Of a stretch of 64,000 nt of DNA, positions 1-64,000 are shown one piece after another. Origin of the DNA: an uncultured Arenicella sp. GTDB lineage: Bacteria; Pseudomonadota; Gammaproteobacteria; Arenicellales; Arenicellaceae. Numbering within the stretch: position 1 is the stretch's first letter; the number at the start of each line of letters is the position of its first letter. The notes under the pieces are model-generated. The model had not been told where the DNA came from. It did not search any database and worked only from the letters and a program-made list of their open reading frames with translations. The position numbers were made by a program, and so were the translations under genes. The stretch lies in NCBI GenBank assembly GCA_938048185.1, contig CALIVT010000019.1, positions 62,001 through 126,000 of the forward strand, read 5' to 3'.

Positions 1-441
1 CCCAATAAAATGGTCGCATCTTGGATCGCGCTGGAAAATGCAACGCCTGAGAACGGCCCGCTGAGTTACTACCCGGGCAGTCATAAAATTCCTCCGTATC
101 AATTTTCAAGCGGCTCAACCATCGTCGTCAATGACGAAATGCCGGCCTTTAGAGAATATATAGACGCCGAAATTGAGAAACGAGGCTTACAAGCCGAGAC
201 CCTGCTTGCGGAAAAAGGCGACGTCTTGATTTGGCATTCGCAACTCTTTCACGGCGGCAGCCCAATTAAAGACAAGACCAAAACTCGAAAGTCGCTGGTC
301 ACGCATTACTTTACCAACGAGGACTTCCCCGACCTCGAGCCGCCTCTGGTGTGCGAGCACGGAAGTTACATGGCACGAGCAGCGCAACCTGTCGCCTATG
401 AGTACAAACCTAAAAATTGGCTACAACGAGCGTTTGGTTAA
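1..441 (+). CDS. Phytanoyl-CoA dioxygenase (PhyH) family protein, 3' part
   Basis: This is the C-terminal half of an Fe(II)/2-oxoglutarate-dependent oxygenase of the PhyH family; the reading frame is open to the window edge, so the start and the first iron-binding HxD motif lie upstream. Visible family marks are the stretch ENGPLSYYPGSHK and, about 55 residues later, GDVLIWHSQLFHGGSP, whose last His is the expected distal iron ligand. An Arg about 12 residues further on (KTRKS) is the likely 2-oxoglutarate anchor. The substrate cannot be told from the sequence, since PhyH proteins hydroxylate many small molecules. The next gene overlaps its 3' end by 44 bp, suggesting co-transcription. The family call is firm; the role is open. 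Confidence 0.88.
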   Translation, partial: PNKMVASWIALENATPENGPLSYYPGSHKIPPYQFSSGSTIVVNDEMPAFREYIDAEIEKRGLQAETLLAEKGDVLIWHSQLFHGGSPIKDKTKTRKSLVTHYFTNEDFPDLEPPLVCEHGSYMARAAQPVAYEYKPKNWLQRAFG

Positions 442-1741
442 GCTCATAAATTATATTAAAATTTTGCCTAAACCCCTTAATAGTAGACAGTTTTTTCTAG
501 CCGCAGTCGGCATTGCTGTGCTGCTAAGGGTGGCTCTAATGCCGTTCTTTGGGCATGTCGATTTATATTCAGAAGCGCGGCGAGTATTCTATGCCCTAGA
601 AAACGGATACTACTTTGACCACAGTTATCGCTTTGTGGTGTTCTACATTGAAATGTTTTTCGCGGCCATTTCAACTCTTTTCATCGACGTGACCCCTGGC
701 CTTTTTCATATCGCGGACCCGACGCAAAGCACCTCGAACTTGGTAGACTATGGCTTTTTCTTAAACGACCCAAACATCTATCGTCATCTATTTTTCTTCA
801 AACTACCCTATCTTCTGTTTGACCTGGCCACAGCGGCAGTGATTTGGAACTTTATAGACAAACCCGAACACAAAAAAATTGCACTACTGATTTGGTTGTT
901 CAACCCAGTCACCCTATTCGCGACCTACGTTTTTGGTCGCTTTGAAGTAATCAGCCTATTTTTCTTAGCCCTAACCGCGCTGCAACTCAAATACGACCGC
1001 GTGTTCCTAGCCAGCTTGTTTTTCGCAATGGCGTTACAGTGCCGCGAGATTAATCTGATGTTCGCGCCATTCTTCTTAATCGCGTTGATCGATTTCAAAG
1101 ACCACTATCTGCGCAATCTAGTTCTTGTCAGTGCCAGCGCGTTACTCATTGCCTTGCTGTATTATCTACCAGATTGGTTAATCGGTCTTAGCGGTGGCGA
1201 GTTAGGCTTGTTCGTAGACCCAAATGCGACACATGGTAGCGATGCCTTTAATAAACTACTGTCACTCGGCTACTACTGGTTCTACCCTATCGTTATCGGT
1301 TTATCCGCATTGGCTATTTATCAGTGGGAAATCGGTCAACGTTCTCGTGCTGAACGATTTGTTGTATGTGCATCAGTTGCCCTATTCATATACTTTGGTT
1401 TTAACGTTCACAGCGTGCACTACGCCGCGTGGATCGTCTTATTCCCAATTATGACGATACAATTTGGCAAAAAAGTGGTGCTTCCCTTTATCGCCTTTAG
1501 CGGAATTTGGATTATTCTATGGCTGCTTAAAACCGATAGTGGCGTATTCACTTTATTTCTAGCGGCACCGCTCAGCACCGATTTTATCGGCATGGGGCAC
1601 TTCCCTAGCTACTTTCAGCAAAACTTTGCCAGCGACAAACTGAGCCTCTACCAGACGATTCAAATAGTACGCTCACTGTTTCTAGTGGTAATGGGATTTT
1701 TTGCCTACAGAATTTTACGACGCAGCAGCAATGAGTACTAA
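398..1741 (+). CDS. Polytopic membrane protein, GT-C glycosyltransferase-like
   Basis: A 447-residue hydrophobic protein with roughly ten predicted membrane spans. The stretch around residues 165-185 (LLIWLFNPVTLFATYVFGRFE) resembles PIG-M/Gpi18-type mannosyltransferases and other GT-C enzymes, in which a large loop after the first span carries an acidic catalytic residue; here an acidic residue lies early, in the loop reading MPFFGHVDLYSEARR. GT-C enzymes use polyprenyl-phosphate sugars on the outer face of the inner membrane. The ATG at 398 overlaps the preceding gene by 44 bp and has no clear ribosome site; a TTG at 434 is an alternative start. The next gene overlaps its end, which points to a linked function. 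The glycosyltransferase role is inference from fold-like features only. Confidence 0.6.
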   Translation: MSTNLKIGYNERLVKLINYIKILPKPLNSRQFFLAAVGIAVLLRVALMPFFGHVDLYSEARRVFYALENGYYFDHSYRFVVFYIEMFFAAISTLFIDVTPGLFHIADPTQSTSNLVDYGFFLNDPNIYRHLFFFKLPYLLFDLATAAVIWNFIDKPEHKKIALLIWLFNPVTLFATYVFGRFEVISLFFLALTALQLKYDRVFLASLFFAMALQCREINLMFAPFFLIALIDFKDHYLRNLVLVSASALLIALLYYLPDWLIGLSGGELGLFVDPNATHGSDAFNKLLSLGYYWFYPIVIGLSALAIYQWEIGQRSRAERFVVCASVALFIYFGFNVHSVHYAAWIVLFPIMTIQFGKKVVLPFIAFSGIWIILWLLKTDSGVFTLFLAAPLSTDFIGMGHFPSYFQQNFASDKLSLYQTIQIVRSLFLVVMGFFAYRILRRSSNEY

Positions 1742-2873
1742 CCAGCTAAGCATTACTCGCATCGGCGTTTGCATACGTGCTTGCCTGTCGCCGGCTTTCA
1801 GCCGACAACTCAGCCTAGTGATCGCACTATTAGCGAGCTCGCACTTAGTAGTGGCCAATGCTCAGGTCGAGCTCTTGAACACCCATGACCTTGTAGAAAA
1901 AGGCACTAACAACTATCAAGTCGCGGGTAATGACCCGTACTGGGTATTTAAGCCAAAAGCGTCGGAGCTACCCGCCCAGTTTCTAAAATTAAACATAACA
2001 ACGAGCAAGGGCAATCGACCCGCCGAGTTATTTTTCAAACAACGGGGCAATGTGTTCGATCCTTGGTATCGATTAAGCTTTAACGCGCCGGGTAACGGTG
2101 ACGTGGCTATTAGGATCCCTGACACCGTGCAGATTGAAGTCGGTCAAACCTTGCGCCTGGATATAAACAGGTGCGGCTCATGCGACATAAAATTCAGTAC
2201 AGCAAGCCTTAGCCAGACTAGCGACGGTGCGGCTGAGGTCGAAATCACACGCCTATTTAATGGCATACAAGCCGTCGATGACTCGGGCAAGCTGATAACG
2301 CTTGACGATTGGCAGCTCAACGATGTTGCAGGCCTATTGTCGGGTTTCACGATCACGAATAATGATCCGTACCTCGTTTCACCCGACCTCAACGTTGGCA
2401 CCCAAAACCTGGCGGCAGTTTATTTTAAAGTAAGCGTACCGAAAAACGCGAATGTCAATAACGACTATCAGCTATTTTATGCTACTGAAAAGCACGCGTT
2501 CATCGAGCCTGCAACCTCGCTAATTCGCCTTGAAAACGACTCAGCGCCGTATGTTGAGTTGTTATTTCCATTAGATTTTCTGAGCCGAGAGATCCCTGCT
2601 GACAGCTTGCTTCAGAAAGTCAGGTTAGACCTGCCGTTAATTGAAGGTAAATGGTCACTTGATGAGGCAAAACTGCTTAGTTTTGCGCAACTTGAACACT
2701 ACCAGAATTCGGCCCCACGACAGTTGGTGCAATATAAGCGCCAGCGAAGCTCAGGCTTGGCGCTGATTAAAAAATCGCTTATGAATGTGTTTTCTGATTT
2801 AGGTTTCGTATTCAGCTATTTACTGCTACTTATTGCCATAGCGTTCGGTTTTATCAGAGCATTTAAGAAATAG
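1731..2873 (+). CDS. Exported beta-rich protein with C-terminal membrane anchor, unrecognised
   Basis: I chose the ATG at 1731, which overlaps the upstream stop by 11 bp; an in-frame ATG at 1701 would extend it by ten residues. A signal-like segment ends near ...VVANAQ, about residue 41, and a hydrophobic segment near the C terminus (FSYLLLLIAIAFGFI) followed by RAFKK would anchor the protein with most of it in the periplasm. Two similar blocks, each opening with a GNDPYW or NNDPYL motif and continuing in alternating beta-strand pattern, suggest a duplicated beta-sandwich. Comparable NDP-type blocks occur beside bacterial glycosyltransferases, from memory, so it may be an accessory of the preceding membrane protein. 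No family is assigned with confidence. Confidence 0.62.
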   Translation: MSTNQLSITRIGVCIRACLSPAFSRQLSLVIALLASSHLVVANAQVELLNTHDLVEKGTNNYQVAGNDPYWVFKPKASELPAQFLKLNITTSKGNRPAELFFKQRGNVFDPWYRLSFNAPGNGDVAIRIPDTVQIEVGQTLRLDINRCGSCDIKFSTASLSQTSDGAAEVEITRLFNGIQAVDDSGKLITLDDWQLNDVAGLLSGFTITNNDPYLVSPDLNVGTQNLAAVYFKVSVPKNANVNNDYQLFYATEKHAFIEPATSLIRLENDSAPYVELLFPLDFLSREIPADSLLQKVRLDLPLIEGKWSLDEAKLLSFAQLEHYQNSAPRQLVQYKRQRSSGLALIKKSLMNVFSDLGFVFSYLLLLIAIAFGFIRAFKK

Positions 2874-2877
2874 CGAC

Positions 2878-3138
2878 TTAGCGCTCTGCGCTATTGCGCG
2901 TCTCATATACCGATTTGACCATGGCTATTTTTAGCTCAGCGTAAATACCCTTCAATTCTTTATTATTAGTCTTTCGTGCGCGCTCAGAAATTTTCATAAG
3001 AATATCGGCGTCTTGCATCACTAACGTTTCGCCCCGCTTGGCTTTTAATACACGCACAAATCTAGCTACCAACCTTAGGCACTCTCCGTTCAACTGTGAT
3101 AACTGAACATCTTTTAGCGGGATTGTATTCCTATCCAT
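2878..3138 (-). CDS. Small hypothetical protein (86 aa)
   Basis: An 86-residue, probably all-helical, charged protein with no signal peptide or membrane span. It starts with ATG and ends four bases from the stop of the convergent plus-strand gene. The composition, including many Lys and Arg in RVLKAKRGE and RARKTNNKELK, is compatible with a soluble or nucleic-acid-associated protein, but no motif is recognisable. It lies about 80 bp downstream of msrC on the same strand and could be the last gene of that run. Reality is moderately supported by its clean fit between neighbours; I do not recognise its function. Confidence 0.5.
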   Translation of the reverse strand: MDRNTIPLKDVQLSQLNGECLRLVARFVRVLKAKRGETLVMQDADILMKISERARKTNNKELKGIYAELKIAMVKSVYETRNSAER

Positions 3139-3219
3139 AACAGCTATTTTACAATATGTCTCGTTAGTCGTCTGTCGCTAGCAAGTCACTTTACTTAGAT
3201 AAGGGTAACATTTTGCAAA

Positions 3220-3666
3220 TTAACGCGGGGCGAGCAGCTTCACCACCGCCTCAAATAGCGCCTTCTCAGCATTCGAAAATCGATTCTTTATCGGACTGTC
3301 TACATCGAGTACGCCAGCAAGCTCGTTGGCGTAAAAAGGCACAACAACTTCAGACTCACTGGCGGCGTCACACGCGATATGGCCTGCAAACGCATGAACA
3401 TCGTCTACAACTAGCGTCTTTCGTTCTGCGAAAGCCGTGCCGCAAACTCCCTGGCCAAGGGCTATTCGGGTACACGCAGGTTGCCCATTAAATGGCCCCA
3501 AGACCAACTGAGAATTTTTATGAAAATAAAATCCGACCCAATTTACATCCTCTAAATTATGATAAAGCAAGGCCGACAAATTAGCGGTATTGGCGATTAT
3601 GTCGCTCTCTGCGGAGATAAGCGCTTCAGCTTGTTTTAAAAGCAAAGAATAATGTTGATCGGACAT
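3220..3666 (-). CDS. msrC: Free methionine-(R)-sulfoxide reductase (GAF domain)
   Basis: A single GAF domain of 148 residues that reduces free methionine-(R)-sulfoxide, using thioredoxin as electron donor in the characterised Escherichia coli enzyme. The three family cysteines are present at residues 65, 75 and 99, with spacings of 10 and 24 residues as in the E. coli protein (84, 94, 118). The motifs NWVGFYF and LGPFNGQPACTRI are typical. It begins just 4 bp after the murI stop and is probably the end of the ugd-hldA-hldD-murI transcript. It fits an oxidative-damage repair role in the cytoplasm. Confidence 0.93.
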   Translation of the reverse strand: MSDQHYSLLLKQAEALISAESDIIANTANLSALLYHNLEDVNWVGFYFHKNSQLVLGPFNGQPACTRIALGQGVCGTAFAERKTLVVDDVHAFAGHIACDAASESEVVVPFYANELAGVLDVDSPIKNRFSNAEKALFEAVVKLLAPR

Positions 3667-3670
3667 CAGT

Positions 3671-4507
3671 TTATACGGTTAAGTGTTCTATTTTTTCAAA
3701 GCCTAAATACTCAAGGCTACTTAGGATTTTCGAGTGGCCTATTGGCTGCGTAAACGCGGCTACTTTTGTTGTGCTCGATGGTGTCTCACTCGCTCGTAAA
3801 TCAATGACTCGAGCGGTAACTCGCTCACCAAGGTTGCGCCCTTGGAGTAATTGTTGAACCCGCCTAGCAATCGCTGGCCCGGAATCTACCAGTCTAATGG
3901 ACTTGCCCGACGCCGCTGCTAGCTGTTCAATCTCGGTGCGTAACAACGGAAAATGCGTGCACGCTAATATGAGAGTATCGAGGCGGTCAACCTTGAATAC
4001 TGGTTCAAGTATGGTTGCTAGCTGATCGTAATCAATTGCCTTTCCATATAACTTGTCTTCGGCTAATTGTACCAGTTCGCTGCTTCCAAGAGATATAAGC
4101 TCGCAATCAGCAGCGAACTGCGCAATCAGGTTTTTAGTGTAATCACGATTAACCGTCGCCGGGGTTGCCAGTAGCCCGATCGTTTTAGTTTGACTTAATT
4201 GCGCTGCGGGCTTGATCGCCGGTACCACGCCGACAACGTCGAAATCAAACTTCTGCCGCAGCAGTGGCAAGACGACGGTACTCGCGGTATTGCAGGCAAC
4301 AACTAACACATCGGGATGATAGCGCTCAGCGATGGTCTGGCTGACCGCCAATACCCGCTTAACCAGCTCAGGTTCAGCTTTGGTACCGTACGGGAATGCT
4401 TGGTTGTCGCTGACAAAAACAAACTCGTGATTTGAGCACTGACTAACGACGTCTTGGTAAATGCTCAGACCGCCAACACCTGAGTCGTAAATCACAATGG
4501 AGGCCAT
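3671..4507 (-). CDS. murI: Glutamate racemase
   Basis: Converts L-glutamate to D-glutamate for peptidoglycan in the cytoplasm, without cofactor. The two catalytic cysteines are visible: C72 in the motif VVACNTAST and C183 in LACTHFPLL. The N-terminal IYDSGVGGLSIYQDV carries the conserved Asp-Ser pair, and SDNQAFPYG is also typical. The length of 278 residues is usual for the family. It sits 9 bp after hldD and directly before msrC, so cell-wall and LPS precursor genes appear to share a transcript. Confidence 0.96.
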   Translation of the reverse strand: MASIVIYDSGVGGLSIYQDVVSQCSNHEFVFVSDNQAFPYGTKAEPELVKRVLAVSQTIAERYHPDVLVVACNTASTVVLPLLRQKFDFDVVGVVPAIKPAAQLSQTKTIGLLATPATVNRDYTKNLIAQFAADCELISLGSSELVQLAEDKLYGKAIDYDQLATILEPVFKVDRLDTLILACTHFPLLRTEIEQLAAASGKSIRLVDSGPAIARRVQQLLQGRNLGERVTARVIDLRASETPSSTTKVAAFTQPIGHSKILSSLEYLGFEKIEHLTV

Positions 4508-4516
4508 GCAAAGTGC

Positions 4517-5500
4517 TTATCTTGCGGCGAGTAGTTGGCCTACATAGTGTTGAACGCCCTCTTCCACGGTTGCGAAATTTTTATTGTAGTCGCCCGACAT
4601 GGTTAGGTTAGTGAGGTCAGCTTTGGTGTAGCTTTGATATTTACCGACTAAGGCCTGCGGGAATTCGATGTATTGAATTTTCTTTTCAGCAACCCAGTCG
4701 GCGACGGTTTTATTAACACCCTCAAGCCGATTTAACACCGCAGTAGCAACGTCGTTAAAACTCTGCGCCCGCCCGGTGCCCACATTGAAAATACCACCAT
4801 CCTCAGGGTGTTCAAGGAAATGTAAATTCACATCCACCACATCATCAACCCAAACAAAGTCTCGCAATTGTTCACCATCGGCGTAACCGCCGCTGCCGCC
4901 AAACAACTTTACAAAACCTTGCTCATGATACTGATTAAAAAAGTGATACGCGACCGAAGCCATTCTGCCTTTGTGTTCTTCGCCTTGACCGTACACGTTA
5001 AAGTATCGCAAACCCACAACCTGAGAGTCGGAGGCGTCGCGATTCTTGCGCAAGTAGCGGTCAAATAGCAGCTTCGAATAGGCGTAGGCGTTTAACGCCT
5101 GCTCGTTCGCAGGGTCTTCTTTGAAGACCTCACCACCACCGTATACAGACGCTGATGACGCATAAATAAATGGAATACTGTGTTCACCACAATAATGGAA
5201 CAAGGATTTAGAATATTCGTAGTTGGTTTGCATGATAAACCGCCCATCAGTCTCCATGGTGTCAGAGCACGCGCCTTGATGGTAAACCGCGGTTGGGCCG
5301 CCAAATTCCATACCATTTTGAATGCGGCGCAAGAACTCATCTTTATCCATATAGTCTTCGATATCACAGTCTTCGATATTACGAACCTTATTGCCATCGC
5401 TTAAATCGTCAACCACAAGAATATTATTCAAGCCGCGTTTATTTAAACCTCGAACTAAGTTGGAGCCAATAAAGCCCGCACCGCCAGTGACGATAATCAT
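4517..5500 (-). CDS. hldD: ADP-L-glycero-D-manno-heptose 6-epimerase
   Basis: Last step of ADP-heptose synthesis for the LPS inner core: it inverts C6 of ADP-D-glycero-D-manno-heptose. It is an extended SDR with the N-terminal nucleotide motif TGGAGFIGSN (residues 5-14), the serine region YASSASVYGGG (113-123) and the Tyr-x3-Lys pair Y139/K143. The 327-residue length is close to other HldD proteins. It lies 24 bp downstream of the heptose kinase gene and before murI. The presence of hldD, hldA and ugd together indicates a heptose-containing LPS and possibly a uronic-acid sugar. Confidence 0.96.
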   Translation of the reverse strand: MIIVTGGAGFIGSNLVRGLNKRGLNNILVVDDLSDGNKVRNIEDCDIEDYMDKDEFLRRIQNGMEFGGPTAVYHQGACSDTMETDGRFIMQTNYEYSKSLFHYCGEHSIPFIYASSASVYGGGEVFKEDPANEQALNAYAYSKLLFDRYLRKNRDASDSQVVGLRYFNVYGQGEEHKGRMASVAYHFFNQYHEQGFVKLFGGSGGYADGEQLRDFVWVDDVVDVNLHFLEHPEDGGIFNVGTGRAQSFNDVATAVLNRLEGVNKTVADWVAEKKIQYIEFPQALVGKYQSYTKADLTNLTMSGDYNKNFATVEEGVQHYVGQLLAAR

Positions 5501-5524
5501 AATTCATTCCTACTGTAGTAAATC

Positions 5525-6472
5525 TTAGCGTTCATTCAACTTGTTAACGACTTCATCGATACTGGCGACCGCTGTACCCAGTTTGCCAACCACGATACCG
5601 GCAACCGTATTGGCGAGTGTCAATTTGTCGACATTAGAGAACTCACACACGGTGGCAAGTGCCATCAAGGAAATCACGGTATCGCCCGCGCCACTGACAT
5701 CATAGACCTCTAAGGCCGTTGCCGGCGAATCGATTTGCGAGCCGTCCATACAAAACAAGCTCATGCCTTGCTCGCTGCGGGTAACCAATAGATAATCCAA
5801 ATCAAGTTCTGAGCGCAACGCGTGAGCCTTTTCTACGAAGTCGGCTTCTGAGGTAACCTTACCAGCCACCGCTTCAAATTCTTTCATATTCGGCGTAATT
5901 AACGTCGCGCCTTGATAACGCGAATAATCACTGCCTTTGGGGTCTATGATAACCGCCTTATTGGCTTTTCTGGCAATCGTGATCATGTCTGTAACGTGGC
6001 GCAAACCACCTTTGCCATAGTCAGAGAGAACCACCACATCACAGTTGGTGACCGCAGCCCGATAGTCTGCCAGACATTGCGCTAGTACCTCGTCACTCGG
6101 CGTTTCTTCAAAGTCAGCACGCAATAGCTGTTGGTTCTGCGCGACCATGCGCAACTTAACAATGGTCTTAATCGAGTCGTCTACAATTAAGGTAGTCGTC
6201 GCACCATAGCCGGCGATAATTCGTTTAATCTCTCGACCAGCATCATCATCGCCTATAACTGATAACAAGGTGCTCTGCGCGCCCAGTGCCAATAGATTGT
6301 GCGCAACATTGGCCGCGCCGCCGGCGCGTACCTCTTCCTTTTTAACGGCAAGCACCGGCACCGGCGCTTCGGGCGAGATTCGGTCAACGCTACCAAACCA
6401 ATATCGGTCGAGCATCACGTCGCCAACGACGAGTGTTCTAATATTGGCGAAGTGGTCTTTAGTCAGTTGCAT
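5525..6472 (-). CDS. hldA: D-glycero-beta-D-manno-heptose-7-phosphate kinase, single-domain
   Basis: A PfkB-family sugar kinase that phosphorylates heptose-7-phosphate at C1. Family signs are LVVGDVMLDRYWFG at the N terminus, RAGGAANVAHNL near residue 50, and the DVSGAGDT catalytic/anion-hole motif at 258-265. At 315 residues it holds only the kinase half of the bifunctional HldE of enteric bacteria; the C-terminal nucleotidylyltransferase domain is absent and the stop codon is clean. A separate hldC is therefore expected elsewhere in the genome. The ATG at 6472 lies two bases from the ugd stop, so the two genes are surely co-transcribed. Confidence 0.92.
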   Translation of the reverse strand: MQLTKDHFANIRTLVVGDVMLDRYWFGSVDRISPEAPVPVLAVKKEEVRAGGAANVAHNLLALGAQSTLLSVIGDDDAGREIKRIIAGYGATTTLIVDDSIKTIVKLRMVAQNQQLLRADFEETPSDEVLAQCLADYRAAVTNCDVVVLSDYGKGGLRHVTDMITIARKANKAVIIDPKGSDYSRYQGATLITPNMKEFEAVAGKVTSEADFVEKAHALRSELDLDYLLVTRSEQGMSLFCMDGSQIDSPATALEVYDVSGAGDTVISLMALATVCEFSNVDKLTLANTVAGIVVGKLGTAVASIDEVVNKLNER

Positions 6473-6474
6473 AA

Positions 6475-7800
6475 TTAATTTGATCTGCCAATGCCATAAT
6501 ATTTGAAGCCCAGCGCCGCTAAGGTAACTGGCTCATAAATATTGCGGCCATCGAAAATGACCGCGTCACTGAGTTGAGACTTTAAACGAGCAAAATCTGG
6601 GCTGCGAAAAGTCTTCCATTCCGTCACAATTACCAACGCGTCGGCGGCCTCACTGGCATCGTACATGTTGCTGCACAAACTCACCGATGTATTGCCGGCG
6701 TAAATATCGTGGGCTTCGTCAGTCGCCACAGGGTCATAGGCTTGTATTTTAGCGCCGCGCGCTAGCAAGCCATCAATAACTACTCGGCTTGGTGCCTCTC
6801 GCATATCATCAGTATTGGGCTTAAACGCTAGCCCCCAAACAGCAATCGTTTTATCACTCAAATCGATGCCCATATGAGCATCGATTTTATTCAACAGTAC
6901 AGATTTTTGCGCGTGATTAACGCTTTCTACCGCCTCCAGAATTTTAGCGTCATAGCCATGTTGTTTCGCTGTTTTGTGCAGCGCTTGTACGTCTTTGGGA
7001 AAACACGAGCCACCGTAGCCGCAGCCAGGGTAGATAAAGTCGTAACCAATGCGCGGGTCGGAGCCTATGCCTTGTCGCACTAGCTCGATATCAGCGTCTA
7101 ACAGTTCAGCCAAATTTGATAGCTCGTTCATAAATGATATCTTCGTCGCCAACATCGCATTGGCCGCATATTTGGTCAGCTCCGCGGACGCAATATCCAT
7201 CACAATAATGCGCTCATGATTGCGATTAAACGGCGCGTATAAGGTTCGCATAGCGGTCACGGCGCGTTCGTCATCGGCCCCCACTACTACTCGATCGGGC
7301 TTCATAAAGTCTTCGATCGCCGCGCCCTCTTTCAAGAACTCAGGGTTCGATGCGACACTGAATTCGATTGCCACGCCCCGCGCATCCAGTGCGGCCTGAA
7401 TTGCGCTACGCACTTTTTCAGCAGTGCCCACCGGCACGGTCGACTTAGTAACGATTACGCGGTATTTAGATAAATTTTGACCAATCGCATTGGCCACGGC
7501 CAACACATGCGACAAGTCTGCCGAGCCGTCCTCACCAGGAGGCGTGCCAACCGCAATAAAAAGCACCTCAGCATGATCAACCGCTTGTTTAATATCAGTG
7601 GTGAACTCTAAGCGTTGATCAGCAACATTCGATTTCACTAGCCGCTCTAAACCGGGTTCAAAAATAGGAATCTTGCCGTCATGCAACAGATTAATCTTGC
7701 TCTGGTCTTTGTCTACGCACAATACTTGGTTGCCAACATCGGCAAAACATGCGCCTGTAACCAGACCAACATAGCCAGTTCCTACGATTGAAATCTTCAT
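6475..7800 (-). CDS. ugd: UDP-glucose 6-dehydrogenase
   Basis: Oxidises UDP-glucose twice to UDP-glucuronate using NAD+, supplying uronic acids or 4-amino-arabinose for LPS and polysaccharide. The Rossmann motif [11 protein letters not shown] opens the protein, and the catalytic cysteine is C266 in [11 protein letters not shown], with Lys219-type and Asn motifs between ([12 protein letters not shown]). The 441-residue length is standard. It is the first gene of a closely spaced minus-strand run with hldA and hldD, an arrangement I recall from Burkholderia-type LPS loci. There is a 67-bp gap to the upstream gene. Confidence 0.96.
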
Positions 7801-7867
7801 GACTTAAAAAGTGTTTTTGAAATTTGAAACGACGAATGAGGTATGCCGTAAAACTCGTAATGATAGA

Positions 7868-8839
7868 CTATTCATGCTTTTGAGTCACAAATATCGGGTG
7901 TAATACTCCACCCAGAGCGCCATCAAAGAGGGACTTTAGACGCATTAAAATAGCCACTGCTGCACCTAACTCAGCGCCGTAACCCATTGCAAGGAAAATG
8001 CTAGTGTACGCAAACTCCATCAAGCCTATATTGCCAAGCGACAGAGGAATATTCATTAACAACATGATAATCGGAGTCGCAATTAACATGTCTACAAGAC
8101 GAACATCCGCGTTAAATACCAATGCCGTAACATACACATTTAAGGCCGCCACGAGGTAGAACAAAAGAGAGTTCGCAAACGCCACAATAATGGTAATCGG
8201 CTGGGCACGATAATGATCGATCGAGCCGACTAAGGTATCAAGCTTAGCAAACACCTTGGCGCTGATCGGCGCCTTTCTCAACAGAGCCGCGCGCACCGCA
8301 TTGTAAGGTCGTTTATCGATGACTAACCAGCCAATAAGCCCCAATCCTAAGGCAAACATAGTCAAACTCACGATCACGAACCCCTGATTGAATCGTGACA
8401 ATTGGCTCAATACCGCTGCCGCCGCGACCAATAACAAGGTTAAAACACCGGTGTAGCGCTCAACAAATACCGACGCCAGCGAGTCGGCCTGGCGGCCGGA
8501 GAACTTGCCTAATTCATAAGAGCGTACGACATCGCCGCCGACACTGGTGGGTAAAAATATATTGTAAAATTGCCCGACAAGATAATAGGCAAATATGCGC
8601 CAGTAACCAGCACCAAGCGACTGCGATTGAGTCAGCAGAAACCACTTAAACGCGCTCACCAAATTGATTAAAACTCCGACCAACACCGACAAGATCAATA
8701 GCGGCAGGCTGGCGTTTTTCAACAGTGCAATAAAGCGCTGTTGACCCTCAGTCGACAAAAGGCCAGCTTGATAGAAAACAACCCCTAATAACGTGATTGT
8801 GACAACAATTTGAAGAAGTTTGAAAAGTCGTTTATTCAA
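7868..8839 (-). CDS. Flippase-like / lysylphosphatidylglycerol synthase transmembrane family protein
   Basis: A 323-residue inner-membrane protein with about eight spans, of the UPF0104/YbhN family (the membrane part of MprF-type proteins). Marks include the FLPTSVGGDVVRSYELGKFSGR segment near residues 95-117 and the C-terminal SLGNIGLMEFAY region. Members are thought to move or modify lipids or lipid-linked sugars. The only in-frame start is TTG at 8839, with no good ribosome site, so translation may be weak. It precedes the ugd-hldA-hldD run by 67 bp, which fits an envelope-lipid role, but the substrate is unknown. Confidence 0.82.
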   Translation of the reverse strand: MNKRLFKLLQIVVTITLLGVVFYQAGLLSTEGQQRFIALLKNASLPLLILSVLVGVLINLVSAFKWFLLTQSQSLGAGYWRIFAYYLVGQFYNIFLPTSVGGDVVRSYELGKFSGRQADSLASVFVERYTGVLTLLLVAAAAVLSQLSRFNQGFVIVSLTMFALGLGLIGWLVIDKRPYNAVRAALLRKAPISAKVFAKLDTLVGSIDHYRAQPITIIVAFANSLLFYLVAALNVYVTALVFNADVRLVDMLIATPIIMLLMNIPLSLGNIGLMEFAYTSIFLAMGYGAELGAAVAILMRLKSLFDGALGGVLHPIFVTQKHE

Positions 8840-8982
8840 AGCAGTATTAGGTATGTTGAAAGCAAATAATTAGCAAGTTTTACTTACTTTTTGAGCATTG
8901 TAACTGGGATTCAACACGTAAACTAAGTATTATGCGCGTCTTCAAAAAAAACACTTTGTCAAACAACAGGTTTTAGAATCAA

Positions 8983-9267
8983 ATGACTACCGCATCTGCA
9001 CGACACATTTTGGTGTCAACCGAACAAGTGTGCTTGGATCTTCAAGCGCAAATCAACTCTGGTGAGAAAACATTTGAAGCGGTGGCCGCTGAACATTCTC
9101 AATGCCCTTCTGGCAAACAAGGTGGCGATTTAGGCAGCTTTGGCCCCGGCATGATGGTGCCTGAATTTGACCGTGTCGTATTTAACGAAGAAGTCGGCAC
9201 CGTTCACGGCCCAGTACAAACTCAATTTGGTTATCATCTGGTAGAGATTACTCAGCGCGATAGCTAA
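8983..9267 (+). CDS. ppiC: Parvulin-type peptidyl-prolyl cis-trans isomerase
   Basis: A stand-alone 94-residue rotamase domain, the size of E. coli PpiC, which speeds proline isomerisation in the cytoplasm. Typical segments are ASARHILVST, AAEHSQCPSGKQGGDLGSFGPGMMVPEFD and the C-terminal QTQFGYHLVEI. No signal peptide or chaperone domain is attached. It is a single-gene unit on the plus strand between two minus-strand genes and is followed about 40 bp later by a convincing terminator. Confidence 0.94.
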   Translation: MTTASARHILVSTEQVCLDLQAQINSGEKTFEAVAAEHSQCPSGKQGGDLGSFGPGMMVPEFDRVVFNEEVGTVHGPVQTQFGYHLVEITQRDS

Positions 9268-9305
9268 CGTATCAAAGCGTGGTCCGTACCATGCTCTAAG
9301 AAAAT

Positions 9306-9342
9306 GCCTCGACTTAGCGTTCGCTTAGCCGGGGCTTTTTTT
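9306..9342 (+). terminator. Rho-independent terminator of ppiC
   Basis: A stem formed by 9306-9319 and 9322-9335 (GCCTCG...CGGGGC outer arm, two internal mismatches, four-base loop) is followed by seven T residues. It sits 38 bp after the ppiC stop codon. Confidence 0.8.
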
Positions 9343-9428
9343 CGCTCAAGGCTTTTTTAGCTCAAGGCTGTTATTTCGCTCAAGGCTGTTATTTCGCTCA
9401 GGGCTGTTATTTCGCTCAAGGCTGTTTT
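9341..9428. repeat. 18-bp tandem repeat, five units
   Basis: Direct repeat of the unit TTCGCTCAAGGCTGTTAT. Units lie at 9357-9374 (TTAG in place of TTCG), 9375-9392, 9393-9410 (one A to G change) and 9411-9428 (last bases TT), with a shortened first unit at 9341-9356. It begins inside the T-tract of the ppiC terminator and fills about half of the gap to azlD. It is not part of a recognisable gene. Confidence 0.88.
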
Positions 9429-9465
9429 CACACTGCTCTCCTGCAACACACAGTCCAGAGCCTAA

Positions 9466-9804
9466 CTAAATCACGAAACGAATACCAAAGAACACCGCAG
9501 CGCTGGTTAGCACGACGACAATACTGGGCACGCGAAGCAAACTCAGCGCCGCCGCAACGCTTACCCCAATGAGGTAGTCGGCACCGGCGTGTGTGAAGCC
9601 CGTTTGAGTATCGACCGAAAATACGATCGGAGCCCAGATCGCCGTCAAGACTGCATACGAAGAATAGCTTAAAAAGCGCTTAACTTTCGCGCCAGGAGAG
9701 TAACGGACGAAATCCGCGAAAAAGGCGTAACGGTTAAAAAACGTAATCAACGCCATGCCGGTAATCGCCCACCACATCACAAGGTCCGCCACATCATGTT
9801 TCAC
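9466..9804 (-). CDS. azlD: AzlD family branched-chain amino-acid exporter subunit
   Basis: The small membrane subunit of an AzlCD-type exporter, which in characterised cases exports branched-chain amino acids or analogues. It has about four spans and no soluble domain. I place the start at GTG 9804, giving 112 residues, the usual AzlD size, and an 11-bp overlap with the azlC stop; an upstream in-frame TTG-type start at 9858 would add 18 residues lying wholly inside azlC. The pair is therefore translationally coupled. Substrate cannot be deduced. Confidence 0.85.
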   Translation of the reverse strand: MKHDVADLVMWWAITGMALITFFNRYAFFADFVRYSPGAKVKRFLSYSSYAVLTAIWAPIVFSVDTQTGFTHAGADYLIGVSVAAALSLLRVPSIVVVLTSAAVFFGIRFVI

Positions 9805-10504
9805 CCTCTTGACCGAGTACGTACGCTGCCAACATTCCAGCAAGCGCAGCAATAACAATATAGCTGTCGGTAAAAATAGGCTTCAGCAGGACTGACAAAC
9901 AACCACTGGCTAGCACTGCGATAAAGACTGGAAAACGTCGTAACTCACCAAACGTCATGGCGATAAAAGTCGCCGCAATGGCGAAATCTAAACCGAGCGA
10001 GTCTAGGTCCTTAAAGGTGTCGCCAATCAAAATGCCGATCAACGTGGCTACATTCCAGATCACATAAAAGCTAAAACCCGATACCAACGCGAATAGCGCC
10101 GAAAATTGACCACTGCGCTTGGTATGCGCTTCGGACACAGCAAACATCTCATCGGTCAGAATAAACGCCATGATCACCTTAAGCGACCTTGAGAGCTGCG
10201 TTACATGCTGGCGAAACACCACGGAATATAACAAGTGGCGCGAGCTAATCACGAACGTGGACGCGAATATGGCACCCAGCGGCGCCGCGCTAGCGATAAG
10301 CGTCATACCTGACAGCTGCGCCGCGCCAGCAAACACTAAAAGTGACATCAATTGCGCTTGCAACGGCGACATGCCGATCTGAATCGCCAGTGCGCCGGTT
10401 AGGATACCCCAAGGAATAACTGCAATGCACAACGGTAGCGTGTCGGCAACAGCCCGTAATGCCAAGCCGGAGGCTGAGCGAGTAGAACAATTTGAGGTTG
10501 GCAA
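9794..10504 (-). CDS. azlC: AzlC family branched-chain amino-acid exporter subunit
   Basis: The large subunit of an AzlCD exporter, 236 residues with several membrane spans. Family marks are PWGILTGALAIQIGMSPLQA, the VFAGAAQLSGM segment and FILTDEMFAVSEAH. Translation appears to start at TTG 10504, 12 bp after the HNH gene stop, and no ATG lies in frame nearby. It pairs with azlD by overlap. The family assignment is strong and the exact substrate is not known. Confidence 0.9.
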   Translation of the reverse strand: MPTSNCSTRSASGLALRAVADTLPLCIAVIPWGILTGALAIQIGMSPLQAQLMSLLVFAGAAQLSGMTLIASAAPLGAIFASTFVISSRHLLYSVVFRQHVTQLSRSLKVIMAFILTDEMFAVSEAHTKRSGQFSALFALVSGFSFYVIWNVATLIGILIGDTFKDLDSLGLDFAIAATFIAMTFGELRRFPVFIAVLASGCLSVLLKPIFTDSYIVIAALAGMLAAYVLGQEGET

Positions 10505-10516
10505 AGTCAGTTAATC

Positions 10517-11152
10517 TTATTCAAGATTATAAATTTGATCGAGCGATTGAGTTTGAACCTCCTCGACCCGTTCGCGCAATGGGCTTGTACGCGGAAAGTG
10601 TGCTTTTAGAAACTCCATTTGATCAGCCAGTACACGACGCCCACGCAGGTAAATGTACTCAGCATGGGTTGGCTTAAACGGCACCGCCAGCAATTGCATT
10701 TTTGCTTGTTCGGGGGTCCGCCCTGCTTTGAAATTATTACAACGCTTGCAGGCGGTCACCACATTGTTCCAAGCATCGACTCCATTTTGCGAGACTGGCG
10801 TAACGTGGTCGCGCGACAAATCCACTTTCTTGAATTGGTGACCACAATACATACACGTCATCCCATCACGTGAGAATAAGGTTTTGTTGGTCAACGGAGG
10901 TGTGTAGTTTGGTAAATGGTGAAACCTGCTTTGGGTCTCTGACGGTGTCGCGATGATCGAATTGACACTTATTACACTACGTTCGCCCGTCATCGAGCTG
11001 ATACCGCCATGCACTTTGTAAAGCAGATTACCGCAACTATAGAGCACTTGCCCAGCATGATAGCAACGTGCAGCCTCTTTGTAGGATACCCAGTCAAGTG
11101 GCATCCCCGCAGCGTCAGTTCGTAATACTTGTTGGCTAAAATCGTATTGCAC
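10517..11152 (-). CDS. HNH endonuclease-fold protein
   Basis: A 211-residue protein with an HNH nuclease domain in its centre: zinc-binding CMYCGH and CKRCNN pairs flank the SRDHVTPVSQNGVDAWNN core. The flanking regions (start ...QVLRTDAAGMPLDWVSYKEA, end ...EYIYLRGRRVL) resemble a chromosomal HNH family common in proteobacteria, not a homing endonuclease or McrA. Start is GTG at 11152 with GGAG eight bases upstream. It lies 12 bp before azlC on the same strand. Nuclease activity is likely from the intact motif, but the biological target is unknown. Confidence 0.85.
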   Translation of the reverse strand: MQYDFSQQVLRTDAAGMPLDWVSYKEAARCYHAGQVLYSCGNLLYKVHGGISSMTGERSVISVNSIIATPSETQSRFHHLPNYTPPLTNKTLFSRDGMTCMYCGHQFKKVDLSRDHVTPVSQNGVDAWNNVVTACKRCNNFKAGRTPEQAKMQLLAVPFKPTHAEYIYLRGRRVLADQMEFLKAHFPRTSPLRERVEEVQTQSLDQIYNLE

Positions 11153-11262
11153 GTGCTTGCTCCGATTGTTTACTAAGCGATGAATATTCTGTTTGCGTTG
11201 TCTTAAGCTGGTAGCGATGGTATTTGTGGTGTCTAATTCTATGTGTTTTTTATAACAAATTT

Positions 11263-11277
11263 ATGTCGATAGGACAT
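11263..11277. promoter_or_regulatory. Short palindrome in a divergent intergenic region
   Basis: ATGTC (11263-11267) and GACAT (11273-11277) form an inverted repeat with a five-base spacer in the 216-bp gap between the divergent HNH and DUF1272 genes. It could be an operator half-site pair or chance. No clear promoter hexamers were identified around it. Confidence 0.25.
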
Positions 11278-11368
11278 CAAGTTTTTACCCACTCGCTGTC
11301 GGCCTTTCTTTGATGCTTTGTAAAACGAAAAGTAGCTGAGAGTCAGTGCAGAACAACGGACACGAACC

Positions 11369-11677
11369 ATGCTAACACTAAAACCAAATTGTGAACGCTG
11401 CGATAAAGACCTGCCGAATCATGCCGCGGACGCCTGCATTTGCACCTATGAGTGTACCTTTTGTCGACAATGCGTCGATAGCGTATTGAAAAACGTGTGC
11501 CCAAATTGCGGAGGCGGGTTTGCGCCACGACCAATCAGGCCTAAAGTCGCACGGCGTAAGGGTGTTAGTTTAGTCGACCAACCCGCGTCAAGAGAACGGG
11601 TAATAACAAATTTCAGTGATGCTGAGATTCGCCAGTTCGTGCAAACGATTAAGCACATTCCGGCGAGCGAACGTTAG
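11369..11677 (+). CDS. DUF1272 domain-containing small zinc-binding-like protein
   Basis: A 102-residue cytoplasmic protein. The first 55 residues match DUF1272: they hold nine cysteines arranged as CERCD, CICTYECTFCRQC and CPNCGG, which would bind zinc in a treble-clef or ribbon-like fold. The remaining tail is basic then ordinary (RPIRPKVARRKG). Function is not established for the family. It is transcribed divergently from the HNH gene, and signal peptidase I follows about 85 bp later on the same strand. Confidence 0.86.
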   Translation: MLTLKPNCERCDKDLPNHAADACICTYECTFCRQCVDSVLKNVCPNCGGGFAPRPIRPKVARRKGVSLVDQPASRERVITNFSDAEIRQFVQTIKHIPASER

Positions 11678-11762
11678 TAATTAATAGCGATTAATATTCA
11701 GTACTGATACCCGGCTGGCTGCTAAGCTATTGATCATTAATCACTGCAAAGTCGAGCTAATC

Positions 11763-12434
11763 ATGAGCGAGCCGTTAAAAAAAATTCTGCGTGAAAACAA
11801 AGGCATTCTGGTCTTTCTCGCTTTAATGATGGTATTCAGAAGCAGTTTTGCCGACTGGAACCACGTACCCACCGGCTCGATGAAACCCACCATTTTAGAA
11901 GGCGATCAAATAATAATAAACAAGTTGGCGTACGACTTACATTTGCCATTCTCAGGGTTGTCGTTGGCAAAGCTAGGCGACCCACAGCGTGGCGATATTG
12001 TCATATTCAACTCAAAAGTGTCTAAACAACGATTAGTTAAACGGGTCATCGGCATCCCCGGTGACTCGGTCGCGATGCACAACAATATGTTAACGGTTAA
12101 TGGCCAACGCCTAGACTATTCAATGGTCGAGACAACCGGAATGTCGCAAGACCTTCAACAACACTCGCAAGACCTTAGAGAACAATTATTCGATTATTCG
12201 TATCTAGTGCGCGTTGCTAACAACCCGAGTATTGCTTCAAGCTTTGGCACAACACGTGTGCCCAACGGGATGTATTTGGTATTGGGAGACAACCGGGACA
12301 ACAGCGTCGATTCGCGATTCATCGGTTTTGTGCCGAGAAATGAAATAATCGGTCGCAGTCGCAAGGTTGCCTTTTCGCTCAATTATGAAAATTATCACCT
12401 GCCTCGCAGAGACCGGTTTGCGAAACCACTTTAA
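11763..12434 (+). CDS. lepB: Signal peptidase I
   Basis: Membrane-bound serine protease (S26) that removes signal peptides from exported proteins. Using the ATG at 11763 the protein has 223 residues; an ATG at 11730 would add 11. One hydrophobic span near residues 13-25 precedes the catalytic S39 in the motif VPTGSMKPT. The general-base lysine is K93 in LVKRVIGIPGD, and the LGDNRDNSVDSRFIGFVP box is intact near the C terminus. It is shorter than E. coli LepB and has one amino-terminal span. It may be a second signal peptidase, since the usual lepA-lepB neighbourhood is absent. Confidence 0.92.
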   Translation: MSEPLKKILRENKGILVFLALMMVFRSSFADWNHVPTGSMKPTILEGDQIIINKLAYDLHLPFSGLSLAKLGDPQRGDIVIFNSKVSKQRLVKRVIGIPGDSVAMHNNMLTVNGQRLDYSMVETTGMSQDLQQHSQDLREQLFDYSYLVRVANNPSIASSFGTTRVPNGMYLVLGDNRDNSVDSRFIGFVPRNEIIGRSRKVAFSLNYENYHLPRRDRFAKPL

Positions 12435-12501
12435 GGTCAAGCATTCATCCAATCGTGAATAAACAGCGTTACTTAGCGCTGGCCTGACTTAAAAGCCCGA
12501 C

Positions 12502-13485
12502 TTAACGAGTCTCGGCCTCACGCACAAACTCTTTATAGAGCTTATCTTGCAAACTGGTGTCGTTGTAAGCCTTGACGGCCTGATCAACGACGCTACGTTT
12601 CAGGTGCGACGCGAACAATTGAATGAATTCGTATACGTACTCTCTAAGCACCGCGTTTTTGCGAATCGCGAGGCTAGTAACACTGGTATCAAATAAATGC
12701 CCAGCATCCAGCACCGCTAAATCTTGGTCTTGAGTTTTATCGTAGGCCATACGCGCGCAAATACCAATACCCATATCATTGCGGACATAGGTTTTAATCA
12801 CCTCAGCGTCGGCCGCCATGAGCACGACGTTTAATTCCAGGTTATCTTTCGAGAACGCCCGGTTTATCACCGATCGATCAGCCACACCAAAGGTGTAGGT
12901 AATAATGGGATGCTTCGCAATCGCGGCCAGTGTCAGTTCGGCCTCTTTAACCAGTTCATGTCCTTTGGGTACTATGATGCATCGGTTCCAACGATAACAA
13001 GGCAGTAGGATAAGATTATCGAACAATTCTAGGGCCTCGGTGGCAATACCAATATCAGCTTGACCAGAGTCTGTCAGGCTAGCGATTTGCTCAGGGGTGC
13101 CCTGATTTATTTGCAACTGCACTTTAGGGTAGCGTTTACGAAATTCGCTGATAACCGGGGGCAACACGTAACGCGCTTGTGTATGAGTCGTTGCAATCGA
13201 CAACATACCCGAATCTGGGTGGCTAAAATCTTCGGCAATGCGTTTAACATTGTGGGCTTCGTTCAGAATCAGCTCAAAGCGTTCAATCAACAGCTCACCT
13301 TCGGGCGTCAACCCGTTAATGTGCTTACCGCTTCGCTCAAAAATCGTGATGCCCAGCTCTTCTTCTAGCCGCTTAATTTGACTGCTTACGCCGGGTTGTG
13401 ACGTAAACAGCTTTTCGGCCGCTGCCGTCACATTCATGCCATTTTTAACGACTTCAGTAACGTATTGTAGTTGTCTTAATTTCAT
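12502..13485 (-). CDS. cysB: LysR-family transcriptional regulator CysB
   Basis: Master activator of sulfate assimilation and cysteine synthesis, binding N-acetylserine or O-acetylserine in enterics. The 327-residue length and the start MKLRQLQYVTEVVKNGMNV with the helix-turn-helix AAEKLFTSQPGVSSQIKRLE are almost diagnostic for CysB. The effector domain carries the ATTHTQARYVLPPV segment. It stands alone on the minus strand, with no cys genes adjacent. The 213-bp gap upstream is where autoregulatory CysB sites would be expected. Confidence 0.94.
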   Translation of the reverse strand: MKLRQLQYVTEVVKNGMNVTAAAEKLFTSQPGVSSQIKRLEEELGITIFERSGKHINGLTPEGELLIERFELILNEAHNVKRIAEDFSHPDSGMLSIATTHTQARYVLPPVISEFRKRYPKVQLQINQGTPEQIASLTDSGQADIGIATEALELFDNLILLPCYRWNRCIIVPKGHELVKEAELTLAAIAKHPIITYTFGVADRSVINRAFSKDNLELNVVLMAADAEVIKTYVRNDMGIGICARMAYDKTQDQDLAVLDAGHLFDTSVTSLAIRKNAVLREYVYEFIQLFASHLKRSVVDQAVKAYNDTSLQDKLYKEFVREAETR

Positions 13486-13698
13486 TGTTGAATGTAAACG
13501 TGTTAGGTAGGGCTAAATATTGATCAGATTAAGCCAGCATGTTCTATGTTCTGATAGTTTAAGCTAAAGACGTTTTGATAGTAACGCTAAACACATTGCT
13601 ATCTAATGAGCCTCTGACGAGCAAAAAGCGGGTTATCACACTATCAAGGCTTTTCAACCGGCAGCCTAAAGACTCGAGCACCGACCTAAAGTTAAGGT

Positions 13699-14679
13699 TT
13701 AGCTTTTAAAACAATGGTCTGGAATAGAAAACTCACTGTCGAGCGACCCGTTCTGCTGATATCGATCGCAGTTGGCCATGTAGTTTTTAGTTGTTAGTGG
13801 CATTGGCACACGAACGCCACTGAGATAACTGATTACATCCTTACCCATGTGTAACAAGCGCATGCCGTCCTCCCAGTAACGTATTCGATCTTCTTGGCTA
13901 CTCAATCCACACGGCTTAAAGCTAGCAATCGCTTCTTTAGCCGCAACATAACGCGGCCACACCTCGTAGATAACCTCATCTCGACGCATGGTTTCAACCT
14001 CGGTTTTTGAAGCTTCGCGCAACTCTTCTAACATTGGCAGCACGCCATCAAAACCGTCGACGTCGACAAACACCGAAACCATTCGGTCAACGATTTTATC
14101 GATCGCAGCAAAGGTTTGCGCAAGTTTGATATAACGGCTTTCAAAAAAGCGATCCATTGGGTAGGAAAATGCCTTGAATGGCTCACCCCACAATTCGTCT
14201 ACACCCTCTTCGCCACTGAAATGCTTTACCTGCTTGCCAAGCTCCAGTGCCTCAACAAAGCAAGCTTCGCATTGCTGCATTAGAGGGTTTGTGTCATCAA
14301 CACTAATACCCTTGTCTTCTAACTCAACCACGCTTGAGAAGATATCGGTAGCACGGTTAAACAATGAGCCCGCCAACATCGCGGCCTTTACCCGCTTGCG
14401 CGCTGGATCAGTCTCTTCCTGGTAGTACTTACGAGCAATTTCCAAGCGCCAGCCAGGCGAATTTATACCCTGCTCTGTATGGTGAAAAACGCGCCGACGC
14501 AAAGAAAAGATAAGTGCCTTTTTCTCGGCCATGGTATTGGCGGGTGGCGCGTAATAGCGAATCCAATAACCGTCGATATGAATACAAATTTTGCCGTCGC
14601 ATTCACGCACGACACCATTTTCAAGCGTTTGGGGGGATTCCACTTGGCGTTCAATTGGGTTTGAGGTTGAAGACGACAC
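13699..14679 (-). CDS. Conserved-looking cytoplasmic protein, unrecognised (326 aa)
   Basis: A soluble, mostly helical 326-residue protein with no signal peptide or membrane span. The N-terminal part has a beta-like stretch (CDGKICIHIDGYWIRYYAPP), followed by charged helices around RRRVFHHTEQGINSP and KYYQEETDPARKRVKAA. Cysteines are scattered and do not form a zinc motif. GTG at 14679 is the apparent start. It lies 64 bp downstream of nqrM on the same strand and so may sit at the tail of the nqr transcript. I do not recognise the family and assign no function. Confidence 0.65.
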   Translation of the reverse strand: MSSSTSNPIERQVESPQTLENGVVRECDGKICIHIDGYWIRYYAPPANTMAEKKALIFSLRRRVFHHTEQGINSPGWRLEIARKYYQEETDPARKRVKAAMLAGSLFNRATDIFSSVVELEDKGISVDDTNPLMQQCEACFVEALELGKQVKHFSGEEGVDELWGEPFKAFSYPMDRFFESRYIKLAQTFAAIDKIVDRMVSVFVDVDGFDGVLPMLEELREASKTEVETMRRDEVIYEVWPRYVAAKEAIASFKPCGLSSQEDRIRYWEDGMRLLHMGKDVISYLSGVRVPMPLTTKNYMANCDRYQQNGSLDSEFSIPDHCFKS

Positions 14680-14743
14680 GTGAAATTCGATTGATTGATT
14701 CGTGTCTATTTGCTTGCTGCTAAACTATCTTTATGAATACGAG

Positions 14744-14974
14744 CTAGCTATTCAGCTCGTTAATTAACGCCTTGCGTTGTAGTTGACGCTCCATCTTTTT
14801 ACGCCGCGAACACGCTTTTTTACCTTCACATATATCGCAAGCTCCTTTTAAGCCTTCAATATCGTTGAGGCCACCACAACTCCCTTTAATGGCGCGATTG
14901 CTTACAATTACACCGACGGCCATGCCAACCATCACCAGTAGAAAAACACCGAAGGTAACAAAAAATAAATTCAT
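14744..14974 (-). CDS. nqrM: Na+-NQR maturation factor NqrM
   Basis: A 76-residue protein with one N-terminal membrane span (FGVFLLVMVGMAVGVIVSN) and four cysteines, C33, C46, C49 and C55, in the pattern SCGG...CDICEGKKAC. NqrM (DUF539) is needed for assembly of the Na+-NQR complex in Vibrio, where it is thought to supply iron to the NqrD-NqrE site. Its place immediately after apbE and the nqr operon matches that role. Confidence 0.93.
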   Translation of the reverse strand: MNLFFVTFGVFLLVMVGMAVGVIVSNRAIKGSCGGLNDIEGLKGACDICEGKKACSRRKKMERQLQRKALINELNS

Positions 14975-15141
14975 TCTACTAATTCGCTGCAGCGCTAATC
15001 TTCAATTGTTTGGCCTTTACGAACAAACTCAGGCAAATTATCTCAGCGATTCCAAAGTTAATTACTCTATTACAAATAGACCGTAGCAGGTCCGAGTCAA
15101 TGACAGTAATGTAGTAACAGCATAGTCATTGTGCAAGCTAT

Positions 15142-16245
15142 TTATTGCAAATTGACACTAAATTTCTTGGTTATCTTGGTCTCATACTCGCCATCTCGCT
15201 GACTGCGAATAACTAGATAGGCAGCTAAATCGTTGTCTAAGGCGAATTCCCAGGCGCGCTCTTCGTCCATCGCGAGTAACGCTGTAGCCAGTGCGTCGGC
15301 GGTGCTGGCCGAGTCACTTATTACGCTGACCAATGCCAATTTATGATAAACCGGGCTCAAGGTTTTCGGGTCAATGGTATGTGAGAACTGCTGGCCATCA
15401 ATCACCAGGTAGTTGCGATAGTCGCCCGACGTCGCAATCGCTTGATTGTTGAGATGAACAATACGCTGAATTCCACCAGTAATATGTGGTTTTTCAATCC
15501 CAACACGCCATCGTTGTCTGTCGAGTGCGCGCCCGGATGCGCGCAGCTCGCCGCCAATATTTACGAGGTAGTTGGTAATGCCGCGCTGATTCAGCGTCTC
15601 GGCGACTTTATCTACCGCATAGCCTTTAGCGATAGCCGACAAGTTAACCTCTACCTCATCCACCTGCTTAGACATCACATTTTTATCCAATGCGAGCTTT
15701 TCGTAGCCGACACTGGCTCGCAAATCATCTATGTGCTGCGCACTTGGCCGTTTGGTAATCGTGCCATTAGGTCCAAAACCCCAAGCGTCTATCGCCTTGG
15801 CAAGAGTAACGTCAAAGGTGCCCTCGCTTAGCTTGCTAATACTCAAGGCTTCATGCATAACGCGCGCAAAGTCCACCGATAAGGTTTGTTTTTTACCCGC
15901 TCCGAGTCGGTTAAAGCGACTCAGCTCGGAGTCAGGTAAATAGTTCGACATACTCGTGTTCACCTCTTCCATGGCATTTAAGATCGAGGCTTTCAGCGCC
16001 TCGAGCTCCGTGTTAGCGTAGTTTTCATCAACGACTAACGTGACTCGAAACTCAGTGCCCATCATTGGGCCGGTAAACACGAGTTGGTTTTGGCTAGACT
16101 GACGCGCCTCGCATCCGACCAAAGCAAGACCGAGCGCTAACGCGGCAAACCGCGCAATAATCAGCACATGCAAAAACAGCGAGCTAAGCTCGCTGTTTTT
16201 CAACCTTATGTTTCGCTTACACGCACCTACACTCAGCCTACTCAT
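15142..16245 (-). CDS. apbE: FAD:protein FMN transferase (ApbE lipoprotein)
   Basis: Covalently attaches FMN to threonine residues of NqrB and NqrC, using FAD, on the periplasmic side. The N terminus has a hydrophobic segment ending in a lipobox-like ALVGC, so it is probably a lipoprotein. Core motifs are GPMMGTEFRVTL, FDVTLAKAIDAWGFGP, NIGGELRASG and TADALATALLAM. It follows nqrF after 65 bp that contain a small tandem repeat. The 367 residues include a longer than usual N-region of about 30 residues before the hydrophobic part. Confidence 0.94.
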   Translation of the reverse strand: MSRLSVGACKRNIRLKNSELSSLFLHVLIIARFAALALGLALVGCEARQSSQNQLVFTGPMMGTEFRVTLVVDENYANTELEALKASILNAMEEVNTSMSNYLPDSELSRFNRLGAGKKQTLSVDFARVMHEALSISKLSEGTFDVTLAKAIDAWGFGPNGTITKRPSAQHIDDLRASVGYEKLALDKNVMSKQVDEVEVNLSAIAKGYAVDKVAETLNQRGITNYLVNIGGELRASGRALDRQRWRVGIEKPHITGGIQRIVHLNNQAIATSGDYRNYLVIDGQQFSHTIDPKTLSPVYHKLALVSVISDSASTADALATALLAMDEERAWEFALDNDLAAYLVIRSQRDGEYETKITKKFSVNLQ

Positions 16246-16260
16246 ACTTAACCACAGAAG

Positions 16261-16323
16261 CCCTTAGCCAACAAAGCCTTTAGCCACCAAAGCCCTTGCC
16301 AAAAACACCTTTAGCCACCAAAG
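16261..16323. repeat. 16-bp tandem repeat overlapping the nqrF stop codon
   Basis: CCTTTAGCCACCAAAG occurs identically at 16308-16323 and 16277-16292, with a near copy (CCCTTAGCCAACAAAG) at 16261-16276 and a degenerate 15-base unit at 16293-16307 between them. The first copy, read on the minus strand, contains the last codons and the TAA stop of nqrF (16311-16313). The remaining copies fill the nqrF-apbE gap. Confidence 0.88.
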
Positions 16324-17531
16324 TCATCCAGCATGATGTTTTCATCTTCCACACCGAGATCATGCAACATGTTGATTACTGCCTGATTCATCATTGGTGG
16401 GCCGCACATATAAAACTCACAGTCTTCAGGCGCCTCGTGGTCTTTTAGGTAATTTTCAAGCAACACATTGTGAATAAAACCGGTATCACCGTCCCAGTCG
16501 TCCTCAGGCTGAGGGTCAGAAAGTGCCACATGCCATTCAAAATTGTCGTGATCAGCGGCTAGGCGGTCAAAATCTTCTACGTAAAACATCTCGCGCTTAC
16601 TGCGTGCACCGTACCAAAAGGTCATTTTACGATCAGTATTGATGCGCTCCAGCTGATCAAAAATATGCGATCGCATTGGAGCCATGCCTGCACCCCCGCC
16701 GACAAACACCATCTCGGCGTCGGTTTTTTTAGCAAAAAACTCACCGAACGGACCCGATATAGTGACCTCATCTCCTTCTTTTAGATTAAAGATGTAGGAC
16801 GACATTTGTCCTGGCGGCAAACCCTCAGTGCGCGGCGGCGGAGATGCGATGCGCACGTTAAGCATAATAATGCCCTTCTCTTCCGGGTAGTTCGCCATTG
16901 AATACGCGCGCACAACGGTTTCTTTAACCACCGATTTAAACTGCCAAATATTGAAGTGGTCCCAGTCAGGCTTATACTCGTCTTCTACCGCGAAGTCAGT
17001 GTAATTGACCTCGTGCGGCGGACATTCAATTTGTATGTAACCACCGGCGCGAAAGTCAACGTTCTCGCCCGCAGGCAATTCAAGCACTAATTCTTTAATA
17101 AAGGTCGCGACATTGTCATTCGAGCGAACTTTACAGCGCCATTGTTTGACACCGAACACCTCCTCAGGGACTTCGATTTTCATATCTTGTTTAACCGCGA
17201 CTTGGCATGACAAACGGTCGCCACAACTCGCCTCGCGCTTAGTAATATGAGTTTCTTCGGTGGGCAAAATTGACCCACCGCCCTCGTGAATCTTAACGCG
17301 ACACTGCGCACAGGTTCCGCCACCACCGCATGCCGACGGCACAAATAGGCCGTTTTCGGCCAGCACACCGAGCAACTTACCACCCGCGGGAACCTCTATA
17401 TCTTTCTCGCCATTGATTGAAATTTTGACATTACCCGTGGCAACCAGTTTGCTTTTGGCAAACAGAATAATGGTCACTAGAGCCAAAACAATGGCGGTGA
17501 AAAAACCAACGCCTAATCCAATTTCTAACAT
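16311..17531 (-). CDS. nqrF: Na+-translocating NADH:quinone reductase subunit F
   Basis: Electron-input subunit of Na+-NQR: NADH to FAD to a 2Fe-2S cluster. It has one N-terminal span, then a ferredoxin domain with cluster cysteines C68, C74, C77 and C109 (spacing as in Vibrio NqrF), then an FAD/NAD reductase module with RAYSMANYP (flavin) and [12 protein letters not shown] (nucleotide). The protein ends with MLDDFGG, and the DNA of that end is repeated downstream. Length 406 residues is standard. It is the last structural gene of the nqr operon. Confidence 0.97.
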
Positions 17532-17551
17532 GGTTTAGTTACCTCTATTAA

Positions 17552-18157
17552 TTACAGTTGAATGCCGGAGAACGCAAGAAAACCTAACGCCATCAAGCCT
17601 ACCGTAATGAACGTGATGCCCAAGCCTTCAAGGCCGTCAGGGACGTCACTGTATTTCAATTTTTCACGAATGCCCGCAAGCGCAACAATAGCCATTGCCC
17701 AACCAATGCCTGCGCCCGCGCCATAAACCACACTTTCAGAAAAAGTATAATCACGTTCAACCATCAACAAAGATGCGCCTAAAATTGCGCAGTTAACCGT
17801 AATCAATGGCAAAAAGATACCCAAGGCGTTGTACAGGGCTGGCATAAAACGGTCTAACACCATTTCAAGTATTTGCACCAAGGCGGCAATAACTCCAATG
17901 TAGCTAATCAGGCCAAGAAAGCTTAGGTCTACGTTCGGCAAACCAGCCCATGCTAGCGCACCCTCTTGTAAAAAGTTTTGATAGATTAAATTATTAATCG
18001 GCACCGTAATCGCCAACACGACAAAAACGGCGCAACCCAGACCAAAAGCAGTCTCAATTTTTTTCGACACCGCTAGGAATGTGCACATTCCCAGAAAAAA
18101 TGAGAGCGCTAAATTCTCAATAAATATGGCCTTAACGGCTAAACTGACGAGATCCAT
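17552..18157 (-). CDS. nqrE: Na+-NQR subunit E
   Basis: Integral membrane subunit with six spans that, with NqrD, forms an inverted-topology pair holding an iron or 2Fe-2S centre in the membrane. The motif [19 protein letters not shown] near the start carries one of the conserved cysteines, and [13 protein letters not shown] carries the other. The ATG shares its A with the nqrD stop (TAATG), so translation is coupled. 201 residues is the usual length. Confidence 0.97.
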
Positions 18158-18837
18158 TAGTGCGAACCTCCGGTTCCATGCGCTGGCGCATTATGTGCAT
18201 TCTGCATTTCAAAATCGGGTTTCTCAACCTGCTCAGGTTTGTACGAACGAATCGCCCAAATAGTAAGACCAATAATAATAAAAGCACTCGGTGACATTAG
18301 CATCAAGCCGTTGGGCACGTACCAGCCGCCATCAGCCACATGTGGCAAAATTTGATAGCCCAGTAGCGAGCCCGACCCAAATAATTCGCGCACCGTGCCA
18401 ACAATAATAAGAATCAAGCTATAGCCTAAACCGTTACCAATACCATCTAAGAACGAGTTCCACGGTCCGTTCTTCATTGCGTAGGCCTCTGCGCGGCCCA
18501 TCACAATACAGTTAGTGATAATCAAACCGACGAAAACTGCGAGAGTTTTACTTACTTCGTAGGCATAGGCCTTCAAAATTTGGTCAACAACAATAACCAA
18601 GGAGGCGATAATCGTCATCTGTACGATGATGCGAATACTCGATGGTACGTGGTTGCGAATCAAACTTATCGAAAGGTTCGAAAACGCAGTAACGCTGGTC
18701 AACGCCAAACACATAATCAACGAGGTTGATAATTGCGAGGTGACTGCTAACGCCGAACAAATACCGAGTATTTGCAGCGCGATCGGATTGTTTGAAACTA
18801 AGGGTTCAAACAGTGCTTTTTTTGCTTCGCTTGCCAT
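18157..18837 (-). CDS. nqrD: Na+-NQR subunit D
   Basis: Membrane subunit related to RnfE/NqrE, with six spans and the paired conserved cysteine segments around [16 protein letters not shown] and [19 protein letters not shown]. It contributes to the intramembrane iron-sulfur site and the sodium path of the complex. It has 226 residues and a slightly extended His-rich C terminus (AHGTGGSH). It is placed between nqrC and nqrE with almost no spacing. Confidence 0.97.
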
Positions 18838-18840
18838 AAT

Positions 18841-19710
18841 TTATCCCTGCCCCGCAGTTTTGCTATTGCTCGCAGTTTTACTATTGATAGCAGAAGACGC
18901 TCGGCCACCGTTCTCTCTAACACGATTTAAGTAAGGACCAAACGCGTCCTCGCCCATCCAGAATTTAATCAAATTACTCACCCCGTTACTGGTCAAGGTT
19001 GCTCCGGCTAAACCGTCTATCTTGTATTCAGAATCCGGGGTACTTGGCGTGACCGCGCCCTTAATCAAGCGAAGCTTCGGCTCACCACTTGAGTCAGCAA
19101 TCTTTTTACCGCTCCACATCGCTTGCCACTTCTTGTTGTCAATTTCACCGCCTAGGCCAGGGGTCTCGCCGTGCTCATAAAACGTAATACCGCTGACCGT
19201 CGTCGCGTCGCTTTCAAGGGCAATAAAGCCATACATGGTAGACCACAAGCCATAGCCCTTTATTGGCAAAATAATCTTACTGATAGACTCACCATCGCGC
19301 AGTAGATAAACATTCGCGTACCTTGACATTCCACCAATCGACGCGATATCTGCATCACGGCTCAAATCAACACGATAGGCTGAGTCGTTTGCAGCTTTAC
19401 GTTGATCAAAAGTATCCGCGTCAACAGCTTGTGTGAATTCCCCGGTGGCCACATCGATAACCTGTGTTTCTATTTGTTGAAACAATTCATCGACCGACTT
19501 AGACGGGTCGCTGATGCCAGCAACCGAAAGAATGTTGCTCTTTTTATCAATCAACTTATTCGCGACTTGTTTTGGTTTAAGCAAGGTAGCGGCACCGGAT
19601 ACAATTACCGAGCACAATAAGCAAAGCAACGTAGCAACGACAATGGTTTTAACAATATTGTCATTCGGCAAGTGTAAAAACCCGCCCTGCTTCTTAATTA
19701 AGTTTTTCAT
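18841..19710 (-). CDS. nqrC: Na+-NQR subunit C
   Basis: Periplasmic FMN-carrying subunit anchored by one N-terminal span (residues about 20-42). The FMN is bound by phosphoester to threonine; the site here is T238 in IDGLAGATLTSNG. In most NqrC proteins, from memory, the residue three before this Thr is Ser or Thr, whereas here it is Ala; the rest of the motif is intact. A Ser/Lys/Thr-rich tail extends the C terminus. Length 289 is a little more than the Vibrio protein. ApbE is encoded in the same cluster. Confidence 0.96.
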   Translation of the reverse strand: MKNLIKKQGGFLHLPNDNIVKTIVVATLLCLLCSVIVSGAATLLKPKQVANKLIDKKSNILSVAGISDPSKSVDELFQQIETQVIDVATGEFTQAVDADTFDQRKAANDSAYRVDLSRDADIASIGGMSRYANVYLLRDGESISKIILPIKGYGLWSTMYGFIALESDATTVSGITFYEHGETPGLGGEIDNKKWQAMWSGKKIADSSGEPKLRLIKGAVTPSTPDSEYKIDGLAGATLTSNGVSNLIKFWMGEDAFGPYLNRVRENGGRASSAINSKTASNSKTAGQG

Positions 19711-19725
19711 CTTACTCGACGCCTC

Positions 19726-20940
19726 CTAAGCTGCGTAACGCAAGGCGCGACGCTTAACATTGGCTTGTACTACAAACCAATCAATCAGTGGTGCGAACAA
19801 ATTGGCGAACAAGATTGCCAACATAATCCCTTCGGGGAATGCGGGGTTAACGACACGAATTAGCACCGTCATTAACCCAATCAACACGCCATACCAAAAA
19901 CGCCCAGTATCGGTCATTGAGGCACTGACCGGGTCAGTGGCCATAAAGACCATGCCAAACGCTAAACCACCAATCACAAAATGCCAGTGTGGCGGCAGGC
20001 CGAACATGGGGTTAGTGTCGCTCCCGATGATGTTGAACAGGCCACTGGTAACAAGCACACCGACAGCAACCCCAAGCATAATGCGCCAAGACGCAATTTT
20101 TGTGGCCAATAAAAATAAGGCGCCAATACCTATCGCGATCAATGACGTTTCACCTATTGAGCCTGCAATATAACCAGTGAGCGACTGCTGGATACTAAAA
20201 CCCGCATCAGTCAGCGCTTGCACACCGCCTTGGGCCGCCACACTCAACGCGGTTGCGCCAGTATAACCATCAACCGCGACCCAAACTGCGTCGCCAGAAA
20301 TCTGTGCGGGATAAGCAAAATATAGAAACGCACGTGCCGTAAGTGCTGGATTTAAAAAATTCTTACCTGTGCCTCCGAATACCTCTTTACCGATTACAAT
20401 TCCGAAACTGATGCCGAGCGCAGCTTGCCATAATGGCAAGGTAGCCGGAACAATTAAACTGAATAGAATAGAGGTGACAAAAAAGCCTTCGTTAATTTCG
20501 TGACCACGTACGGAAGCAAACAAAACTTCCCAAAAGCCGCCGACAATGAACACCGTGGCGTAGATCGGGAACCAATACCAGAAACCATGCCAGAAGTTAT
20601 CGAAAATGCTGTTTGGATCAAAACCTATACCGAAAAACGCAAGAATATCGCCACGCCAGCCCACTAACTCGGTAACGCCCATACTCGCCATTACCGAATT
20701 TGCTTGTAGACCAACGTTGTAGCAACCAACGGCCACACATGGCATCGCAGCCAGCCAAACGTAAATCATTACGCGTTTTAAATCGATACCGTCGCGTACA
20801 TGGTTACGCCCTTTATTTACGTCGGCGGGCGAATAGAAAATCGTATCGACCGCTTCGTACAAAGCATAGAACCTTTGGTGTTTACCGCCCTCAGTAACGT
20901 GCGGATGAATACTGTCGAGCGTGCGTCGTAGAAAAGACAT
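19726..20940 (-). CDS. nqrB: Na+-NQR subunit B
   Basis: Main membrane subunit, about ten spans, carrying covalent FMN and riboflavin and forming the quinone region. I start it at ATG 20940, with GGAAGG upstream and one base after the nqrA stop, giving 404 residues; a longer frame to 21015 would run back into nqrA. The flavinylation threonine is T230 in [12 protein letters not shown]. The conserved [17 protein letters not shown] segment is intact. Confidence 0.96.
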
Positions 20941-20941
20941 C

Positions 20942-22276
20942 TTAACCTTCCGTCTCAATCTGAGTAAGTGTGGAGCGCAATACAGGGCCGAAGTCATGTT
21001 TGCCGGGGTCAACAAATGAGCACAAGGCCAGATCTTCCTCGACCAACTCTAAACAACCCAATTGCTGCGCGGCATCAGTATCTTTGACCAATAAAGATTT
21101 GACCAACGGCGTTGGCAGAATATCCAATGGCATAACCGATTCGAACACACCAATTGGCACAATCGCGCGCGGACTGCCGTTCTGCGATGTGGTGATATCA
21201 AAGGCTTTAGGCTTGAAGATACTGGAGATAAATACGTTTAGCGCTGAAAATTTGCTTGCCCCCGGAGCAATCCAGCCCATAAATTCGCGGTCATCGTTTT
21301 CTTCGACGACAGAGATTTGATTGTCGTAACGACCAAGAAAATCAGCGTCAGCAACGGCCTCATGCCCGTTCAATACCGAGCCGCTGATAACACGTTTTTT
21401 GCCGTCGGCCATGCGGCCATCAATCAGTTCACTAATATTGGCGCCTAACCGGCTTGCCAATACTCTAGGTGAATTAACCAAGGGGCCACCAACAGCAACG
21501 TAGCGAGACACATCTATTTTGCCATTTTTCGCCAACGAGCCAATGGCGATCGTATCTTGATAGCCCAGCGTCCAAACGACTTTATTGCCGTCGACTGGGT
21601 CGATTGAGTGCACGTGAGTACTGCTCAATCCGGCAGGATGTTTGCCCGAAAATTTAGCGACTTGTACGCCCTCACCTGTAAGCTCAGGCAAATTCACAGC
21701 GTCGGCTTGGCAGACATAGACAGGAACACCAAATTTGGCTAGAACACTAACACCAGTCGCAAAATCAGCCGCACGTTCAGCAATAACCACGCTCGGTTCG
21801 ACTGCCAAGGGGTTGGTGTCCATTGCATTAACAAAAATGGAGTTTGGTGTGGAGTCTATCGCCGGCACTTTGCCGTAAGGGCGGGCACGAAAAGAGCACC
21901 AAACCCCAGATTTTACCAAAAGGTCTCGAACTTGCTGTTCCGAGATAGAGGCTAACTCGTCGGTCACAAATGACTCGGCTGCGTCACCATCAACATCAAT
22001 CACTACCGAGATTAACGCTCGCTTTGCGCCGCGATTAATAGCTGACACCGTGCCTGCGGCCGGAGAAGTAATAACAACGCCGGGGTTCTTCTTGTCTTCA
22101 AATAAAGGCGTACCCTCTTTGACAGAGTCACCCTCTTTGACCATCATAGTCGGTTTTAAGCCAACATAGTCACCACCCAGAATGGCCACTTGTTTAACCG
22201 AGCTTGCAACGTCAATACGTTCATCAGGCTTTCCGTTTATCGGGATATCAAGCCCTTTCTTTATCTTATAAAACAA
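20942..22276 (-). CDS. nqrA: Na+-NQR subunit A
   Basis: Soluble cytoplasmic subunit of the sodium pump, 444 residues, implicated in quinone handling. The protein opens with [17 protein letters not shown], matching the family start, so translation must begin at the TTG at 22276; a GGTGAGG ribosome site lies 6-12 bases upstream and no ATG is available. It is the first gene of nqrABCDEF, and the 586 bp upstream are non-coding, leaving room for a long leader. A rare start codon on the first subunit may limit operon output. Confidence 0.95.
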
Positions 22277-22862
22277 TGATTACCTCACCACTTTTTGTAT
22301 TTGGTAGTCTAAGCCGAATCAAGCGACACTTTGCAACCCAGAATTGTCTCAATCGAGCGCTAGCACCTGCTTAGTGGTGCTCAAAGGTCGAAATTCCTAA
22401 TTTGGAAATATAAAGACCCAACTATTTTGCGATAGCCTGATGCGACTCCTGATGAGACTAAAGGCGAAATAAATGAGTGAGAATCGACTGAGCACACCCA
22501 CTTTACACCTTCCGCACCTAAAATCGCAGCCTACTGACAGCGCGCGCATAGTATACAACTTTAGCAACACGAGCAACAGGTAGTTGACATTGATCTGACG
22601 CAACGATTTCATTATTCGCAAGCCTAAAAGCGAGGCCTGCCTGACCGTCCAGGTAGGCCCGAGCCGAACCCACGTGTGATAGGGGGGCCGCCACTTTTAT
22701 GCTAAGCTCTTGGCTCCGATTTTAGCCTACTATTGATCTTGCACTTCACATACATTTTCACCGATATGAGGGCAATTGCACGACAGACAGAATTTCAAGT
22801 CTTTAGCGCGATCGATAGCTTAAGCCCAACAACCTACATTCATTTTTTTTAGGAAGCGCTGC
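22277..22862. promoter_or_regulatory. Divergent intergenic region between nqrA and the DUF6394-like gene
   Basis: 586 bp without a credible gene. On the minus strand a TATACT box (22550-22555) could serve nqrA, with only a weak -35 (TTGCTC, 15-base spacing); this would give a leader near 270 bases. On the plus strand a perfect TTGACA (22584-22589) is followed after 17 bases by TTTCAT. Two hairpins are present: AGCACC/GGTGCT at 22362-22381 and a longer one at 22634-22659. Promoter calls are tentative. Confidence 0.4.
22634..22659. other. GC-rich imperfect hairpin
   Basis: GGCCTGCCTG (22634-22643) can pair with CAGGTAGGCC (22650-22659), one G-U wobble, loop of six bases. No T-tract follows on the plus strand; on the minus strand TTTT follows after four bases. 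It lies upstream of both divergent genes, so a normal terminator role is not obvious. Confidence 0.45.
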
Positions 22863-23243
22863 ATGAACTTCGAGAAAGTTGTTTTCGCATTTTTCATTAT
22901 CCTCGCCTTATCGTTAAACTTCAGTTTCTTTATAGGTGACTTAGCAGACCCTGCCCACCATCACGTACTCGAATTAGCGGCAGCGTTAGTCGCTAGCCTA
23001 ATTTGCACCATTATGAAGTTTGGAGACCGTACGCAGTTCGGTTCGACGGTGTTAGCATCGAGTCTCGTTGTCGATTTACTGCTAATTGCGGCCGCGATTA
23101 CTTGGGGTGTGGCCTCGCAAAGCCAGGGCAGCCTGAGCACATCGACGATGGCAACCATTACTTCGCTAGCCGGCGGTGCATTGGTGGCTAACCTGCTATC
23201 AGTCGTATTACTGATTATCGAGACTGGCCAAATTCGCAAGTAA
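22863..23243 (+). CDS. Small membrane protein, DUF6394-like
   Basis: A 126-residue protein with about four membrane spans. The start NFEKVVFAFFIILALSLNFSFFIGD, a HHH cluster (residues 32-34, in DPAHHHVLELAA) and MKFGDRTQFG match, from memory, a small family found just upstream of TrkA-type potassium channel genes. The same neighbour is present here, 59 bp downstream. An AGGA ribosome site precedes the ATG. A role as a channel partner is suggested by context only. Confidence 0.72.
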   Translation: MNFEKVVFAFFIILALSLNFSFFIGDLADPAHHHVLELAAALVASLICTIMKFGDRTQFGSTVLASSLVVDLLLIAAAITWGVASQSQGSLSTSTMATITSLAGGALVANLLSVVLLIIETGQIRK

Positions 23244-23302
23244 GCTGCTCACGGTACTGCCCTACCCTTTATGTCCCGTCGCTAACTTACTAAGCTAAAC
23301 TC

Positions 23303-25003
23303 GTGTCCAACATCTTCTTTTTAATATTACGACGACTGCGCACACCGCTGATATTATTGATATCGGTTTACGCCATTGCGACCTTAGGAATGACCTTAAT
23401 TCCGGGCGTCGACCCAAATGGTGAACCGTGGCGTATGAGTTTCTTTCACGCCTTCTATTTCGTCAGCTTTATGGGCACTACTATTGGGTTTGGCGAAATA
23501 CCCTACCCGTTTACCGATACCCAGCGCGCTTGGGTTTTGGTGTGCATTTACACCTCAGTGATATCCTGGCTATATGGCATCGGCACCCTTTTACGGTTAC
23601 TGCAAGACGAGACCTTTCGCAACGCCGTGTCACAGCGCGCATTCAAGCTCAGCATCAAACGCCTACATCGCCCATTTTATATTATTTGTGGCTATGGCGA
23701 GACCGGGCAATTAATCAGTCGCGGGCTTGCTGACCTAGACCTTAAAAGCGTGATTATTGATCGCGACTCTGAGCGCACGCACATGATCGAGTTGGAAGAT
23801 CTGCGCACCGTGCCAATCGTTCTAACCGCCGACATCACTGAACCGCAGAATCTGGTAGCCGCCGGCATTAATCACGCGCACTGTAAAGGCATTATTGCAG
23901 TGACTCAAGACGACCATACTAATTTGAAAATCGCAGTTGCATCCAAACTAGTAAACCCGAGAGTCCCGGTAATCTGCCGCTCAGAAATAGAAGACGAAGC
24001 GAATAACATGGCGTCGTTTGGCACCGATGCCATTATCAACCCATACACCACCTTTGGACGGCGCCTAAAACTGCTCACTCAAAATCCTGAGCTGCATCGC
24101 ATTCACAACTGGTTTATTAACCAACACAGCTCCACATATATTGATTCAAAGATAAGCGAAAACGGCCTGCCGGCCGGCAAGTGGGTTATTTGCGGTTATG
24201 GCCGCTTTGGTAAAGCGGTTAAGGATTACACTGGTGGCGACGCGATAGACACTGTAATTGTGGATGTTGACCCAATTGCCAGCAAGGCGCCGGTCGGCAC
24301 CATTGTGGGGCGCGGGACCGAAGCCCAAACGTTAATTGACGCTGGAATTGAAGACGCCGTAGTTGTGGTCGCGGCCAGCGACGACGACGCTAATAATTTG
24401 TCCATTCTGATTACCGCCCGACAGCTAAACCCGAAACTGGTGACCATTGGCAGGGTTTCTAGAGAACCCAACCACCAACTATTCATTCACGCCAAATGTG
24501 ACTATATTATGCGCCGCGACCAGATTGTCGCGAGTGAAGTGTTGACGACCATATCGCGCCCGCTGGTGGTTAAATTCTTACAATACTCGAGCTCCTTATC
24601 GCCAGAAGACACCGAAGTTTTAGTCAAACAAATATGCTTGGTTGCCCATAATGAAGACCCCATCACCTGGCGCTTGATCATCGACGAAAAAAACGCGCCG
24701 GCGCTGGTGCGTTTTTTGAACACCGAGCGGTCTTTAAAGGTTGGTGATATCAGCTCTAACCCAACCTTTCCGAACTCAGACAGCATCCCGCTGCTGTTGT
24801 TACGGGGCGGCATGAGTCATTTATTACCGACCAACGATATGCACCTTAAGCTCGGCGACCAGTTATTATTTTGCGGTCGCCGCGACGAGACCTTATTAGC
24901 ACAACATATGCGCGACAATGTCGAGCTAGTCGATACCTTAATTAACAAAAATCCGCACGATATTCCGTTGCTAAGGTGGCTAAGACGCCGCAGGCAATCT
25001 TAA
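23303..25003 (+). CDS. Potassium channel with two RCK/TrkA-N domains
   Basis: A two-span ion channel: spans at about residues 14-34 and 76-98 flank a pore loop whose selectivity filter reads TTIGFGE (59-65), a variant of TVGYGD. Two nucleotide-binding domains follow, opening with YIICGYGETGQLISRGL (126-142) and WVICGYGRFGKAV (about 294), and a TrkA-C-like end. Such proteins gate K+ flow in response to nucleotides or Ca2+. The start is GTG at 23303. The length of 566 residues reflects the doubled RCK unit in one chain. Loss of the filter Tyr to Phe is seen in some K+ channels. Confidence 0.9.
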   Translation: MSNIFFLILRRLRTPLILLISVYAIATLGMTLIPGVDPNGEPWRMSFFHAFYFVSFMGTTIGFGEIPYPFTDTQRAWVLVCIYTSVISWLYGIGTLLRLLQDETFRNAVSQRAFKLSIKRLHRPFYIICGYGETGQLISRGLADLDLKSVIIDRDSERTHMIELEDLRTVPIVLTADITEPQNLVAAGINHAHCKGIIAVTQDDHTNLKIAVASKLVNPRVPVICRSEIEDEANNMASFGTDAIINPYTTFGRRLKLLTQNPELHRIHNWFINQHSSTYIDSKISENGLPAGKWVICGYGRFGKAVKDYTGGDAIDTVIVDVDPIASKAPVGTIVGRGTEAQTLIDAGIEDAVVVVAASDDDANNLSILITARQLNPKLVTIGRVSREPNHQLFIHAKCDYIMRRDQIVASEVLTTISRPLVVKFLQYSSSLSPEDTEVLVKQICLVAHNEDPITWRLIIDEKNAPALVRFLNTERSLKVGDISSNPTFPNSDSIPLLLLRGGMSHLLPTNDMHLKLGDQLLFCGRRDETLLAQHMRDNVELVDTLINKNPHDIPLLRWLRRRRQS

Positions 25004-25035
25004 AAAACAACATTCTTTTATAAACTCGTTAAACT

Positions 25036-25932
25036 ATGCAAAAACTGGACGCCCTGTTCGAGCAGCTCAACTCGGTCATTCTTGGAAATCCACTAGCCAC
25101 CAAATTAGCATTGGTATGCTTATTGGCCCGTGGGCATTTACTGATCGAAGACATTCCTGGAGTCGGTAAGACTACGCTCTCTCATGCCTTGGCCAATCTT
25201 TTAGGCCTGCCTTATAAGCGTGTTCAATTCACAAGTGATTTACTGCCTACTGACATTATCGGCATGACCATTTTTGATATGGAGTCAAAAAAATTCATAT
25301 TTAAAAAAGGACCGTTATTCACTTCTATTTTATTGGCAGACGAAATAAATCGCGCCACCCCAAAAACTCAAAGCGCGCTGTTGCAAGCAATGGAAGAGCA
25401 GCAGGTTTCGGTTGAAGGCCAACAAATAAGCTTAAGCACGCCGTTTTTTGTAATCGCCACGCAAAACCCATTAGAACAAAGCGGTACATTTCCGTTACCT
25501 GAATCGCAACTCGATCGTTTTCTAATGCGCTTATCGCTTGGCTATCCCAGCGCCGAATTTGAAAAACAATTATTAATGGGTCAAAACACGAGAGGCAAAC
25601 TTGCCCCGGTACTTAGTCAGAAAGACGTCGCCGACCTAATAGATAAAGTACACAATGTGCATGTTAGTGAAGCCATAGTCGACTACCTGCAAAGCCTGGT
25701 CAGCCAAACTCGTAGTTGCGGGAAATTCGTTACTGGTCTATCACCGCGCGCAGGCCTGCAATGGCTGCAAGCCTGTAAAGCAATGGCGTTTGTCGAAGGC
25801 CGTGACGCGGTACTGCCCGACGACGTAAAGTTATTGGCGGATTACACAGCGGCGCATCGCCTTCATTGCAACGACGGCTCTGAATCATCGTTAGCGCTGA
25901 CTGAGATCATCAAGCAAACTGAAGTTATTTAG
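25036..25932 (+). CDS. MoxR-family AAA+ ATPase
   Basis: A 298-residue cytoplasmic ATPase of the MoxR group, which act as chaperone-like remodelers together with VWA or DUF58 partners. Walker A is PGVGKTT (residues 41-47) and Walker B is LLADEINR (99-106); the sensor segment ATQNPLEQSGTFPLPESQLDRF is typical. It is followed at 23 bp by a DUF58 gene and then a TgpA-type transglutaminase gene, a well-known trio in proteobacteria. It shares domain order with the second MoxR of the window at 51-52 kb but is clearly diverged from it. Confidence 0.95.
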   Translation: MQKLDALFEQLNSVILGNPLATKLALVCLLARGHLLIEDIPGVGKTTLSHALANLLGLPYKRVQFTSDLLPTDIIGMTIFDMESKKFIFKKGPLFTSILLADEINRATPKTQSALLQAMEEQQVSVEGQQISLSTPFFVIATQNPLEQSGTFPLPESQLDRFLMRLSLGYPSAEFEKQLLMGQNTRGKLAPVLSQKDVADLIDKVHNVHVSEAIVDYLQSLVSQTRSCGKFVTGLSPRAGLQWLQACKAMAFVEGRDAVLPDDVKLLADYTAAHRLHCNDGSESSLALTEIIKQTEVI

Positions 25933-25955
25933 GAACCGGTCTGCGGCGTTAACAA

Positions 25956-26879
25956 ATGTCAGAATTTAGTGTCGGTCGGCGAGAACTCTATATATTACCA
26001 ACCCGCGTTGGTTGGTATTACGCGTTAATTTTGCTTGCGCTGTTTGGCATTGCGGTAAAGTTTGATAACCAGGCCGCGTTTATGATGCTGTTCATTTTGG
26101 TTGCGCTCGGCATGGTGGCAATGGTGTATACCCACAACAATGTCATCGGCCTGAGACTTGAAAGCCACCCAAGCAAATCGGTATTCTTAGGTTCTCAAGC
26201 AAAGTTTCCACTCACTATCAGTAATAACAGCGATAAACTCCGCCACGCGGTTTGGCTAATTAGTGGTGGCTTCCACCAACTCACAACACTGGCAAGCGGC
26301 GCGCAGCAGACCGTCGAGCTTCAGCTACCAACCGTTCAGCGCGGATACCTTGTGTGCGACCCAATCAACCTCAGCTCGCAGTTCCCAATAGGTGTGTTTT
26401 TTTGCTGGACCAAACGCTTTAACTCAAGCGAACGATGCCTAGTTTATCCGCAACCTCTAGACCTAATTCCTTTTCCCAAAGATGGCTCTCATCAAGGCAA
26501 AGAGCACGCCAGTGCTAATGTGAAATTGGGGGCCGAAGACTATGCAGGTATGAAAGCGTACCAAGCCGGAGATCGTTTGCGAGACATACATTGGCCATCT
26601 CTTGCTAAAACCAATAAGCTGGTGTCTATTCAATATGAGAATCACAGTAATAGTTCCGTGAATTTAAGTTGGTTTTCTTTGCCCGCATCAATGGGCATCG
26701 AAGACCGACTCAGCCAGCTCTGCTTCTGGGTGGTTGATGCCGAACAACATGGCTTACGCTATCAACTTGAAATGCCGAACCACACCATAGAGTTCGATAA
26801 GGGCCTAACTCATTATCATAAATGCTTACAGGTTCTGGCTTTATGGGGCGACGATGAGCACCAGGGGCAATCGAGCTAA
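25956..26879 (+). CDS. DUF58 domain protein, membrane-anchored
   Basis: A 307-residue protein with two N-terminal spans (about 20-60) and a C-terminal DUF58 domain marked by GAEDYAGMKAYQAGDRLRDIHW near residues 191-212. DUF58 proteins pair with MoxR ATPases and some carry a VWA-like fold; here the VWA metal site is not evident and the domain is short. The following gene begins two bases after its stop, showing tight operon structure. Confidence 0.92.
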   Translation: MSEFSVGRRELYILPTRVGWYYALILLALFGIAVKFDNQAAFMMLFILVALGMVAMVYTHNNVIGLRLESHPSKSVFLGSQAKFPLTISNNSDKLRHAVWLISGGFHQLTTLASGAQQTVELQLPTVQRGYLVCDPINLSSQFPIGVFFCWTKRFNSSERCLVYPQPLDLIPFPKDGSHQGKEHASANVKLGAEDYAGMKAYQAGDRLRDIHWPSLAKTNKLVSIQYENHSNSSVNLSWFSLPASMGIEDRLSQLCFWVVDAEQHGLRYQLEMPNHTIEFDKGLTHYHKCLQVLALWGDDEHQGQSS

Positions 26880-26881
26880 CC

Positions 26882-28966
26882 ATGATAGCTAATCCAATAA
26901 AACGCGTATTGGCGAAACTGCCACCAATGCCTACCTCACCACCAACACACGAGCCGCATCGCGCCACGCTGTTGCAACTCGCAACCTTAATTTTTGTCGC
27001 AGTGGTTCTGCACTTCAAAATTGCTGACGCGCGCATTGCGACTTATGCCTTAGTTATCTTTGCAATCAAAGCGATCATAATCATACGCACGCTAGCGCCA
27101 CCGCCGAAATTCATAATGATGATACTAACCATCGCCAGCTTGGCACTGGTGCTGTTTATCTACGGCGGTTGGAATGGGCAAATTGCCGGCATCAGCTTTA
27201 TCGTCTTGCTTGTTGCCTTAAAATTTCTGGAGTCTCACGCACTGCGCGATTACTTCGTCGTTTGCTTGCTACTCTACTTTCTAGCCGCCTCCTCCTTTCT
27301 GTTCGACTCCTCAATCGCCAGCATCTCGATTATTGTGGTCTATGCGCTTGGAATAACCGGCATCCTGTTTCAAATATCCAACCCAACCCCGATGCCCTTC
27401 AAACAGACCTTGAAGTCGAGCTTAGGAATAGTGGCAAAGGCACTGCCACTGGCGGTATTACTGTTTTTCTTTTTTCCAAGAATAAGCGGCGACTTTGGTT
27501 TTTTACCCTCACAAGACCAACGCGATACCGAAGGACTCAGCGACGCACTTGTTGCCGGAGAAATGGCGGCCGGCGCGTTTAATAACGAACTAGCATTCCG
27601 CGTGGAGTTTAAAGATGGTGTTGTTCCACCTAATTCACAACTTTATTGGCGTGCAAAAACCATGCCTACCGAACGAAATTTTGTTTGGGAAGTCGGGCAA
27701 CCCGAAGCAACTAACAACTCAGAGCTAAGCGCCTTAAATGCAGCCACGAGCTTAGCAAACGGTGATTGGTTTTATAGCGTCTTACACGAAAACAGCAGCG
27801 ATGATTTCCTGCCCTACCTTGATTATGTTGCTGGGGTAAACCGAGGTTATGTCCTGCGCGACTACTCGGTTACTAGAAGACGCACCGGCACTGGTTCCTT
27901 TTCATACAAAGGCTCGTCCAGCGCAGACCAATTATTGGTCTCAAAAATATCACATAACACCGAATCGCTACTCTCAACCGAAAGCAAACCGACCGCGCGA
28001 CTTCAAGCACTATTAAGCAGTATCCGCAGCAAGTCAAACAACGACGCCGAGTCGATTAATCGACTCTATCAGTACTTTTTAGATCGACCGTATAAGTACT
28101 CGCTTGCGCCTCCTGGCCTTGACGAATTCACGCCTCTCGATGATTTCATCTTTAACACCCGCACCGGCTATTGCGAACATTACGCCAGCGCATTTACCAC
28201 ACTCGCCCGCTGGTTGGGCGTACCTGCGCGCGTGGTGGTCGGCTATCAAGGTGGCACCCAAGTCAATGGCGGACAGTATTTAGAGGTGCGTTATTCTGAC
28301 GCACATGCGTGGAGCGAAGTATGGGTTAACGATCAATGGCAACGCGTTGATGCCACCGCCGCTGTAAGACCCGACCGCATTGAATTTGGTATGGACGCGT
28401 TGCGCGAACTGTGGGATTTAGGTCAATTTGATAACGGCAACAGTAGCAACGCACTGGCCAACTTTCTAAACCCGACTGGCACTGCACGCCTATTTAGGGA
28501 TCTTCGAGACACCTGGAAAAACGTGGGCTACCAATGGAATAAATGGGTGGTTAACTACGACATTGCAACCCAACGTGAGTTGCTCGAGACGCTCGGGTTT
28601 AAACACAAAAATGGAATTTTAACGCTGGTGCTCATTATGATGCTCGGTGCGTTTGCCATGCTGTTACTCTACTTTTGGCAACTTATACCAAAGCAAATTA
28701 AACGCTCGAAACTACAAGCCGCATATCTACACTTTGTCACGAAGTTCAAACGCCATGGCTTAGAAAAAAATATAAGTGACACACCGGCCGAGTTCGCGAG
28801 TAAGGCGAGTGCGTTGTTTCCCCAACTTGAACAAACAATCACCCAAATAAGCAATCAGTTTCAGGCGCTTCGATACCGAGACACTGAAGGCCGAGAAGAA
28901 GACAACGCAGCAAAAATCGACGCGTTTGTACGTCAAGTAAAACAGTTTAAAATTAGCGTAAAATAG
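26882..28966 (+). CDS. TgpA-type transglutaminase-like membrane protein
   Basis: A 694-residue inner-membrane protein: a DUF3488-type block of about six spans (residues 35-200), a periplasmic transglutaminase-like domain and a C-terminal span (about 580-600) before a DUF4129-like cytoplasmic tail. The catalytic triad is intact: C431 in TGYCEHYASAF, H475 in YSDAHAWSEVW and D490 in RVDATAAV. In Pseudomonas aeruginosa the related TgpA is essential, though its substrate is unclear. It is the third gene of a MoxR-DUF58-TgpA operon; a cross-linking or peptidase action in the periplasm is inferred. Confidence 0.93.
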   Translation: MIANPIKRVLAKLPPMPTSPPTHEPHRATLLQLATLIFVAVVLHFKIADARIATYALVIFAIKAIIIIRTLAPPPKFIMMILTIASLALVLFIYGGWNGQIAGISFIVLLVALKFLESHALRDYFVVCLLLYFLAASSFLFDSSIASISIIVVYALGITGILFQISNPTPMPFKQTLKSSLGIVAKALPLAVLLFFFFPRISGDFGFLPSQDQRDTEGLSDALVAGEMAAGAFNNELAFRVEFKDGVVPPNSQLYWRAKTMPTERNFVWEVGQPEATNNSELSALNAATSLANGDWFYSVLHENSSDDFLPYLDYVAGVNRGYVLRDYSVTRRRTGTGSFSYKGSSSADQLLVSKISHNTESLLSTESKPTARLQALLSSIRSKSNNDAESINRLYQYFLDRPYKYSLAPPGLDEFTPLDDFIFNTRTGYCEHYASAFTTLARWLGVPARVVVGYQGGTQVNGGQYLEVRYSDAHAWSEVWVNDQWQRVDATAAVRPDRIEFGMDALRELWDLGQFDNGNSSNALANFLNPTGTARLFRDLRDTWKNVGYQWNKWVVNYDIATQRELLETLGFKHKNGILTLVLIMMLGAFAMLLLYFWQLIPKQIKRSKLQAAYLHFVTKFKRHGLEKNISDTPAEFASKASALFPQLEQTITQISNQFQALRYRDTEGREEDNAAKIDAFVRQVKQFKISVK

Positions 28967-28996
28967 GCATTCGATACCCAAAGGTTAAACATTCAG

Positions 28997-29422
28997 ATGA
29001 AACATTTACATGACAATATTTACGTCGGCGGGCAAATTAGCGCTGATGATTTCAAAGACATCAAGGCCGCTGGTATAAGCGTGATTATAAACAACCGGCC
29101 AGACAACGAAGAGCCCGCGCAATTCAGCTCAAGCGACGCGGCGCAGCTTGCACATAAGCATGGAATTGACTACCACTACTTGCCAATGGCCAATGGTCAA
29201 CCGCTGCCAGACAACCTAGTAGAAGACTTCAAAACGCTGATAGAGAACACCGACGGCAGAGTCCTGGCCCACTGCCGCAGTGGTATGCGTTCATCCATTA
29301 TTTGGGCGTTGGGGCAGATTCCGGCGGGCACGATTAGCGTTGATGAGGCGATCGAAAAAGCGCGAGCCGCAGGAATCCCGTTAGCTAACGCGCGTGCTGT
29401 GCTGGAAAGCGTAAAAACGTAG
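28997..29422 (+). CDS. DUF442/TIGR01244 phosphatase-like protein
   Basis: A 141-residue protein with a dual-specificity-phosphatase-like fold. The loop HCRSGMRS (92-99) holds C93 and R98, and INNRPDNEEP is the other family mark. Homologues are found fused to beta-lactamase-like sulfur dioxygenases (Blh) and linked with sulfide metabolism, but here it is stand-alone. It follows the TgpA gene after 30 bp and may be co-transcribed. The enzyme activity is unproven; a thiol-chemistry role is possible. Confidence 0.87.
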   Translation: MKHLHDNIYVGGQISADDFKDIKAAGISVIINNRPDNEEPAQFSSSDAAQLAHKHGIDYHYLPMANGQPLPDNLVEDFKTLIENTDGRVLAHCRSGMRSSIIWALGQIPAGTISVDEAIEKARAAGIPLANARAVLESVKT

Positions 29423-29450
29423 CTCAAGTTTGCCAGGGATGGCCAAAAAA

Positions 29451-29489
29451 ATGCCAACGAGTTAGCTCCGACTCGTTGCCATTCTTTGT
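29451..29489 (+). terminator. Possible terminator after the DUF442 gene
   Basis: CAACGAGT (29455-29462) and ACTCGTTG (29471-29478) form a perfect eight-base stem with an eight-base loop, 33 bp after the stop. The AAATG/CATTC flanks extend the pairing. The T-tract is poor (CATTCTTTG), so termination could be weak. Confidence 0.5.
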
Positions 29490-29654
29490 CTTGGATTTCG
29501 ATTATTCGAGCGCTCGGAAAAGGATGACCGTAAAAATAATTCGATATTTTTGAATCCATTTTTGAAAATCGCGCATCTAAGTTTTCAGAGACACCGAATG
29601 TGGTACTCAAAATTAAGTAAGCATTACACAGTCAATTAACCCGATGGAGCCATC

Positions 29655-30155
29655 ATGAAGACCCTAAATTTAGTCATTGTTGCAGCCGCACTACTACTCA
29701 CCTTTTCAAGTTCACATGCCTCTCTGGGCTTGACCCAACATTATCTAAAAGGCGAACCGGCAACAGGCACTCGCATTAAACCGGTCGAGGCGAGTTCTAA
29801 CATTCCGTTTAATAAATCTTATGAAGAGCTTAGCAAGCAGCATCAAGATTTAGTCAAAGCCAAATTCAATAACCTAGGTATAGACGACGTGCCGCCGTTC
29901 CCTAGCAAAGGTTTGAAGTCTGTTTACAAACCCGTTATCAATGCTCATAAAAAGTTCTCAACCACGGGTGATCTGCGAATTGTCGTCGACGTTGCGAGCA
30001 ACGGTGTTGTTAACAAGGTAGCGGTTCAAGACAGCGACAATGACGCGTTAAACAACTATCTTGAACGCAAGCTCAGCCGTGTGGCGTTTGAGCCGGCACG
30101 TTGCAATGGCGTTAAATGCGATATGCAGTTCCCAATCGAAATTAGCTTTAACTGA
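29655..30155 (+). CDS. Exported TonB-C-like protein
   Basis: A 166-residue protein with a cleavable signal peptide (cut near SSSHA, residue 22) and a C-terminal domain of about 80 residues resembling the TonB C-terminal fold: GDLRIVVDVASNGVVNKVAV, then a helix with YLERKLSRVAFEPARC and a final strand MQFPIEISF. Two cysteines (CNGVKC) could form a periplasmic disulfide. No membrane anchor and no proline-rich linker is present, so it is not a functional TonB energy transducer by itself. It has its own GGAG ribosome site and a terminator downstream. Confidence 0.8.
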   Translation: MKTLNLVIVAAALLLTFSSSHASLGLTQHYLKGEPATGTRIKPVEASSNIPFNKSYEELSKQHQDLVKAKFNNLGIDDVPPFPSKGLKSVYKPVINAHKKFSTTGDLRIVVDVASNGVVNKVAVQDSDNDALNNYLERKLSRVAFEPARCNGVKCDMQFPIEISFN

Positions 30156-30205
30156 ACCGAATAAAAATAATAAATTACCTCTAGTAATTAAGTCACGTGG
30201 AATTA

Positions 30206-30237
30206 AGAGGTTGGCCTTTGGGTCAACCTCTATTTTT
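30206..30237 (+). terminator. Rho-independent terminator
   Basis: AGAGGTTG (30206-30213) pairs with CAACCTCT (30224-30231), loop of ten bases, then ATTTTT. It lies 51 bp after the TonB-C-like gene. Confidence 0.85.
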
Positions 30238-30254
30238 CGTTTCTAAAGCACGAC

Positions 30255-30298
30255 AAAACGCCCACCTAAGCTTGGCTCCAACTTAGGTGGGCGTTTTT
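30255..30298. terminator. Bidirectional terminator between convergent genes
   Basis: AAAACGCCCACCTAAG (30255-30270) is complementary to CTTAGGTGGGCGTTTT (30282-30297), loop 11 bases, with A-run and T-run flanks. It can stop both the plus-strand transcript and the minus-strand SDR transcript. Confidence 0.92.
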
Positions 30299-30336
30299 AT
30301 TTTGAAGTTAAACTGATACCCAACTAGGCTAACAAA

Positions 30337-31257
30337 CTATCCCAGGGTCTTTATATAGGCGACGGCTTTCTCAACGAATTTATTCGTCTGCTCAAACCCT
30401 GCGGTAAGTATTTTCTCGCCATCTGCGTTCTGTATGGCGTCCATATTCGCGCGCACATTTTCAGCCGTTTGTTGCTCTGACGGCAGAAATATACCCTCGG
30501 TCTCGTAAATATGAGTTGTCGCGTAACCACCCGCGCCGGCACAAAGAATAGTTCGATTGGGTGCGTCTTTATCACAGAGAGTAATCAGCCCAGCCGTGAC
30601 GGACTCAACACTCATAAGCTCCATGACCTGCTTATCTTCGATGATATCTTCTAACATACGAGTGCCCGCGGTGGGCGACAAAGTATTCACCCGTACCCCG
30701 TATTTCTTACCTTCAAGCACCAGGGTGTTCATAAAGCCGACCAGCGCCATCTTCGCCGCACCATAATTCGCCTGACCAAAATTGCCGTACATACCACTCG
30801 AAGACGTGGTCATAACAATACGCCCGTAGTTCTGCTCGCGCATGATATCCCAAACCGCTTTAGTGCAATTAACACTGCCCATTAGGTGCACGTCGACCAC
30901 GACTTGAAAATCGCTAAGGCTCATTTTTGCAAAGGTTTTATCGCGTAAGATACCCGCGTTGTTTACCAATACATCAACCCTCCCCCACTTCTCGGTCGCT
31001 TGCGCGACCATGGCCTGCACTTCGTCATAGTTGGCTACATTTGCACCATTGGCAATTGCTTCTCCGCCGGCGGATTCAATTAAAGCAACAACCTCTTGCG
31101 CCGCGTCACTGCCGCCGCCGGTGCCATCGCGCGCTCCACCCAGGTCGTTAACCAAGACTTTCGCGCCGCGCTTAGCGAGTTCTAAAGCGTGGCTGCGGCC
31201 AAGACCATTTCCCGCGCCGGTAACAATCGCAACCTGATCTACAAAACTAATATTCAT
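30337..31257 (-). CDS. SDR dehydrogenase of the MFE-2 (3-hydroxyacyl-CoA) type
   Basis: A 306-residue short-chain dehydrogenase, started at ATG 31257 with GAGA upstream; a longer frame to 31320 would overlap the next gene. It has TGAGNGLGRSHALELAKRGA and the NDLGGARDGTGGG segment typical of the dehydrogenase part of peroxisomal multifunctional enzyme 2. The catalytic centre is SSSGMYGNFGQANYGAAK (Ser, Tyr-x3-Lys). The expected reaction is NAD-dependent oxidation of (3R)-hydroxyacyl-CoA. It is followed upstream in the operon by a MaoC hydratase, the other half of MFE-2. Confidence 0.88.
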   Translation of the reverse strand: MNISFVDQVAIVTGAGNGLGRSHALELAKRGAKVLVNDLGGARDGTGGGSDAAQEVVALIESAGGEAIANGANVANYDEVQAMVAQATEKWGRVDVLVNNAGILRDKTFAKMSLSDFQVVVDVHLMGSVNCTKAVWDIMREQNYGRIVMTTSSSGMYGNFGQANYGAAKMALVGFMNTLVLEGKKYGVRVNTLSPTAGTRMLEDIIEDKQVMELMSVESVTAGLITLCDKDAPNRTILCAGAGGYATTHIYETEGIFLPSEQQTAENVRANMDAIQNADGEKILTAGFEQTNKFVEKAVAYIKTLG

Positions 31258-31288
31258 TTCTCTCAACCTATCTGTACTTATATTTACG

Positions 31289-31750
31289 TTAAACCATAAC
31301 CATGGTAAGCCATTGGGCAATTAGTGCGGGCTTATCAACGCCCTCAATTTCAACCGTCATATTTGACGAAAACAAAAACTGTCCTGGATTTTTCTCTACC
31401 GCACTACTCAGTATCGAACGCCCGCGAATGCGCGACCCCACTCTCACCGGTTGAATAAACCGCAACTTATCACAGCCGTAGTTCACGCCCATAGTCGCGC
31501 CCTCTAAACTTACCCCGCAACCATTTTCAGCAAAATGGGATAGCATCGACAGCGTATAAAAGCCATGCGCAATGGTTCCGCCAAATGGTGTCTGCGCTGC
31601 TCGTTCAGGGTCAATGTGAATAAATTGATGATCGCGAGTTACGTCCGCGAACGTATTCACGTTTTCTTGTGTCACATCGAACCAATCGGAGACGCCGATT
31701 TCTTTGCCGACCGCGGCCTCAATCGTACCCGGTGTTAATTTGATACTCAT
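31289..31750 (-). CDS. MaoC-like (R)-specific enoyl-CoA hydratase
   Basis: A single hot-dog domain of 153 residues. The hydratase motif FADVTRDHQFIHIDPERA contains the Asp and His pair, and GTIAHGFYTLSMLSHF is the second signature. This NodN-like subgroup hydrates trans-2-enoyl-CoA to (3R)-hydroxyacyl-CoA. It lies 31 bp before the SDR dehydrogenase on the same strand, giving the two consecutive steps of a D-specific beta-oxidation branch. Confidence 0.9.
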   Translation of the reverse strand: MSIKLTPGTIEAAVGKEIGVSDWFDVTQENVNTFADVTRDHQFIHIDPERAAQTPFGGTIAHGFYTLSMLSHFAENGCGVSLEGATMGVNYGCDKLRFIQPVRVGSRIRGRSILSSAVEKNPGQFLFSSNMTVEIEGVDKPALIAQWLTMVMV

Positions 31751-31782
31751 TATCGTTTTCCTATCGTTGATAAAATTTTATG

Positions 31783-32211
31783 TTAAATTAGCGCACGCTC
31801 TAACGCCTCGCGCAGCGCCGCCGGAATACTCGTCGACTTGCCACTCGCTCGCTCAACGAATACATGAGTGAACGTTCCGGTCGCACAGGCTTGCTCATGC
31901 GACTCTTTGAAGATAGCAATACCATACTCAACCGATTTAGTACCCAATTTATTCACCCGAAAACACGCTTCAAGCTGCTCGGGAAACGCAAGCGGTGCAT
32001 GGTAATCGCAATTTGACGCGACTACGAACCCAACAATTGGGGCGGCGTGAATATCCAACCCGCCCTGCTCAATTAGGTAGCAATTAGCAACGGTATCAAA
32101 ATAACTGTAGTAGGTTACGTTATTAACGTGACCATATACATCGTTATCCATCCAACGGGTTTGGATTGTCTTTGTATAAAAATAGTTTTTCTTGTTACGA
32201 TTTTCCAACAT
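31783..32211 (-). CDS. Acyl-CoA thioesterase, 4-hydroxybenzoyl-CoA thioesterase type
   Basis: A 142-residue hot-dog thioesterase with the catalytic motif TRWMDNDVYGHVNNVTYYSYF, in which the Asp before VYGH is the likely nucleophile or base. Such enzymes hydrolyse aromatic or short- and medium-chain acyl-CoAs in the cytoplasm. It stands 32 bp upstream of the MaoC gene, within the lipid catabolic run, and might release free CoA when acyl-CoA intermediates build up. Chain-length preference cannot be read from sequence. Confidence 0.9.
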   Translation of the reverse strand: MLENRNKKNYFYTKTIQTRWMDNDVYGHVNNVTYYSYFDTVANCYLIEQGGLDIHAAPIVGFVVASNCDYHAPLAFPEQLEACFRVNKLGTKSVEYGIAIFKESHEQACATGTFTHVFVERASGKSTSIPAALREALERALI

Positions 32212-32311
32212 ATTTTTTCCTTACAACAAGTTTCAAGTGCACACTGACCAATGCTTCGTGTTTGTAACCCGGTGTTACGGTTCCGCACAGGTCGATAGAA
32301 TCGGATAAAAA

Positions 32312-33460
32312 TCAGAAAGCTTCTCGGTAAATTTGAAGCGCTTGTGAGTAAGAAACTGTGCGTGGGTTGTTAATCAACAAACGCGTTTGCAACATTGCTT
32401 GCTCAGCCAGCTTGTCGAGTGCCGTCATAGGGATATTCATCTCCGAGAGCGATGTTTGCAAACCAAGTTCGCTAGCAAGCATGAGAAAGTATTCGGCCAA
32501 CTGCTCACTGGCATTGTCTGGCCGGGCACCCGGCAAAATAGCCGCCAACAATTGCGCGTAAAGAGGTTCGGCCGCCTCGCCATTAAACCGTAAAACGTGC
32601 GGTAATACCAAGGAGTTACTCAAACCATGCGGTATGTGATAAACACCACCTAAGGGGTATGCCAAGGCATGTACAGCACCCACCGGGGCGTTAGCGAATG
32701 CCTGTCCGGCGAAAAAGGCCCCGAGTAACATATCACTGCGCGCGCTCAAATCATCGCCGTGTGCAACGGCTGTGCGAATTTGCGCGGACATTAGCGACAA
32801 GGCCTTTAGTGCCAACATATCGGATATCGGGTTTTTCAAGCGTTTACTGGTAAACGCTTCGATTGCATGCACCATAGCGTCAATACCGGTGGCAGCGGTG
32901 GTGTGCGCGGGCAGACCCAATGTCAGTTCCGGGTCGAGTAAGATCGTGTCGGCAAACAATACATGGCTCACCACACCGGCCTTGGTCACCTCTCCTGTCG
33001 TGACAATTGCCACGCTGGTCGCCTCCGAACCCGTGCCTGCGGTAGTCGGAACTTGAATCAACGGCAGGCGTGAGCCAATTATTTTATCGACGCCGTAAAT
33101 TTGCGGCAGCGTTTGCTCGGCTCGCATCAATACCGCGACTAATTTAGCGACGTCCATCGCGCTTCCGCCGCCAAACCCCACAACTCCGTCACAGCCATGC
33201 GCTGTCGCAAACGCCGCCGCTTTAATGACATTCTCTTCAGGCGGGTCGGCCACCACATCGCTATACACCTGACAGCCCAGATCGGCTTGACTCAATGACG
33301 CCAATGCGGACTCCATCAAATTAAAACGCACGATACCTGGGTCAGTAACGATCAGAGGCTTACTAAAACCCAATGCAAGAACGTGTTCGGCTAAATCGGC
33401 CGCACAGCCTGGGGCAAAGCGAGTCGTTGGGACAGTTCGGAAGTTAACTACAGTATTCAT
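32312..33460 (-). CDS. Iron-containing alcohol dehydrogenase
   Basis: A 382-residue group III alcohol dehydrogenase. The NAD motif is GFGGGSAMDVAK (about residues 92-104), the TTAGTGSEAT segment is intact, and the metal region shows DAMVHAIEAFTS and HALAYPLGGVYHIPHG. It would oxidise a primary alcohol or reduce an aldehyde. Located between the acyl-CoA ligase and thioesterase genes, it could feed an alcohol-derived acid into the ligase, although no aldehyde dehydrogenase is in the window. Confidence 0.92.
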   Translation of the reverse strand: MNTVVNFRTVPTTRFAPGCAADLAEHVLALGFSKPLIVTDPGIVRFNLMESALASLSQADLGCQVYSDVVADPPEENVIKAAAFATAHGCDGVVGFGGGSAMDVAKLVAVLMRAEQTLPQIYGVDKIIGSRLPLIQVPTTAGTGSEATSVAIVTTGEVTKAGVVSHVLFADTILLDPELTLGLPAHTTAATGIDAMVHAIEAFTSKRLKNPISDMLALKALSLMSAQIRTAVAHGDDLSARSDMLLGAFFAGQAFANAPVGAVHALAYPLGGVYHIPHGLSNSLVLPHVLRFNGEAAEPLYAQLLAAILPGARPDNASEQLAEYFLMLASELGLQTSLSEMNIPMTALDKLAEQAMLQTRLLINNPRTVSYSQALQIYREAF

Positions 33461-33534
33461 TTAGCTCTCGTTTAAAAAATTCGATGTTTACGCTGATGAA
33501 ATTCAGACACTAGAAAGATCGAACGACACAGGTC

Positions 33535-35154
33535 TCAACTCTTAGAAAGTTCTCTCAGTTCGCGTCGCAAAATTTTCCCCGCGGGCGATTTCGGCAGATC
33601 ATCCATAAAAACAATTTGCCTGGGTACTTTATAGGCCGCCAACTCGCTACGGCAGAATTTAATCAACGCCTCCGCACTCAGGTCTTGATCATTAGTGACC
33701 ACATACAATTTTATCGCTTCGCCCGTGGCCGCGTCTGGCACTCCGATTACCGCGCACTCAGTGACATTAGGGTGGCCATAAATAACAGCCTCCACCTCAT
33801 TTGGGTAAACGTTGAAGCCAGAAACAATGACCATATCTTTTATACGATCGACTATTTTCAGGTGTCCGCGCTGATTAAACACACCGACATCGCCGGTTTT
33901 AAACCAGCCGTCTTCACTAATTACCTCGGCCGTGGCGTCAGGTCGCCCCCAATAACCTTGCATAACATGCGGACCTCGGATACAAATTTCACCGCGCTCA
34001 CCACGCTTACACGTCGAGCCTTCTTCAGAAATTAGCATTATCTCGCTGTATTTCAGACAAGGCCCGACGGTTCCAAGCTCATGACTCTCGGGAGTATTAC
34101 AGCTGCCATTGGCGCACGTTTCTGACAAACCATAACCTTCATATAACATAGTATTGGTACGCTGCTGCCACTCCTCGCCTATCTCTTTGACTAACGCGGT
34201 TCCGCCGACGACGACACCGGTGATGTGCGAAAAATCGATATTCTCGAACTCAGGGTGCGCCATTAGCGCGCTTAATAAGGTATTCACCGCCGCCATATTG
34301 GTGAACGGGTAAGACTTCATCGCGCTAATTATAGAGTCCACATTACGCGGGTCGGGAATCATCACACTGAGGCTGCCGTACAGCACCGAGCCGATTACGT
34401 TTTGAGTGAAACCAAACACATGGTAAACCGGCAACACGGCAATCAGAATTTCTTTGCTGCCGGGCTCACTTAACACCACGCTTTCACGTGCCAGTACTCG
34501 CGCGCAAAATAGATTGCTGTGACTTAGCATCGCACCTTTTGACGGCCCAGTCGTCCCGCCGGTGTATTGCAACACCGCCAAATCACTCATCGCCAGATCA
34601 ACTCCTTCGAAACTTTCGGCTCCCCGCTCTATGGCCTCGGTAAAACCAATCATGCCCTGCTCACGCTCACTCAAAGTGACGTCATAGGCTTGCTCTGGAG
34701 CCACCAAGTCAACCACCGAAGTGACCAACACTTTTTCGATAGCGGTATCACTAAGCAACTCTTTAGTGGTTTCCAGAAGCGAGTCAAGCACCACCAGCGC
34801 CACGGCCCCAGAATCGTTAAATTGGTGTATTAATTCTCTGAAGGTATACATCGGGTTGGTGTTCACAACCACCAAACCAGCGCGCCACGCGCCCCAAACA
34901 GCGATCGGGTACTGCGTAATATTCGGCAATTGTATCGCGATACGATCGCCAGTCTTCAGACCCATTTGGTCAGTAAGATAACTAGCAAAGCGTGCGCTTA
35001 ATGATTCAAGCTCAGCAAAGCTGAGTGTATGACCGAGGCACGAAAATGCTGGCCGATCTGCATAGTCATTGCAACTTGCGATAAACGCATCAACCAAACT
35101 ACCCACCTGATTGGGGTTGAGCTTTGCGGTCATGCGTTCAGAAAAATTGTTCAT
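33535..35154 (-). CDS. Long-chain acyl-CoA ligase (FadD-like)
   Basis: A 539-residue AMP-binding enzyme that activates a carboxylic acid to its CoA thioester. The P-loop-like motif YTGGTTGPSKGAML, the YGLSETC motif and the hinge GWFKTGDVGVFNQRGHLKIVDR are intact, as is the end motif PKSPAGKILRR with the catalytic Lys. The FNVYPNEVE segment fits the fatty-acid subgroup. It starts the catabolic run after the TonB receptor gene and its terminator. The natural acid could be fatty, terpenoid or aromatic. Confidence 0.92.
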   Translation of the reverse strand: MNNFSERMTAKLNPNQVGSLVDAFIASCNDYADRPAFSCLGHTLSFAELESLSARFASYLTDQMGLKTGDRIAIQLPNITQYPIAVWGAWRAGLVVVNTNPMYTFRELIHQFNDSGAVALVVLDSLLETTKELLSDTAIEKVLVTSVVDLVAPEQAYDVTLSEREQGMIGFTEAIERGAESFEGVDLAMSDLAVLQYTGGTTGPSKGAMLSHSNLFCARVLARESVVLSEPGSKEILIAVLPVYHVFGFTQNVIGSVLYGSLSVMIPDPRNVDSIISAMKSYPFTNMAAVNTLLSALMAHPEFENIDFSHITGVVVGGTALVKEIGEEWQQRTNTMLYEGYGLSETCANGSCNTPESHELGTVGPCLKYSEIMLISEEGSTCKRGERGEICIRGPHVMQGYWGRPDATAEVISEDGWFKTGDVGVFNQRGHLKIVDRIKDMVIVSGFNVYPNEVEAVIYGHPNVTECAVIGVPDAATGEAIKLYVVTNDQDLSAEALIKFCRSELAAYKVPRQIVFMDDLPKSPAGKILRRELRELSKS

Positions 35155-35194
35155 AACCTTACCACCCTTGCTTGAAAGCGAAAAAATTTAAGGA

Positions 35195-35234
35195 AAAAAA
35201 AACCGACGTAAGGGCGTTGCCCTTACGTCGGTTT
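35195..35234 (-). terminator. Strong terminator after the TonB receptor gene
   Basis: On the minus strand an arm ending ACGTAAGGGC (35219-35234) pairs with 35200-35215, a 16-base perfect stem with a three-base spacer, then a run of Ts (35193-35201 as A on the plus strand). It separates the receptor from the ligase operon. Confidence 0.93.
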
Positions 35235-35273
35235 CATTACTAATATTCTAATTTATTGACTAACAACAAATAA

Positions 35274-37748
35274 TTAGAAGTCGTAGTTTACCGTTACACC
35301 GTAGGTACGTGGCGCATTGCGGTAACCGCTAAAGCTACCGTTCTGTGCCACTGATGGGAATGCCGAGATCAAGTCATCATGATCCGTCGCATTACGCACC
35401 CAGATTGAAAAGCCGTAACCTGACTCGGTATTCATACCTGCAGACACGTTCAAGTTTCTAGTTTCACGGGTAAACTGCTCAATTGACAAATCGCCAATCG
35501 GCACCTCATCTTCAAAGAAGTAATCCGCACGAAGATAAGCGTCATTGTTACCAATGCTAAACGTGTACTGCATTGAGGCAGACAAGCTTGTTTCGTTGAT
35601 GCCACCGGGTTGCAGCCCACTCAAATCGGCAACTGCGCCGGTCAGAGGGTCGCGTCCCGCACCTTGAAAGTCGTCATATATCGGGTCAAGGAGTGTGCCC
35701 GCAAGTGAAAGCTTCAATGAGTCAATCGGGTAATAGGTAATATCAAATTCAATACCAGTCGTGGATTGTTCACCCGCATTCGTTAGGTTAAATCCGGTAC
35801 CGATAAACGCGTTGGACTGAAAACCTTCGATTGACTGATCAAAGATGGCCAGATTAATTGCGAAACGATCAAACTTCGCTTTCAAACCAAGTTCATAAAC
35901 CGTCGCGTCTTCCGGTCCGGCAAAGCGTGTACCAGAGTTTAAATTAGGTGTGCGCAAGCCAGCTGCTGTCAACGCTGGGATATCAGCAACGGTTGGCCGT
36001 GAATCACGGCTTAAGTTCCAGGAAGTGGCTTTAAATCCAGTGGATACGCCTGCATAGATATTTAAGCTATCGTTAACGTCGAACGCTAAGCGAACAGTAT
36101 ACGTAAGCTCGTCATCATCGCTGCGACCATCTTCAATAACGTTGGGATAATCTAAGTAAGGTGGTAAAAATTGGAGGGGTTGCAAACCTAACAATGGGTT
36201 GAACTGTGGGTTAGTCGCTAACGCCGCCGCTTGCTGTGCCGCTTGTGGAACCAACGCAAAATTCTGAGGCGTTGGCGCTAGCCCAGTAATGCTCGAGAAA
36301 ATTCCAGCGGTACCCAACTGAACAAAATCAACCGATGAAAACGGGTCGCTACGAGGCTGCGCAAGCGCGGATTCCTTTTCATCTTTTGTGTAGTTTAAAC
36401 CCACTGTCGCGGTCAGCGAATCAGTCAAGTGCCAATCCAACTGCGTGAACAAAGATATCGAATCATTTTCAAGCGTGCCGACCTCGGTAACTCCGTCGCC
36501 TGCACGGCCAAATGTTTGACCGATGGGCAACCCAAGTGCACCTTCAACAAGCGCGATCGCGCCACCAGACAGGGCATCAAGATACGAACGATACCCGGTG
36601 CCAAAATTCAATTCGTTGGAATAATCAATAGACTCATCAAACAAGAAGCCCCCGACCATCCAATCAAGATTCTCGCCTGCAGTTGAGGCAATTCGTATCT
36701 CTTGAGTAAAGGTGTCGATATTGGTATCAATCGGATTCGTGATAATCGCCGCGCCGGTAAAATCAGCATCAATATCAGAAAACGAATCCACATTTCTCAG
36801 CGATGTAATTGAGGTGACTCTGAAGTTGTCAAAATCTTTATCAATTTGTAGCGACACGCCAGAGTTATCAATTTCATTGATTGGGTCGATATTACCAAAC
36901 GCAACAAACGACTCTGGGTCGTTAGGCACTAATTGACCGCCAGCGAAATTGATCGCGCCAGTGGCGGGGCCAGAGACCAAGTTCAATGCAGTACAACACT
37001 CTTCATCGATGGTATCGTAATCCGCAATAATACGAAATTCAGTCGTATCATTTGGCGTCAGCAATAGTTGCCCTCGAAATGATTGACGGTCACGATTATT
37101 AACATCATTGCCCGTTACTAGATTCTCATTATAGCCATCACGAGTATTCGTTCCCAAAGACAAGCTAAACGCAGCGCTATCGGAAATCGCGTCCTCGTAG
37201 TAGCCTCTGGCTACAAATTGACCAAAGTTACCGACGGTGCCAGTTACTTGACCAATACGCTCGCCGGACGGTTTGCGCGTAACGATGTTGATTACACCGG
37301 CCGATGCGTTCTTACCGAACAATGTACTTTGCGGACCACGAAGAACCTCGACGCGCTCAAGTTTAGGTAAATCAGAAATTGCACCCGCTGAGCGCGAGCG
37401 ATAGACACCATCAATGAAAACACCAACCGAAGGCTCAATACCTGGGTTATTCGCACCATTACCGAAACCACGAATTACGAAATTGGTGTTAGCCGAGTTT
37501 TGTAGTTGGCTTACGCGCAGCGAAGGAACAACACTTTGCAAATCGCTAATATCTAAGATATTCGCTTTCTCAATGGTATCCGCGGTTGTCACGCTTACAG
37601 CGATTGGAATCTCTTGCAGAGTGGTCGCACGCTTGGCAGCCGTTACCACAACTTCTTCTAGCAACGAGTCTTGTGCAACACTAATGCTTGGCACCGCCAC
37701 TGTAGCGATGGCCACAGCGGACGCCAGCTTGCTAAATGATAATTTCAT
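35274..37748 (-). CDS. TonB-dependent outer-membrane receptor
   Basis: An 824-residue beta-barrel receptor with a signal peptide (cut near ISVAQ) followed by a TonB-box-like EEVVVTA and a plug domain (LQEIPIAVSV... to ...NIVTRKPSG). The C terminus ends YGVTVNYDF with the terminal Phe used by the assembly machinery. It belongs to the large group often named for catabolic substrate uptake in marine and sphingomonad bacteria. A GAGGAGG ribosome site is found upstream. Substrate is unknown; the adjacent lipid-catabolism genes suggest a hydrophobic compound rather than iron. Confidence 0.93.
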   Translation of the reverse strand: MKLSFSKLASAVAIATVAVPSISVAQDSLLEEVVVTAAKRATTLQEIPIAVSVTTADTIEKANILDISDLQSVVPSLRVSQLQNSANTNFVIRGFGNGANNPGIEPSVGVFIDGVYRSRSAGAISDLPKLERVEVLRGPQSTLFGKNASAGVINIVTRKPSGERIGQVTGTVGNFGQFVARGYYEDAISDSAAFSLSLGTNTRDGYNENLVTGNDVNNRDRQSFRGQLLLTPNDTTEFRIIADYDTIDEECCTALNLVSGPATGAINFAGGQLVPNDPESFVAFGNIDPINEIDNSGVSLQIDKDFDNFRVTSITSLRNVDSFSDIDADFTGAAIITNPIDTNIDTFTQEIRIASTAGENLDWMVGGFLFDESIDYSNELNFGTGYRSYLDALSGGAIALVEGALGLPIGQTFGRAGDGVTEVGTLENDSISLFTQLDWHLTDSLTATVGLNYTKDEKESALAQPRSDPFSSVDFVQLGTAGIFSSITGLAPTPQNFALVPQAAQQAAALATNPQFNPLLGLQPLQFLPPYLDYPNVIEDGRSDDDELTYTVRLAFDVNDSLNIYAGVSTGFKATSWNLSRDSRPTVADIPALTAAGLRTPNLNSGTRFAGPEDATVYELGLKAKFDRFAINLAIFDQSIEGFQSNAFIGTGFNLTNAGEQSTTGIEFDITYYPIDSLKLSLAGTLLDPIYDDFQGAGRDPLTGAVADLSGLQPGGINETSLSASMQYTFSIGNNDAYLRADYFFEDEVPIGDLSIEQFTRETRNLNVSAGMNTESGYGFSIWVRNATDHDDLISAFPSVAQNGSFSGYRNAPRTYGVTVNYDF

Positions 37749-38184
37749 TTAAGTACTCCTCCTCTTACGGATTTATTTACAGGTTTGTTTTGTATTTATT
37801 ATTATCAGACTTGCTTGATTCGGAAGCTAAAATTTCATATATCACTTCGCCAACCATTTTAGAGAGTCTAAATTTAAGACAAACTAAGCGAAAGCAAATC
37901 GCTTGTCATCCGTTCTTTTTACCACTTTTTGTCAAATCTTCAAAGACATAATGCCCATTTACTAGATGAATAACTCATTTACCACTCAATTAATTTAGAG
38001 CTTCTCACTTGCCCGTCTGGTGCGCCCGCGTAGAGATACATTTGTCTACCTAAATAATCTGAAAAGTGCGTAGGTTAGCGCTGCTGTAAACACGTTGTAA
38101 ATAAGAACCACTTGCAAGCGCGGCTTGCCCCTGGCGGGTAAACACCGACCAATCAGGCACAAAAAACCACCACCCAACGATCGC
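37749..38184. other. Intergenic region upstream of the TonB receptor gene
   Basis: About 436 bp without a credible gene; AT-rich near 37790-37990. It must hold the receptor promoter on the minus strand, but no convincing -35/-10 pair was found. A perfect short inverted repeat GCAAGC-GCG-GCTTGC lies near 38113-38127. The Crp-type regulator next door makes it a likely site for its binding. Confidence 0.4.
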
Positions 38185-38892
38185 TTAGCTACCCTCCAAC
38201 TCCGTCGCTTGTTTTAGAGCTTCTACATCTTTGACAATGTAGTTATTGCGTTGCTTGTCGATCACACCCGCGCGCACCCACTCTCGAAAAGCCTTATTCA
38301 CCCGCTGTCGTGACCCCATACTCATGTGCGCAAAATCCATTTGGTTCACTTTGAGATTCAGGGCTATACCATCTTTATGTGGCACGCCGTGGTGCTTTAA
38401 TAAAAACAATAGCCGCCCGGCTAATCGCGCCTTTAGCGGGTAAAACAACATGCCCGCCAGCACCTCGTAAACTAATCGAGTGCGGTTAACGTGTTCTAAA
38501 AACAAGTTTTTATATATCACCGGAAAATCACTAGCAACCGCTTTAACTGTGGTGCCTGGTATTAACAAAATTTCGGCATCCGTTTCGGCCCAAACTTCCA
38601 ATACTCGACTTTCATTTCCAGCAATCGCCGACTCCCCAAACCAGTAGTCTTGATACAACAACGCAAGCATAAATTGTTGGCCGTTACTGCTGCTCAACGA
38701 AATTCTGACACTGCCCTCGACGATACAAAAAATGTGGTCAGGAACTTCACCCAGCATATACAAAAACTGGTGCGGATCAAAGGACCGAGTGGTAGCACGC
38801 GCAGCGAGTTTATCAATGGCTTCTGGGGGTAGGCCTTGAAACCAAACGCCCCGTTTAATAATGTTGACAATTGCGCCATGATCCTTAGACAT
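38185..38892 (-). CDS. Crp/Fnr-family transcriptional regulator
   Basis: A cyclic-nucleotide-binding domain (FDPHQFLYMLGEVPDHIFCIVEGSVRIS...) followed by a C-terminal helix-turn-helix (FAHMSMGSRQRVNKAFREWVRAGVI). There is no FNR-type cysteine cluster at the N terminus. I chose ATG 38892 (235 residues); a TTG at 38970 would add 26 residues and cannot be excluded. It sits between the MFS gene and the TonB receptor gene on the same strand and is the natural candidate for local control of the catabolic genes. Its ligand is unknown. Confidence 0.87.
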   Translation of the reverse strand: MSKDHGAIVNIIKRGVWFQGLPPEAIDKLAARATTRSFDPHQFLYMLGEVPDHIFCIVEGSVRISLSSSNGQQFMLALLYQDYWFGESAIAGNESRVLEVWAETDAEILLIPGTTVKAVASDFPVIYKNLFLEHVNRTRLVYEVLAGMLFYPLKARLAGRLLFLLKHHGVPHKDGIALNLKVNQMDFAHMSMGSRQRVNKAFREWVRAGVIDKQRNNYIVKDVEALKQATELEGS

Positions 38893-38982
38893 AATTTGAA
38901 GAACACCTTGTAAGTTACCGATAAAAATAGACAATAACGAGTCGTTAATCTCAATGCAAGCGCTAGACAACCGTCCATTATA

Positions 38983-40299
38983 TTATTTTTGCAGTCTTTC
39001 CCAATAGATAGACCCGATAATAAAACTCACGACCGTGCCAACTGAAAGGACGTCAATTGTAAGCAACGAGTAGCTCAATGGTGTGCTGACACCGTAGGCG
39101 TCGAAGGTATCACTGAGGACGCCGGCAATCAAAGCGCCCAAACCAAGTCCGATAAGATTACACATTAACAATAAAATCGCGGTGGATATGCCGCGCAGCT
39201 TTGCCGGCGAGAGGTCTTGAACAGTCGAGAAAACCGGCCCGTAAAACGCGGTATAGCTCAAAAAACCCGCACACATACCGATATAAAACAACGGAGAATC
39301 GGGTGCGACGAAGCGGTAACTAATCATTAACGGTGTTACCGCTAACAGAAAAATCGCGAGGAATCGTAAACGTCCTCCCTTAAACCGGCTCAAATACCAA
39401 TCACTCGCCCAACCGCCAATCAGCGAACCGAGAGTTCCAAAAAGAATAAACAAGCCACCATAAAGGGTCGTAATTTCAGCAACGTCGAACCCACGTTCAC
39501 GAGTCAACCAATTAATGATGTGCTGAGCACCGCCAATAGGCAAGTGCATAAATATAGCCCCGATCATCGCCCACGCAAGCGCGGGCGATTCTTTCGCCAC
39601 AGCATAGACTTGTCCCATCGACGCAAACACACCGCCAGATGTTGCCCGCTGCTCGGCGGCGCCATCATGTTGATCAAATTGACCACGTTTAGGGTCCGAT
39701 AAGAAAAAAATCAACGGCGTCAGGACAATACCGATTGCGCCCAAAACATAAAAGCAGTTACGCCACCCGATTTGCGGGCCAAAAACCCCGGCAACAATAA
39801 AACTTGCACCAGCGCCTAAGGGCACCCCAAGATAGTAGAGACCGGCCGCCGTGCCGCGACGGTTTGACGGAAATAAGTCTGACAACATTGACAGTGCGGC
39901 GGGCGACAAACAGGCTTCACCAACACCAACAAAAAGTCGTGCAATACCCATTTGAACAAAGCTTCGCGCGCTTCCAGAAAAAGCAGTCAGTGCGCTCCAA
40001 ACAAGAACGCCAGCGGCAATTAAACGAGGGCGATGTATTACGTCAGCTAAACGTCCAACGAACAAGCCCATAACCGCGTAGAACGTTACAAACATGGGCC
40101 CAGTCAATAAACCAAACTGGGTATCACTCAGCTGTAGGTCGCGGGTAATTGCAGGTCCAAAGCTCGAAATAAGCTGACGATCTACCATATTGATAATATT
40201 CAATACGACCAACAAAAACAAAACCAACCGTGCATGTTTAGCCGGTTTTATCGAGTCATTGGGCGTCGTCGAGGCTGCAAATGATGTCGTTTTTTTCAT
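38983..40299 (-). CDS. MFS transporter, spinster-like
   Basis: A 438-residue transporter with 12 predicted spans, started at ATG 40299 (a GTG at 40317 would add six residues). The first span ends with NMVDRQLISSFGPAITRDL and the loop FVGRLADVIHRPRLIAAGVLVWS is the MFS signature. It resembles the spinster/sphingolipid-related group, often placed with TonB receptors and acyl-CoA enzymes in marine bacteria. It lies next to the Crp regulator and would move the substrate across the inner membrane. Confidence 0.9.
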   Translation of the reverse strand: MKKTTSFAASTTPNDSIKPAKHARLVLFLLVVLNIINMVDRQLISSFGPAITRDLQLSDTQFGLLTGPMFVTFYAVMGLFVGRLADVIHRPRLIAAGVLVWSALTAFSGSARSFVQMGIARLFVGVGEACLSPAALSMLSDLFPSNRRGTAAGLYYLGVPLGAGASFIVAGVFGPQIGWRNCFYVLGAIGIVLTPLIFFLSDPKRGQFDQHDGAAEQRATSGGVFASMGQVYAVAKESPALAWAMIGAIFMHLPIGGAQHIINWLTRERGFDVAEITTLYGGLFILFGTLGSLIGGWASDWYLSRFKGGRLRFLAIFLLAVTPLMISYRFVAPDSPLFYIGMCAGFLSYTAFYGPVFSTVQDLSPAKLRGISTAILLLMCNLIGLGLGALIAGVLSDTFDAYGVSTPLSYSLLTIDVLSVGTVVSFIIGSIYWERLQK

Positions 40300-40389
40300 T
40301 GAATTTTCATGCACCACAAATCTTTACGTTTTAGTCTCTCTTTTTTGTTTCTCTTTTTAGTCTCTATAGCGACACAAATTCCGAGTGAA

Positions 40390-40704
40390 TTATCCGCTTT
40401 TATTTTTACCAATAGTTTTTCCGAGCAGTGCTAGCTGGCGTCGCACTTCTTTGGGGTCGGCTTTTAAGGGTCGATAAATTTCAACTCTATCGCCCGCTTC
40501 CAATAAATAGTCGCCGTCGATCTTTAACGCGAAAACACCCAGTGCTAATGACGATAAACTAGCGCTCTTTAAGGCGTCAATGTCGTCAATAAAATTGGAT
40601 TGCTTAACTAACTCCAGAGCACTGGTCCCGCGAGTAACTTTTGTTTCATACAACCATTGTTTTTCTGGCGTCGCGTACACGAGTGATACGTTTATTTGAT
40701 GCAT
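40390..40704 (-). CDS. rnfH: RnfH family ubiquitin-like protein
   Basis: A 104-residue beta-grasp protein. Typical marks are INVSLVYATPEKQWL at the start and DGDYLLEAGDRVEIYRPLKADPKEVRR in the second half. The function of RnfH is not established; in many proteobacteria it is encoded right after ratA, as here, with a 4-bp gap. It is not tied to an Rnf complex in this window, which has Na+-NQR instead. Confidence 0.93.
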   Translation of the reverse strand: MHQINVSLVYATPEKQWLYETKVTRGTSALELVKQSNFIDDIDALKSASLSSLALGVFALKIDGDYLLEAGDRVEIYRPLKADPKEVRRQLALLGKTIGKNKSG

Positions 40705-40708
40705 ATGT

Positions 40709-41140
40709 CTACTCTGAATACAGCGCGTGCGCGCGCTTTTGAAAGGCGTCCAGCTGAGCCGAGATTACGGCTTGAAAAACTCGACCGAATAATTTTTGAG
40801 TGACCACACTGTCGAAATCAAACTCCATTTCCAACGATACTTTACACGCGTTATCCCCAAGACTTTGGATCGCCCACTGACCATTGAGCTTTGAAAATGG
40901 GCCTTTAACCAACTCCATAGTCAATGATTCGTTTTCGCGCAGCGTGTTCCGTGTGGTGAAACTGATGTTAAGCTTACTGTACGCAATGAGTAATTTAGCG
41001 ACCATTACACCATCGGAGTTACTAATCATCTCAACGCCGCTGCACCAATTTAAAAAACTGGGGTAAGCCTCTACGTCAATAATCACGGCATACATATTTT
41101 CGGCGCTGTAATTTAATAATGCCGATCGGGAAACATTCAT
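40709..41140 (-). CDS. ratA: RatA / COQ10-like START-domain protein
   Basis: A 143-residue SRPBCC/polyketide-cyclase domain. The start VSRSALLNYSAENMYAVIIDVEAYPSFLNW and FTTRNTLRENESLTMELVKGPF are family hallmarks. E. coli RatA was reported to bind 50S subunits and act as a toxin, while homologues of COQ10 carry ubiquinone; either role is possible. It forms a near-universal pair with rnfH and is close to smpB, as in other gammaproteobacteria. Confidence 0.93.
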   Translation of the reverse strand: MNVSRSALLNYSAENMYAVIIDVEAYPSFLNWCSGVEMISNSDGVMVAKLLIAYSKLNISFTTRNTLRENESLTMELVKGPFSKLNGQWAIQSLGDNACKVSLEMEFDFDSVVTQKLFGRVFQAVISAQLDAFQKRAHALYSE

Positions 41141-41150
41141 AAGCTAAGAT

Positions 41151-42632
41151 TTAAGCTGGCAAAAACAGCACCATGGCCAAGACCAGCGCTAGTATAAAGG
41201 GTGCAAGGTAGCGCAGGCAAAAACGCCACACACCAAACAACAAAGGTAGTCGATTCGACAAGGCCGAGGTCACAACATCACTCGACATTCGCCAACCAAC
41301 AAATACCGCAATCAATAGCGCTGTGAGCGGCAGCAGAACGTGCGTGGTTAAAATATTGAAAAAATCAAAGTAACCATTTATACGCTCTTGGCCAAAATAG
41401 TAAAAACTAAATTGCTTGCCGCCAAACGAATAGATCGACAACCAACCAAGCAGCCATGCGAATGCGCCAACCAACCAAGCGGCGATCCGGCGGGAAACAG
41501 GAAAGCGGTCCGCAATCATAGCAATACTGGGTTCTAGTAAAGCAAAGCCTGAAGTCAGCGCCGCGACAAATAATAAAATAAAAAATGAGGAGCTCCACAA
41601 GACGCTGTACTCGCTCATTTGCGAAAACGCTACCGGCAGCGTTTCAAAGATCAAACCAGCACCCGAATCCGGGCGCATACCAAAGGCAAACACAATCGAG
41701 AAAATAGTTAAGCCTATTAAAAAAGCAACTCCGGTATCGAACACCAAAATGGCTCCAGCGCCTAGAAACAATGGTCTCGACTCGCTCAAATAAGAGCCGT
41801 ACATAATCAGGATGCCAATACCGATACTTAAAGAGAATAAAGCTTGAGTCAAAGCACTTACTATTAGTTCCGGGTGCAGTTCAGCCCAACTAAAGGTAAA
41901 CATAAACGCATAGGCTTGCTCGAAATCACCAACCTGCCCCGCATAGAACATCAACCAAATCAAGAAACCAACAAACACTGGCATAAGCAGACGCACTGCG
42001 CGCTCCAAACCCGTGCGCACTTCTTGCGCCAATACATTGACCACCACCAATACGAACACGGTATGCCAAATTATTTGCTGATCAGTGTTTCTCAATAAGG
42101 CGCCAAACGAGTGCTGCACTATCTCTGCAGGAACATCGACAAAAGCACCAGAGATCGACTTCATTACATAAAATAGAATCCAGCCGGCAACCACGCTGTA
42201 GAAAGAGAAAATCAGAAAGCTGCTTAAAATTCCGAGCCAACCAATAATTTGCCAAGTGCCCGACTTCAACTCAAGTCGCACGATATTACGAATGCTGCGA
42301 ACCGGATTGCCTTGCCCCACGCGTCCGATTAAAAGTTCGGCAACAATCAACGGGAACGCAATTAACAGCACAAAGGCAATATAAACGTATAAAAATGTGC
42401 CGCCATGCAACCCTAACTCGTATGGAAACTTCCATACATTACCCAGCCCAATTGACGAACCAGTCACCGCAAATAAAAACGCGGTGAATGAGCCCCAAGC
42501 TGGGCGCTTTTTGGGCGTGCCCTGCGGTGCATTGTTAGTCGTTGCGGCTTGAGACGAGGGAGAAGACAAATTAGATTTATTGGATTTATGTTCTGTTTTC
42601 AGAGTATCGGCGTTATCATTCGCCAGAATCAA
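41151..42632 (-). CDS. Sodium-dependent transporter of the NSS family (1)
   Basis: A 493-residue member of the sodium:neurotransmitter symporter family with about 12 spans. The first span region holds FLFAVTGSSIGLGNVWKFPYELGLHGGTF, the substrate and sodium site of LeuT-like transporters. The N terminus has about 45 extra Ser/Asn/Lys-rich residues before the first span. The only start is TTG 42632, 35 bp from the divergent smpB. It should co-transport sodium and an amino acid. It is related to, but not a close copy of, the second NSS gene 500 bp away. Confidence 0.93.
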   Translation of the reverse strand: MILANDNADTLKTEHKSNKSNLSSPSSQAATTNNAPQGTPKKRPAWGSFTAFLFAVTGSSIGLGNVWKFPYELGLHGGTFLYVYIAFVLLIAFPLIVAELLIGRVGQGNPVRSIRNIVRLELKSGTWQIIGWLGILSSFLIFSFYSVVAGWILFYVMKSISGAFVDVPAEIVQHSFGALLRNTDQQIIWHTVFVLVVVNVLAQEVRTGLERAVRLLMPVFVGFLIWLMFYAGQVGDFEQAYAFMFTFSWAELHPELIVSALTQALFSLSIGIGILIMYGSYLSESRPLFLGAGAILVFDTGVAFLIGLTIFSIVFAFGMRPDSGAGLIFETLPVAFSQMSEYSVLWSSSFFILLFVAALTSGFALLEPSIAMIADRFPVSRRIAAWLVGAFAWLLGWLSIYSFGGKQFSFYYFGQERINGYFDFFNILTTHVLLPLTALLIAVFVGWRMSSDVVTSALSNRLPLLFGVWRFCLRYLAPFILALVLAMVLFLPA

Positions 42633-42667
42633 GTATAACTTTAATTCTAGGATAACTCGCAGTCGTC

Positions 42668-43138
42668 ATGGCCAAGTCCAAAAAAACCCCTTCGAATACC
42701 ATTGCTAGCAATAAGAAAGCGCGGTTCGATTTCTTTATTGAGGAAGAATTTGAAGCGGGTATTGCGCTTGAAGGCTGGGAGGTCAAGAGTATGCGCGCGG
42801 GTCGAACACAGTTAAAAGAGAGCTACGTTACTATCCATCAAGGTGAACTATACCTTCAAGGCGCGCATATCACGCCACTAATTTCCGCGTCAACGCACAT
42901 TACCGCTAACCCGGTACGTAACCGCAAATTGTTAATGAAACGCATAGAGATTAGCCGACTAATCGGTCAAGTCGAACGCGCTGGCTATACCTTGGCTCCG
43001 CTGAGCCTATATTGGGCGCGCGGTCGAGCCAAACTAAAAATTGGCTTGGCTAAAGGTAAAAAACAGCATGACAAACGCGCCAGCATTAAAGATCGCGAAT
43101 GGAAACGCGACCAGCAACGCGTATTAAAAGGCGGCTAG
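42668..43138 (+). CDS. smpB: SsrA-binding protein SmpB
   Basis: A 156-residue RNA-binding protein that brings tmRNA to stalled ribosomes. Marks are [27 protein letters not shown], the [10 protein letters not shown] segment and the C-terminal basic tail with [20 protein letters not shown], which enters the mRNA channel. It is alone on the plus strand between two NSS transporters. No tmRNA gene (ssrA) is seen in the window. Confidence 0.97.
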
Positions 43139-43164
43139 CGATTCATTCACATAGCGCAGGCTGA

Positions 43165-44598
43165 TCAAAAAGGACTGATGCCAAAGAACTTAGTCAACAC
43201 CGTGGTGACAAACACGAATAACAAAATAGCGGGCACGAAGGTACTCAACGCAAACGCTACATATTTCTGAGTAAACGAACCTTCGAAAGAATCATCACCC
43301 ACCACCAACTCTTCATTTAACTTACGCCGCTTCCAACGATAGACGACGAAGATACAGACAATGAAACCGTTGAGCGGCAGAATTGTCTCGTAAAATACGT
43401 CGTAGACTAAATCAAAGAAAGACCGGGAGCCACCGCCATAGCTTAGAAAATCGCTGAAAAATGGCACCATACCAAACGACACTATGCACGCGAGCACAAG
43501 CAAAGCCGCACAAGCTCCTAGCGTCAACACACTCTTAAAACGGCTTAATTTCAACTCATCTTGAAACGCAGACATTGGCACTTGTAAGATCGAAACTTGC
43601 GACGTGATCGCAGCGAAAAAGACCAGCAGAAAGAATGCACTGGCAAACAGAGACGCGCCAAAAAAGCCGATCAAAGCTTGCATTGACAAGAAAATTTTTG
43701 GCAAAAAGGTAAATACCAAGGACACTGAGGACGACGATAAACTGTCAGTATCAACCTCAGGATTGAACACAAAAATAGCCGGCAAAATCAGTAAACCGGC
43801 AAAAAATGCGACCGAGGTGTCAACCAAGGCAACCATTTTCGCACCGCCGCTAATGCTCTGAGCCTTCTTCACATAGGAGCCATAGGTAATCAAGATACCC
43901 ATACCCAGTGACAATGAGAAAAATGCTTGGCTAAGCGCTAAATTTATCACGCCCATGTCCAACTTAGAAAACTCAGGCACAAGGTAAAACTCAACACCAC
44001 TCATCGCATTAGGCAGCGTTAGTACAAAGACGGTTAACGAGATAAGCATCACAAACAAGCTCGGCATCAACACCTTAGCAAGGCGCTCAATACCGTCTTG
44101 TACGCCCGAATTTAGAATAAAACCGATCAAAAACGTAAGTATCACCAAATAGATAAACACGTCACTGCTGTTAATAAAGGTACTAAAGTAGGCAGGATCG
44201 GCGAGCGACTCGAGGTTGCCAGTCACTGCGCCTATAAAGTACGCCAGTAACCAAACCGTCAAGACCTGGTAGAACACGGCGATCATAAACGGGGTTATCA
44301 GAGCAAGCCAACCACCGAGTCGCCAAATAGACTTATCGCCAGCAATCGCTTTGTAAGCACCCAGCGGATTACGCTGTGTGTTACGACCTAGCGACATTTC
44401 GGCAATCATCACCGGCAAGCAAATAAAAACCACAAATGCCGCGTAAATCACCAGAAAAGCGGCGCCACCGCTTTTAGCCGCATTGACCGGGAAGCCAACC
44501 AAATTACCAATACCGACAGCTGAGCCAGCCGCCGCTAAGATAAACCCGAGCCGCGAACGAAATTGCTCGCGCTCACCAGAAGCAGGAGTCGCTGCCAT
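43165..44598 (-). CDS. Sodium-dependent transporter of the NSS family (2)
   Basis: A 477-residue NSS symporter, started at ATG 44598 after a GGAA ribosome site; a TTG at 44619 would add seven residues. Its first span reads FILAAAGSAVGIGNLVGFPVNAAKSGGAAF, and the sodium-site region SLSLGMGILITYGSYV is intact. It converges on smpB (27 bp gap). It would import an amino acid or related amine with Na+. Confidence 0.94.
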   Translation of the reverse strand: MAATPASGEREQFRSRLGFILAAAGSAVGIGNLVGFPVNAAKSGGAAFLVIYAAFVVFICLPVMIAEMSLGRNTQRNPLGAYKAIAGDKSIWRLGGWLALITPFMIAVFYQVLTVWLLAYFIGAVTGNLESLADPAYFSTFINSSDVFIYLVILTFLIGFILNSGVQDGIERLAKVLMPSLFVMLISLTVFVLTLPNAMSGVEFYLVPEFSKLDMGVINLALSQAFFSLSLGMGILITYGSYVKKAQSISGGAKMVALVDTSVAFFAGLLILPAIFVFNPEVDTDSLSSSSVSLVFTFLPKIFLSMQALIGFFGASLFASAFFLLVFFAAITSQVSILQVPMSAFQDELKLSRFKSVLTLGACAALLVLACIVSFGMVPFFSDFLSYGGGSRSFFDLVYDVFYETILPLNGFIVCIFVVYRWKRRKLNEELVVGDDSFEGSFTQKYVAFALSTFVPAILLFVFVTTVLTKFFGISPF

Positions 44599-44819
44599 AG
44601 TTGTTTCCTTTGGTGCCAATGTGAATATTATTAAATTTGATTGAGTCTAGCTTTTGCTTCTCATCATCACAAGAGTTTCTATGCCCTATGGGTATTATGC
44701 TCCCCAGTTTTGTTTAAAAGTTAGTGAAGCGCGGCGTTATTACTGGTGTAAAAACAGCCGTGTAAAAACACCGGCGAGGACACATAAGTTTAGAAAACTT
44801 CGGTTGGGGAACTATCGCT

Positions 44820-45191
44820 TTGGAAAATACTCTCTTTTTTGATGGTCAATGTTCGTTGTGCGCGCATGAAATGGCGCTGCTCGAGCGTTGGAAAAACAGT
44901 AAACTACGACTCGTCGACATCCACTCGGAACATTGCGCAGAAATTGCAGGCGGGCTTAGCCGCAACGCCCTGCTTTCGATATTACATCTAAAACGAAGCG
45001 ATGGCAGTTGGGCGACCGGTTTAGACGCAACCGTTAGCGCGTGGCGCCACACGCCGTTTGGCTGGCTATTAACTCCGCTAAGGTGGCCACTTATAAAGCG
45101 CGTCGCAGATTCGCTCTACCTTCGTTGGGCGCAGAAGCGCGCCTGTCGTTTAGGCTATAGCGATACCTGCCAAACATCCGAATTCAAATAA
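44820..45191 (+). CDS. DCC-family thiol-disulfide oxidoreductase-like protein (DUF393)
   Basis: A 123-residue protein with the DCC signature FFDGQCSLCAHEM (C11 and C14) and the WRHTPFGWLLTPLRW segment. DCC proteins are predicted thiol oxidoreductases, but no biochemical role is settled. The TTG start at 44820 has GGGGA eight bases upstream. Its 3' end overlaps the 3' end of the convergent DUF1223 gene by 37 bp. Both are CxxC proteins and lie beside oxyR. Confidence 0.86.
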   Translation: MENTLFFDGQCSLCAHEMALLERWKNSKLRLVDIHSEHCAEIAGGLSRNALLSILHLKRSDGSWATGLDATVSAWRHTPFGWLLTPLRWPLIKRVADSLYLRWAQKRACRLGYSDTCQTSEFK

Positions 45192-45910
45192 CCACCACAG
45201 GCTTGCACAGGGCTGACACTGCCCTTCTCGCTCAACCAAGCGGCAATCGCGTATTGAGATGAAGCGAGCGCGGGTTTTTCAATGCTTCCGGACCACGCGC
45301 CGGATTGTGCGCTAGCGAATCGTGAAAGCTGCAAGACCACAAAATCATGACGCAATGTTTTACCCGTGTTTTCACCACGAGTAACCTCATTTTCCAAACC
45401 CAAACCCAATACCGCAACGTTTAATTGTAACGACTTTCCTTCAAGACTGGCGTCCAATTCGCTAAAGCTCGCTGAAAAATCACCGTTCGCCGAGACCGAC
45501 AGTTTTAGCTTGCCTACGTCGACGCCATCATCTTGAGTCGGGCCACCCCATAAGCGCCAACTGCGCCATTCATCACCCGCTTTTCTGATCCCTGGTGTGT
45601 AGACGGTAGACTCATTGTTTTCGTGCGCATAACGGCGCTGGCGCTGACTGTATTCAGGGCTGGCAAACGGGTCTTTCCAACCGATGTAGTCCCAATAATC
45701 AACATGCAAGGCTACGGGCACAAATCCAGACCAGAGGTCTTCGTGGTCCTTTAGACCTGATAGCCAACGATCTGCCGGCGGGCAGCTACTGCAACCTTCT
45801 GACGTGTACAGTTCAATTAACGGCACTTGCTTGGTGCCGCTAGTAAATTCTTGCGCCTGGACTGAGACCGCAAACGCTAAAACACTGATAAACATGACTA
45901 AAAATTTCAT
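45155..45910 (-). CDS. DUF1223 exported thioredoxin-like protein
   Basis: A 251-residue protein with a signal peptide (MKFLVMFISVLAFAVSVQAQ) and a thioredoxin-like domain whose active-site-like motif is TSEGCSSCPPADRWL (C40, C43). The rest matches the DUF1223 family: DYWDYIGWKDPFASPEYSQRQR. The start chosen is ATG 45910, which overlaps the stop of oxyR in an ATGA quartet; a GAGG ribosome site is at -9. Translation therefore appears coupled to oxyR. Function is unknown, but a periplasmic redox role is likely. Confidence 0.88.
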   Translation of the reverse strand: MKFLVMFISVLAFAVSVQAQEFTSGTKQVPLIELYTSEGCSSCPPADRWLSGLKDHEDLWSGFVPVALHVDYWDYIGWKDPFASPEYSQRQRRYAHENNESTVYTPGIRKAGDEWRSWRLWGGPTQDDGVDVGKLKLSVSANGDFSASFSELDASLEGKSLQLNVAVLGLGLENEVTRGENTGKTLRHDFVVLQLSRFASAQSGAWSGSIEKPALASSQYAIAAWLSEKGSVSPVQACGGYLNSDVWQVSL

Positions 45911-46809
45911 AAACAACCTCTTTCAACAGCCGCATAAGTTTCACTGACCGACGTTGCAATAGCCTCTAAAGCAGGCCTGCGCGCCGTGTGGCTGCGCATC
46001 AACATCACAATTTCGCGCGTTGGTTGCGGCGCAACAAACGGCAAATAAACAACCCCTTGAACTCTATTTCTAGAGGCCAAAGCGGGAATCAACGTAGTAC
46101 CAGCGCCGGTGCCGACCATGTGCAATAGAGTGTCCATACTCGTGGCTTTAAACCGTTCATCTTCGCGCGCGCCGGCTGAAAAACAAACGCCCATCGCCTG
46201 TTCTCTAAGGCAGTGGCCATCTTCGAGCATCAACACCGATCGTCCTTCGAGCACGCCTAAGTCAACTGAATCGGATTCACCAACAAGCTCATCTTGGTCG
46301 TGGACAGCGAGTTTCATTGGCTCTTGATAGAGCGAAATTTCATGCACCGGATGACTCCAATCAAGCTTGGCTAAAATACCGGCATCTAGTTCACCTTTTA
46401 ATAACTTCGCGATTAAGACATCCGTTTGAAGTTCGTACAGAAATAGTTTGGCGTGCGGAAATTCACGGCTTAGCACCGGCATCAATAGTGGCAATAGAAA
46501 CGGCCCTACTGTCGGTATTAAGCCAATATGAAAATCTCCGTGCATCGGGTCATCAGAAGCTCGTGCGATCGCATGGATATTGTCTACGGAAAGCAAAACG
46601 TCGCGTGCCATCGATACGATTTGTTCGCCAAGAGCGGTGAACAGTACTTGACGTGTTGAACGTTCGATCAACGCTGCACCGAGCTCTTCCTCAAGCTTTT
46701 TGAGCTGCCCGCTGAGCGTGGGCTGGCTTACAAAACAACGCTCAGCGGCCTTGCTAAAGTTATTCAAGTCATGAACAGCTACTAAATATTTCAGGTCGCG
46801 TATGTTCAA
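45907..46809 (-). CDS. oxyR: Hydrogen-peroxide-sensing LysR regulator OxyR
   Basis: A 300-residue LysR regulator in which the redox cysteines are both present, C200 and C209, in LEDGHCLREQAMGVCF, matching C199/C208 of E. coli OxyR. The DNA-binding end is MNIRDLKYLVAVHDLNNFSKAAERCFVSQPTL, so translation begins at TTG 46809; GGAG lies six bases before. It should activate antioxidant genes when oxidised. The DUF3820 gene lies upstream, then peroxiredoxin-glutaredoxin, then photolyase; the downstream partner is DUF1223. Confidence 0.95.
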   Translation of the reverse strand: MNIRDLKYLVAVHDLNNFSKAAERCFVSQPTLSGQLKKLEEELGAALIERSTRQVLFTALGEQIVSMARDVLLSVDNIHAIARASDDPMHGDFHIGLIPTVGPFLLPLLMPVLSREFPHAKLFLYELQTDVLIAKLLKGELDAGILAKLDWSHPVHEISLYQEPMKLAVHDQDELVGESDSVDLGVLEGRSVLMLEDGHCLREQAMGVCFSAGAREDERFKATSMDTLLHMVGTGAGTTLIPALASRNRVQGVVYLPFVAPQPTREIVMLMRSHTARRPALEAIATSVSETYAAVERGCL

Positions 46810-46858
46810 AGTTTCTCCGTATGCGAGATGTTATCTAACTGATGTTATCTAACTATGG

Positions 46859-47134
46859 TCAATTCTTTAAAGGCCTCAATACGTCGTCTAAACCTTCAAT
46901 TTTCAAATCTAAGCATAGGCGCATCAAATCGCCTAGCTCGCCCTTAGGGAATTCGTTTTTCTGAAACCAGAAAAGATACTCTTCAGGCAAGTCAATCAGC
47001 ACGCGACCAGCGTATTTACCAAATGGCATTTGCCACCTCGCCAGCTTGAGTAGGTCCTCTTGAGAAAAACCTATATGTTGCGCTGCATCGCGGTTCAAAT
47101 CAGACGTCTGATCAATATCGTTATTTTCAGTCAT
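46859..47134 (-). CDS. DUF3820 family small protein
   Basis: A 91-residue protein started at ATG 47134 (a TTG at 47158 would add eight residues). The motif WQMPFGKYAGRVLIDLPEEYLFWF is the DUF3820 core, also called quorum-sensing-regulated virulence factor in some databases; homologues are widespread and mostly uncharacterised. It lies between the prx-grx gene and oxyR on the same strand, after the prx-grx terminator. No catalytic motif is obvious. Confidence 0.85.
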   Translation of the reverse strand: MTENNDIDQTSDLNRDAAQHIGFSQEDLLKLARWQMPFGKYAGRVLIDLPEEYLFWFQKNEFPKGELGDLMRLCLDLKIEGLDDVLRPLKN

Positions 47135-47160
47135 TAATCGAGATAAGTGAGTGAGCAAAC

Positions 47161-47201
47161 AAAAAAATAAGGGCGCAGAACATACTTGTCCTGCGCCCTT
47201 A
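47161..47201 (-). terminator. Rho-independent terminator of the prx-grx gene
   Basis: TAAGGGCGCAG (47168-47178) pairs with CTGCGCCCTTA (47191-47201), loop of 12 bases. On the minus strand the stem is followed by TTTTTTT. It is 64 bp after the stop. Confidence 0.92.
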
Positions 47202-47264
47202 GATCGTTATCAGCCACAGTCTTAATAATAGATAGGCTGAGCGTGGTAATTCTTACAAATTAGC

Positions 47265-48023
47265 TTAACTATCTTGCAGAAAAACCTCTAAATCATCGGA
47301 ACCACCTATATTTTTACCGTCAAAGAAAACTTGAGGAACAGTAGCGTTACCAGAAATAGCTTTAACACTGACCGACGTTGCGTCTTTTCCGAGCACTATT
47401 TCTTCGAAATCAATGCCCTTCTCATGCAGCAAGGTTTTCGCCTTTGCGCAAAATGGGCAGCCAGGTTTAGTAATCATCGCTACGGATTGAGGCTTGAGTG
47501 CTTGCGGGTTAATGTAGTCGAGCATTGTGTCAGCATCAGACACTTCAAACGGGTCGCCAGGCACGTTGGGTTCTACGAACATTTGCTCGACAATGCCGTT
47601 TTTAACCAGCATTGAGTATCTCCATGAACGCTTGCCGAAACCAAGATCCTCTTTGCCAACTAACATGCCCATGCCCTCGGTAAACTCCCCATTACCATCA
47701 GGAATAACGGTAACATTACCCGCTTCTTGGTCTTGCTTCCAAGCGTTCATCACAAAGGTGTCGTTAACACTCATGCAAATGATGTCATCAACGCCATTGC
47801 TGGCAAAGGTCTTAGCCAACTCGTTGTAACGCGGTAGGTGAGTCGAAGAGCACGTTGGTGTGAATGCGCCCGGCAAAGAAAACACCACGACGGTTTTACC
47901 CGCGAATAAGCTGTCAGTGCTGACGTCGTGCCACTCATCATTATCACGCACCCTGAAGGTGACGTTTGGTACGGCTTTGCCAACCATATCGTTGGTAGTG
48001 TTTACTGCTGCTGAATTTGACAT
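47265..48023 (-). CDS. Peroxiredoxin-glutaredoxin fusion (hybrid Prx5)
   Basis: A glutathione-dependent peroxidase: an N-terminal Prx5-like domain (peroxidatic C58 in [16 protein letters not shown]) fused to a C-terminal glutaredoxin domain (C189 and C192 in [12 protein letters not shown]). The fusion lets the glutaredoxin reduce the peroxiredoxin within one chain. I used ATG 48023 with GGAG seven bases upstream; a TTG 12 bp earlier is less likely. At 252 residues it matches known hybrids. It is a natural OxyR target, with oxyR close by. Confidence 0.95.
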
Positions 48024-48165
48024 TAAAGTCTCCAAAAAATATTAAAAGTGAACTTGCGGTGAACAATAAAGTCTTGCTAACCGAAAGTGAAATAGTTTGT
48101 TTCTCTATACATTATAGGTTTTACCTATAAATTAATTCGGTCTTTTTAGTGCGTCTAAACAGGGG

Positions 48166-49584
48166 CTATTGGGCGGGCTTTCGTATAACTTGGTATGCGT
48201 CCAGGGCGCGCTGACGCGCCTCTTTATGGTCAACCACGGGCCATGGATATGTCTCCCCCAATGTTATACCCGCAAGCTTCAGCGTCATGGGGTCGGCTTC
48301 CCAGGGTTTATTAATAAAGCGTTTGCCGAGCTTGCTTAGCTCTGGCACCCAGCGTTTAATGTATTCGCCTTCTTTATCGAATTTTTCGCCCTGTAATATG
48401 GGGTTAAATATACGAAAATACGGCGCCGCGTCGGCGCCGCAGCCTGAAGCCCATTGCCAACTTGCCGTATTATTAGCGATATCTGCGTCGACTAAGGTAT
48501 CCCAAAACCAGTCCATACCAATACGCCAATCAATCAAGCAATGTTTCGTTAGAAACGAAGCGACTACCATGCGTACCCGATTATGCATATACCCGGTATG
48601 CCATAGCTCACGCATACCCGCATCGACAATAGGGTAGCCCGTTTGGCCGTGTTGCCAGGCGTGTAACAGTGACGCGTCTGTCTGCCACGGAAATTCCTCA
48701 AAACGCGAATTAAAGGACGCGCTGATGACGTGCGGAAAATGCACCAGTAAATAGCGACTAAACTCACGCCAACCGATTTCCGATAAAAATTTATTACCAT
48801 TGTCGCTGTCCACTTCGCGCGCAGCGATGGCCTCATGCGTTTCAAACCAAATCTGCTTAGGGCTGATCTCGCCAAATGCTAAATGCGGTGAAAGCATGGA
48901 TGTGTTTTCATCTTTGGGAATATCGCGACCATCCTTATAACGACGTATGCGCCCACTCAAGAATGACTCCCAACGCGTTTGTGCGCCGGCTTCACCCGGT
49001 TGCCATCGTTCAGAAATACCGACTGACCAGTCGGGCTTAGTTGGCAGCAAACCCCAATCATCGAGTGATTCCGACTCGACAGTGATGTTCGATGGTTTAA
49101 AATCAGGACGCCCTAGCAGCTCGGTTGGCTCAAGCGTCGTCAAACAATGACGCCAAAATGGCGTAAAAACTTTAAACGGTGTTCCCTGTTTAGTGAATAT
49201 TTGAGTCGGCTCAGTTAACAGCTGCCCGTTAAATGACTGCAGCGCGATATCAAGCTGACTAAAACGCTCTTTGACTTGTCGACCAAGGTCGATTCCTGCC
49301 GGTGAATACACCCTATTCCACGCCAGTCGGTCTGCACCAACTGCTCGACACACGTCGGCCAAAACCTCGGCAGGGTCGCCTGTTTTTAAAATCAGTTCGA
49401 CACCCTGTTCACTCAAGTCATTTGCTAAGCGGCTCAAGCTGTGATGCAACCACCAATAACTTGCGGCACCTAGCCCTTGCGGGTAAATATAGACAGGAAT
49501 AACGTCTCCGCTTAAAGCCGCATGATGCAGCGCGGGGTTATCGTGTAAGCGCAAATCTTCGCGCAACCAGATTACAGTTCTCAT
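48166..49584 (-). CDS. phrB: Deoxyribodipyrimidine photolyase
   Basis: A 472-residue FAD-dependent DNA repair enzyme that splits cyclobutane pyrimidine dimers with light. The N terminus is the antenna domain (MRTVIWLREDLRLHDNPAL) and the C-terminal half carries the FAD domain with GYPIVDAGMRELWHTGYMHNR and DWRIGMDWFWDTLVDADIANN. The ATG at 49584 was used; a TTG at 49605 is possible. Its position near a redox and peroxide locus suggests shared stress exposure but not co-regulation. Confidence 0.95.
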   Translation of the reverse strand: MRTVIWLREDLRLHDNPALHHAALSGDVIPVYIYPQGLGAASYWWLHHSLSRLANDLSEQGVELILKTGDPAEVLADVCRAVGADRLAWNRVYSPAGIDLGRQVKERFSQLDIALQSFNGQLLTEPTQIFTKQGTPFKVFTPFWRHCLTTLEPTELLGRPDFKPSNITVESESLDDWGLLPTKPDWSVGISERWQPGEAGAQTRWESFLSGRIRRYKDGRDIPKDENTSMLSPHLAFGEISPKQIWFETHEAIAAREVDSDNGNKFLSEIGWREFSRYLLVHFPHVISASFNSRFEEFPWQTDASLLHAWQHGQTGYPIVDAGMRELWHTGYMHNRVRMVVASFLTKHCLIDWRIGMDWFWDTLVDADIANNTASWQWASGCGADAAPYFRIFNPILQGEKFDKEGEYIKRWVPELSKLGKRFINKPWEADPMTLKLAGITLGETYPWPVVDHKEARQRALDAYQVIRKPAQ

Positions 49585-49647
49585 GCGCGGGAGTGTAGTG
49601 GTCAACGGTGACTTCTCTGTGAATGCCGAGCGGTACTAGCAAGCACG

Positions 49648-51006
49648 TTAAATTAGGCCGAATTGCTTAAGACGCAAGTATTCGGTTACTAATTGAATGT
49701 GAATATTTTTATGCGTCGCATCCACCACCGACACACCTTGAGCTTTAAGCAGCGAAAGCATTTTCTTGCGCTTTTGCTCGAAATGCTTGGTACCACCATA
49801 GAGCATGGCCTCACCTAAATCGCTCACCGGCATCTGGTCAACTGCTTCGAGTAAACGTTCTTGTAATGCGACCACCATAATCAAATGCTGGCGCCGAAGA
49901 GTTTCCACCGCCTTGTGCAGGTCTGTATTGTCTTCATCGCGCACGTTGGTCAACAAAATTACTAAGGAACGCTTACGGTGTTTTACTAGGAGTTCTTCGG
50001 CGGCAGTGACGTAATCACTACTTTGGGTAGAGGTATCGAGCGCGTAAAGGTGGTTTAATACGGTATTAATACTGTTCTTACCCTTTATTGGCGGCAACCA
50101 GCTAGACTCTCCGGAGAACGTCATAACCCCTACCGCGTCACCCTTATCGAGCGCGATATAACTGCTCATTAATAGCGCGTTCAAGGTGTAGTCAAAGTAA
50201 CTCAAGTTATTCTCCATTGCGCGCATACGACGACTGCAATCTAAAAGAAACACCACATTTTGATCTTTCTCTTCTTGGTATTCCCTGGATATTGGCGATC
50301 CAACCTTGGCCGTGGCTTTCCAATCGACCTGCTTGAGGGTATCCCCCTCACGGAATTCGCGCAGCTGGTTGAATTCCATGCCCTCGCCTTTGCGCTTTGC
50401 AATGTGCGCCCCCATGTTGCGCATCGCCTGCTCAACACCAAAAATAAATGAATTCGAAATTGCACTAAAATCTGGGTAGACCTTAGACTCTGTGCGTGCA
50501 CCGAGGCGATGAATAAACTCCCAAAAACCATATTGCGACGTGATTAACACGTACGCTTGATCAAAGACCGCTAAGCCACGACGTTTGGGCACAACGGTGT
50601 ACTCGAATAAGCCTTTCTGCGCACTCGCGACGGTCTGCACCAGCGGAAATACCGCCCCCTTAAAGTGCTCTGGTACGCCATCAGTCACACTCACGCCGAG
50701 ATCACGATCACCGTAATTAGAAAGCTCAAAACGAACAGACTGAGCGCGGTTTAGCGCAAACGAATTCGGCAACCTTCGAGCGACCTCAATGTCATCTATA
50801 TTATTTCGCCGCAAGCCATCGAAAAGCACCAATAAGGACAAGGCCATAGCACCAACCACCCACAGTTTGGAGAGTGCGGCAAGCATCTCCGAATCGTCGG
50901 AAAACAGGCGCAAGCAACCAACAATCAGCCCCAGCGCCGTGAGTACGATTAACGCCCTGAGAAGCTTTGTACTGGGTCTTAACGAGAATACCGCAAGTCG
51001 TCTCAC
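49648..51006 (-). CDS. DUF58 domain protein (VWA-like), membrane-anchored
   Basis: A 452-residue protein with two N-terminal spans and a C-terminal DUF58/VWA-like domain. Marks are EGMEFNQLREFREGDTLKQVDWKATAK and VVFLLDCSRRM, the latter a MIDAS-like start with Asp and Ser. The GTG start overlaps the moxR stop by four bases (GTGA). It pairs with the upstream MoxR ATPase. It is longer and better preserved as a VWA protein than the DUF58 protein at 26 kb. Confidence 0.92.
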   Translation of the reverse strand: MRRLAVFSLRPSTKLLRALIVLTALGLIVGCLRLFSDDSEMLAALSKLWVVGAMALSLLVLFDGLRRNNIDDIEVARRLPNSFALNRAQSVRFELSNYGDRDLGVSVTDGVPEHFKGAVFPLVQTVASAQKGLFEYTVVPKRRGLAVFDQAYVLITSQYGFWEFIHRLGARTESKVYPDFSAISNSFIFGVEQAMRNMGAHIAKRKGEGMEFNQLREFREGDTLKQVDWKATAKVGSPISREYQEEKDQNVVFLLDCSRRMRAMENNLSYFDYTLNALLMSSYIALDKGDAVGVMTFSGESSWLPPIKGKNSINTVLNHLYALDTSTQSSDYVTAAEELLVKHRKRSLVILLTNVRDEDNTDLHKAVETLRRQHLIMVVALQERLLEAVDQMPVSDLGEAMLYGGTKHFEQKRKKMLSLLKAQGVSVVDATHKNIHIQLVTEYLRLKQFGLI

Positions 51007-52049
51007 TGACGCGGCGCCTCGATGTCAGCCAGCATTTGCTGCAGCACATCATGCGTGCCCATGCCTTCTATTTCTACGTCTGGCGTGAGCGCAATACGGT
51101 GTCTCAAAACGGCGGTCGATAGCTTTTTCACGTCATCCGGTAGTACAAAATTACGCCCCTCTAAATAGGCGTTCGCTTTAGCAATGCGCACCAACGCAAT
51201 ACACGCGCGCGAGCCGGCCCCGCGAAAAATCGACGGGTGCTGACGGGTCGCTCTAACAATGCGCACAGCGTAGTCGACCACTTGGTCGTCAATCGCAATA
51301 TTTGCAACCTCTTGCTGCACCGTCAAAAGCTCGGCAGCGCTCAGCGTTGCTTGGATGGATTCAATGGAACTATTGTCTCCAACATGGCCTTGGGTAATTA
51401 ACTTGGTAAGCTTGATTTCATCTGCCGCAGAAGGAAAATCAATCACAACTTTTATTAGAAATCGATCTAGCTCAGCTTCCGGCAAGGGATAAGTACCCTC
51501 TTGCTCTAAAGGGTTTTGTGTCGCCAACACCATAAACGGCAGCGGCACTTTACGCGACTCTCCCTCGGTGGTGACTTGCTTCTCTTGCATCACTTCGAGC
51601 AAAGCAGCTTGCGATTTCGCCGGTGCGCGATTAATTTCATCCGCCAGCAATAGGTTGGTAAACACCGGCCCGTGATTCATTTGAAATGACTTATTTTGCA
51701 TGTCGAACACCACGTGCCCGGTAACATCAGATGGCATTAAATCTGGAGTGAACTGTATGCGTTTAAAGTCACCGGCAAAGGTTTTTGCGAGTGCGCGCAC
51801 TAATAGGGTTTTACCCAGGCCCGGCACACCTTCAAGCAACACATGACCGTTTGACAGTAAAGCTAATACCACATGTTTCACCACCTGCTGTTGGCCAACC
51901 AGCGCGGCGTTTACCTGTGCCAACAAGGTTCTGAGTTTGTTTACGGTTAGTTCTTGATCGCTCGGGGGCGATACCGTATCACCGCTTACGGCACTCACAG
52001 TTTCAGCATCTTGGTCGGGGTTCTCATCGGGATTTAATGTATCGTTCAT
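51003..52049 (-). CDS. MoxR-family AAA+ ATPase, second copy
   Basis: A 348-residue MoxR ATPase with about 35 extra acidic, Pro- and Asp-rich residues at the N terminus. Walker A is GVPGLGKT (74-81), Walker B LLADEINRAPAK (near 140), then ATQNPLEQEGTYPLPEAELDRF. ATGA overlaps with the DUF4350 gene stop, and the DUF58 gene overlaps its own stop, indicating coupling. It should drive ATP-dependent remodelling of membrane partners encoded here. Confidence 0.95.
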   Translation of the reverse strand: MNDTLNPDENPDQDAETVSAVSGDTVSPPSDQELTVNKLRTLLAQVNAALVGQQQVVKHVVLALLSNGHVLLEGVPGLGKTLLVRALAKTFAGDFKRIQFTPDLMPSDVTGHVVFDMQNKSFQMNHGPVFTNLLLADEINRAPAKSQAALLEVMQEKQVTTEGESRKVPLPFMVLATQNPLEQEGTYPLPEAELDRFLIKVVIDFPSAADEIKLTKLITQGHVGDNSSIESIQATLSAAELLTVQQEVANIAIDDQVVDYAVRIVRATRQHPSIFRGAGSRACIALVRIAKANAYLEGRNFVLPDDVKKLSTAVLRHRIALTPDVEIEGMGTHDVLQQMLADIEAPRQ

Positions 52050-53551
52050 AGTGTCTTCCGTATGGCATTACCAATTTTAAGGGCAGCTAAGAGCTCATCT
52101 TGGCTCTCAACTTTTTTAGAATAGCGGACCCATGCGGTCAAAGTATCGTTGGGGAGCTGGGTGCGCTCGGCCAATAACTCGACTTGCATGCGTTCGTTTA
52201 ATTGTGAAAAGTTTGAATAAAATGGTCGCATTTGCAATTCAATATCCTCTTTCAAGGGTTCAATCAAAACCTGAAATTGCTGATTCGCAACCAAGAATTT
52301 CGCGCTGGCGCGAAGGTGCTCAGCAAAGCTTCGACGCTCCCCGTCATTTACCTGAGTCACCGGTTGTACACGAATACCGTTGCGCCACAGCCACAGCGCA
52401 AGCAGCACGAATGCCGCCAGCAATAACTCGAAAAAATAACGCTTGAGTAATGCCGACAATGGCGGCGCAGTGACGTTATAAAAGAGATGTAAGCGCGACT
52501 CGTTAGGCACTAAGTAGGATAAGAAGTATGCGTGATCGGCCAAACCGATATAGCCGTTCTCCCAGTATTGAGCGCTAGAAAGTGCAGTGAAGGTCCCCTC
52601 GCCATATTCAAACTGCAATAACCGAGCACCGTGCTCATCGTTAACCCAGGTGGTTAACTTATAGTCGCCATTCGCGCTGGTTCGCTCGTTGGCTTGGACC
52701 TCTGTGTCGGATTTAGAATTGACGTGCGACTCGTCGAGTTCGTCGTAGTACTCATCATCAAACTCTTCGCTAGAAACGTCGTCGCCGTCATCAAAACCAT
52801 CACCTCCAGAATAGAGTAGTTCATGTTCTAAGGTAATCCGATCAAGCACCGCCAAAAATGCTTGATCGCTCGCATCACTCAAGTTCACACGGTAATATTC
52901 GTGCTCATAATCGATGTTTAACAAATCGAACAATTGCTTGGTAAAGTCATCATTGGCATTGATTTTAGCTTTGGGCTCTGTGGTATCCGTCGCGTCACCG
53001 CTCGCAGCATCGGCGCGGTCGGCGTCTGCTTTGGCCTCGGTCTTTGCTTGCGGCTTTTTAGCTAACTCCTCTTCAATTTGACGATTAATCTCGCGCATCC
53101 GCTCGCTGGCTTTCAACGGCTCGCCATCGTCGTCGACAAAGGCGTCTTCAATTTCGATAGCACGCTCTGTGGGGCTGATATCAAATTCATTTAATATCGA
53201 TGCGCGCCCTTCAATTTCGGCGCTTACCCCGACCAGTAAATACCCGCCGCGGCTAATCCAAGCCATAGCCTTGTCCACTTGACTTTGCGACACGAGCATA
53301 CTGTCAACCCGCGACAAAAACACAGTATCGCTCGTATCTATACTCTCGAAGTCTAATGTGTCGGTGCTACTTATTACCACCACATCGCGACTTTCCAAAA
53401 ACTGCTGCGCCGCTAAATACGGATTTTCGCGCGCGGCACGACTGGCACCTGACCAAATTTGTGTCTCATACTTTTCAATCAAGGTACTGACGATATAAAC
53501 CGATACGCCAATAGCAATAGCGACTACGCTCCAAAGTATTTTCGCTCGCAT
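52046..53551 (-). CDS. DUF4350 domain membrane protein with acidic inserts
   Basis: A 501-residue protein, started at ATG 53551, which shares one base with the preceding stop and has GGAGG upstream. One N-terminal span, a soluble DUF4350-type domain (ENPYLAAQQFLESRDVVVISS... YLLVGVSAEIE), a second span near residue 380 (FFELLLAAFVLLALWLWRNG) and a cytoplasmic tail. Two low-complexity stretches interrupt the domain: an Ala/Lys/Asp-rich linker and an acidic Asp/Glu/Tyr stretch. These inserts look lineage-specific. It lies in the MoxR operon; function is not known. Confidence 0.85.
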   Translation of the reverse strand: MRAKILWSVVAIAIGVSVYIVSTLIEKYETQIWSGASRAARENPYLAAQQFLESRDVVVISSTDTLDFESIDTSDTVFLSRVDSMLVSQSQVDKAMAWISRGGYLLVGVSAEIEGRASILNEFDISPTERAIEIEDAFVDDDGEPLKASERMREINRQIEEELAKKPQAKTEAKADADRADAASGDATDTTEPKAKINANDDFTKQLFDLLNIDYEHEYYRVNLSDASDQAFLAVLDRITLEHELLYSGGDGFDDGDDVSSEEFDDEYYDELDESHVNSKSDTEVQANERTSANGDYKLTTWVNDEHGARLLQFEYGEGTFTALSSAQYWENGYIGLADHAYFLSYLVPNESRLHLFYNVTAPPLSALLKRYFFELLLAAFVLLALWLWRNGIRVQPVTQVNDGERRSFAEHLRASAKFLVANQQFQVLIEPLKEDIELQMRPFYSNFSQLNERMQVELLAERTQLPNDTLTAWVRYSKKVESQDELLAALKIGNAIRKTL

Positions 53552-54381
53552 CAAAACACCTCCGACCACTGTTGGCAAAGCTGGTCAAACACCGCATCGC
53601 TAGGGGCAACATGCGCGTAGGCGATTGACTGCCATGCGGTCACCAATTTGCGCATATAAACGCTCACGGCTTGTGGGGCTTGTTGATCAATCCGATCGCA
53701 ACATTCAGCTTCGGTATCGCTATCGAAAAAGCGGCAATTGTGTTCGTGCAATAACAAAATCAAACTCGAACGCAACAAAATTGCCACCGCGTCACGCGGC
53801 TGATCTGACGACCAAGCCGAACGCGCGGCCTGTATCACGTCCTCAGGAATACTGTCTTGTTTGATATCCAGACCAAACATGCTACTGGGTAGATCTGGTA
53901 CCGGAGTTTGTGCCCCAAAGTTATTAAAGAAACCGCCAAGCTGTTCACGGTAACGCACAACGAAGAACACGATTAAACCAACTAATATCGCCCAAAGAAA
54001 AAACTCCAAACCTCTAGACAGCGCCACAACATTCGAGTCATTGCGTTCAAAGTACTCGACGATATTGATAATCCATTCGGGGACTTTTTCACGCTCGCTC
54101 TTCTTTTGTTCATCGTCTAGGTCTATAAAACGCCAGCGTTCGACGGTTCTCTTCTTAGCGAAATCATCACCCGATAATATTTTTTTAATTTCTGAGTGAT
54201 AACCCTTAGATACCGCCGAGCGCGGCAGCTCTTGGCCCTCTTCGAGAGTAAAGTTTCGGCTATAGTCTACGGCCTCACTTTCGGCTGTCTGCTTAGTGTC
54301 GCTCGCGCCCGTGTCTTGTGCACTCACAGTCACTGCCCAGAACAGGGGCAAGAGCACCAAGAAGCGACAAACACTAAACAT
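53551..54381 (-). CDS. DUF4129 domain membrane protein
   Basis: A 276-residue protein with a signal peptide (cut near TVSAQ), one central span (FLWAILVGLIVFFVVRYREQ, about 128-148) and a C-terminal DUF4129-like domain ending QLCQQWSEVF, with the typical RDAVAILLRSSLILLLHEH segment. It sits between the unnamed membrane protein and the DUF4350 gene, overlapping both. DUF4129 is often next to MoxR and transglutaminase genes. Periplasmic N-half and cytoplasmic C-half are predicted. Confidence 0.87.
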   Translation of the reverse strand: MFSVCRFLVLLPLFWAVTVSAQDTGASDTKQTAESEAVDYSRNFTLEEGQELPRSAVSKGYHSEIKKILSGDDFAKKRTVERWRFIDLDDEQKKSEREKVPEWIINIVEYFERNDSNVVALSRGLEFFLWAILVGLIVFFVVRYREQLGGFFNNFGAQTPVPDLPSSMFGLDIKQDSIPEDVIQAARSAWSSDQPRDAVAILLRSSLILLLHEHNCRFFDSDTEAECCDRIDQQAPQAVSVYMRKLVTAWQSIAYAHVAPSDAVFDQLCQQWSEVF

Positions 54382-55168
54382 TAGCGCCCTCGCGTTGGGT
54401 CTGTTTGCTAACTACGCCTTGCCCCTGTGCCATGTTTGCCCGGTAATCGACCATCCAGTCTCGAAAACAAATTTCTATATCCCAACCCTCAAGCTCTATA
54501 CGTCTTGAGATATACAACATGAAACCAGCGGCCGTATAAAACGGCGCAATTACCGCCATGATTATGAGATAGACGATATCAACATAGGTGTTGTTACCGC
54601 TTAACTCGTTAAACCACGCAAAAGACACTTTGAATTGGTCGGGGAAAAAGATAACCAGCAACACTAACAAAGCTAAGTAGAAAAAGCTCTCAACGTGATA
54701 CATAACCACCGTCAACCATGTCGCCTCGCTGGCGTATTTGCCACCCAAGACCGAGGCTCGCTGACTGTATTGAGATGAATTGGGGCGTTCCAACAAGGTG
54801 ATCGGTGCATACATCGCGCGCGTCACACTGAGGCGGCGAACCGTCAAAATCCAAGCCAAACCCGGCATTAACCACAGTCGAAAATTGCGCAAGGTTCGGG
54901 TGAATCCCATGGGCTCACTGAATAACTCACGGCTTAGGAAAAATAAAATAGGCCGTTCGAATAAGGGCTTACACCACCAGAGGATCAAGTACGGCAGCAC
55001 AGAACCAATGTCTGTAACAAACCGAGTCAATAGAAATACCGGCGCCGCAACGCAAAGGTACAGCAGTACGCCACGCAACCAAAATAGCTTGCCCACAGCA
55101 AACCCCAAATCAATCGCAGACCAAGCCGTGCGCACACGGGTTTCGACAATGAGGCTATTAAGCTGCAT
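54374..55168 (-). CDS. Membrane protein of the MoxR cluster, unrecognised
   Basis: A 264-residue protein with about five membrane spans (near 28-47, 55-75, 94-104, 160-177, 203-225). The C-terminal part, MLYISRRIELEGWDIEICFRDW, is charged and likely cytoplasmic. It overlaps the SpoIIM gene by 11 bp and the DUF4129 gene by 8 bp, so it belongs to this operon. I cannot place it in a named family. Its hydrophobic profile and position suggest a structural member of the complex. Confidence 0.75.
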   Translation of the reverse strand: MQLNSLIVETRVRTAWSAIDLGFAVGKLFWLRGVLLYLCVAAPVFLLTRFVTDIGSVLPYLILWWCKPLFERPILFFLSRELFSEPMGFTRTLRNFRLWLMPGLAWILTVRRLSVTRAMYAPITLLERPNSSQYSQRASVLGGKYASEATWLTVVMYHVESFFYLALLVLLVIFFPDQFKVSFAWFNELSGNNTYVDIVYLIIMAVIAPFYTAAGFMLYISRRIELEGWDIEICFRDWMVDYRANMAQGQGVVSKQTQREGANV

Positions 55169-56144
55169 ATTGGCTGTGATAAGCCGCTACTCGCGTACGA
55201 GCAAAGAAGAAACAGTAATAATAGACAAAGGCCCAAAGCGCCGCACCCACACTGTATTTAACGGCAATCGGCAGGCTTGATGACGAAGACCAAAACGCTT
55301 CGATAAATGCCGCAATGAGTAGCATTACGAACACACCGTAAACTATTTTAATGGCGTCCTTAGCCGCGTATTGCAATGCTTTTCTTCGCGAGTAAGGTCC
55401 TGGCGCTAGCAACGAAAACCCAAGCTTGAGACCAGCCGCACCACTAAACACTATTGCGGTAAGTTCAAACGAACCATGACCAACCACAAACGGGTAGAAC
55501 GTTTCCGAGTAGCCCAATGCGGTTAAGTGGCCCGACACGGCACCAATCTGCAAACCGTTGAAAAACAGCACGAATAAACTGCCTACTCCCAAGAAAATTC
55601 CGGTAGCAAAACACTTAAATGCAATGCTTATATTGTTATAGATGTAGAAACCAAACATCATAATGTCTGAATCCGATTGACGCTCACGCCCTAGTTTGCG
55701 CAACGCGGGGTCGTACATAGACTCCATATTGCGCACACTACTGGCATCCATCACGGAATAAATCAGCTGATCATTAACCATGCAGGCGATCATAATCAAA
55801 ACGTATGGCAGCAAAAACACGGCGGCTGCGGCCCATATAAATACCCCGTTTGAGCGCAGCGCGGCCGGGAAACCAAAACTCAAAAATTCGATAATTGAGC
55901 CTCGTCGCCGAAACGCCCCCCCATACAAAACCTCATACCCGGCTTGCACTAGGGCGTTCAAACGCTCGATCAAACCGGTGGCATAGCGTCGACTCTTTGC
56001 CATCGCTAAGTGCTGACACACACGTCGGTAGTCTCGCGGAAATTCTGACAATGTCAGTGCCGACGCCTTCGATGTGTCTGCCAACACAGACTCCATTTCG
56101 TTCCAGAAAGCCGAATAACGACCTTCAAATTCCAATTGTTTCAT
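55158..56144 (-). CDS. Stage II sporulation protein M (SpoIIM) family protein
   Basis: A 328-residue protein with a helical N-terminal region and about six spans. The family hallmark is YPFVVGHGSFELTAIVFSGAAGLKLG (about residues 222-247). Despite the name, SpoIIM homologues in non-sporulating bacteria sit with RDD and MoxR genes, and their job there is undefined. In Bacillus, SpoIIM works with hydrolases SpoIID and SpoIIP in septal peptidoglycan remodelling. Starts with ATG, 17 bp after the RDD gene stop. Confidence 0.9.
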   Translation of the reverse strand: MKQLEFEGRYSAFWNEMESVLADTSKASALTLSEFPRDYRRVCQHLAMAKSRRYATGLIERLNALVQAGYEVLYGGAFRRRGSIIEFLSFGFPAALRSNGVFIWAAAAVFLLPYVLIMIACMVNDQLIYSVMDASSVRNMESMYDPALRKLGRERQSDSDIMMFGFYIYNNISIAFKCFATGIFLGVGSLFVLFFNGLQIGAVSGHLTALGYSETFYPFVVGHGSFELTAIVFSGAAGLKLGFSLLAPGPYSRRKALQYAAKDAIKIVYGVFVMLLIAAFIEAFWSSSSSLPIAVKYSVGAALWAFVYYYCFFFARTRVAAYHSQYAA

Positions 56145-56161
56145 TGTTTAGCTTGCCAACC

Positions 56162-56848
56162 CTATCGTGCGCCTAATAACCACTTGCCAACACCACGCGC
56201 GTACTTCGCTGCGTCTGTCGCGTTTAACGGCAATCTTGGCCGAATAATTTCAGCGATTTCAGTTTGACGATCGCGCGACATGCGCCCACGATTTAACGCA
56301 AAGTTTATAAAAGCCGATTGTTGCTCTTCAGTTAACGGGTATGACGGCGCAACCGCACTCACCTGATCTAAAGAGTGCGACACATAACGCTCCTCTTCCT
56401 CGTAAATAACAATGGTCCCTGCCGCTAAATCACCAAGCCTTTGAAAACGAGATGTGGTTAATACTGAGATACATCCACAGACATACATGGCGGGGAAAAA
56501 ATCTGCTGCACGCAACAGATTTCGAGTCAGTGACGGACCGAAACTAATCGGCGTTAAATCATCGTTGACTACCTTAATTTTAAAGCTCTTTTTGCCCCAA
56601 GTCTGTCCACCGCGAAACACTTCAAAATAAACGGGGTACCACCATTCAAGGACGAAGAACAATATCAAATAGAGCCCTTCACCGGCTTTTCCAAGAAACG
56701 AGAAAACGATCCCGAGCACAATGATGATGCCCATGCGAATCAAAAAATCCAACGTGTAGGCCAGCGCCCTTGGCACAAGACCGACCACTTCGGCATGCAA
56801 ATCCGTGCCCTCTGGTGTCTCGACCAGCGCTACCGTATCAAGCTTCAT
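56162..56848 (-). CDS. RDD family membrane protein
   Basis: A 228-residue membrane protein with about three spans and the RDD pattern: VPRALAYTLDFLIRMG near the start, then GQTWGKKSFKIKVVNDD and RNLLRAADFFPAMYVCG. The family is named for Arg-Asp-Asp residues in the spans. I used ATG 56848 (a TTG at 56857 is in frame). The C-terminal cytoplasmic part (RGRMSRDRQTEIAEIIRPRL) is longer than in small RDD proteins. It is one of the first genes in the MoxR run. Confidence 0.88.
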   Translation of the reverse strand: MKLDTVALVETPEGTDLHAEVVGLVPRALAYTLDFLIRMGIIIVLGIVFSFLGKAGEGLYLILFFVLEWWYPVYFEVFRGGQTWGKKSFKIKVVNDDLTPISFGPSLTRNLLRAADFFPAMYVCGCISVLTTSRFQRLGDLAAGTIVIYEEEERYVSHSLDQVSAVAPSYPLTEEQQSAFINFALNRGRMSRDRQTEIAEIIRPRLPLNATDAAKYARGVGKWLLGAR

Positions 56849-56866
56849 AGGACTCAAGCGTTACGC

Positions 56867-57616
56867 TTACTCACCGCTAAGTGTTTTTGCTTCTACGCCA
56901 AAAATATCTCGGTACGCGACTGAGGTGGCTAACCATATCAGCGGAGCTGCCCATAACAGTCCAACAAGTAAAGCCAAAAAGCCGACCACGCCGACTAATA
57001 ATGCGAGTAAATAAAAGCCCGCCATATTAAACCACTTGTGGGTAACCGCCTTTCTCGACGTATTTAATGCCTCCCAGGGGCCCATGTTTTTCTCGACGAT
57101 CAAGGGCAAGGCAAACGCATACGCAACTAATAGGTAGATACCAGGAATTATCAACAAGATGAACCCGAGGCCAACGGTTAAGTAAAACAGAATCATCATT
57201 ACGAACAGCGGCACTGCCTTATCAAAGTGTTTGAACAATTCGCCCACCTCAATTTTAGCCCCAACCGAGTACTTAATCCCGATCATGTATAAACCCGCCA
57301 ATAACGGGGTGATCACCAGCGTTAAAACTAGCTGACCAATAAGCCCTAGAAAACTAAATTCACCGGTTGTCGAATCGATCATCTCACCAACACTGATCAT
57401 GATCAGACCCGCTACCACAATGTACACGCCCATATAAGCAAGAACCGCGAGCCAGTACGTTGTTTTCATACCTTTAAGGTTTGCCCACGCTTGTTTAAAA
57501 ATGTCAACGGGGTGAAATTCATAGTTTCCAGCCAACGCAGACTCAACGGAGCCATATTGACTCGGTTGACTAGCTTCTTGTAACTCAGCTTCGGGTGCTT
57601 TATAAATGTCGGTCAT
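56867..57616 (-). CDS. Multi-span membrane protein at the head of the MoxR cluster
   Basis: A 249-residue protein started at ATG 57616 with GGAG nine bases upstream (an earlier ATG at 57628 has none). A soluble N-terminal piece (DIYKAPEAELQEA) precedes about six spans; the FHPVDIFKQAWANLKG segment and the LLIIPGIYLLVAYAFALPLIVEKNMGPWEALNTSRKAV block resemble a loosely defined group of bacterial glycerophosphoryl-diesterase-membrane-like or DUF975-like proteins. I make no firm family call. It begins the minus-strand operon, 10-19 bp before the RDD gene. The N-terminal YxAPxxxL start also appears in the divergent DUF805 gene. Confidence 0.72.
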   Translation of the reverse strand: MTDIYKAPEAELQEASQPSQYGSVESALAGNYEFHPVDIFKQAWANLKGMKTTYWLAVLAYMGVYIVVAGLIMISVGEMIDSTTGEFSFLGLIGQLVLTLVITPLLAGLYMIGIKYSVGAKIEVGELFKHFDKAVPLFVMMILFYLTVGLGFILLIIPGIYLLVAYAFALPLIVEKNMGPWEALNTSRKAVTHKWFNMAGFYLLALLVGVVGFLALLVGLLWAAPLIWLATSVAYRDIFGVEAKTLSGE

Positions 57617-57753
57617 AATCGTCTCCATATCGACTGGCCAGTCGTTCTAGTTTATTTAAACGAAACACTTTAACGCAAGCATTTCGACCCTACCGCTTTC
57701 GATGCTAAACTACTTATGTCAATTTTGGAAGGTGGAAAATTGGCTACTCAAAA

Positions 57754-57759
57754 TATAAT
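57754..57759 (+). promoter_or_regulatory. Possible -10 box before the DUF805 gene
   Basis: A perfect TATAAT lies 30 bases before the ATG at 57790, and an ACGGAG ribosome site is placed between. No good TTGACA match is found 16-18 bases upstream, so the assignment is tentative. Confidence 0.4.
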
Positions 57760-57789
57760 AAACGAAATTAGCTAAACGGAGTTTTTAGT

Positions 57790-58353
57790 ATGACAAACAA
57801 CCCTTATCAAGCACCGACTTCTGACGTTTCTCAGCAAGGCGGCAACCAGACATATCAACCGAAAATATTAACTGCGAACGGTCGAATTGGTCGTCTTAGA
57901 TACCTTGCCTACTCTTTAGTCGGTTACGCATTTCTGATACCCGGCATGGCGATAATGGCACTCGCTGGGTTCAACCCCGAAGAACCGTCGGTGTTCAGTG
58001 GCATCGGTGGCATCTTGTTACTGCTAGGCTATTTGGCGTTGATCGTCTACGTTTTCATATTAGCCAAACGACGATTCAATGACCTCGATAAAACTGGCTG
58101 GATGTCTTTGCTATTGATTATTCCACTGGTAAACCTTGTGATAGGCCTATGGCTGATATTTGGTTCCGGAACATCGACTGCCAATCAATTTGGACCCATG
58201 CCGGTAGAGAATCCGTTATCGGTTAAGATTTTTGGCCTGCTATTGCCAATCCTAGTCTTTGTAATCGGTATACTGGCCGCAATCTCTATCCCCGCCTATC
58301 AAGATTATGTAGAGCGCGCCAACAGCGCCCAAGAATCATTTATCCAAGAATAG
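57790..58353 (+). CDS. DUF805 membrane protein with pilin-like C-terminal segment
   Basis: A 187-residue protein. Residues 1-30 form a soluble lead, NNPYQAPTSDV, then the DUF805 body with four spans (GRIGRLRYLAYSLVGYAF... FILAKRRFNDLDKTGWMSLLLIIPLVN). The last 40 residues form a separate segment, FVIGILAAISIPAYQDYVERANSAQ, which closely copies the start of type IV pilins (GILAAIAIPAYQDY) in sequence, though there is no leader cleavage site with Gly-Phe. This looks like a fusion. Function is unknown. A strong terminator follows. Confidence 0.88.
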   Translation: MTNNPYQAPTSDVSQQGGNQTYQPKILTANGRIGRLRYLAYSLVGYAFLIPGMAIMALAGFNPEEPSVFSGIGGILLLLGYLALIVYVFILAKRRFNDLDKTGWMSLLLIIPLVNLVIGLWLIFGSGTSTANQFGPMPVENPLSVKIFGLLLPILVFVIGILAAISIPAYQDYVERANSAQESFIQE

Positions 58354-58374
58354 TAACGAGAGATACACACGCAA

Positions 58375-58405
58375 AAAAAGGCAGCTCAAATTGAGCTGCC
58401 TTTTT
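58375..58405. terminator. Terminator between the DUF805 and lysine-rich genes
   Basis: AAAAAGGCAGCTCAA (58375-58389) is the inverse complement of TTGAGCTGCCTTTTT (58391-58405). The stem is GGCAGCTC with A and T flanks, so it can work in both directions. Confidence 0.93.
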
Positions 58406-58424
58406 ATTATTTATTGTGGGTTAA

Positions 58425-58811
58425 CTAGCTTTTAGGCTTAGCTTTCTTCGCGGTTTTCTTAGCCTTACTGGTCGCCTTGGTTTTCGTTTTCGTCGCTTTG
58501 GCTTTTGTTTTCTTAGTTACGCTGGCTTTTTTTGTGCTCACGGCTTTCTTAGTCTTAGTGCTCACGGCTTTCTTAGTGCTTTTAGCCTTATTCGACGCTT
58601 TCGATTTTCCTGGTAACGCCCGGCAATGCGCTTTGGTTTTCTTGCCGTTTTTATCAACTGACGACTTACGCCAAGTACACTGAGAACTCTTTGCAGAACA
58701 CGCTGAACTCGAAAGCCCCGAACACTGACTTTGCGCGCTTGCTACCGTAGTAAAACTTAGCGCTGCCAACAGGCTTGCGAAAATAGAAATTTTTTTAAAA
58801 GTGGTGTTCAT
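58425..58811 (-). CDS. Exported lysine-rich low-complexity protein
   Basis: A 128-residue protein with a clear signal peptide (FASLLAALSFTTVASA). Residues 27-70 hold five cysteines (CSGLSSSACSAKSSQCTW, then HCRAL), likely disulfide-bonded in the periplasm. The last 60 residues are almost only Lys, Thr, Ala and Ser in short repeats of the KKAVSTKTKKAVSTKK kind, like histone H1 tails. The DNA shows matching short repeats, so length may vary between strains. A GGGGAAG ribosome site precedes the ATG. Function is unknown; binding to DNA, LPS or peptidoglycan by charge is possible. Confidence 0.82.
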   Translation of the reverse strand: MNTTFKKISIFASLLAALSFTTVASAQSQCSGLSSSACSAKSSQCTWRKSSVDKNGKKTKAHCRALPGKSKASNKAKSTKKAVSTKTKKAVSTKKASVTKKTKAKATKTKTKATSKAKKTAKKAKPKS

Positions 58812-58892
58812 ATTGTTCTTCCCCAGAAATCAATTAGTTGAATCTAACCTTGCGTAACGCCGCGTAGCGTGCTCAATTTAGATGCACAAAAT

Positions 58893-59420
58893 TTAGTTTT
58901 TATACGAGATCATTTTATAGTGTTCCACGGTCGGGAACGGGTCATAAAAATCGTGCAGTAACGCCTTCCACTTTGCATACGGTTCGGATTGCCGAAACCC
59001 TTTCTCGTGGTCGTCCAATGTCTGCCAATTCACTAATAGTATATAACGGCTGGACCTCTCTAAGCAGCGCTTAAGCTCATGCGAAATGTAACCTTTTGTG
59101 TCTCGAATGATTGGTTCGGCTTGCGCGAACGCACCTTGAAATTCAAGTTCGCGCCCAGATTTCACATCCAAAACAGCAACCTCTAACACTTGAGTTTGCG
59201 GGTCTAAGTAAGCAAAGCGAGGAATACTAACCCCGTCCTTCTCAATCGTCTCGGTAAACATCGACAAAGGTCGCGCCCATACGCCTTTTTCTCCGTATAG
59301 CGCGCGATAGATAACCAATGGCTCTTGCGTCTCCGAGTGCCTAGCTACCTCCATCACGTGATAGTAGGCACCCTTGAAGTGTTGATACAATCCCACCGGG
59401 ATATCTAAAGAGTTACCCAC
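58893..59420 (-). CDS. DUF1653 - antibiotic biosynthesis monooxygenase (ABM) fusion protein
   Basis: A 175-residue protein with two parts. Residues 5-72 match DUF1653: GLYQHFKGAYYHVMEVARHSETQEPLVIYRALYGEKGVWARPL. Residues 78-170 look like a ferredoxin-like ABM domain: AVLDVKSGRELEFQGAFAQAEPIIRDTKG... YILLVNWQTLDDHEKGFRQSEPY. The start is GTG at 59420, four bases after the parE stop, with GGAAG in the end of parE, so it is co-transcribed with parE. The combination is unusual; function cannot be named. Confidence 0.85.
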   Translation of the reverse strand: MGNSLDIPVGLYQHFKGAYYHVMEVARHSETQEPLVIYRALYGEKGVWARPLSMFTETIEKDGVSIPRFAYLDPQTQVLEVAVLDVKSGRELEFQGAFAQAEPIIRDTKGYISHELKRCLERSSRYILLVNWQTLDDHEKGFRQSEPYAKWKALLHDFYDPFPTVEHYKMISYKN

Positions 59421-59424
59421 CTGA

Positions 59425-61314
59425 TTATACTTCCGCTTGGTCGCCTTTCTTGCTCAACCATGCTTTGCGCGCTGGAACTTGCTTTTTGGCCAGCAACATA
59501 TCCATCATCTTCGCGGTGCCGTCGCCCATGCCAATTGTCATTTGCACTAGGCGTCTACTTGCTTCTTGCATAGTCGTCTCACGCAATTGGCTGGGGTTCA
59601 TCTCCCCCAAACCTTTAAAGCGCTGCACGTTAATTTTAGCGTTCGCTTTCTCGGCTTTAATCTGCGCAATAATTTGATCATGCTCGGCGTCGTCCAACGC
59701 ATAGAAAACTTGTTTGGCTTGATCAATACGATACAAAGGTGGCATTGCGACGTACAAATGCCCTGCTTCGACTAAGGCTCTAAAATGACGCACAAAAAGC
59801 GCACACAACAAGGTTGCGATGTGCAGCCCGTCAGAATCGGCATCCGCCAAAATACAAATTTTGCCATAACGTAAACCGTCTAGATTACCTGAACCGGGGT
59901 CTACACCAAGCGCCACCGAGATATCATGTACCTCTTGCGAGGCCAGCACTTGCGATGACTCAACCTCCCAAGTGTTAAGAATTTTCCCGCGCAGTGGCAT
60001 AATCGCTTGAGTTTCACGGTTGCGTGCTTGTTTGGCTGAACCGCCAGCCGAATCACCTTCAACTAAAAACAACTCAGTAATATCGATATCTTCACTTGAA
60101 CAGTCTGCTAACTTGCCCGGTAAAGCTGGGCCCGCCGTTACTTTCTTTCGCGTGATTTTCTTAGCAGACTTTAAACGACTTTGCGCGTTCTCAATCGCCA
60201 CCATTGCGATGCGTTCACCCATCTCTAGGTTCTGATTTAACCAAAGCGCAAATGCATCTTTAACTTTAGTCGAAATAAACAAAGAGATTTCTCGAGAGGA
60301 TAAACGCTCTTTAGTTTGACCGGAAAACTGTGGATCTTGCATGCGCACCGACAACACGTATTGACACTGCGCCCACACGTCTTCCGGCGACAGTTTTACG
60401 CCTTTGGGCAGCAGACTTCTAAAGTCGCAAAACTCGCGTATTGCTTCAGTTAAGCCTAAACGTAAACCATTTACGTGAGTGCCACCTTGTATGGTCGGAA
60501 TCAAATTTACATAGCTTTCGGTTATCAGGTCTGTGGCGTCACTGGCCCACGCGACGATCCACTCTACTTGCTCGTTTTCGCCGCTTTCGTCGCCTTGAAA
60601 GCCCTGATCAGGTAAGTGCTCATAATCGCCCAGCGCGCCCATCAAATAAGCTTTTAAACCATCTTCGTAGTACCAGCTATCATTATTCGCGGGCGTGCCT
60701 TCGTCTTCAAAATTGATTGTCAAACCGGGGCATAGAACCGCCTTAGCTCGTAGTAAGCGAGACAACTTACCGGCATGCACCTTGGGCGAATCGAAGAAAG
60801 ACTCGTCAGGCCAAAAACGAATAGCTGTGCCGGTATTACGCTGCCCGACGCTGCCAATCTCTTCTAAGCTGTTGGTTTTCAGGCCGTTAGAAAAAGACAT
60901 ATTGTATTCAACGCCGCCGCGCTTAACCCAAACCTCTAGATTTTTCGACAGCGCGTTCACCACCGAAATACCGACTCCGTGTAAGCCGCCAGAAAACGCA
61001 TAGTTCTTATTTGAAAACTTCCCGCCGGCGTGCAAGCGCGTCATAATTACCTCAACACCGGGCACCCCTTCCTCGGGGTGAATGTCGATTGGCATGCCGC
61101 GCCCGTCATCCTTTACTTCAACCGAGCCGTCTTTAAACAAGGTAACGTCAATGCGCTTGCAGTGACCGGCAATCGCCTCATCCACGCTATTATCAACCAC
61201 TTCTTGCACCAAGTGATTGGGGCGCTCAGTCGTGGTGTACATACCTGGGCGTTTGCGCACAGGTTCAAGGCCGGTCAGAACCTCAATTGCGGAAGAATCG
61301 TAATCAGTAGACAT
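59425..61314 (-). CDS. parE: DNA topoisomerase IV subunit B
   Basis: ATPase subunit of topoisomerase IV, which decatenates daughter chromosomes. With ATG 61314 the protein has 629 residues, as E. coli ParE; the open frame to 61437 adds 41 residues of no resemblance. Motifs: EVVDNSVDEAIAGHC (GHKL ATPase), GGLHGVGISVVNALS, and the Toprim site VEGDSAGGSAKQARNRE with E419. The short ParE-type C-terminal end QVPARKAWL confirms ParE over GyrB. The DUF1653-ABM gene follows immediately; parC is not in the window. Confidence 0.96.
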   Translation of the reverse strand: MSTDYDSSAIEVLTGLEPVRKRPGMYTTTERPNHLVQEVVDNSVDEAIAGHCKRIDVTLFKDGSVEVKDDGRGMPIDIHPEEGVPGVEVIMTRLHAGGKFSNKNYAFSGGLHGVGISVVNALSKNLEVWVKRGGVEYNMSFSNGLKTNSLEEIGSVGQRNTGTAIRFWPDESFFDSPKVHAGKLSRLLRAKAVLCPGLTINFEDEGTPANNDSWYYEDGLKAYLMGALGDYEHLPDQGFQGDESGENEQVEWIVAWASDATDLITESYVNLIPTIQGGTHVNGLRLGLTEAIREFCDFRSLLPKGVKLSPEDVWAQCQYVLSVRMQDPQFSGQTKERLSSREISLFISTKVKDAFALWLNQNLEMGERIAMVAIENAQSRLKSAKKITRKKVTAGPALPGKLADCSSEDIDITELFLVEGDSAGGSAKQARNRETQAIMPLRGKILNTWEVESSQVLASQEVHDISVALGVDPGSGNLDGLRYGKICILADADSDGLHIATLLCALFVRHFRALVEAGHLYVAMPPLYRIDQAKQVFYALDDAEHDQIIAQIKAEKANAKINVQRFKGLGEMNPSQLRETTMQEASRRLVQMTIGMGDGTAKMMDMLLAKKQVPARKAWLSKKGDQAEV

Positions 61315-61467
61315 TAAATAAAGAAAGTAAGAACAGTAAATTGTTGCGCCAAGTTTAACGCGATTTGTGCGTGAATACCGAGTAAAAATTTCAATGATGA
61401 GGGCAAGCACGTGCAGCAGTGTTAGAATACCCAGCAATAGATACTCTTAATTACAAATGAGCAGCAA

Positions 61468-61716
61468 ATGGCCGACCCGAAAATCTCAGACTTAGACTTT
61501 GAACACGCCTACCAAGAACTTGAAGCGATCGTTGAACGCATGGAACGCGGTGACCAAGCACTGGAAACGTCATTGAGTGACTTCGAACGCGGCGTGGCAC
61601 TGATGAAGCATTGTCATGGAGTGCTAAAACAGGCTGAGCAAAAAGTCGACGTCCTAGTTAAAGATAACGATGGTTTGTTCAGTACCGAACCATTCGAAGA
61701 AACCGCGAATGGCTAA
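61468..61716 (+). CDS. xseB: Exodeoxyribonuclease VII small subunit
   Basis: An 82-residue helical protein with the family core DFEHAYQELEAIVERMERGDQALETSLSDFERGVALMKHC. It binds several copies to XseA to make a nuclease that degrades single-stranded DNA. The xseB-ispA-dxs order is conserved in many gammaproteobacteria. The ispA start lies two bases after its stop. Confidence 0.95.
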   Translation: MADPKISDLDFEHAYQELEAIVERMERGDQALETSLSDFERGVALMKHCHGVLKQAEQKVDVLVKDNDGLFSTEPFEETANG

Positions 61717-61718
61717 CA

Positions 61719-62597
61719 ATGAATGATGTAATGCGCGAGTACCAAGCGCGCAATCAACAAGTATTAAGTTCAGCGCTCAGCAAGGCGCAAATTCCTGAAC
61801 GCTTAAGCGAAGCGATGCGCTATTCAACGCTTGCCGCTGGCAAACGCTTTAGAGCATTACTCGTGTACGGGGCGGGCTTAGCACTGGACGCACCGTTGGC
61901 ACGCCTAGATGCCGTAGCGGCAGCACTAGAGTGCTTACACGCGTACTCGCTAATTCATGATGATTTACCCGCAATGGATGACGACGACTTACGCCGCGGC
62001 CAGCCAACCAATCATATTAAATTTGACGAAGCGACTGCTATCCTGGCAGGTGACGCGCTACAGACCTTAGCGTTTGAGCTGATCGCCGATCAAACATCAG
62101 ACTTAAATGATGCACAGGCTCGAAAAATCTGCCTAAAATTAGCGCAAAGTTCGGGCGCGACCGGCATGGTCGGTGGGCAAATTTTAGACATTCTCGCAAC
62201 TGACAAAGCGCTAGCGCGAACAGCCTTGGAAGAGGTCCATCGTCGCAAAACAGGCGCATTAATCAATGCGGCGGTTATTTGTGGAGCACTTTGCAGCGAC
62301 TACGCGACGCAAGAACAACTTGATGCGCTTGGCGACTACGCAGATAAACTCGGGCTCGCCTTTCAAGTGATGGACGACGTCTTAGATATTGAGTCAACCA
62401 CCGAAGAACTTGGCAAGCCTACCGGGTCAGATCAGGCATTGGGTAAGTCGACTTACCCGGCGTTACTTGGTCTGGCGCAATCTAAAGAACTGGCAACAAA
62501 TCTTTATCAAGAATCAATAGTAAGCATAGCGTCTATCAGTGATAATACCTCGCTACTTGAAGACTTGGCTGAGCTTACCATAAAACGCAGAAGTTAG
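61719..62597 (+). CDS. ispA: Farnesyl diphosphate synthase
   Basis: Condenses dimethylallyl and isopentenyl diphosphate to geranyl and farnesyl diphosphate in the cytoplasm. The first aspartate-rich motif is HDDLPAMDDDDLRRG (D81-D90) and the second is FQVMDDVLDIES near residue 216-227; the Lys-Arg in AAGKRFRALLVYG is also typical. 292 residues is the usual length. It is co-transcribed with xseB and precedes dxs by about 68 bp. Confidence 0.95.
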   Translation: MNDVMREYQARNQQVLSSALSKAQIPERLSEAMRYSTLAAGKRFRALLVYGAGLALDAPLARLDAVAAALECLHAYSLIHDDLPAMDDDDLRRGQPTNHIKFDEATAILAGDALQTLAFELIADQTSDLNDAQARKICLKLAQSSGATGMVGGQILDILATDKALARTALEEVHRRKTGALINAAVICGALCSDYATQEQLDALGDYADKLGLAFQVMDDVLDIESTTEELGKPTGSDQALGKSTYPALLGLAQSKELATNLYQESIVSIASISDNTSLLEDLAELTIKRRS

Positions 62598-62664
62598 ATT
62601 TAGCTTACATGGTAAACCTTTGATTTATTAGAAAAAACAAAGCCGCACAATCGTATATATAGAA

Positions 62665-64000
62665 GTGACTGACCTAATCAATAAGTACCCACTACTGATG
62701 ACGCTGAATCAACCCAGCGACTTGCGTCAGTGCACGGAAGATCAATTACAGCGAGTTTGTGACGAAACTCGCGGCTTTCTAATCGATACCGTATCCAAAA
62801 TTGGTGGGCATTTAGCAGCGGGCCTAGGCACGGTAGAACTCACCACGGCCCTGCACTACGTATTTAATACTCCCGATGACAGAATTGTTTGGGATATCGG
62901 CCATCAAGCCTACCCTCACAAAATATTAACCGGGCGCCGTGATCAACTGCATACAATTCGCCAAGCCGGTGGGCTTTCGGGGTTCTTAAAGCGCAGTGAA
63001 AGCGAATACGATACCTTTGGTGCTGGTCACTCAAGCACCTCGATCAGCGCCGCTTTAGGTATGGCGGTCGCTGCCGCGCAGCAAAAGCTAGACCGCGACG
63101 TGGTTGCTATTATCGGCGACGGCGCACTCACCGCAGGCATGGCATTTGAAGCCCTAAATAACGCCGGCGACATGGATGCCAACGTGTTGGTTATTCTAAA
63201 CGACAACGATATGTCGATTTCACCAAACGTAGGCGCGTTAAAGAATTATCTAACCAAGCTAATGACTGGGCCGACGGTCAGCACCGTTAGGCGCACCACT
63301 AAAAAAGCGCTCGATGGCATTCCACCAGTGCGTGACTACGCGCGCCGCTGGGAAGAACATATCAAAGGCATGATCTTGCCCAGTACCTTTTTTGAAGAGA
63401 TGGGTTTCTATTATGCGGGGCCAATTGATGGCCACGATATTGACACACTGGTGACGACCCTGCGCAACCTGAAAGAAATAGACGGGCCGCGCTTCTTACA
63501 CATTGTTACTAAGAAAGGTAAAGGCTTTGAGCCCGCCGAAGATTCACCAATTAAATACCACGGCGTGTCACCCTTTAACCCGACCACGGGCGAGTTTGGC
63601 AAAAAAACTAAGGTGCGCACGTACACCGATGTGTTTAGTGACTGGTTATGTGACATGGCGGCTGTCGACGACAAGTTAATTGGCATCACACCTGCGATGC
63701 GCGAAGGTTCAGGGCTGGTACGATTCTCAGAAGAGTACCCAGAGCGCTATTTCGATGTTGCAATCGCCGAACAACACGCCCTCACCTTCGCGGCCGGCAT
63801 GGCCTGTGATGGTCAAAAACCGGTGGTTGCGATCTACTCAACATTTTTACAACGTGCCTACGATCAACTAATACACGACGTCAGCGTACAAGACCTAGAC
63901 GTGATGCTGGCAATCGACCGTGCCGGCCTCGTCGGTGCCGATGGCGCCACTCATGCTGGCGTGTTTGACTATAGCTACTTGCGCTGCATTCCAGGTTGCG
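62665..64000 (+). CDS. dxs: 1-deoxy-D-xylulose-5-phosphate synthase, 5' part
   Basis: Thiamin-diphosphate enzyme that starts the MEP isoprenoid pathway from pyruvate and glyceraldehyde-3-phosphate. The frame stays open to the window edge, so about 445 residues of the expected 620 or more are visible. I start it at GTG 62665, which gives the family N terminus ([21 protein letters not shown]); an ATG at 62698 is the alternative. Motifs seen: [18 protein letters not shown], the thiamin motif [18 protein letters not shown] from residue 151, and [16 protein letters not shown]. It completes xseB-ispA-dxs. Confidence 0.96.

Follow-up and report, generated by a model that had tools for sequence, protein, structure and literature searches.

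DUF1223 is already known as a thioredoxin-fold family: Atu2684 (PDB 2AXO) belongs to it and is classed as a thioredoxin fold in SCOP (PMC3091736). The only phenotype that our literature search found for the family is that of SrlA (SMc03845) from Sinorhizobium meliloti, given as 58% identical to Atu2684 (PMC9561847). Deletion of SrlA is reported to confer sensitivity to H2O2 and cumene hydroperoxide as well as to salt on solid medium, and the CxxC mutant C61S still complements growth on salt. SrlA also represses its own CenKR-dependent promoter, and this autorepression is diminished by C61S (PMC9561847). A similar two-domain arrangement is found in HBP35 of Porphyromonas gingivalis, a cell-surface protein whose CxxC reduces insulin, whose gene complemented an Escherichia coli dsbA mutant, and whose hemin-binding portion lies after residue 135 (PMC2907840).

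Three described loci pair thioredoxin-fold proteins with methionine sulfoxide reductases (Msr). In the pneumococcal CcdA-Etrx-SpMsrAB2 system, Etrx was shown to recharge the exported Msr (PMC3914529), and in the CcdA-Trxe-MsrAB system of Haemophilus influenzae the same is proposed for Trxe (PMC9404787). These proteins share the thioredoxin fold with DUF1223 and are extracytoplasmic, as DUF1223 is predicted to be; however, Etrx2 is described as closest to ResA and Etrx1 is called TlpA, whereas DUF1223 has an extra beta-sandwich domain and forms a separate Pfam family. Fusobacterium nucleatum carries a five-gene locus encoding Trx, CcdA, MsrAB, ModR, and ModS, the mutants of which are H2O2-sensitive (PMC9239216). 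On the peroxide-sensing side, the CopZ-PrxGrx-GorB operon of Bordetella was shown to be induced by H2O2 and bound by OxyR, and 19.4% of prxgrx genes are reported to have oxyR next to them in antisense orientation (PMC7794356).

The locus studied here lies in a 64-kb stretch of DNA, which we call the window. Its DUF1223 gene (45155..45910, minus strand; 251 aa, ATG start; supported by the ORF, Pfam, and a structural model) directly follows oxyR (45907..46809, minus strand; 300 aa, TTG start; Pfam and NCBIfam matches). The initial annotation described the two genes as translationally coupled, and its structural description holds throughout: both ORFs with their coordinates, the TTG start of oxyR, the ATGA at 45907..45910 (minus strand) in which the oxyR stop and the DUF1223 start overlap, and an upstream GAGG are all present in the sequence. 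The GAGG (45917..45920, minus strand) lies within oxyR, 6 nt from the DUF1223 ATG, and is a putative ribosome-binding site. A GGAG precedes the TTG of oxyR; in the six genus genomes with a complete oxyR start, that start is ATG or GTG. Because four-nucleotide overlaps are very common junctions within operons, the overlap is by itself unsurprising, and the exact form of the junction varies among the eight genomes that have the pair: it is −4 in the window, −11 with an upstream ATG in G007, G010, and G011, 0 or +30 in G003 depending on the start codon, +10 in G009, +50 or +77 in G017, and +158 in G002.

The regulator contains the LysR-type helix-turn-helix and substrate-binding domains (PF00126 and PF03466) and passes the NCBIfam equivalog NF008361 with 336.6 bits against a cut-off of 329. 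Its cysteines are at positions 25, 200, 209, and 299. Both redox cysteines claimed for it are present, C200 and C209 bounding the segment CLREQAMGVC (46183..46212, minus strand), at what we take to be the positions of C199 and C208 in E. coli OxyR.

Upstream of oxyR on the same strand lie, in order, a DUF3820/QSregVF_b gene (PF12843; 46859..47158, minus strand; its ORF opens with TTG, and a later ATG at 47134 is a possible start), prxgrx, a peroxiredoxin-glutaredoxin fusion gene assigned by Pfam (47265..48023, minus strand; ATG at 48023), and a photolyase gene. On the other side, a convergent DCC1-like gene (PF04134; 44820..45191, plus strand) overlaps the 3′ end of the DUF1223 gene by 37 bp. 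Scored against a 20-position consensus that we take to represent the OxyR box, the window holds a single match of at least 15/20: a predicted box with 18 matching positions (48092..48128, minus strand), 68 nt ahead of the prxgrx ATG. Six random sequences of 64 kb gave one 15/20 match in one and none in five, and the chance of a match within 150 nt was estimated at 0.029 for at least 14 positions and 0.006 for at least 15. Among the 11 family genomes whose block contains oxyR as well as prxgrx, boxes of at least 14 recur upstream of prxgrx in 9 (the window, G001, G005, G007, G009, G010, G012, G017, and G019), and boxes of at least 15 in 7; G002 and G008 have both genes and no prxgrx box of at least 14. 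This count omits G003, with an incomplete prxgrx match and no box, and G011, whose block has no prxgrx. Neither of the two blocks lacking oxyR (G006 and G015) has a prxgrx box. Because of this recurrence, OxyR control of prxgrx is well predicted.

No match of at least 15/20 was found in the window upstream of DUF3820, oxyR, or DUF1223; a 14/20 match lies within the oxyR-DUF1223 gap of G002. A terminator-like hairpin of 15 pairs followed by a T run (47168..47201, minus strand) separates prxgrx from DUF3820-oxyR-DUF1223, although the number of such hairpins in the region, four, is not significant against a mean of 4.3 in shuffled sequence. On this reading of the sequence, oxyR and DUF1223 would make up a short unit linked in translation, next to a prxgrx gene predicted to be under OxyR control. 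In Bordetella, too, OxyR controls prxgrx (PMC7794356). Unlike in the antisense pairs described there, the two genes share a strand in the window, where prxgrx is followed by DUF3820, oxyR, and DUF1223 in turn.

The pairing of oxyR with DUF1223 was found in a single genus. Among 18 genus genomes (G000–G017; blocks were inspected in all but G004, G014, and G016), DUF1223 is present in 11 and follows oxyR in 8 (G000, G002, G003, G007, G009, G010, G011, and G017); in G003, the 3′ part of oxyR adjoins DUF1223 and the remainder lies on another contig. The adjacency is broken in both directions within the genus. G006 (82% complete) and G015 keep the block prxgrx-DUF3820-DUF1223 without oxyR, G015 having a weaker OxyR-like match (237.8 bits) elsewhere in the genome, while G001, G005, G008, and G012 keep oxyR and have no DUF1223 match; in G013, DUF1223 is located elsewhere. 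Outside the genus, oxyR was beside DUF1223 in none of the 46 relatives that have DUF1223, many of whose loci were covered with only 1.5 kb of flank, some truncated by contig ends, and in none of 78 class loci, 80 genome_contigs loci, and 60 phylum loci. Two places were not counted: L159, from an uncultured Dechloromonas, where an OxyR-like gene (173 bits) lies about 2 kb off on the opposite strand, and L156, where a LysR-like match of 59 bits lies about 4 kb off. In the DUF1223 tree, the ten genus rows and G018 form one clade with SH-aLRT support of 100 (the G002 protein, a duplicate, is absent), and the arrangement therefore fits a single origin followed by losses. Joint presence across the class was also considered as a sign of a link and is unconvincing, with DUF1223 and OxyR together in 25 of 370 genomes against about 20 expected from marginals of 82 and 89 (counted by hand, with OxyR taken at E 1e-75 or better).

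Conservation of the adjacency was therefore not found beyond this genus, and taken by itself the pairing with oxyR is a modest finding specific to one lineage. The periplasmic redox function proposed from the coupling fared differently in its two parts: an extracytoplasmic redox role is well supported, mostly on other grounds, set out below, but the coupling to oxyR is a weak clue to it because it was seen in just this genus, some members of which have lost one or the other gene from the pair. Likewise, the adjacency was found only in this lineage, yet a peroxide phenotype does exist for the family in the published SrlA mutant (PMC9561847). It could be argued that the junction is a neutral accident of the lineage and that DUF1223 has an envelope role, for example in salt tolerance, that does not mainly concern peroxide. 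The restriction to one genus, with no case in the class (0/78) or phylum (0/60) loci, the genomes that have either gene without the other beside it, and the salt sensitivity of SrlA mutants, a function independent of C61 (PMC9561847), all agree with such an account; the recurrent linkage to Msr genes, the published peroxide phenotype, and the near-invariant redox motifs do not, and we consider it rather unlikely.

The protein itself matches PF06764 with 154.5 bits against a cut-off of 30.7, over profile positions 1–198 of 202. It comprises a signal peptide-like N terminus (residues ∼1–20), a thioredoxin-like domain (∼31–110), and a C-terminal beta-sandwich (∼133–241), and it has three cysteines, C40, C43, and C238. 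The first two form the CSSC motif at residues 40–43 (codons at 45782..45793, minus strand; located by sequence and alignment), so that the CSSC of the initial annotation is borne out; the N terminus was judged by eye, and the protein is best described as of exported type. Of the 204 alignment rows, 203 conserve each of C40, C43, T105, and P106, a count that takes in genome_contigs loci retrieved with a pattern set containing C40, and L240 is the one row without both cysteines. The alignment holds 204 of 216 proteins after removal of duplicates and rows shorter than 180 aa.

An AlphaFold model built from 68 sequences (pLDDT 93.2), superseding a first one from 12 sequences (pLDDT 79.3), places the CSSC at residues 40–43 and a helix at 43–55. 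As modelled, the protein has the marks of a thioredoxin fold, with a CxxC at the start of the first helix and a T-P loop containing a putative cis-Pro, P106. The model aligns with 2AXO over 199 residues at Z 19.7, with 24% of the structurally aligned positions identical, and phmmer matches residues 14–209 to 2AXO at E 6.2e-19. SrlA and Atu2684, as described, share with the window protein a predicted signal sequence, thioredoxin fold, and CxxC; SrlA differs in its CenKR-dependent promoter, and the portions of PMC9561847 that we drew on describe no link to oxyR or Msr. The second structural match is HBP35 (5Y1A; Z 17.6 over 213 residues), in which the two-domain architecture aligns at 16% identity, a structural likeness and not proof of common descent. 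The other matches listed, mostly glycosidase and arrestin chains, have Z of at most 7.2, as common beta-sandwich arrangements give.

The gene that recurs beside DUF1223 in other lineages is an Msr gene. Taking as adjacent a tblastn match on the same strand within 400 nt, we found Msr beside DUF1223 in 23 of the 46 relatives outside the genus, namely all 22 DUF1223 genomes of family f9 and G053, in 7 of 78 class loci, and in 1 of 80 genome_contigs loci. By a rough estimate of about three Msr genes per three thousand, an Msr neighbour would be expected by chance in ∼0.2% of cases. No adjacent Msr was found in the 11 DUF1223 genomes of the window's genus or in the phylum set of 60 stretches (from ∼111 listed places in 99 genomes), 54 of which lie outside the class; L269 has an MsrA-like match ∼0.8 kb downstream of DUF1223 and L280 an MsrB-like match ∼3 kb upstream.

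Neighbour tallies by Pfam gave a similar picture. Among upstream same-strand neighbours (n = 39), SelR (MsrB) was found 14 times and PMSR (MsrA) 3 times, and among same-strand neighbours in the class (n = 55), SelR was the most frequent family with 7, beside 5 PMSR and 6 HisKA; the downstream tally of the first set had no dominant family (HSP20 3/28). The upstream tally covers 39 of 47 neighbours, leaving out L012 (which has MsrB by tblastn), L112, L122, L126, L135, L138, L145, and L155. Neighbour calling deliberately excluded L001, L031, and L082, and it lost L030, L102, L110, L113, L124, and L160, as well as L188, L236, L238, and L239, and the class fragments G414 and G250 were left out of the loci.

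On a 125-row tree, which includes L137 as its one genome_contigs locus and omits L240 and the G002 protein, the Msr label changes 6 times, compared with a mean of 27.6 in shuffles and none of 500 shuffles as low, a contrast inflated by near relatives in the tree. At least two of the six changes are forced by well-supported branches, so more than one gain of the Msr linkage is likely. In L137, a Bacteriovoracaceae contig, the gene for an exported-type Trx-AhpC-MsrB fusion overlaps DUF1223 by 4 nt.

The Msr neighbourhood suggests that DUF1223 helps in the repair of oxidised proteins outside the cytoplasm, and together with the CcdA neighbours described below, the CxxC and T-P motifs, the thioredoxin-fold structures, and the published mutant, it is the basis on which we regard a redox role outside the cytoplasm as well supported. 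The nature of that role is less certain, and we place about even weight on an extracytoplasmic thioredoxin-like electron carrier for protein repair. The CxxC of DUF1223 would most likely take electrons from the inner-membrane DsbD/CcdA route and would hand them to extracytoplasmic repair enzymes, chiefly exported MsrB and MsrAB, which would allow envelope proteins damaged by peroxide to be mended. In the window's genus, the gene would have come to sit behind oxyR and would probably be co-expressed with it, a position that in some other lineages belongs to a two-component system. The window's own genome encodes a DsbD_TM protein of 605 aa that looks like a full-length DsbD and a single MsrB whose N terminus, judged by eye, is twin-arginine-like, both on other contigs than DUF1223, so a possible donor and acceptor exist there, unlinked.

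Several observations count against the repair-donor reading. A simple hydropathy measure found no clear hydrophobic N-terminal stretch in the Msr partners of 15 of the 22 f9 genomes (L008 borderline), and a cytosolic MsrB would be no direct partner of an exported DUF1223. Three f9 partners have such a stretch (L002, L022, and L242); the remaining four were uncalled by hydropathy, and among them L007 looks exported and L025 does not. The dispensability of C61 in the SrlA salt test (PMC9561847), the absence of adjacent Msr from the phylum sample (0/60) and the genus (0/11), and the lack of clear co-occurrence of DUF1223 with OxyR across the class weigh in the same direction.

One could alternatively assign the exported-type thioredoxin fold with its CxxC to a DsbA- or DsbC-like enzyme, an oxidase or isomerase that during peroxide stress would guard or rearrange disulfide bonds, and the insulin reduction by HBP35 and the complementation of the dsbA mutant by its gene (PMC2907840) could be cited in favor. 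However, no DsbA- or DsbB-type family is among the best 25 families of 47, 48, and 93 in the three neighbour tallies, and it is Msr, on the reducing side, and CcdA in f107 that recur; we regard this assignment as very unlikely.

A further set of loci joins DUF1223 to both a two-component system and Msr. Five loci of the class set, from three families (L180, L202, L208, L213, and L220), share a gene order that runs from a response regulator through a histidine kinase and DUF1223 to Msr. Pfam confirms the kinase in every one of them, the OmpR-type regulator in L180, L202, and L213, and the Msr in all but L220; the regulators of L208 and L220 are recognised by the start of their sequence, and the Msr of L220 by tblastn. 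The Msr N termini are hydrophobic and of exported type in all five, that of L202 being twin-arginine-like. In L213 and L220, a CcdA-like (DsbD_TM) gene lies two genes upstream of the regulator and is co-oriented with it; the end of a CcdA-like gene is visible upstream in L208, which is probably a third case. Judged by gene content, CcdA, a thioredoxin-fold protein, and an exported-type Msr are grouped in L213, L220, and, within its stretch, L208, whereas in the window's genus no Msr lies beside DUF1223 in the 11 genomes. The Fusobacterium locus is like the f107 loci in combining a two-component system, a thioredoxin-fold protein, CcdA, and a fused Msr (PMC9239216); the f107 loci differ in having DUF1223 as the putative counterpart of Trx and another gene order, and the window's genus differs in having oxyR instead and no Msr in the cluster. 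A plasmid search for kin of the kinase listed kinases of ∼40% identity with mostly generic names, which did not reveal the signal sensed.

These loci also bear on the main rival to the repair donor, a regulatory role of the CxxC. DUF1223 would then be a redox-responsive sensor accessory: in either its reduced or its oxidised form it would restrain an envelope two-component system, neighbouring or distant, and in this way set the stress response, with the same logic attached to the oxyR unit in the genus. Its position directly downstream of regulator and kinase in the five loci accords with this, as does the diminished autorepression at the CenKR-dependent promoter in the C61S mutant, which still complements growth on salt (PMC9561847). 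However, Msr is the commoner partner, usually with no kinase directly beside DUF1223 (family f9), no kinase lies beside DUF1223 in the window's block, and OxyR, being cytosolic, is out of direct reach of an exported protein. We hold an accessory role of this kind to be improbable. A bolder proposal, and a doubtful one, merges the two functions: DUF1223 may be a structurally distinct, dedicated extracytoplasmic thioredoxin for methionine sulfoxide repair whose CxxC also reports the redox state of the envelope to the adjoining regulator, the regulator having been swapped between lineages, a two-component kinase in some and cytosolic OxyR in the window's genus, which would connect a single repair protein to different oxidant sensors.

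The electron-carrier reading gives the family a testable role. DUF1223 is widespread and its literature sparse; we found no paper that names it together with oxyR or methionine sulfoxide reductase in a search that mostly did not reach subscription papers and would miss other names for the protein. Judging from the neighbouring Msr, kinase, and CcdA genes, a function that can be tested is the recharging of exported methionine sulfoxide reductases, with which the peroxide sensitivity of the SrlA mutant would be consistent. The position of DUF1223 behind oxyR in one genus suggests that a single protein can come under different stress sensors. DUF1223 is carried by 57 of 100 relatives, 82 of 370 class genomes, and 99 of 299 phylum genomes, and it also occurs in 37 of 72,556 plasmid records, among which Rhizobium leads with 8.

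The loci L180, L202, L208, L213 and L220, all from the wider class, carry, in this order and in one orientation, genes for a response regulator, a histidine kinase, DUF1223 and a methionine sulfoxide reductase (MsrAB or MsrB), the L213 cluster lying at 2715–8515 on the minus strand. The Msr is of the exported type at each of these loci, and a CcdA-like gene also lies upstream of the regulator gene in L213 and L220, and the end of one is seen in L208. We regard these clusters as a variant, with DUF1223, of the Fusobacterium Trx-CcdA-MsrAB-ModRS locus. In a Bacteriovoracaceae MAG (L137:3583–5777, plus strand), the DUF1223 gene overlaps by 4 nt the gene for an exported-type Trx-AhpC/TSA-MsrB triple fusion. 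Family f9, outside the genus, has loci such as L016 and L025 at which the DUF1223 gene and an MsrB gene either overlap or lie end to end; this MsrB has no exported-type N terminus and looks cytosolic, and its DUF1223 partner is exported-type.

Within the genus, the blocks of G006 (L064) and G015 (L070) keep prxgrx, DUF3820 and DUF1223 and are without oxyR; no OxyR-box-like site agreeing at 14 or more of 20 consensus positions was found in the fetched stretch of either. In G002, oxyR and DUF1223 do not overlap, and the 158-nt gap between them contains an OxyR-box-like 14/20 match (L062:6839–6875). In G013, an OxyR-box-like 15/20 match (L077:7194–7230) immediately precedes an oxyR-like gene that is more divergent, its product being 41% identical to OxyR of the window; DUF1223 is located elsewhere in that genome.

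In the window, a tandem 14-nt repeat, AGTTAGATAACATC (46827–46854, minus strand), between DUF3820 and oxyR is possibly a regulatory site. A DCC1-like gene (44820–45191, plus strand) is convergent with DUF1223, overlapping it by 37 bp; the block also contains a DCC1-like gene in G005, G011 and G017.
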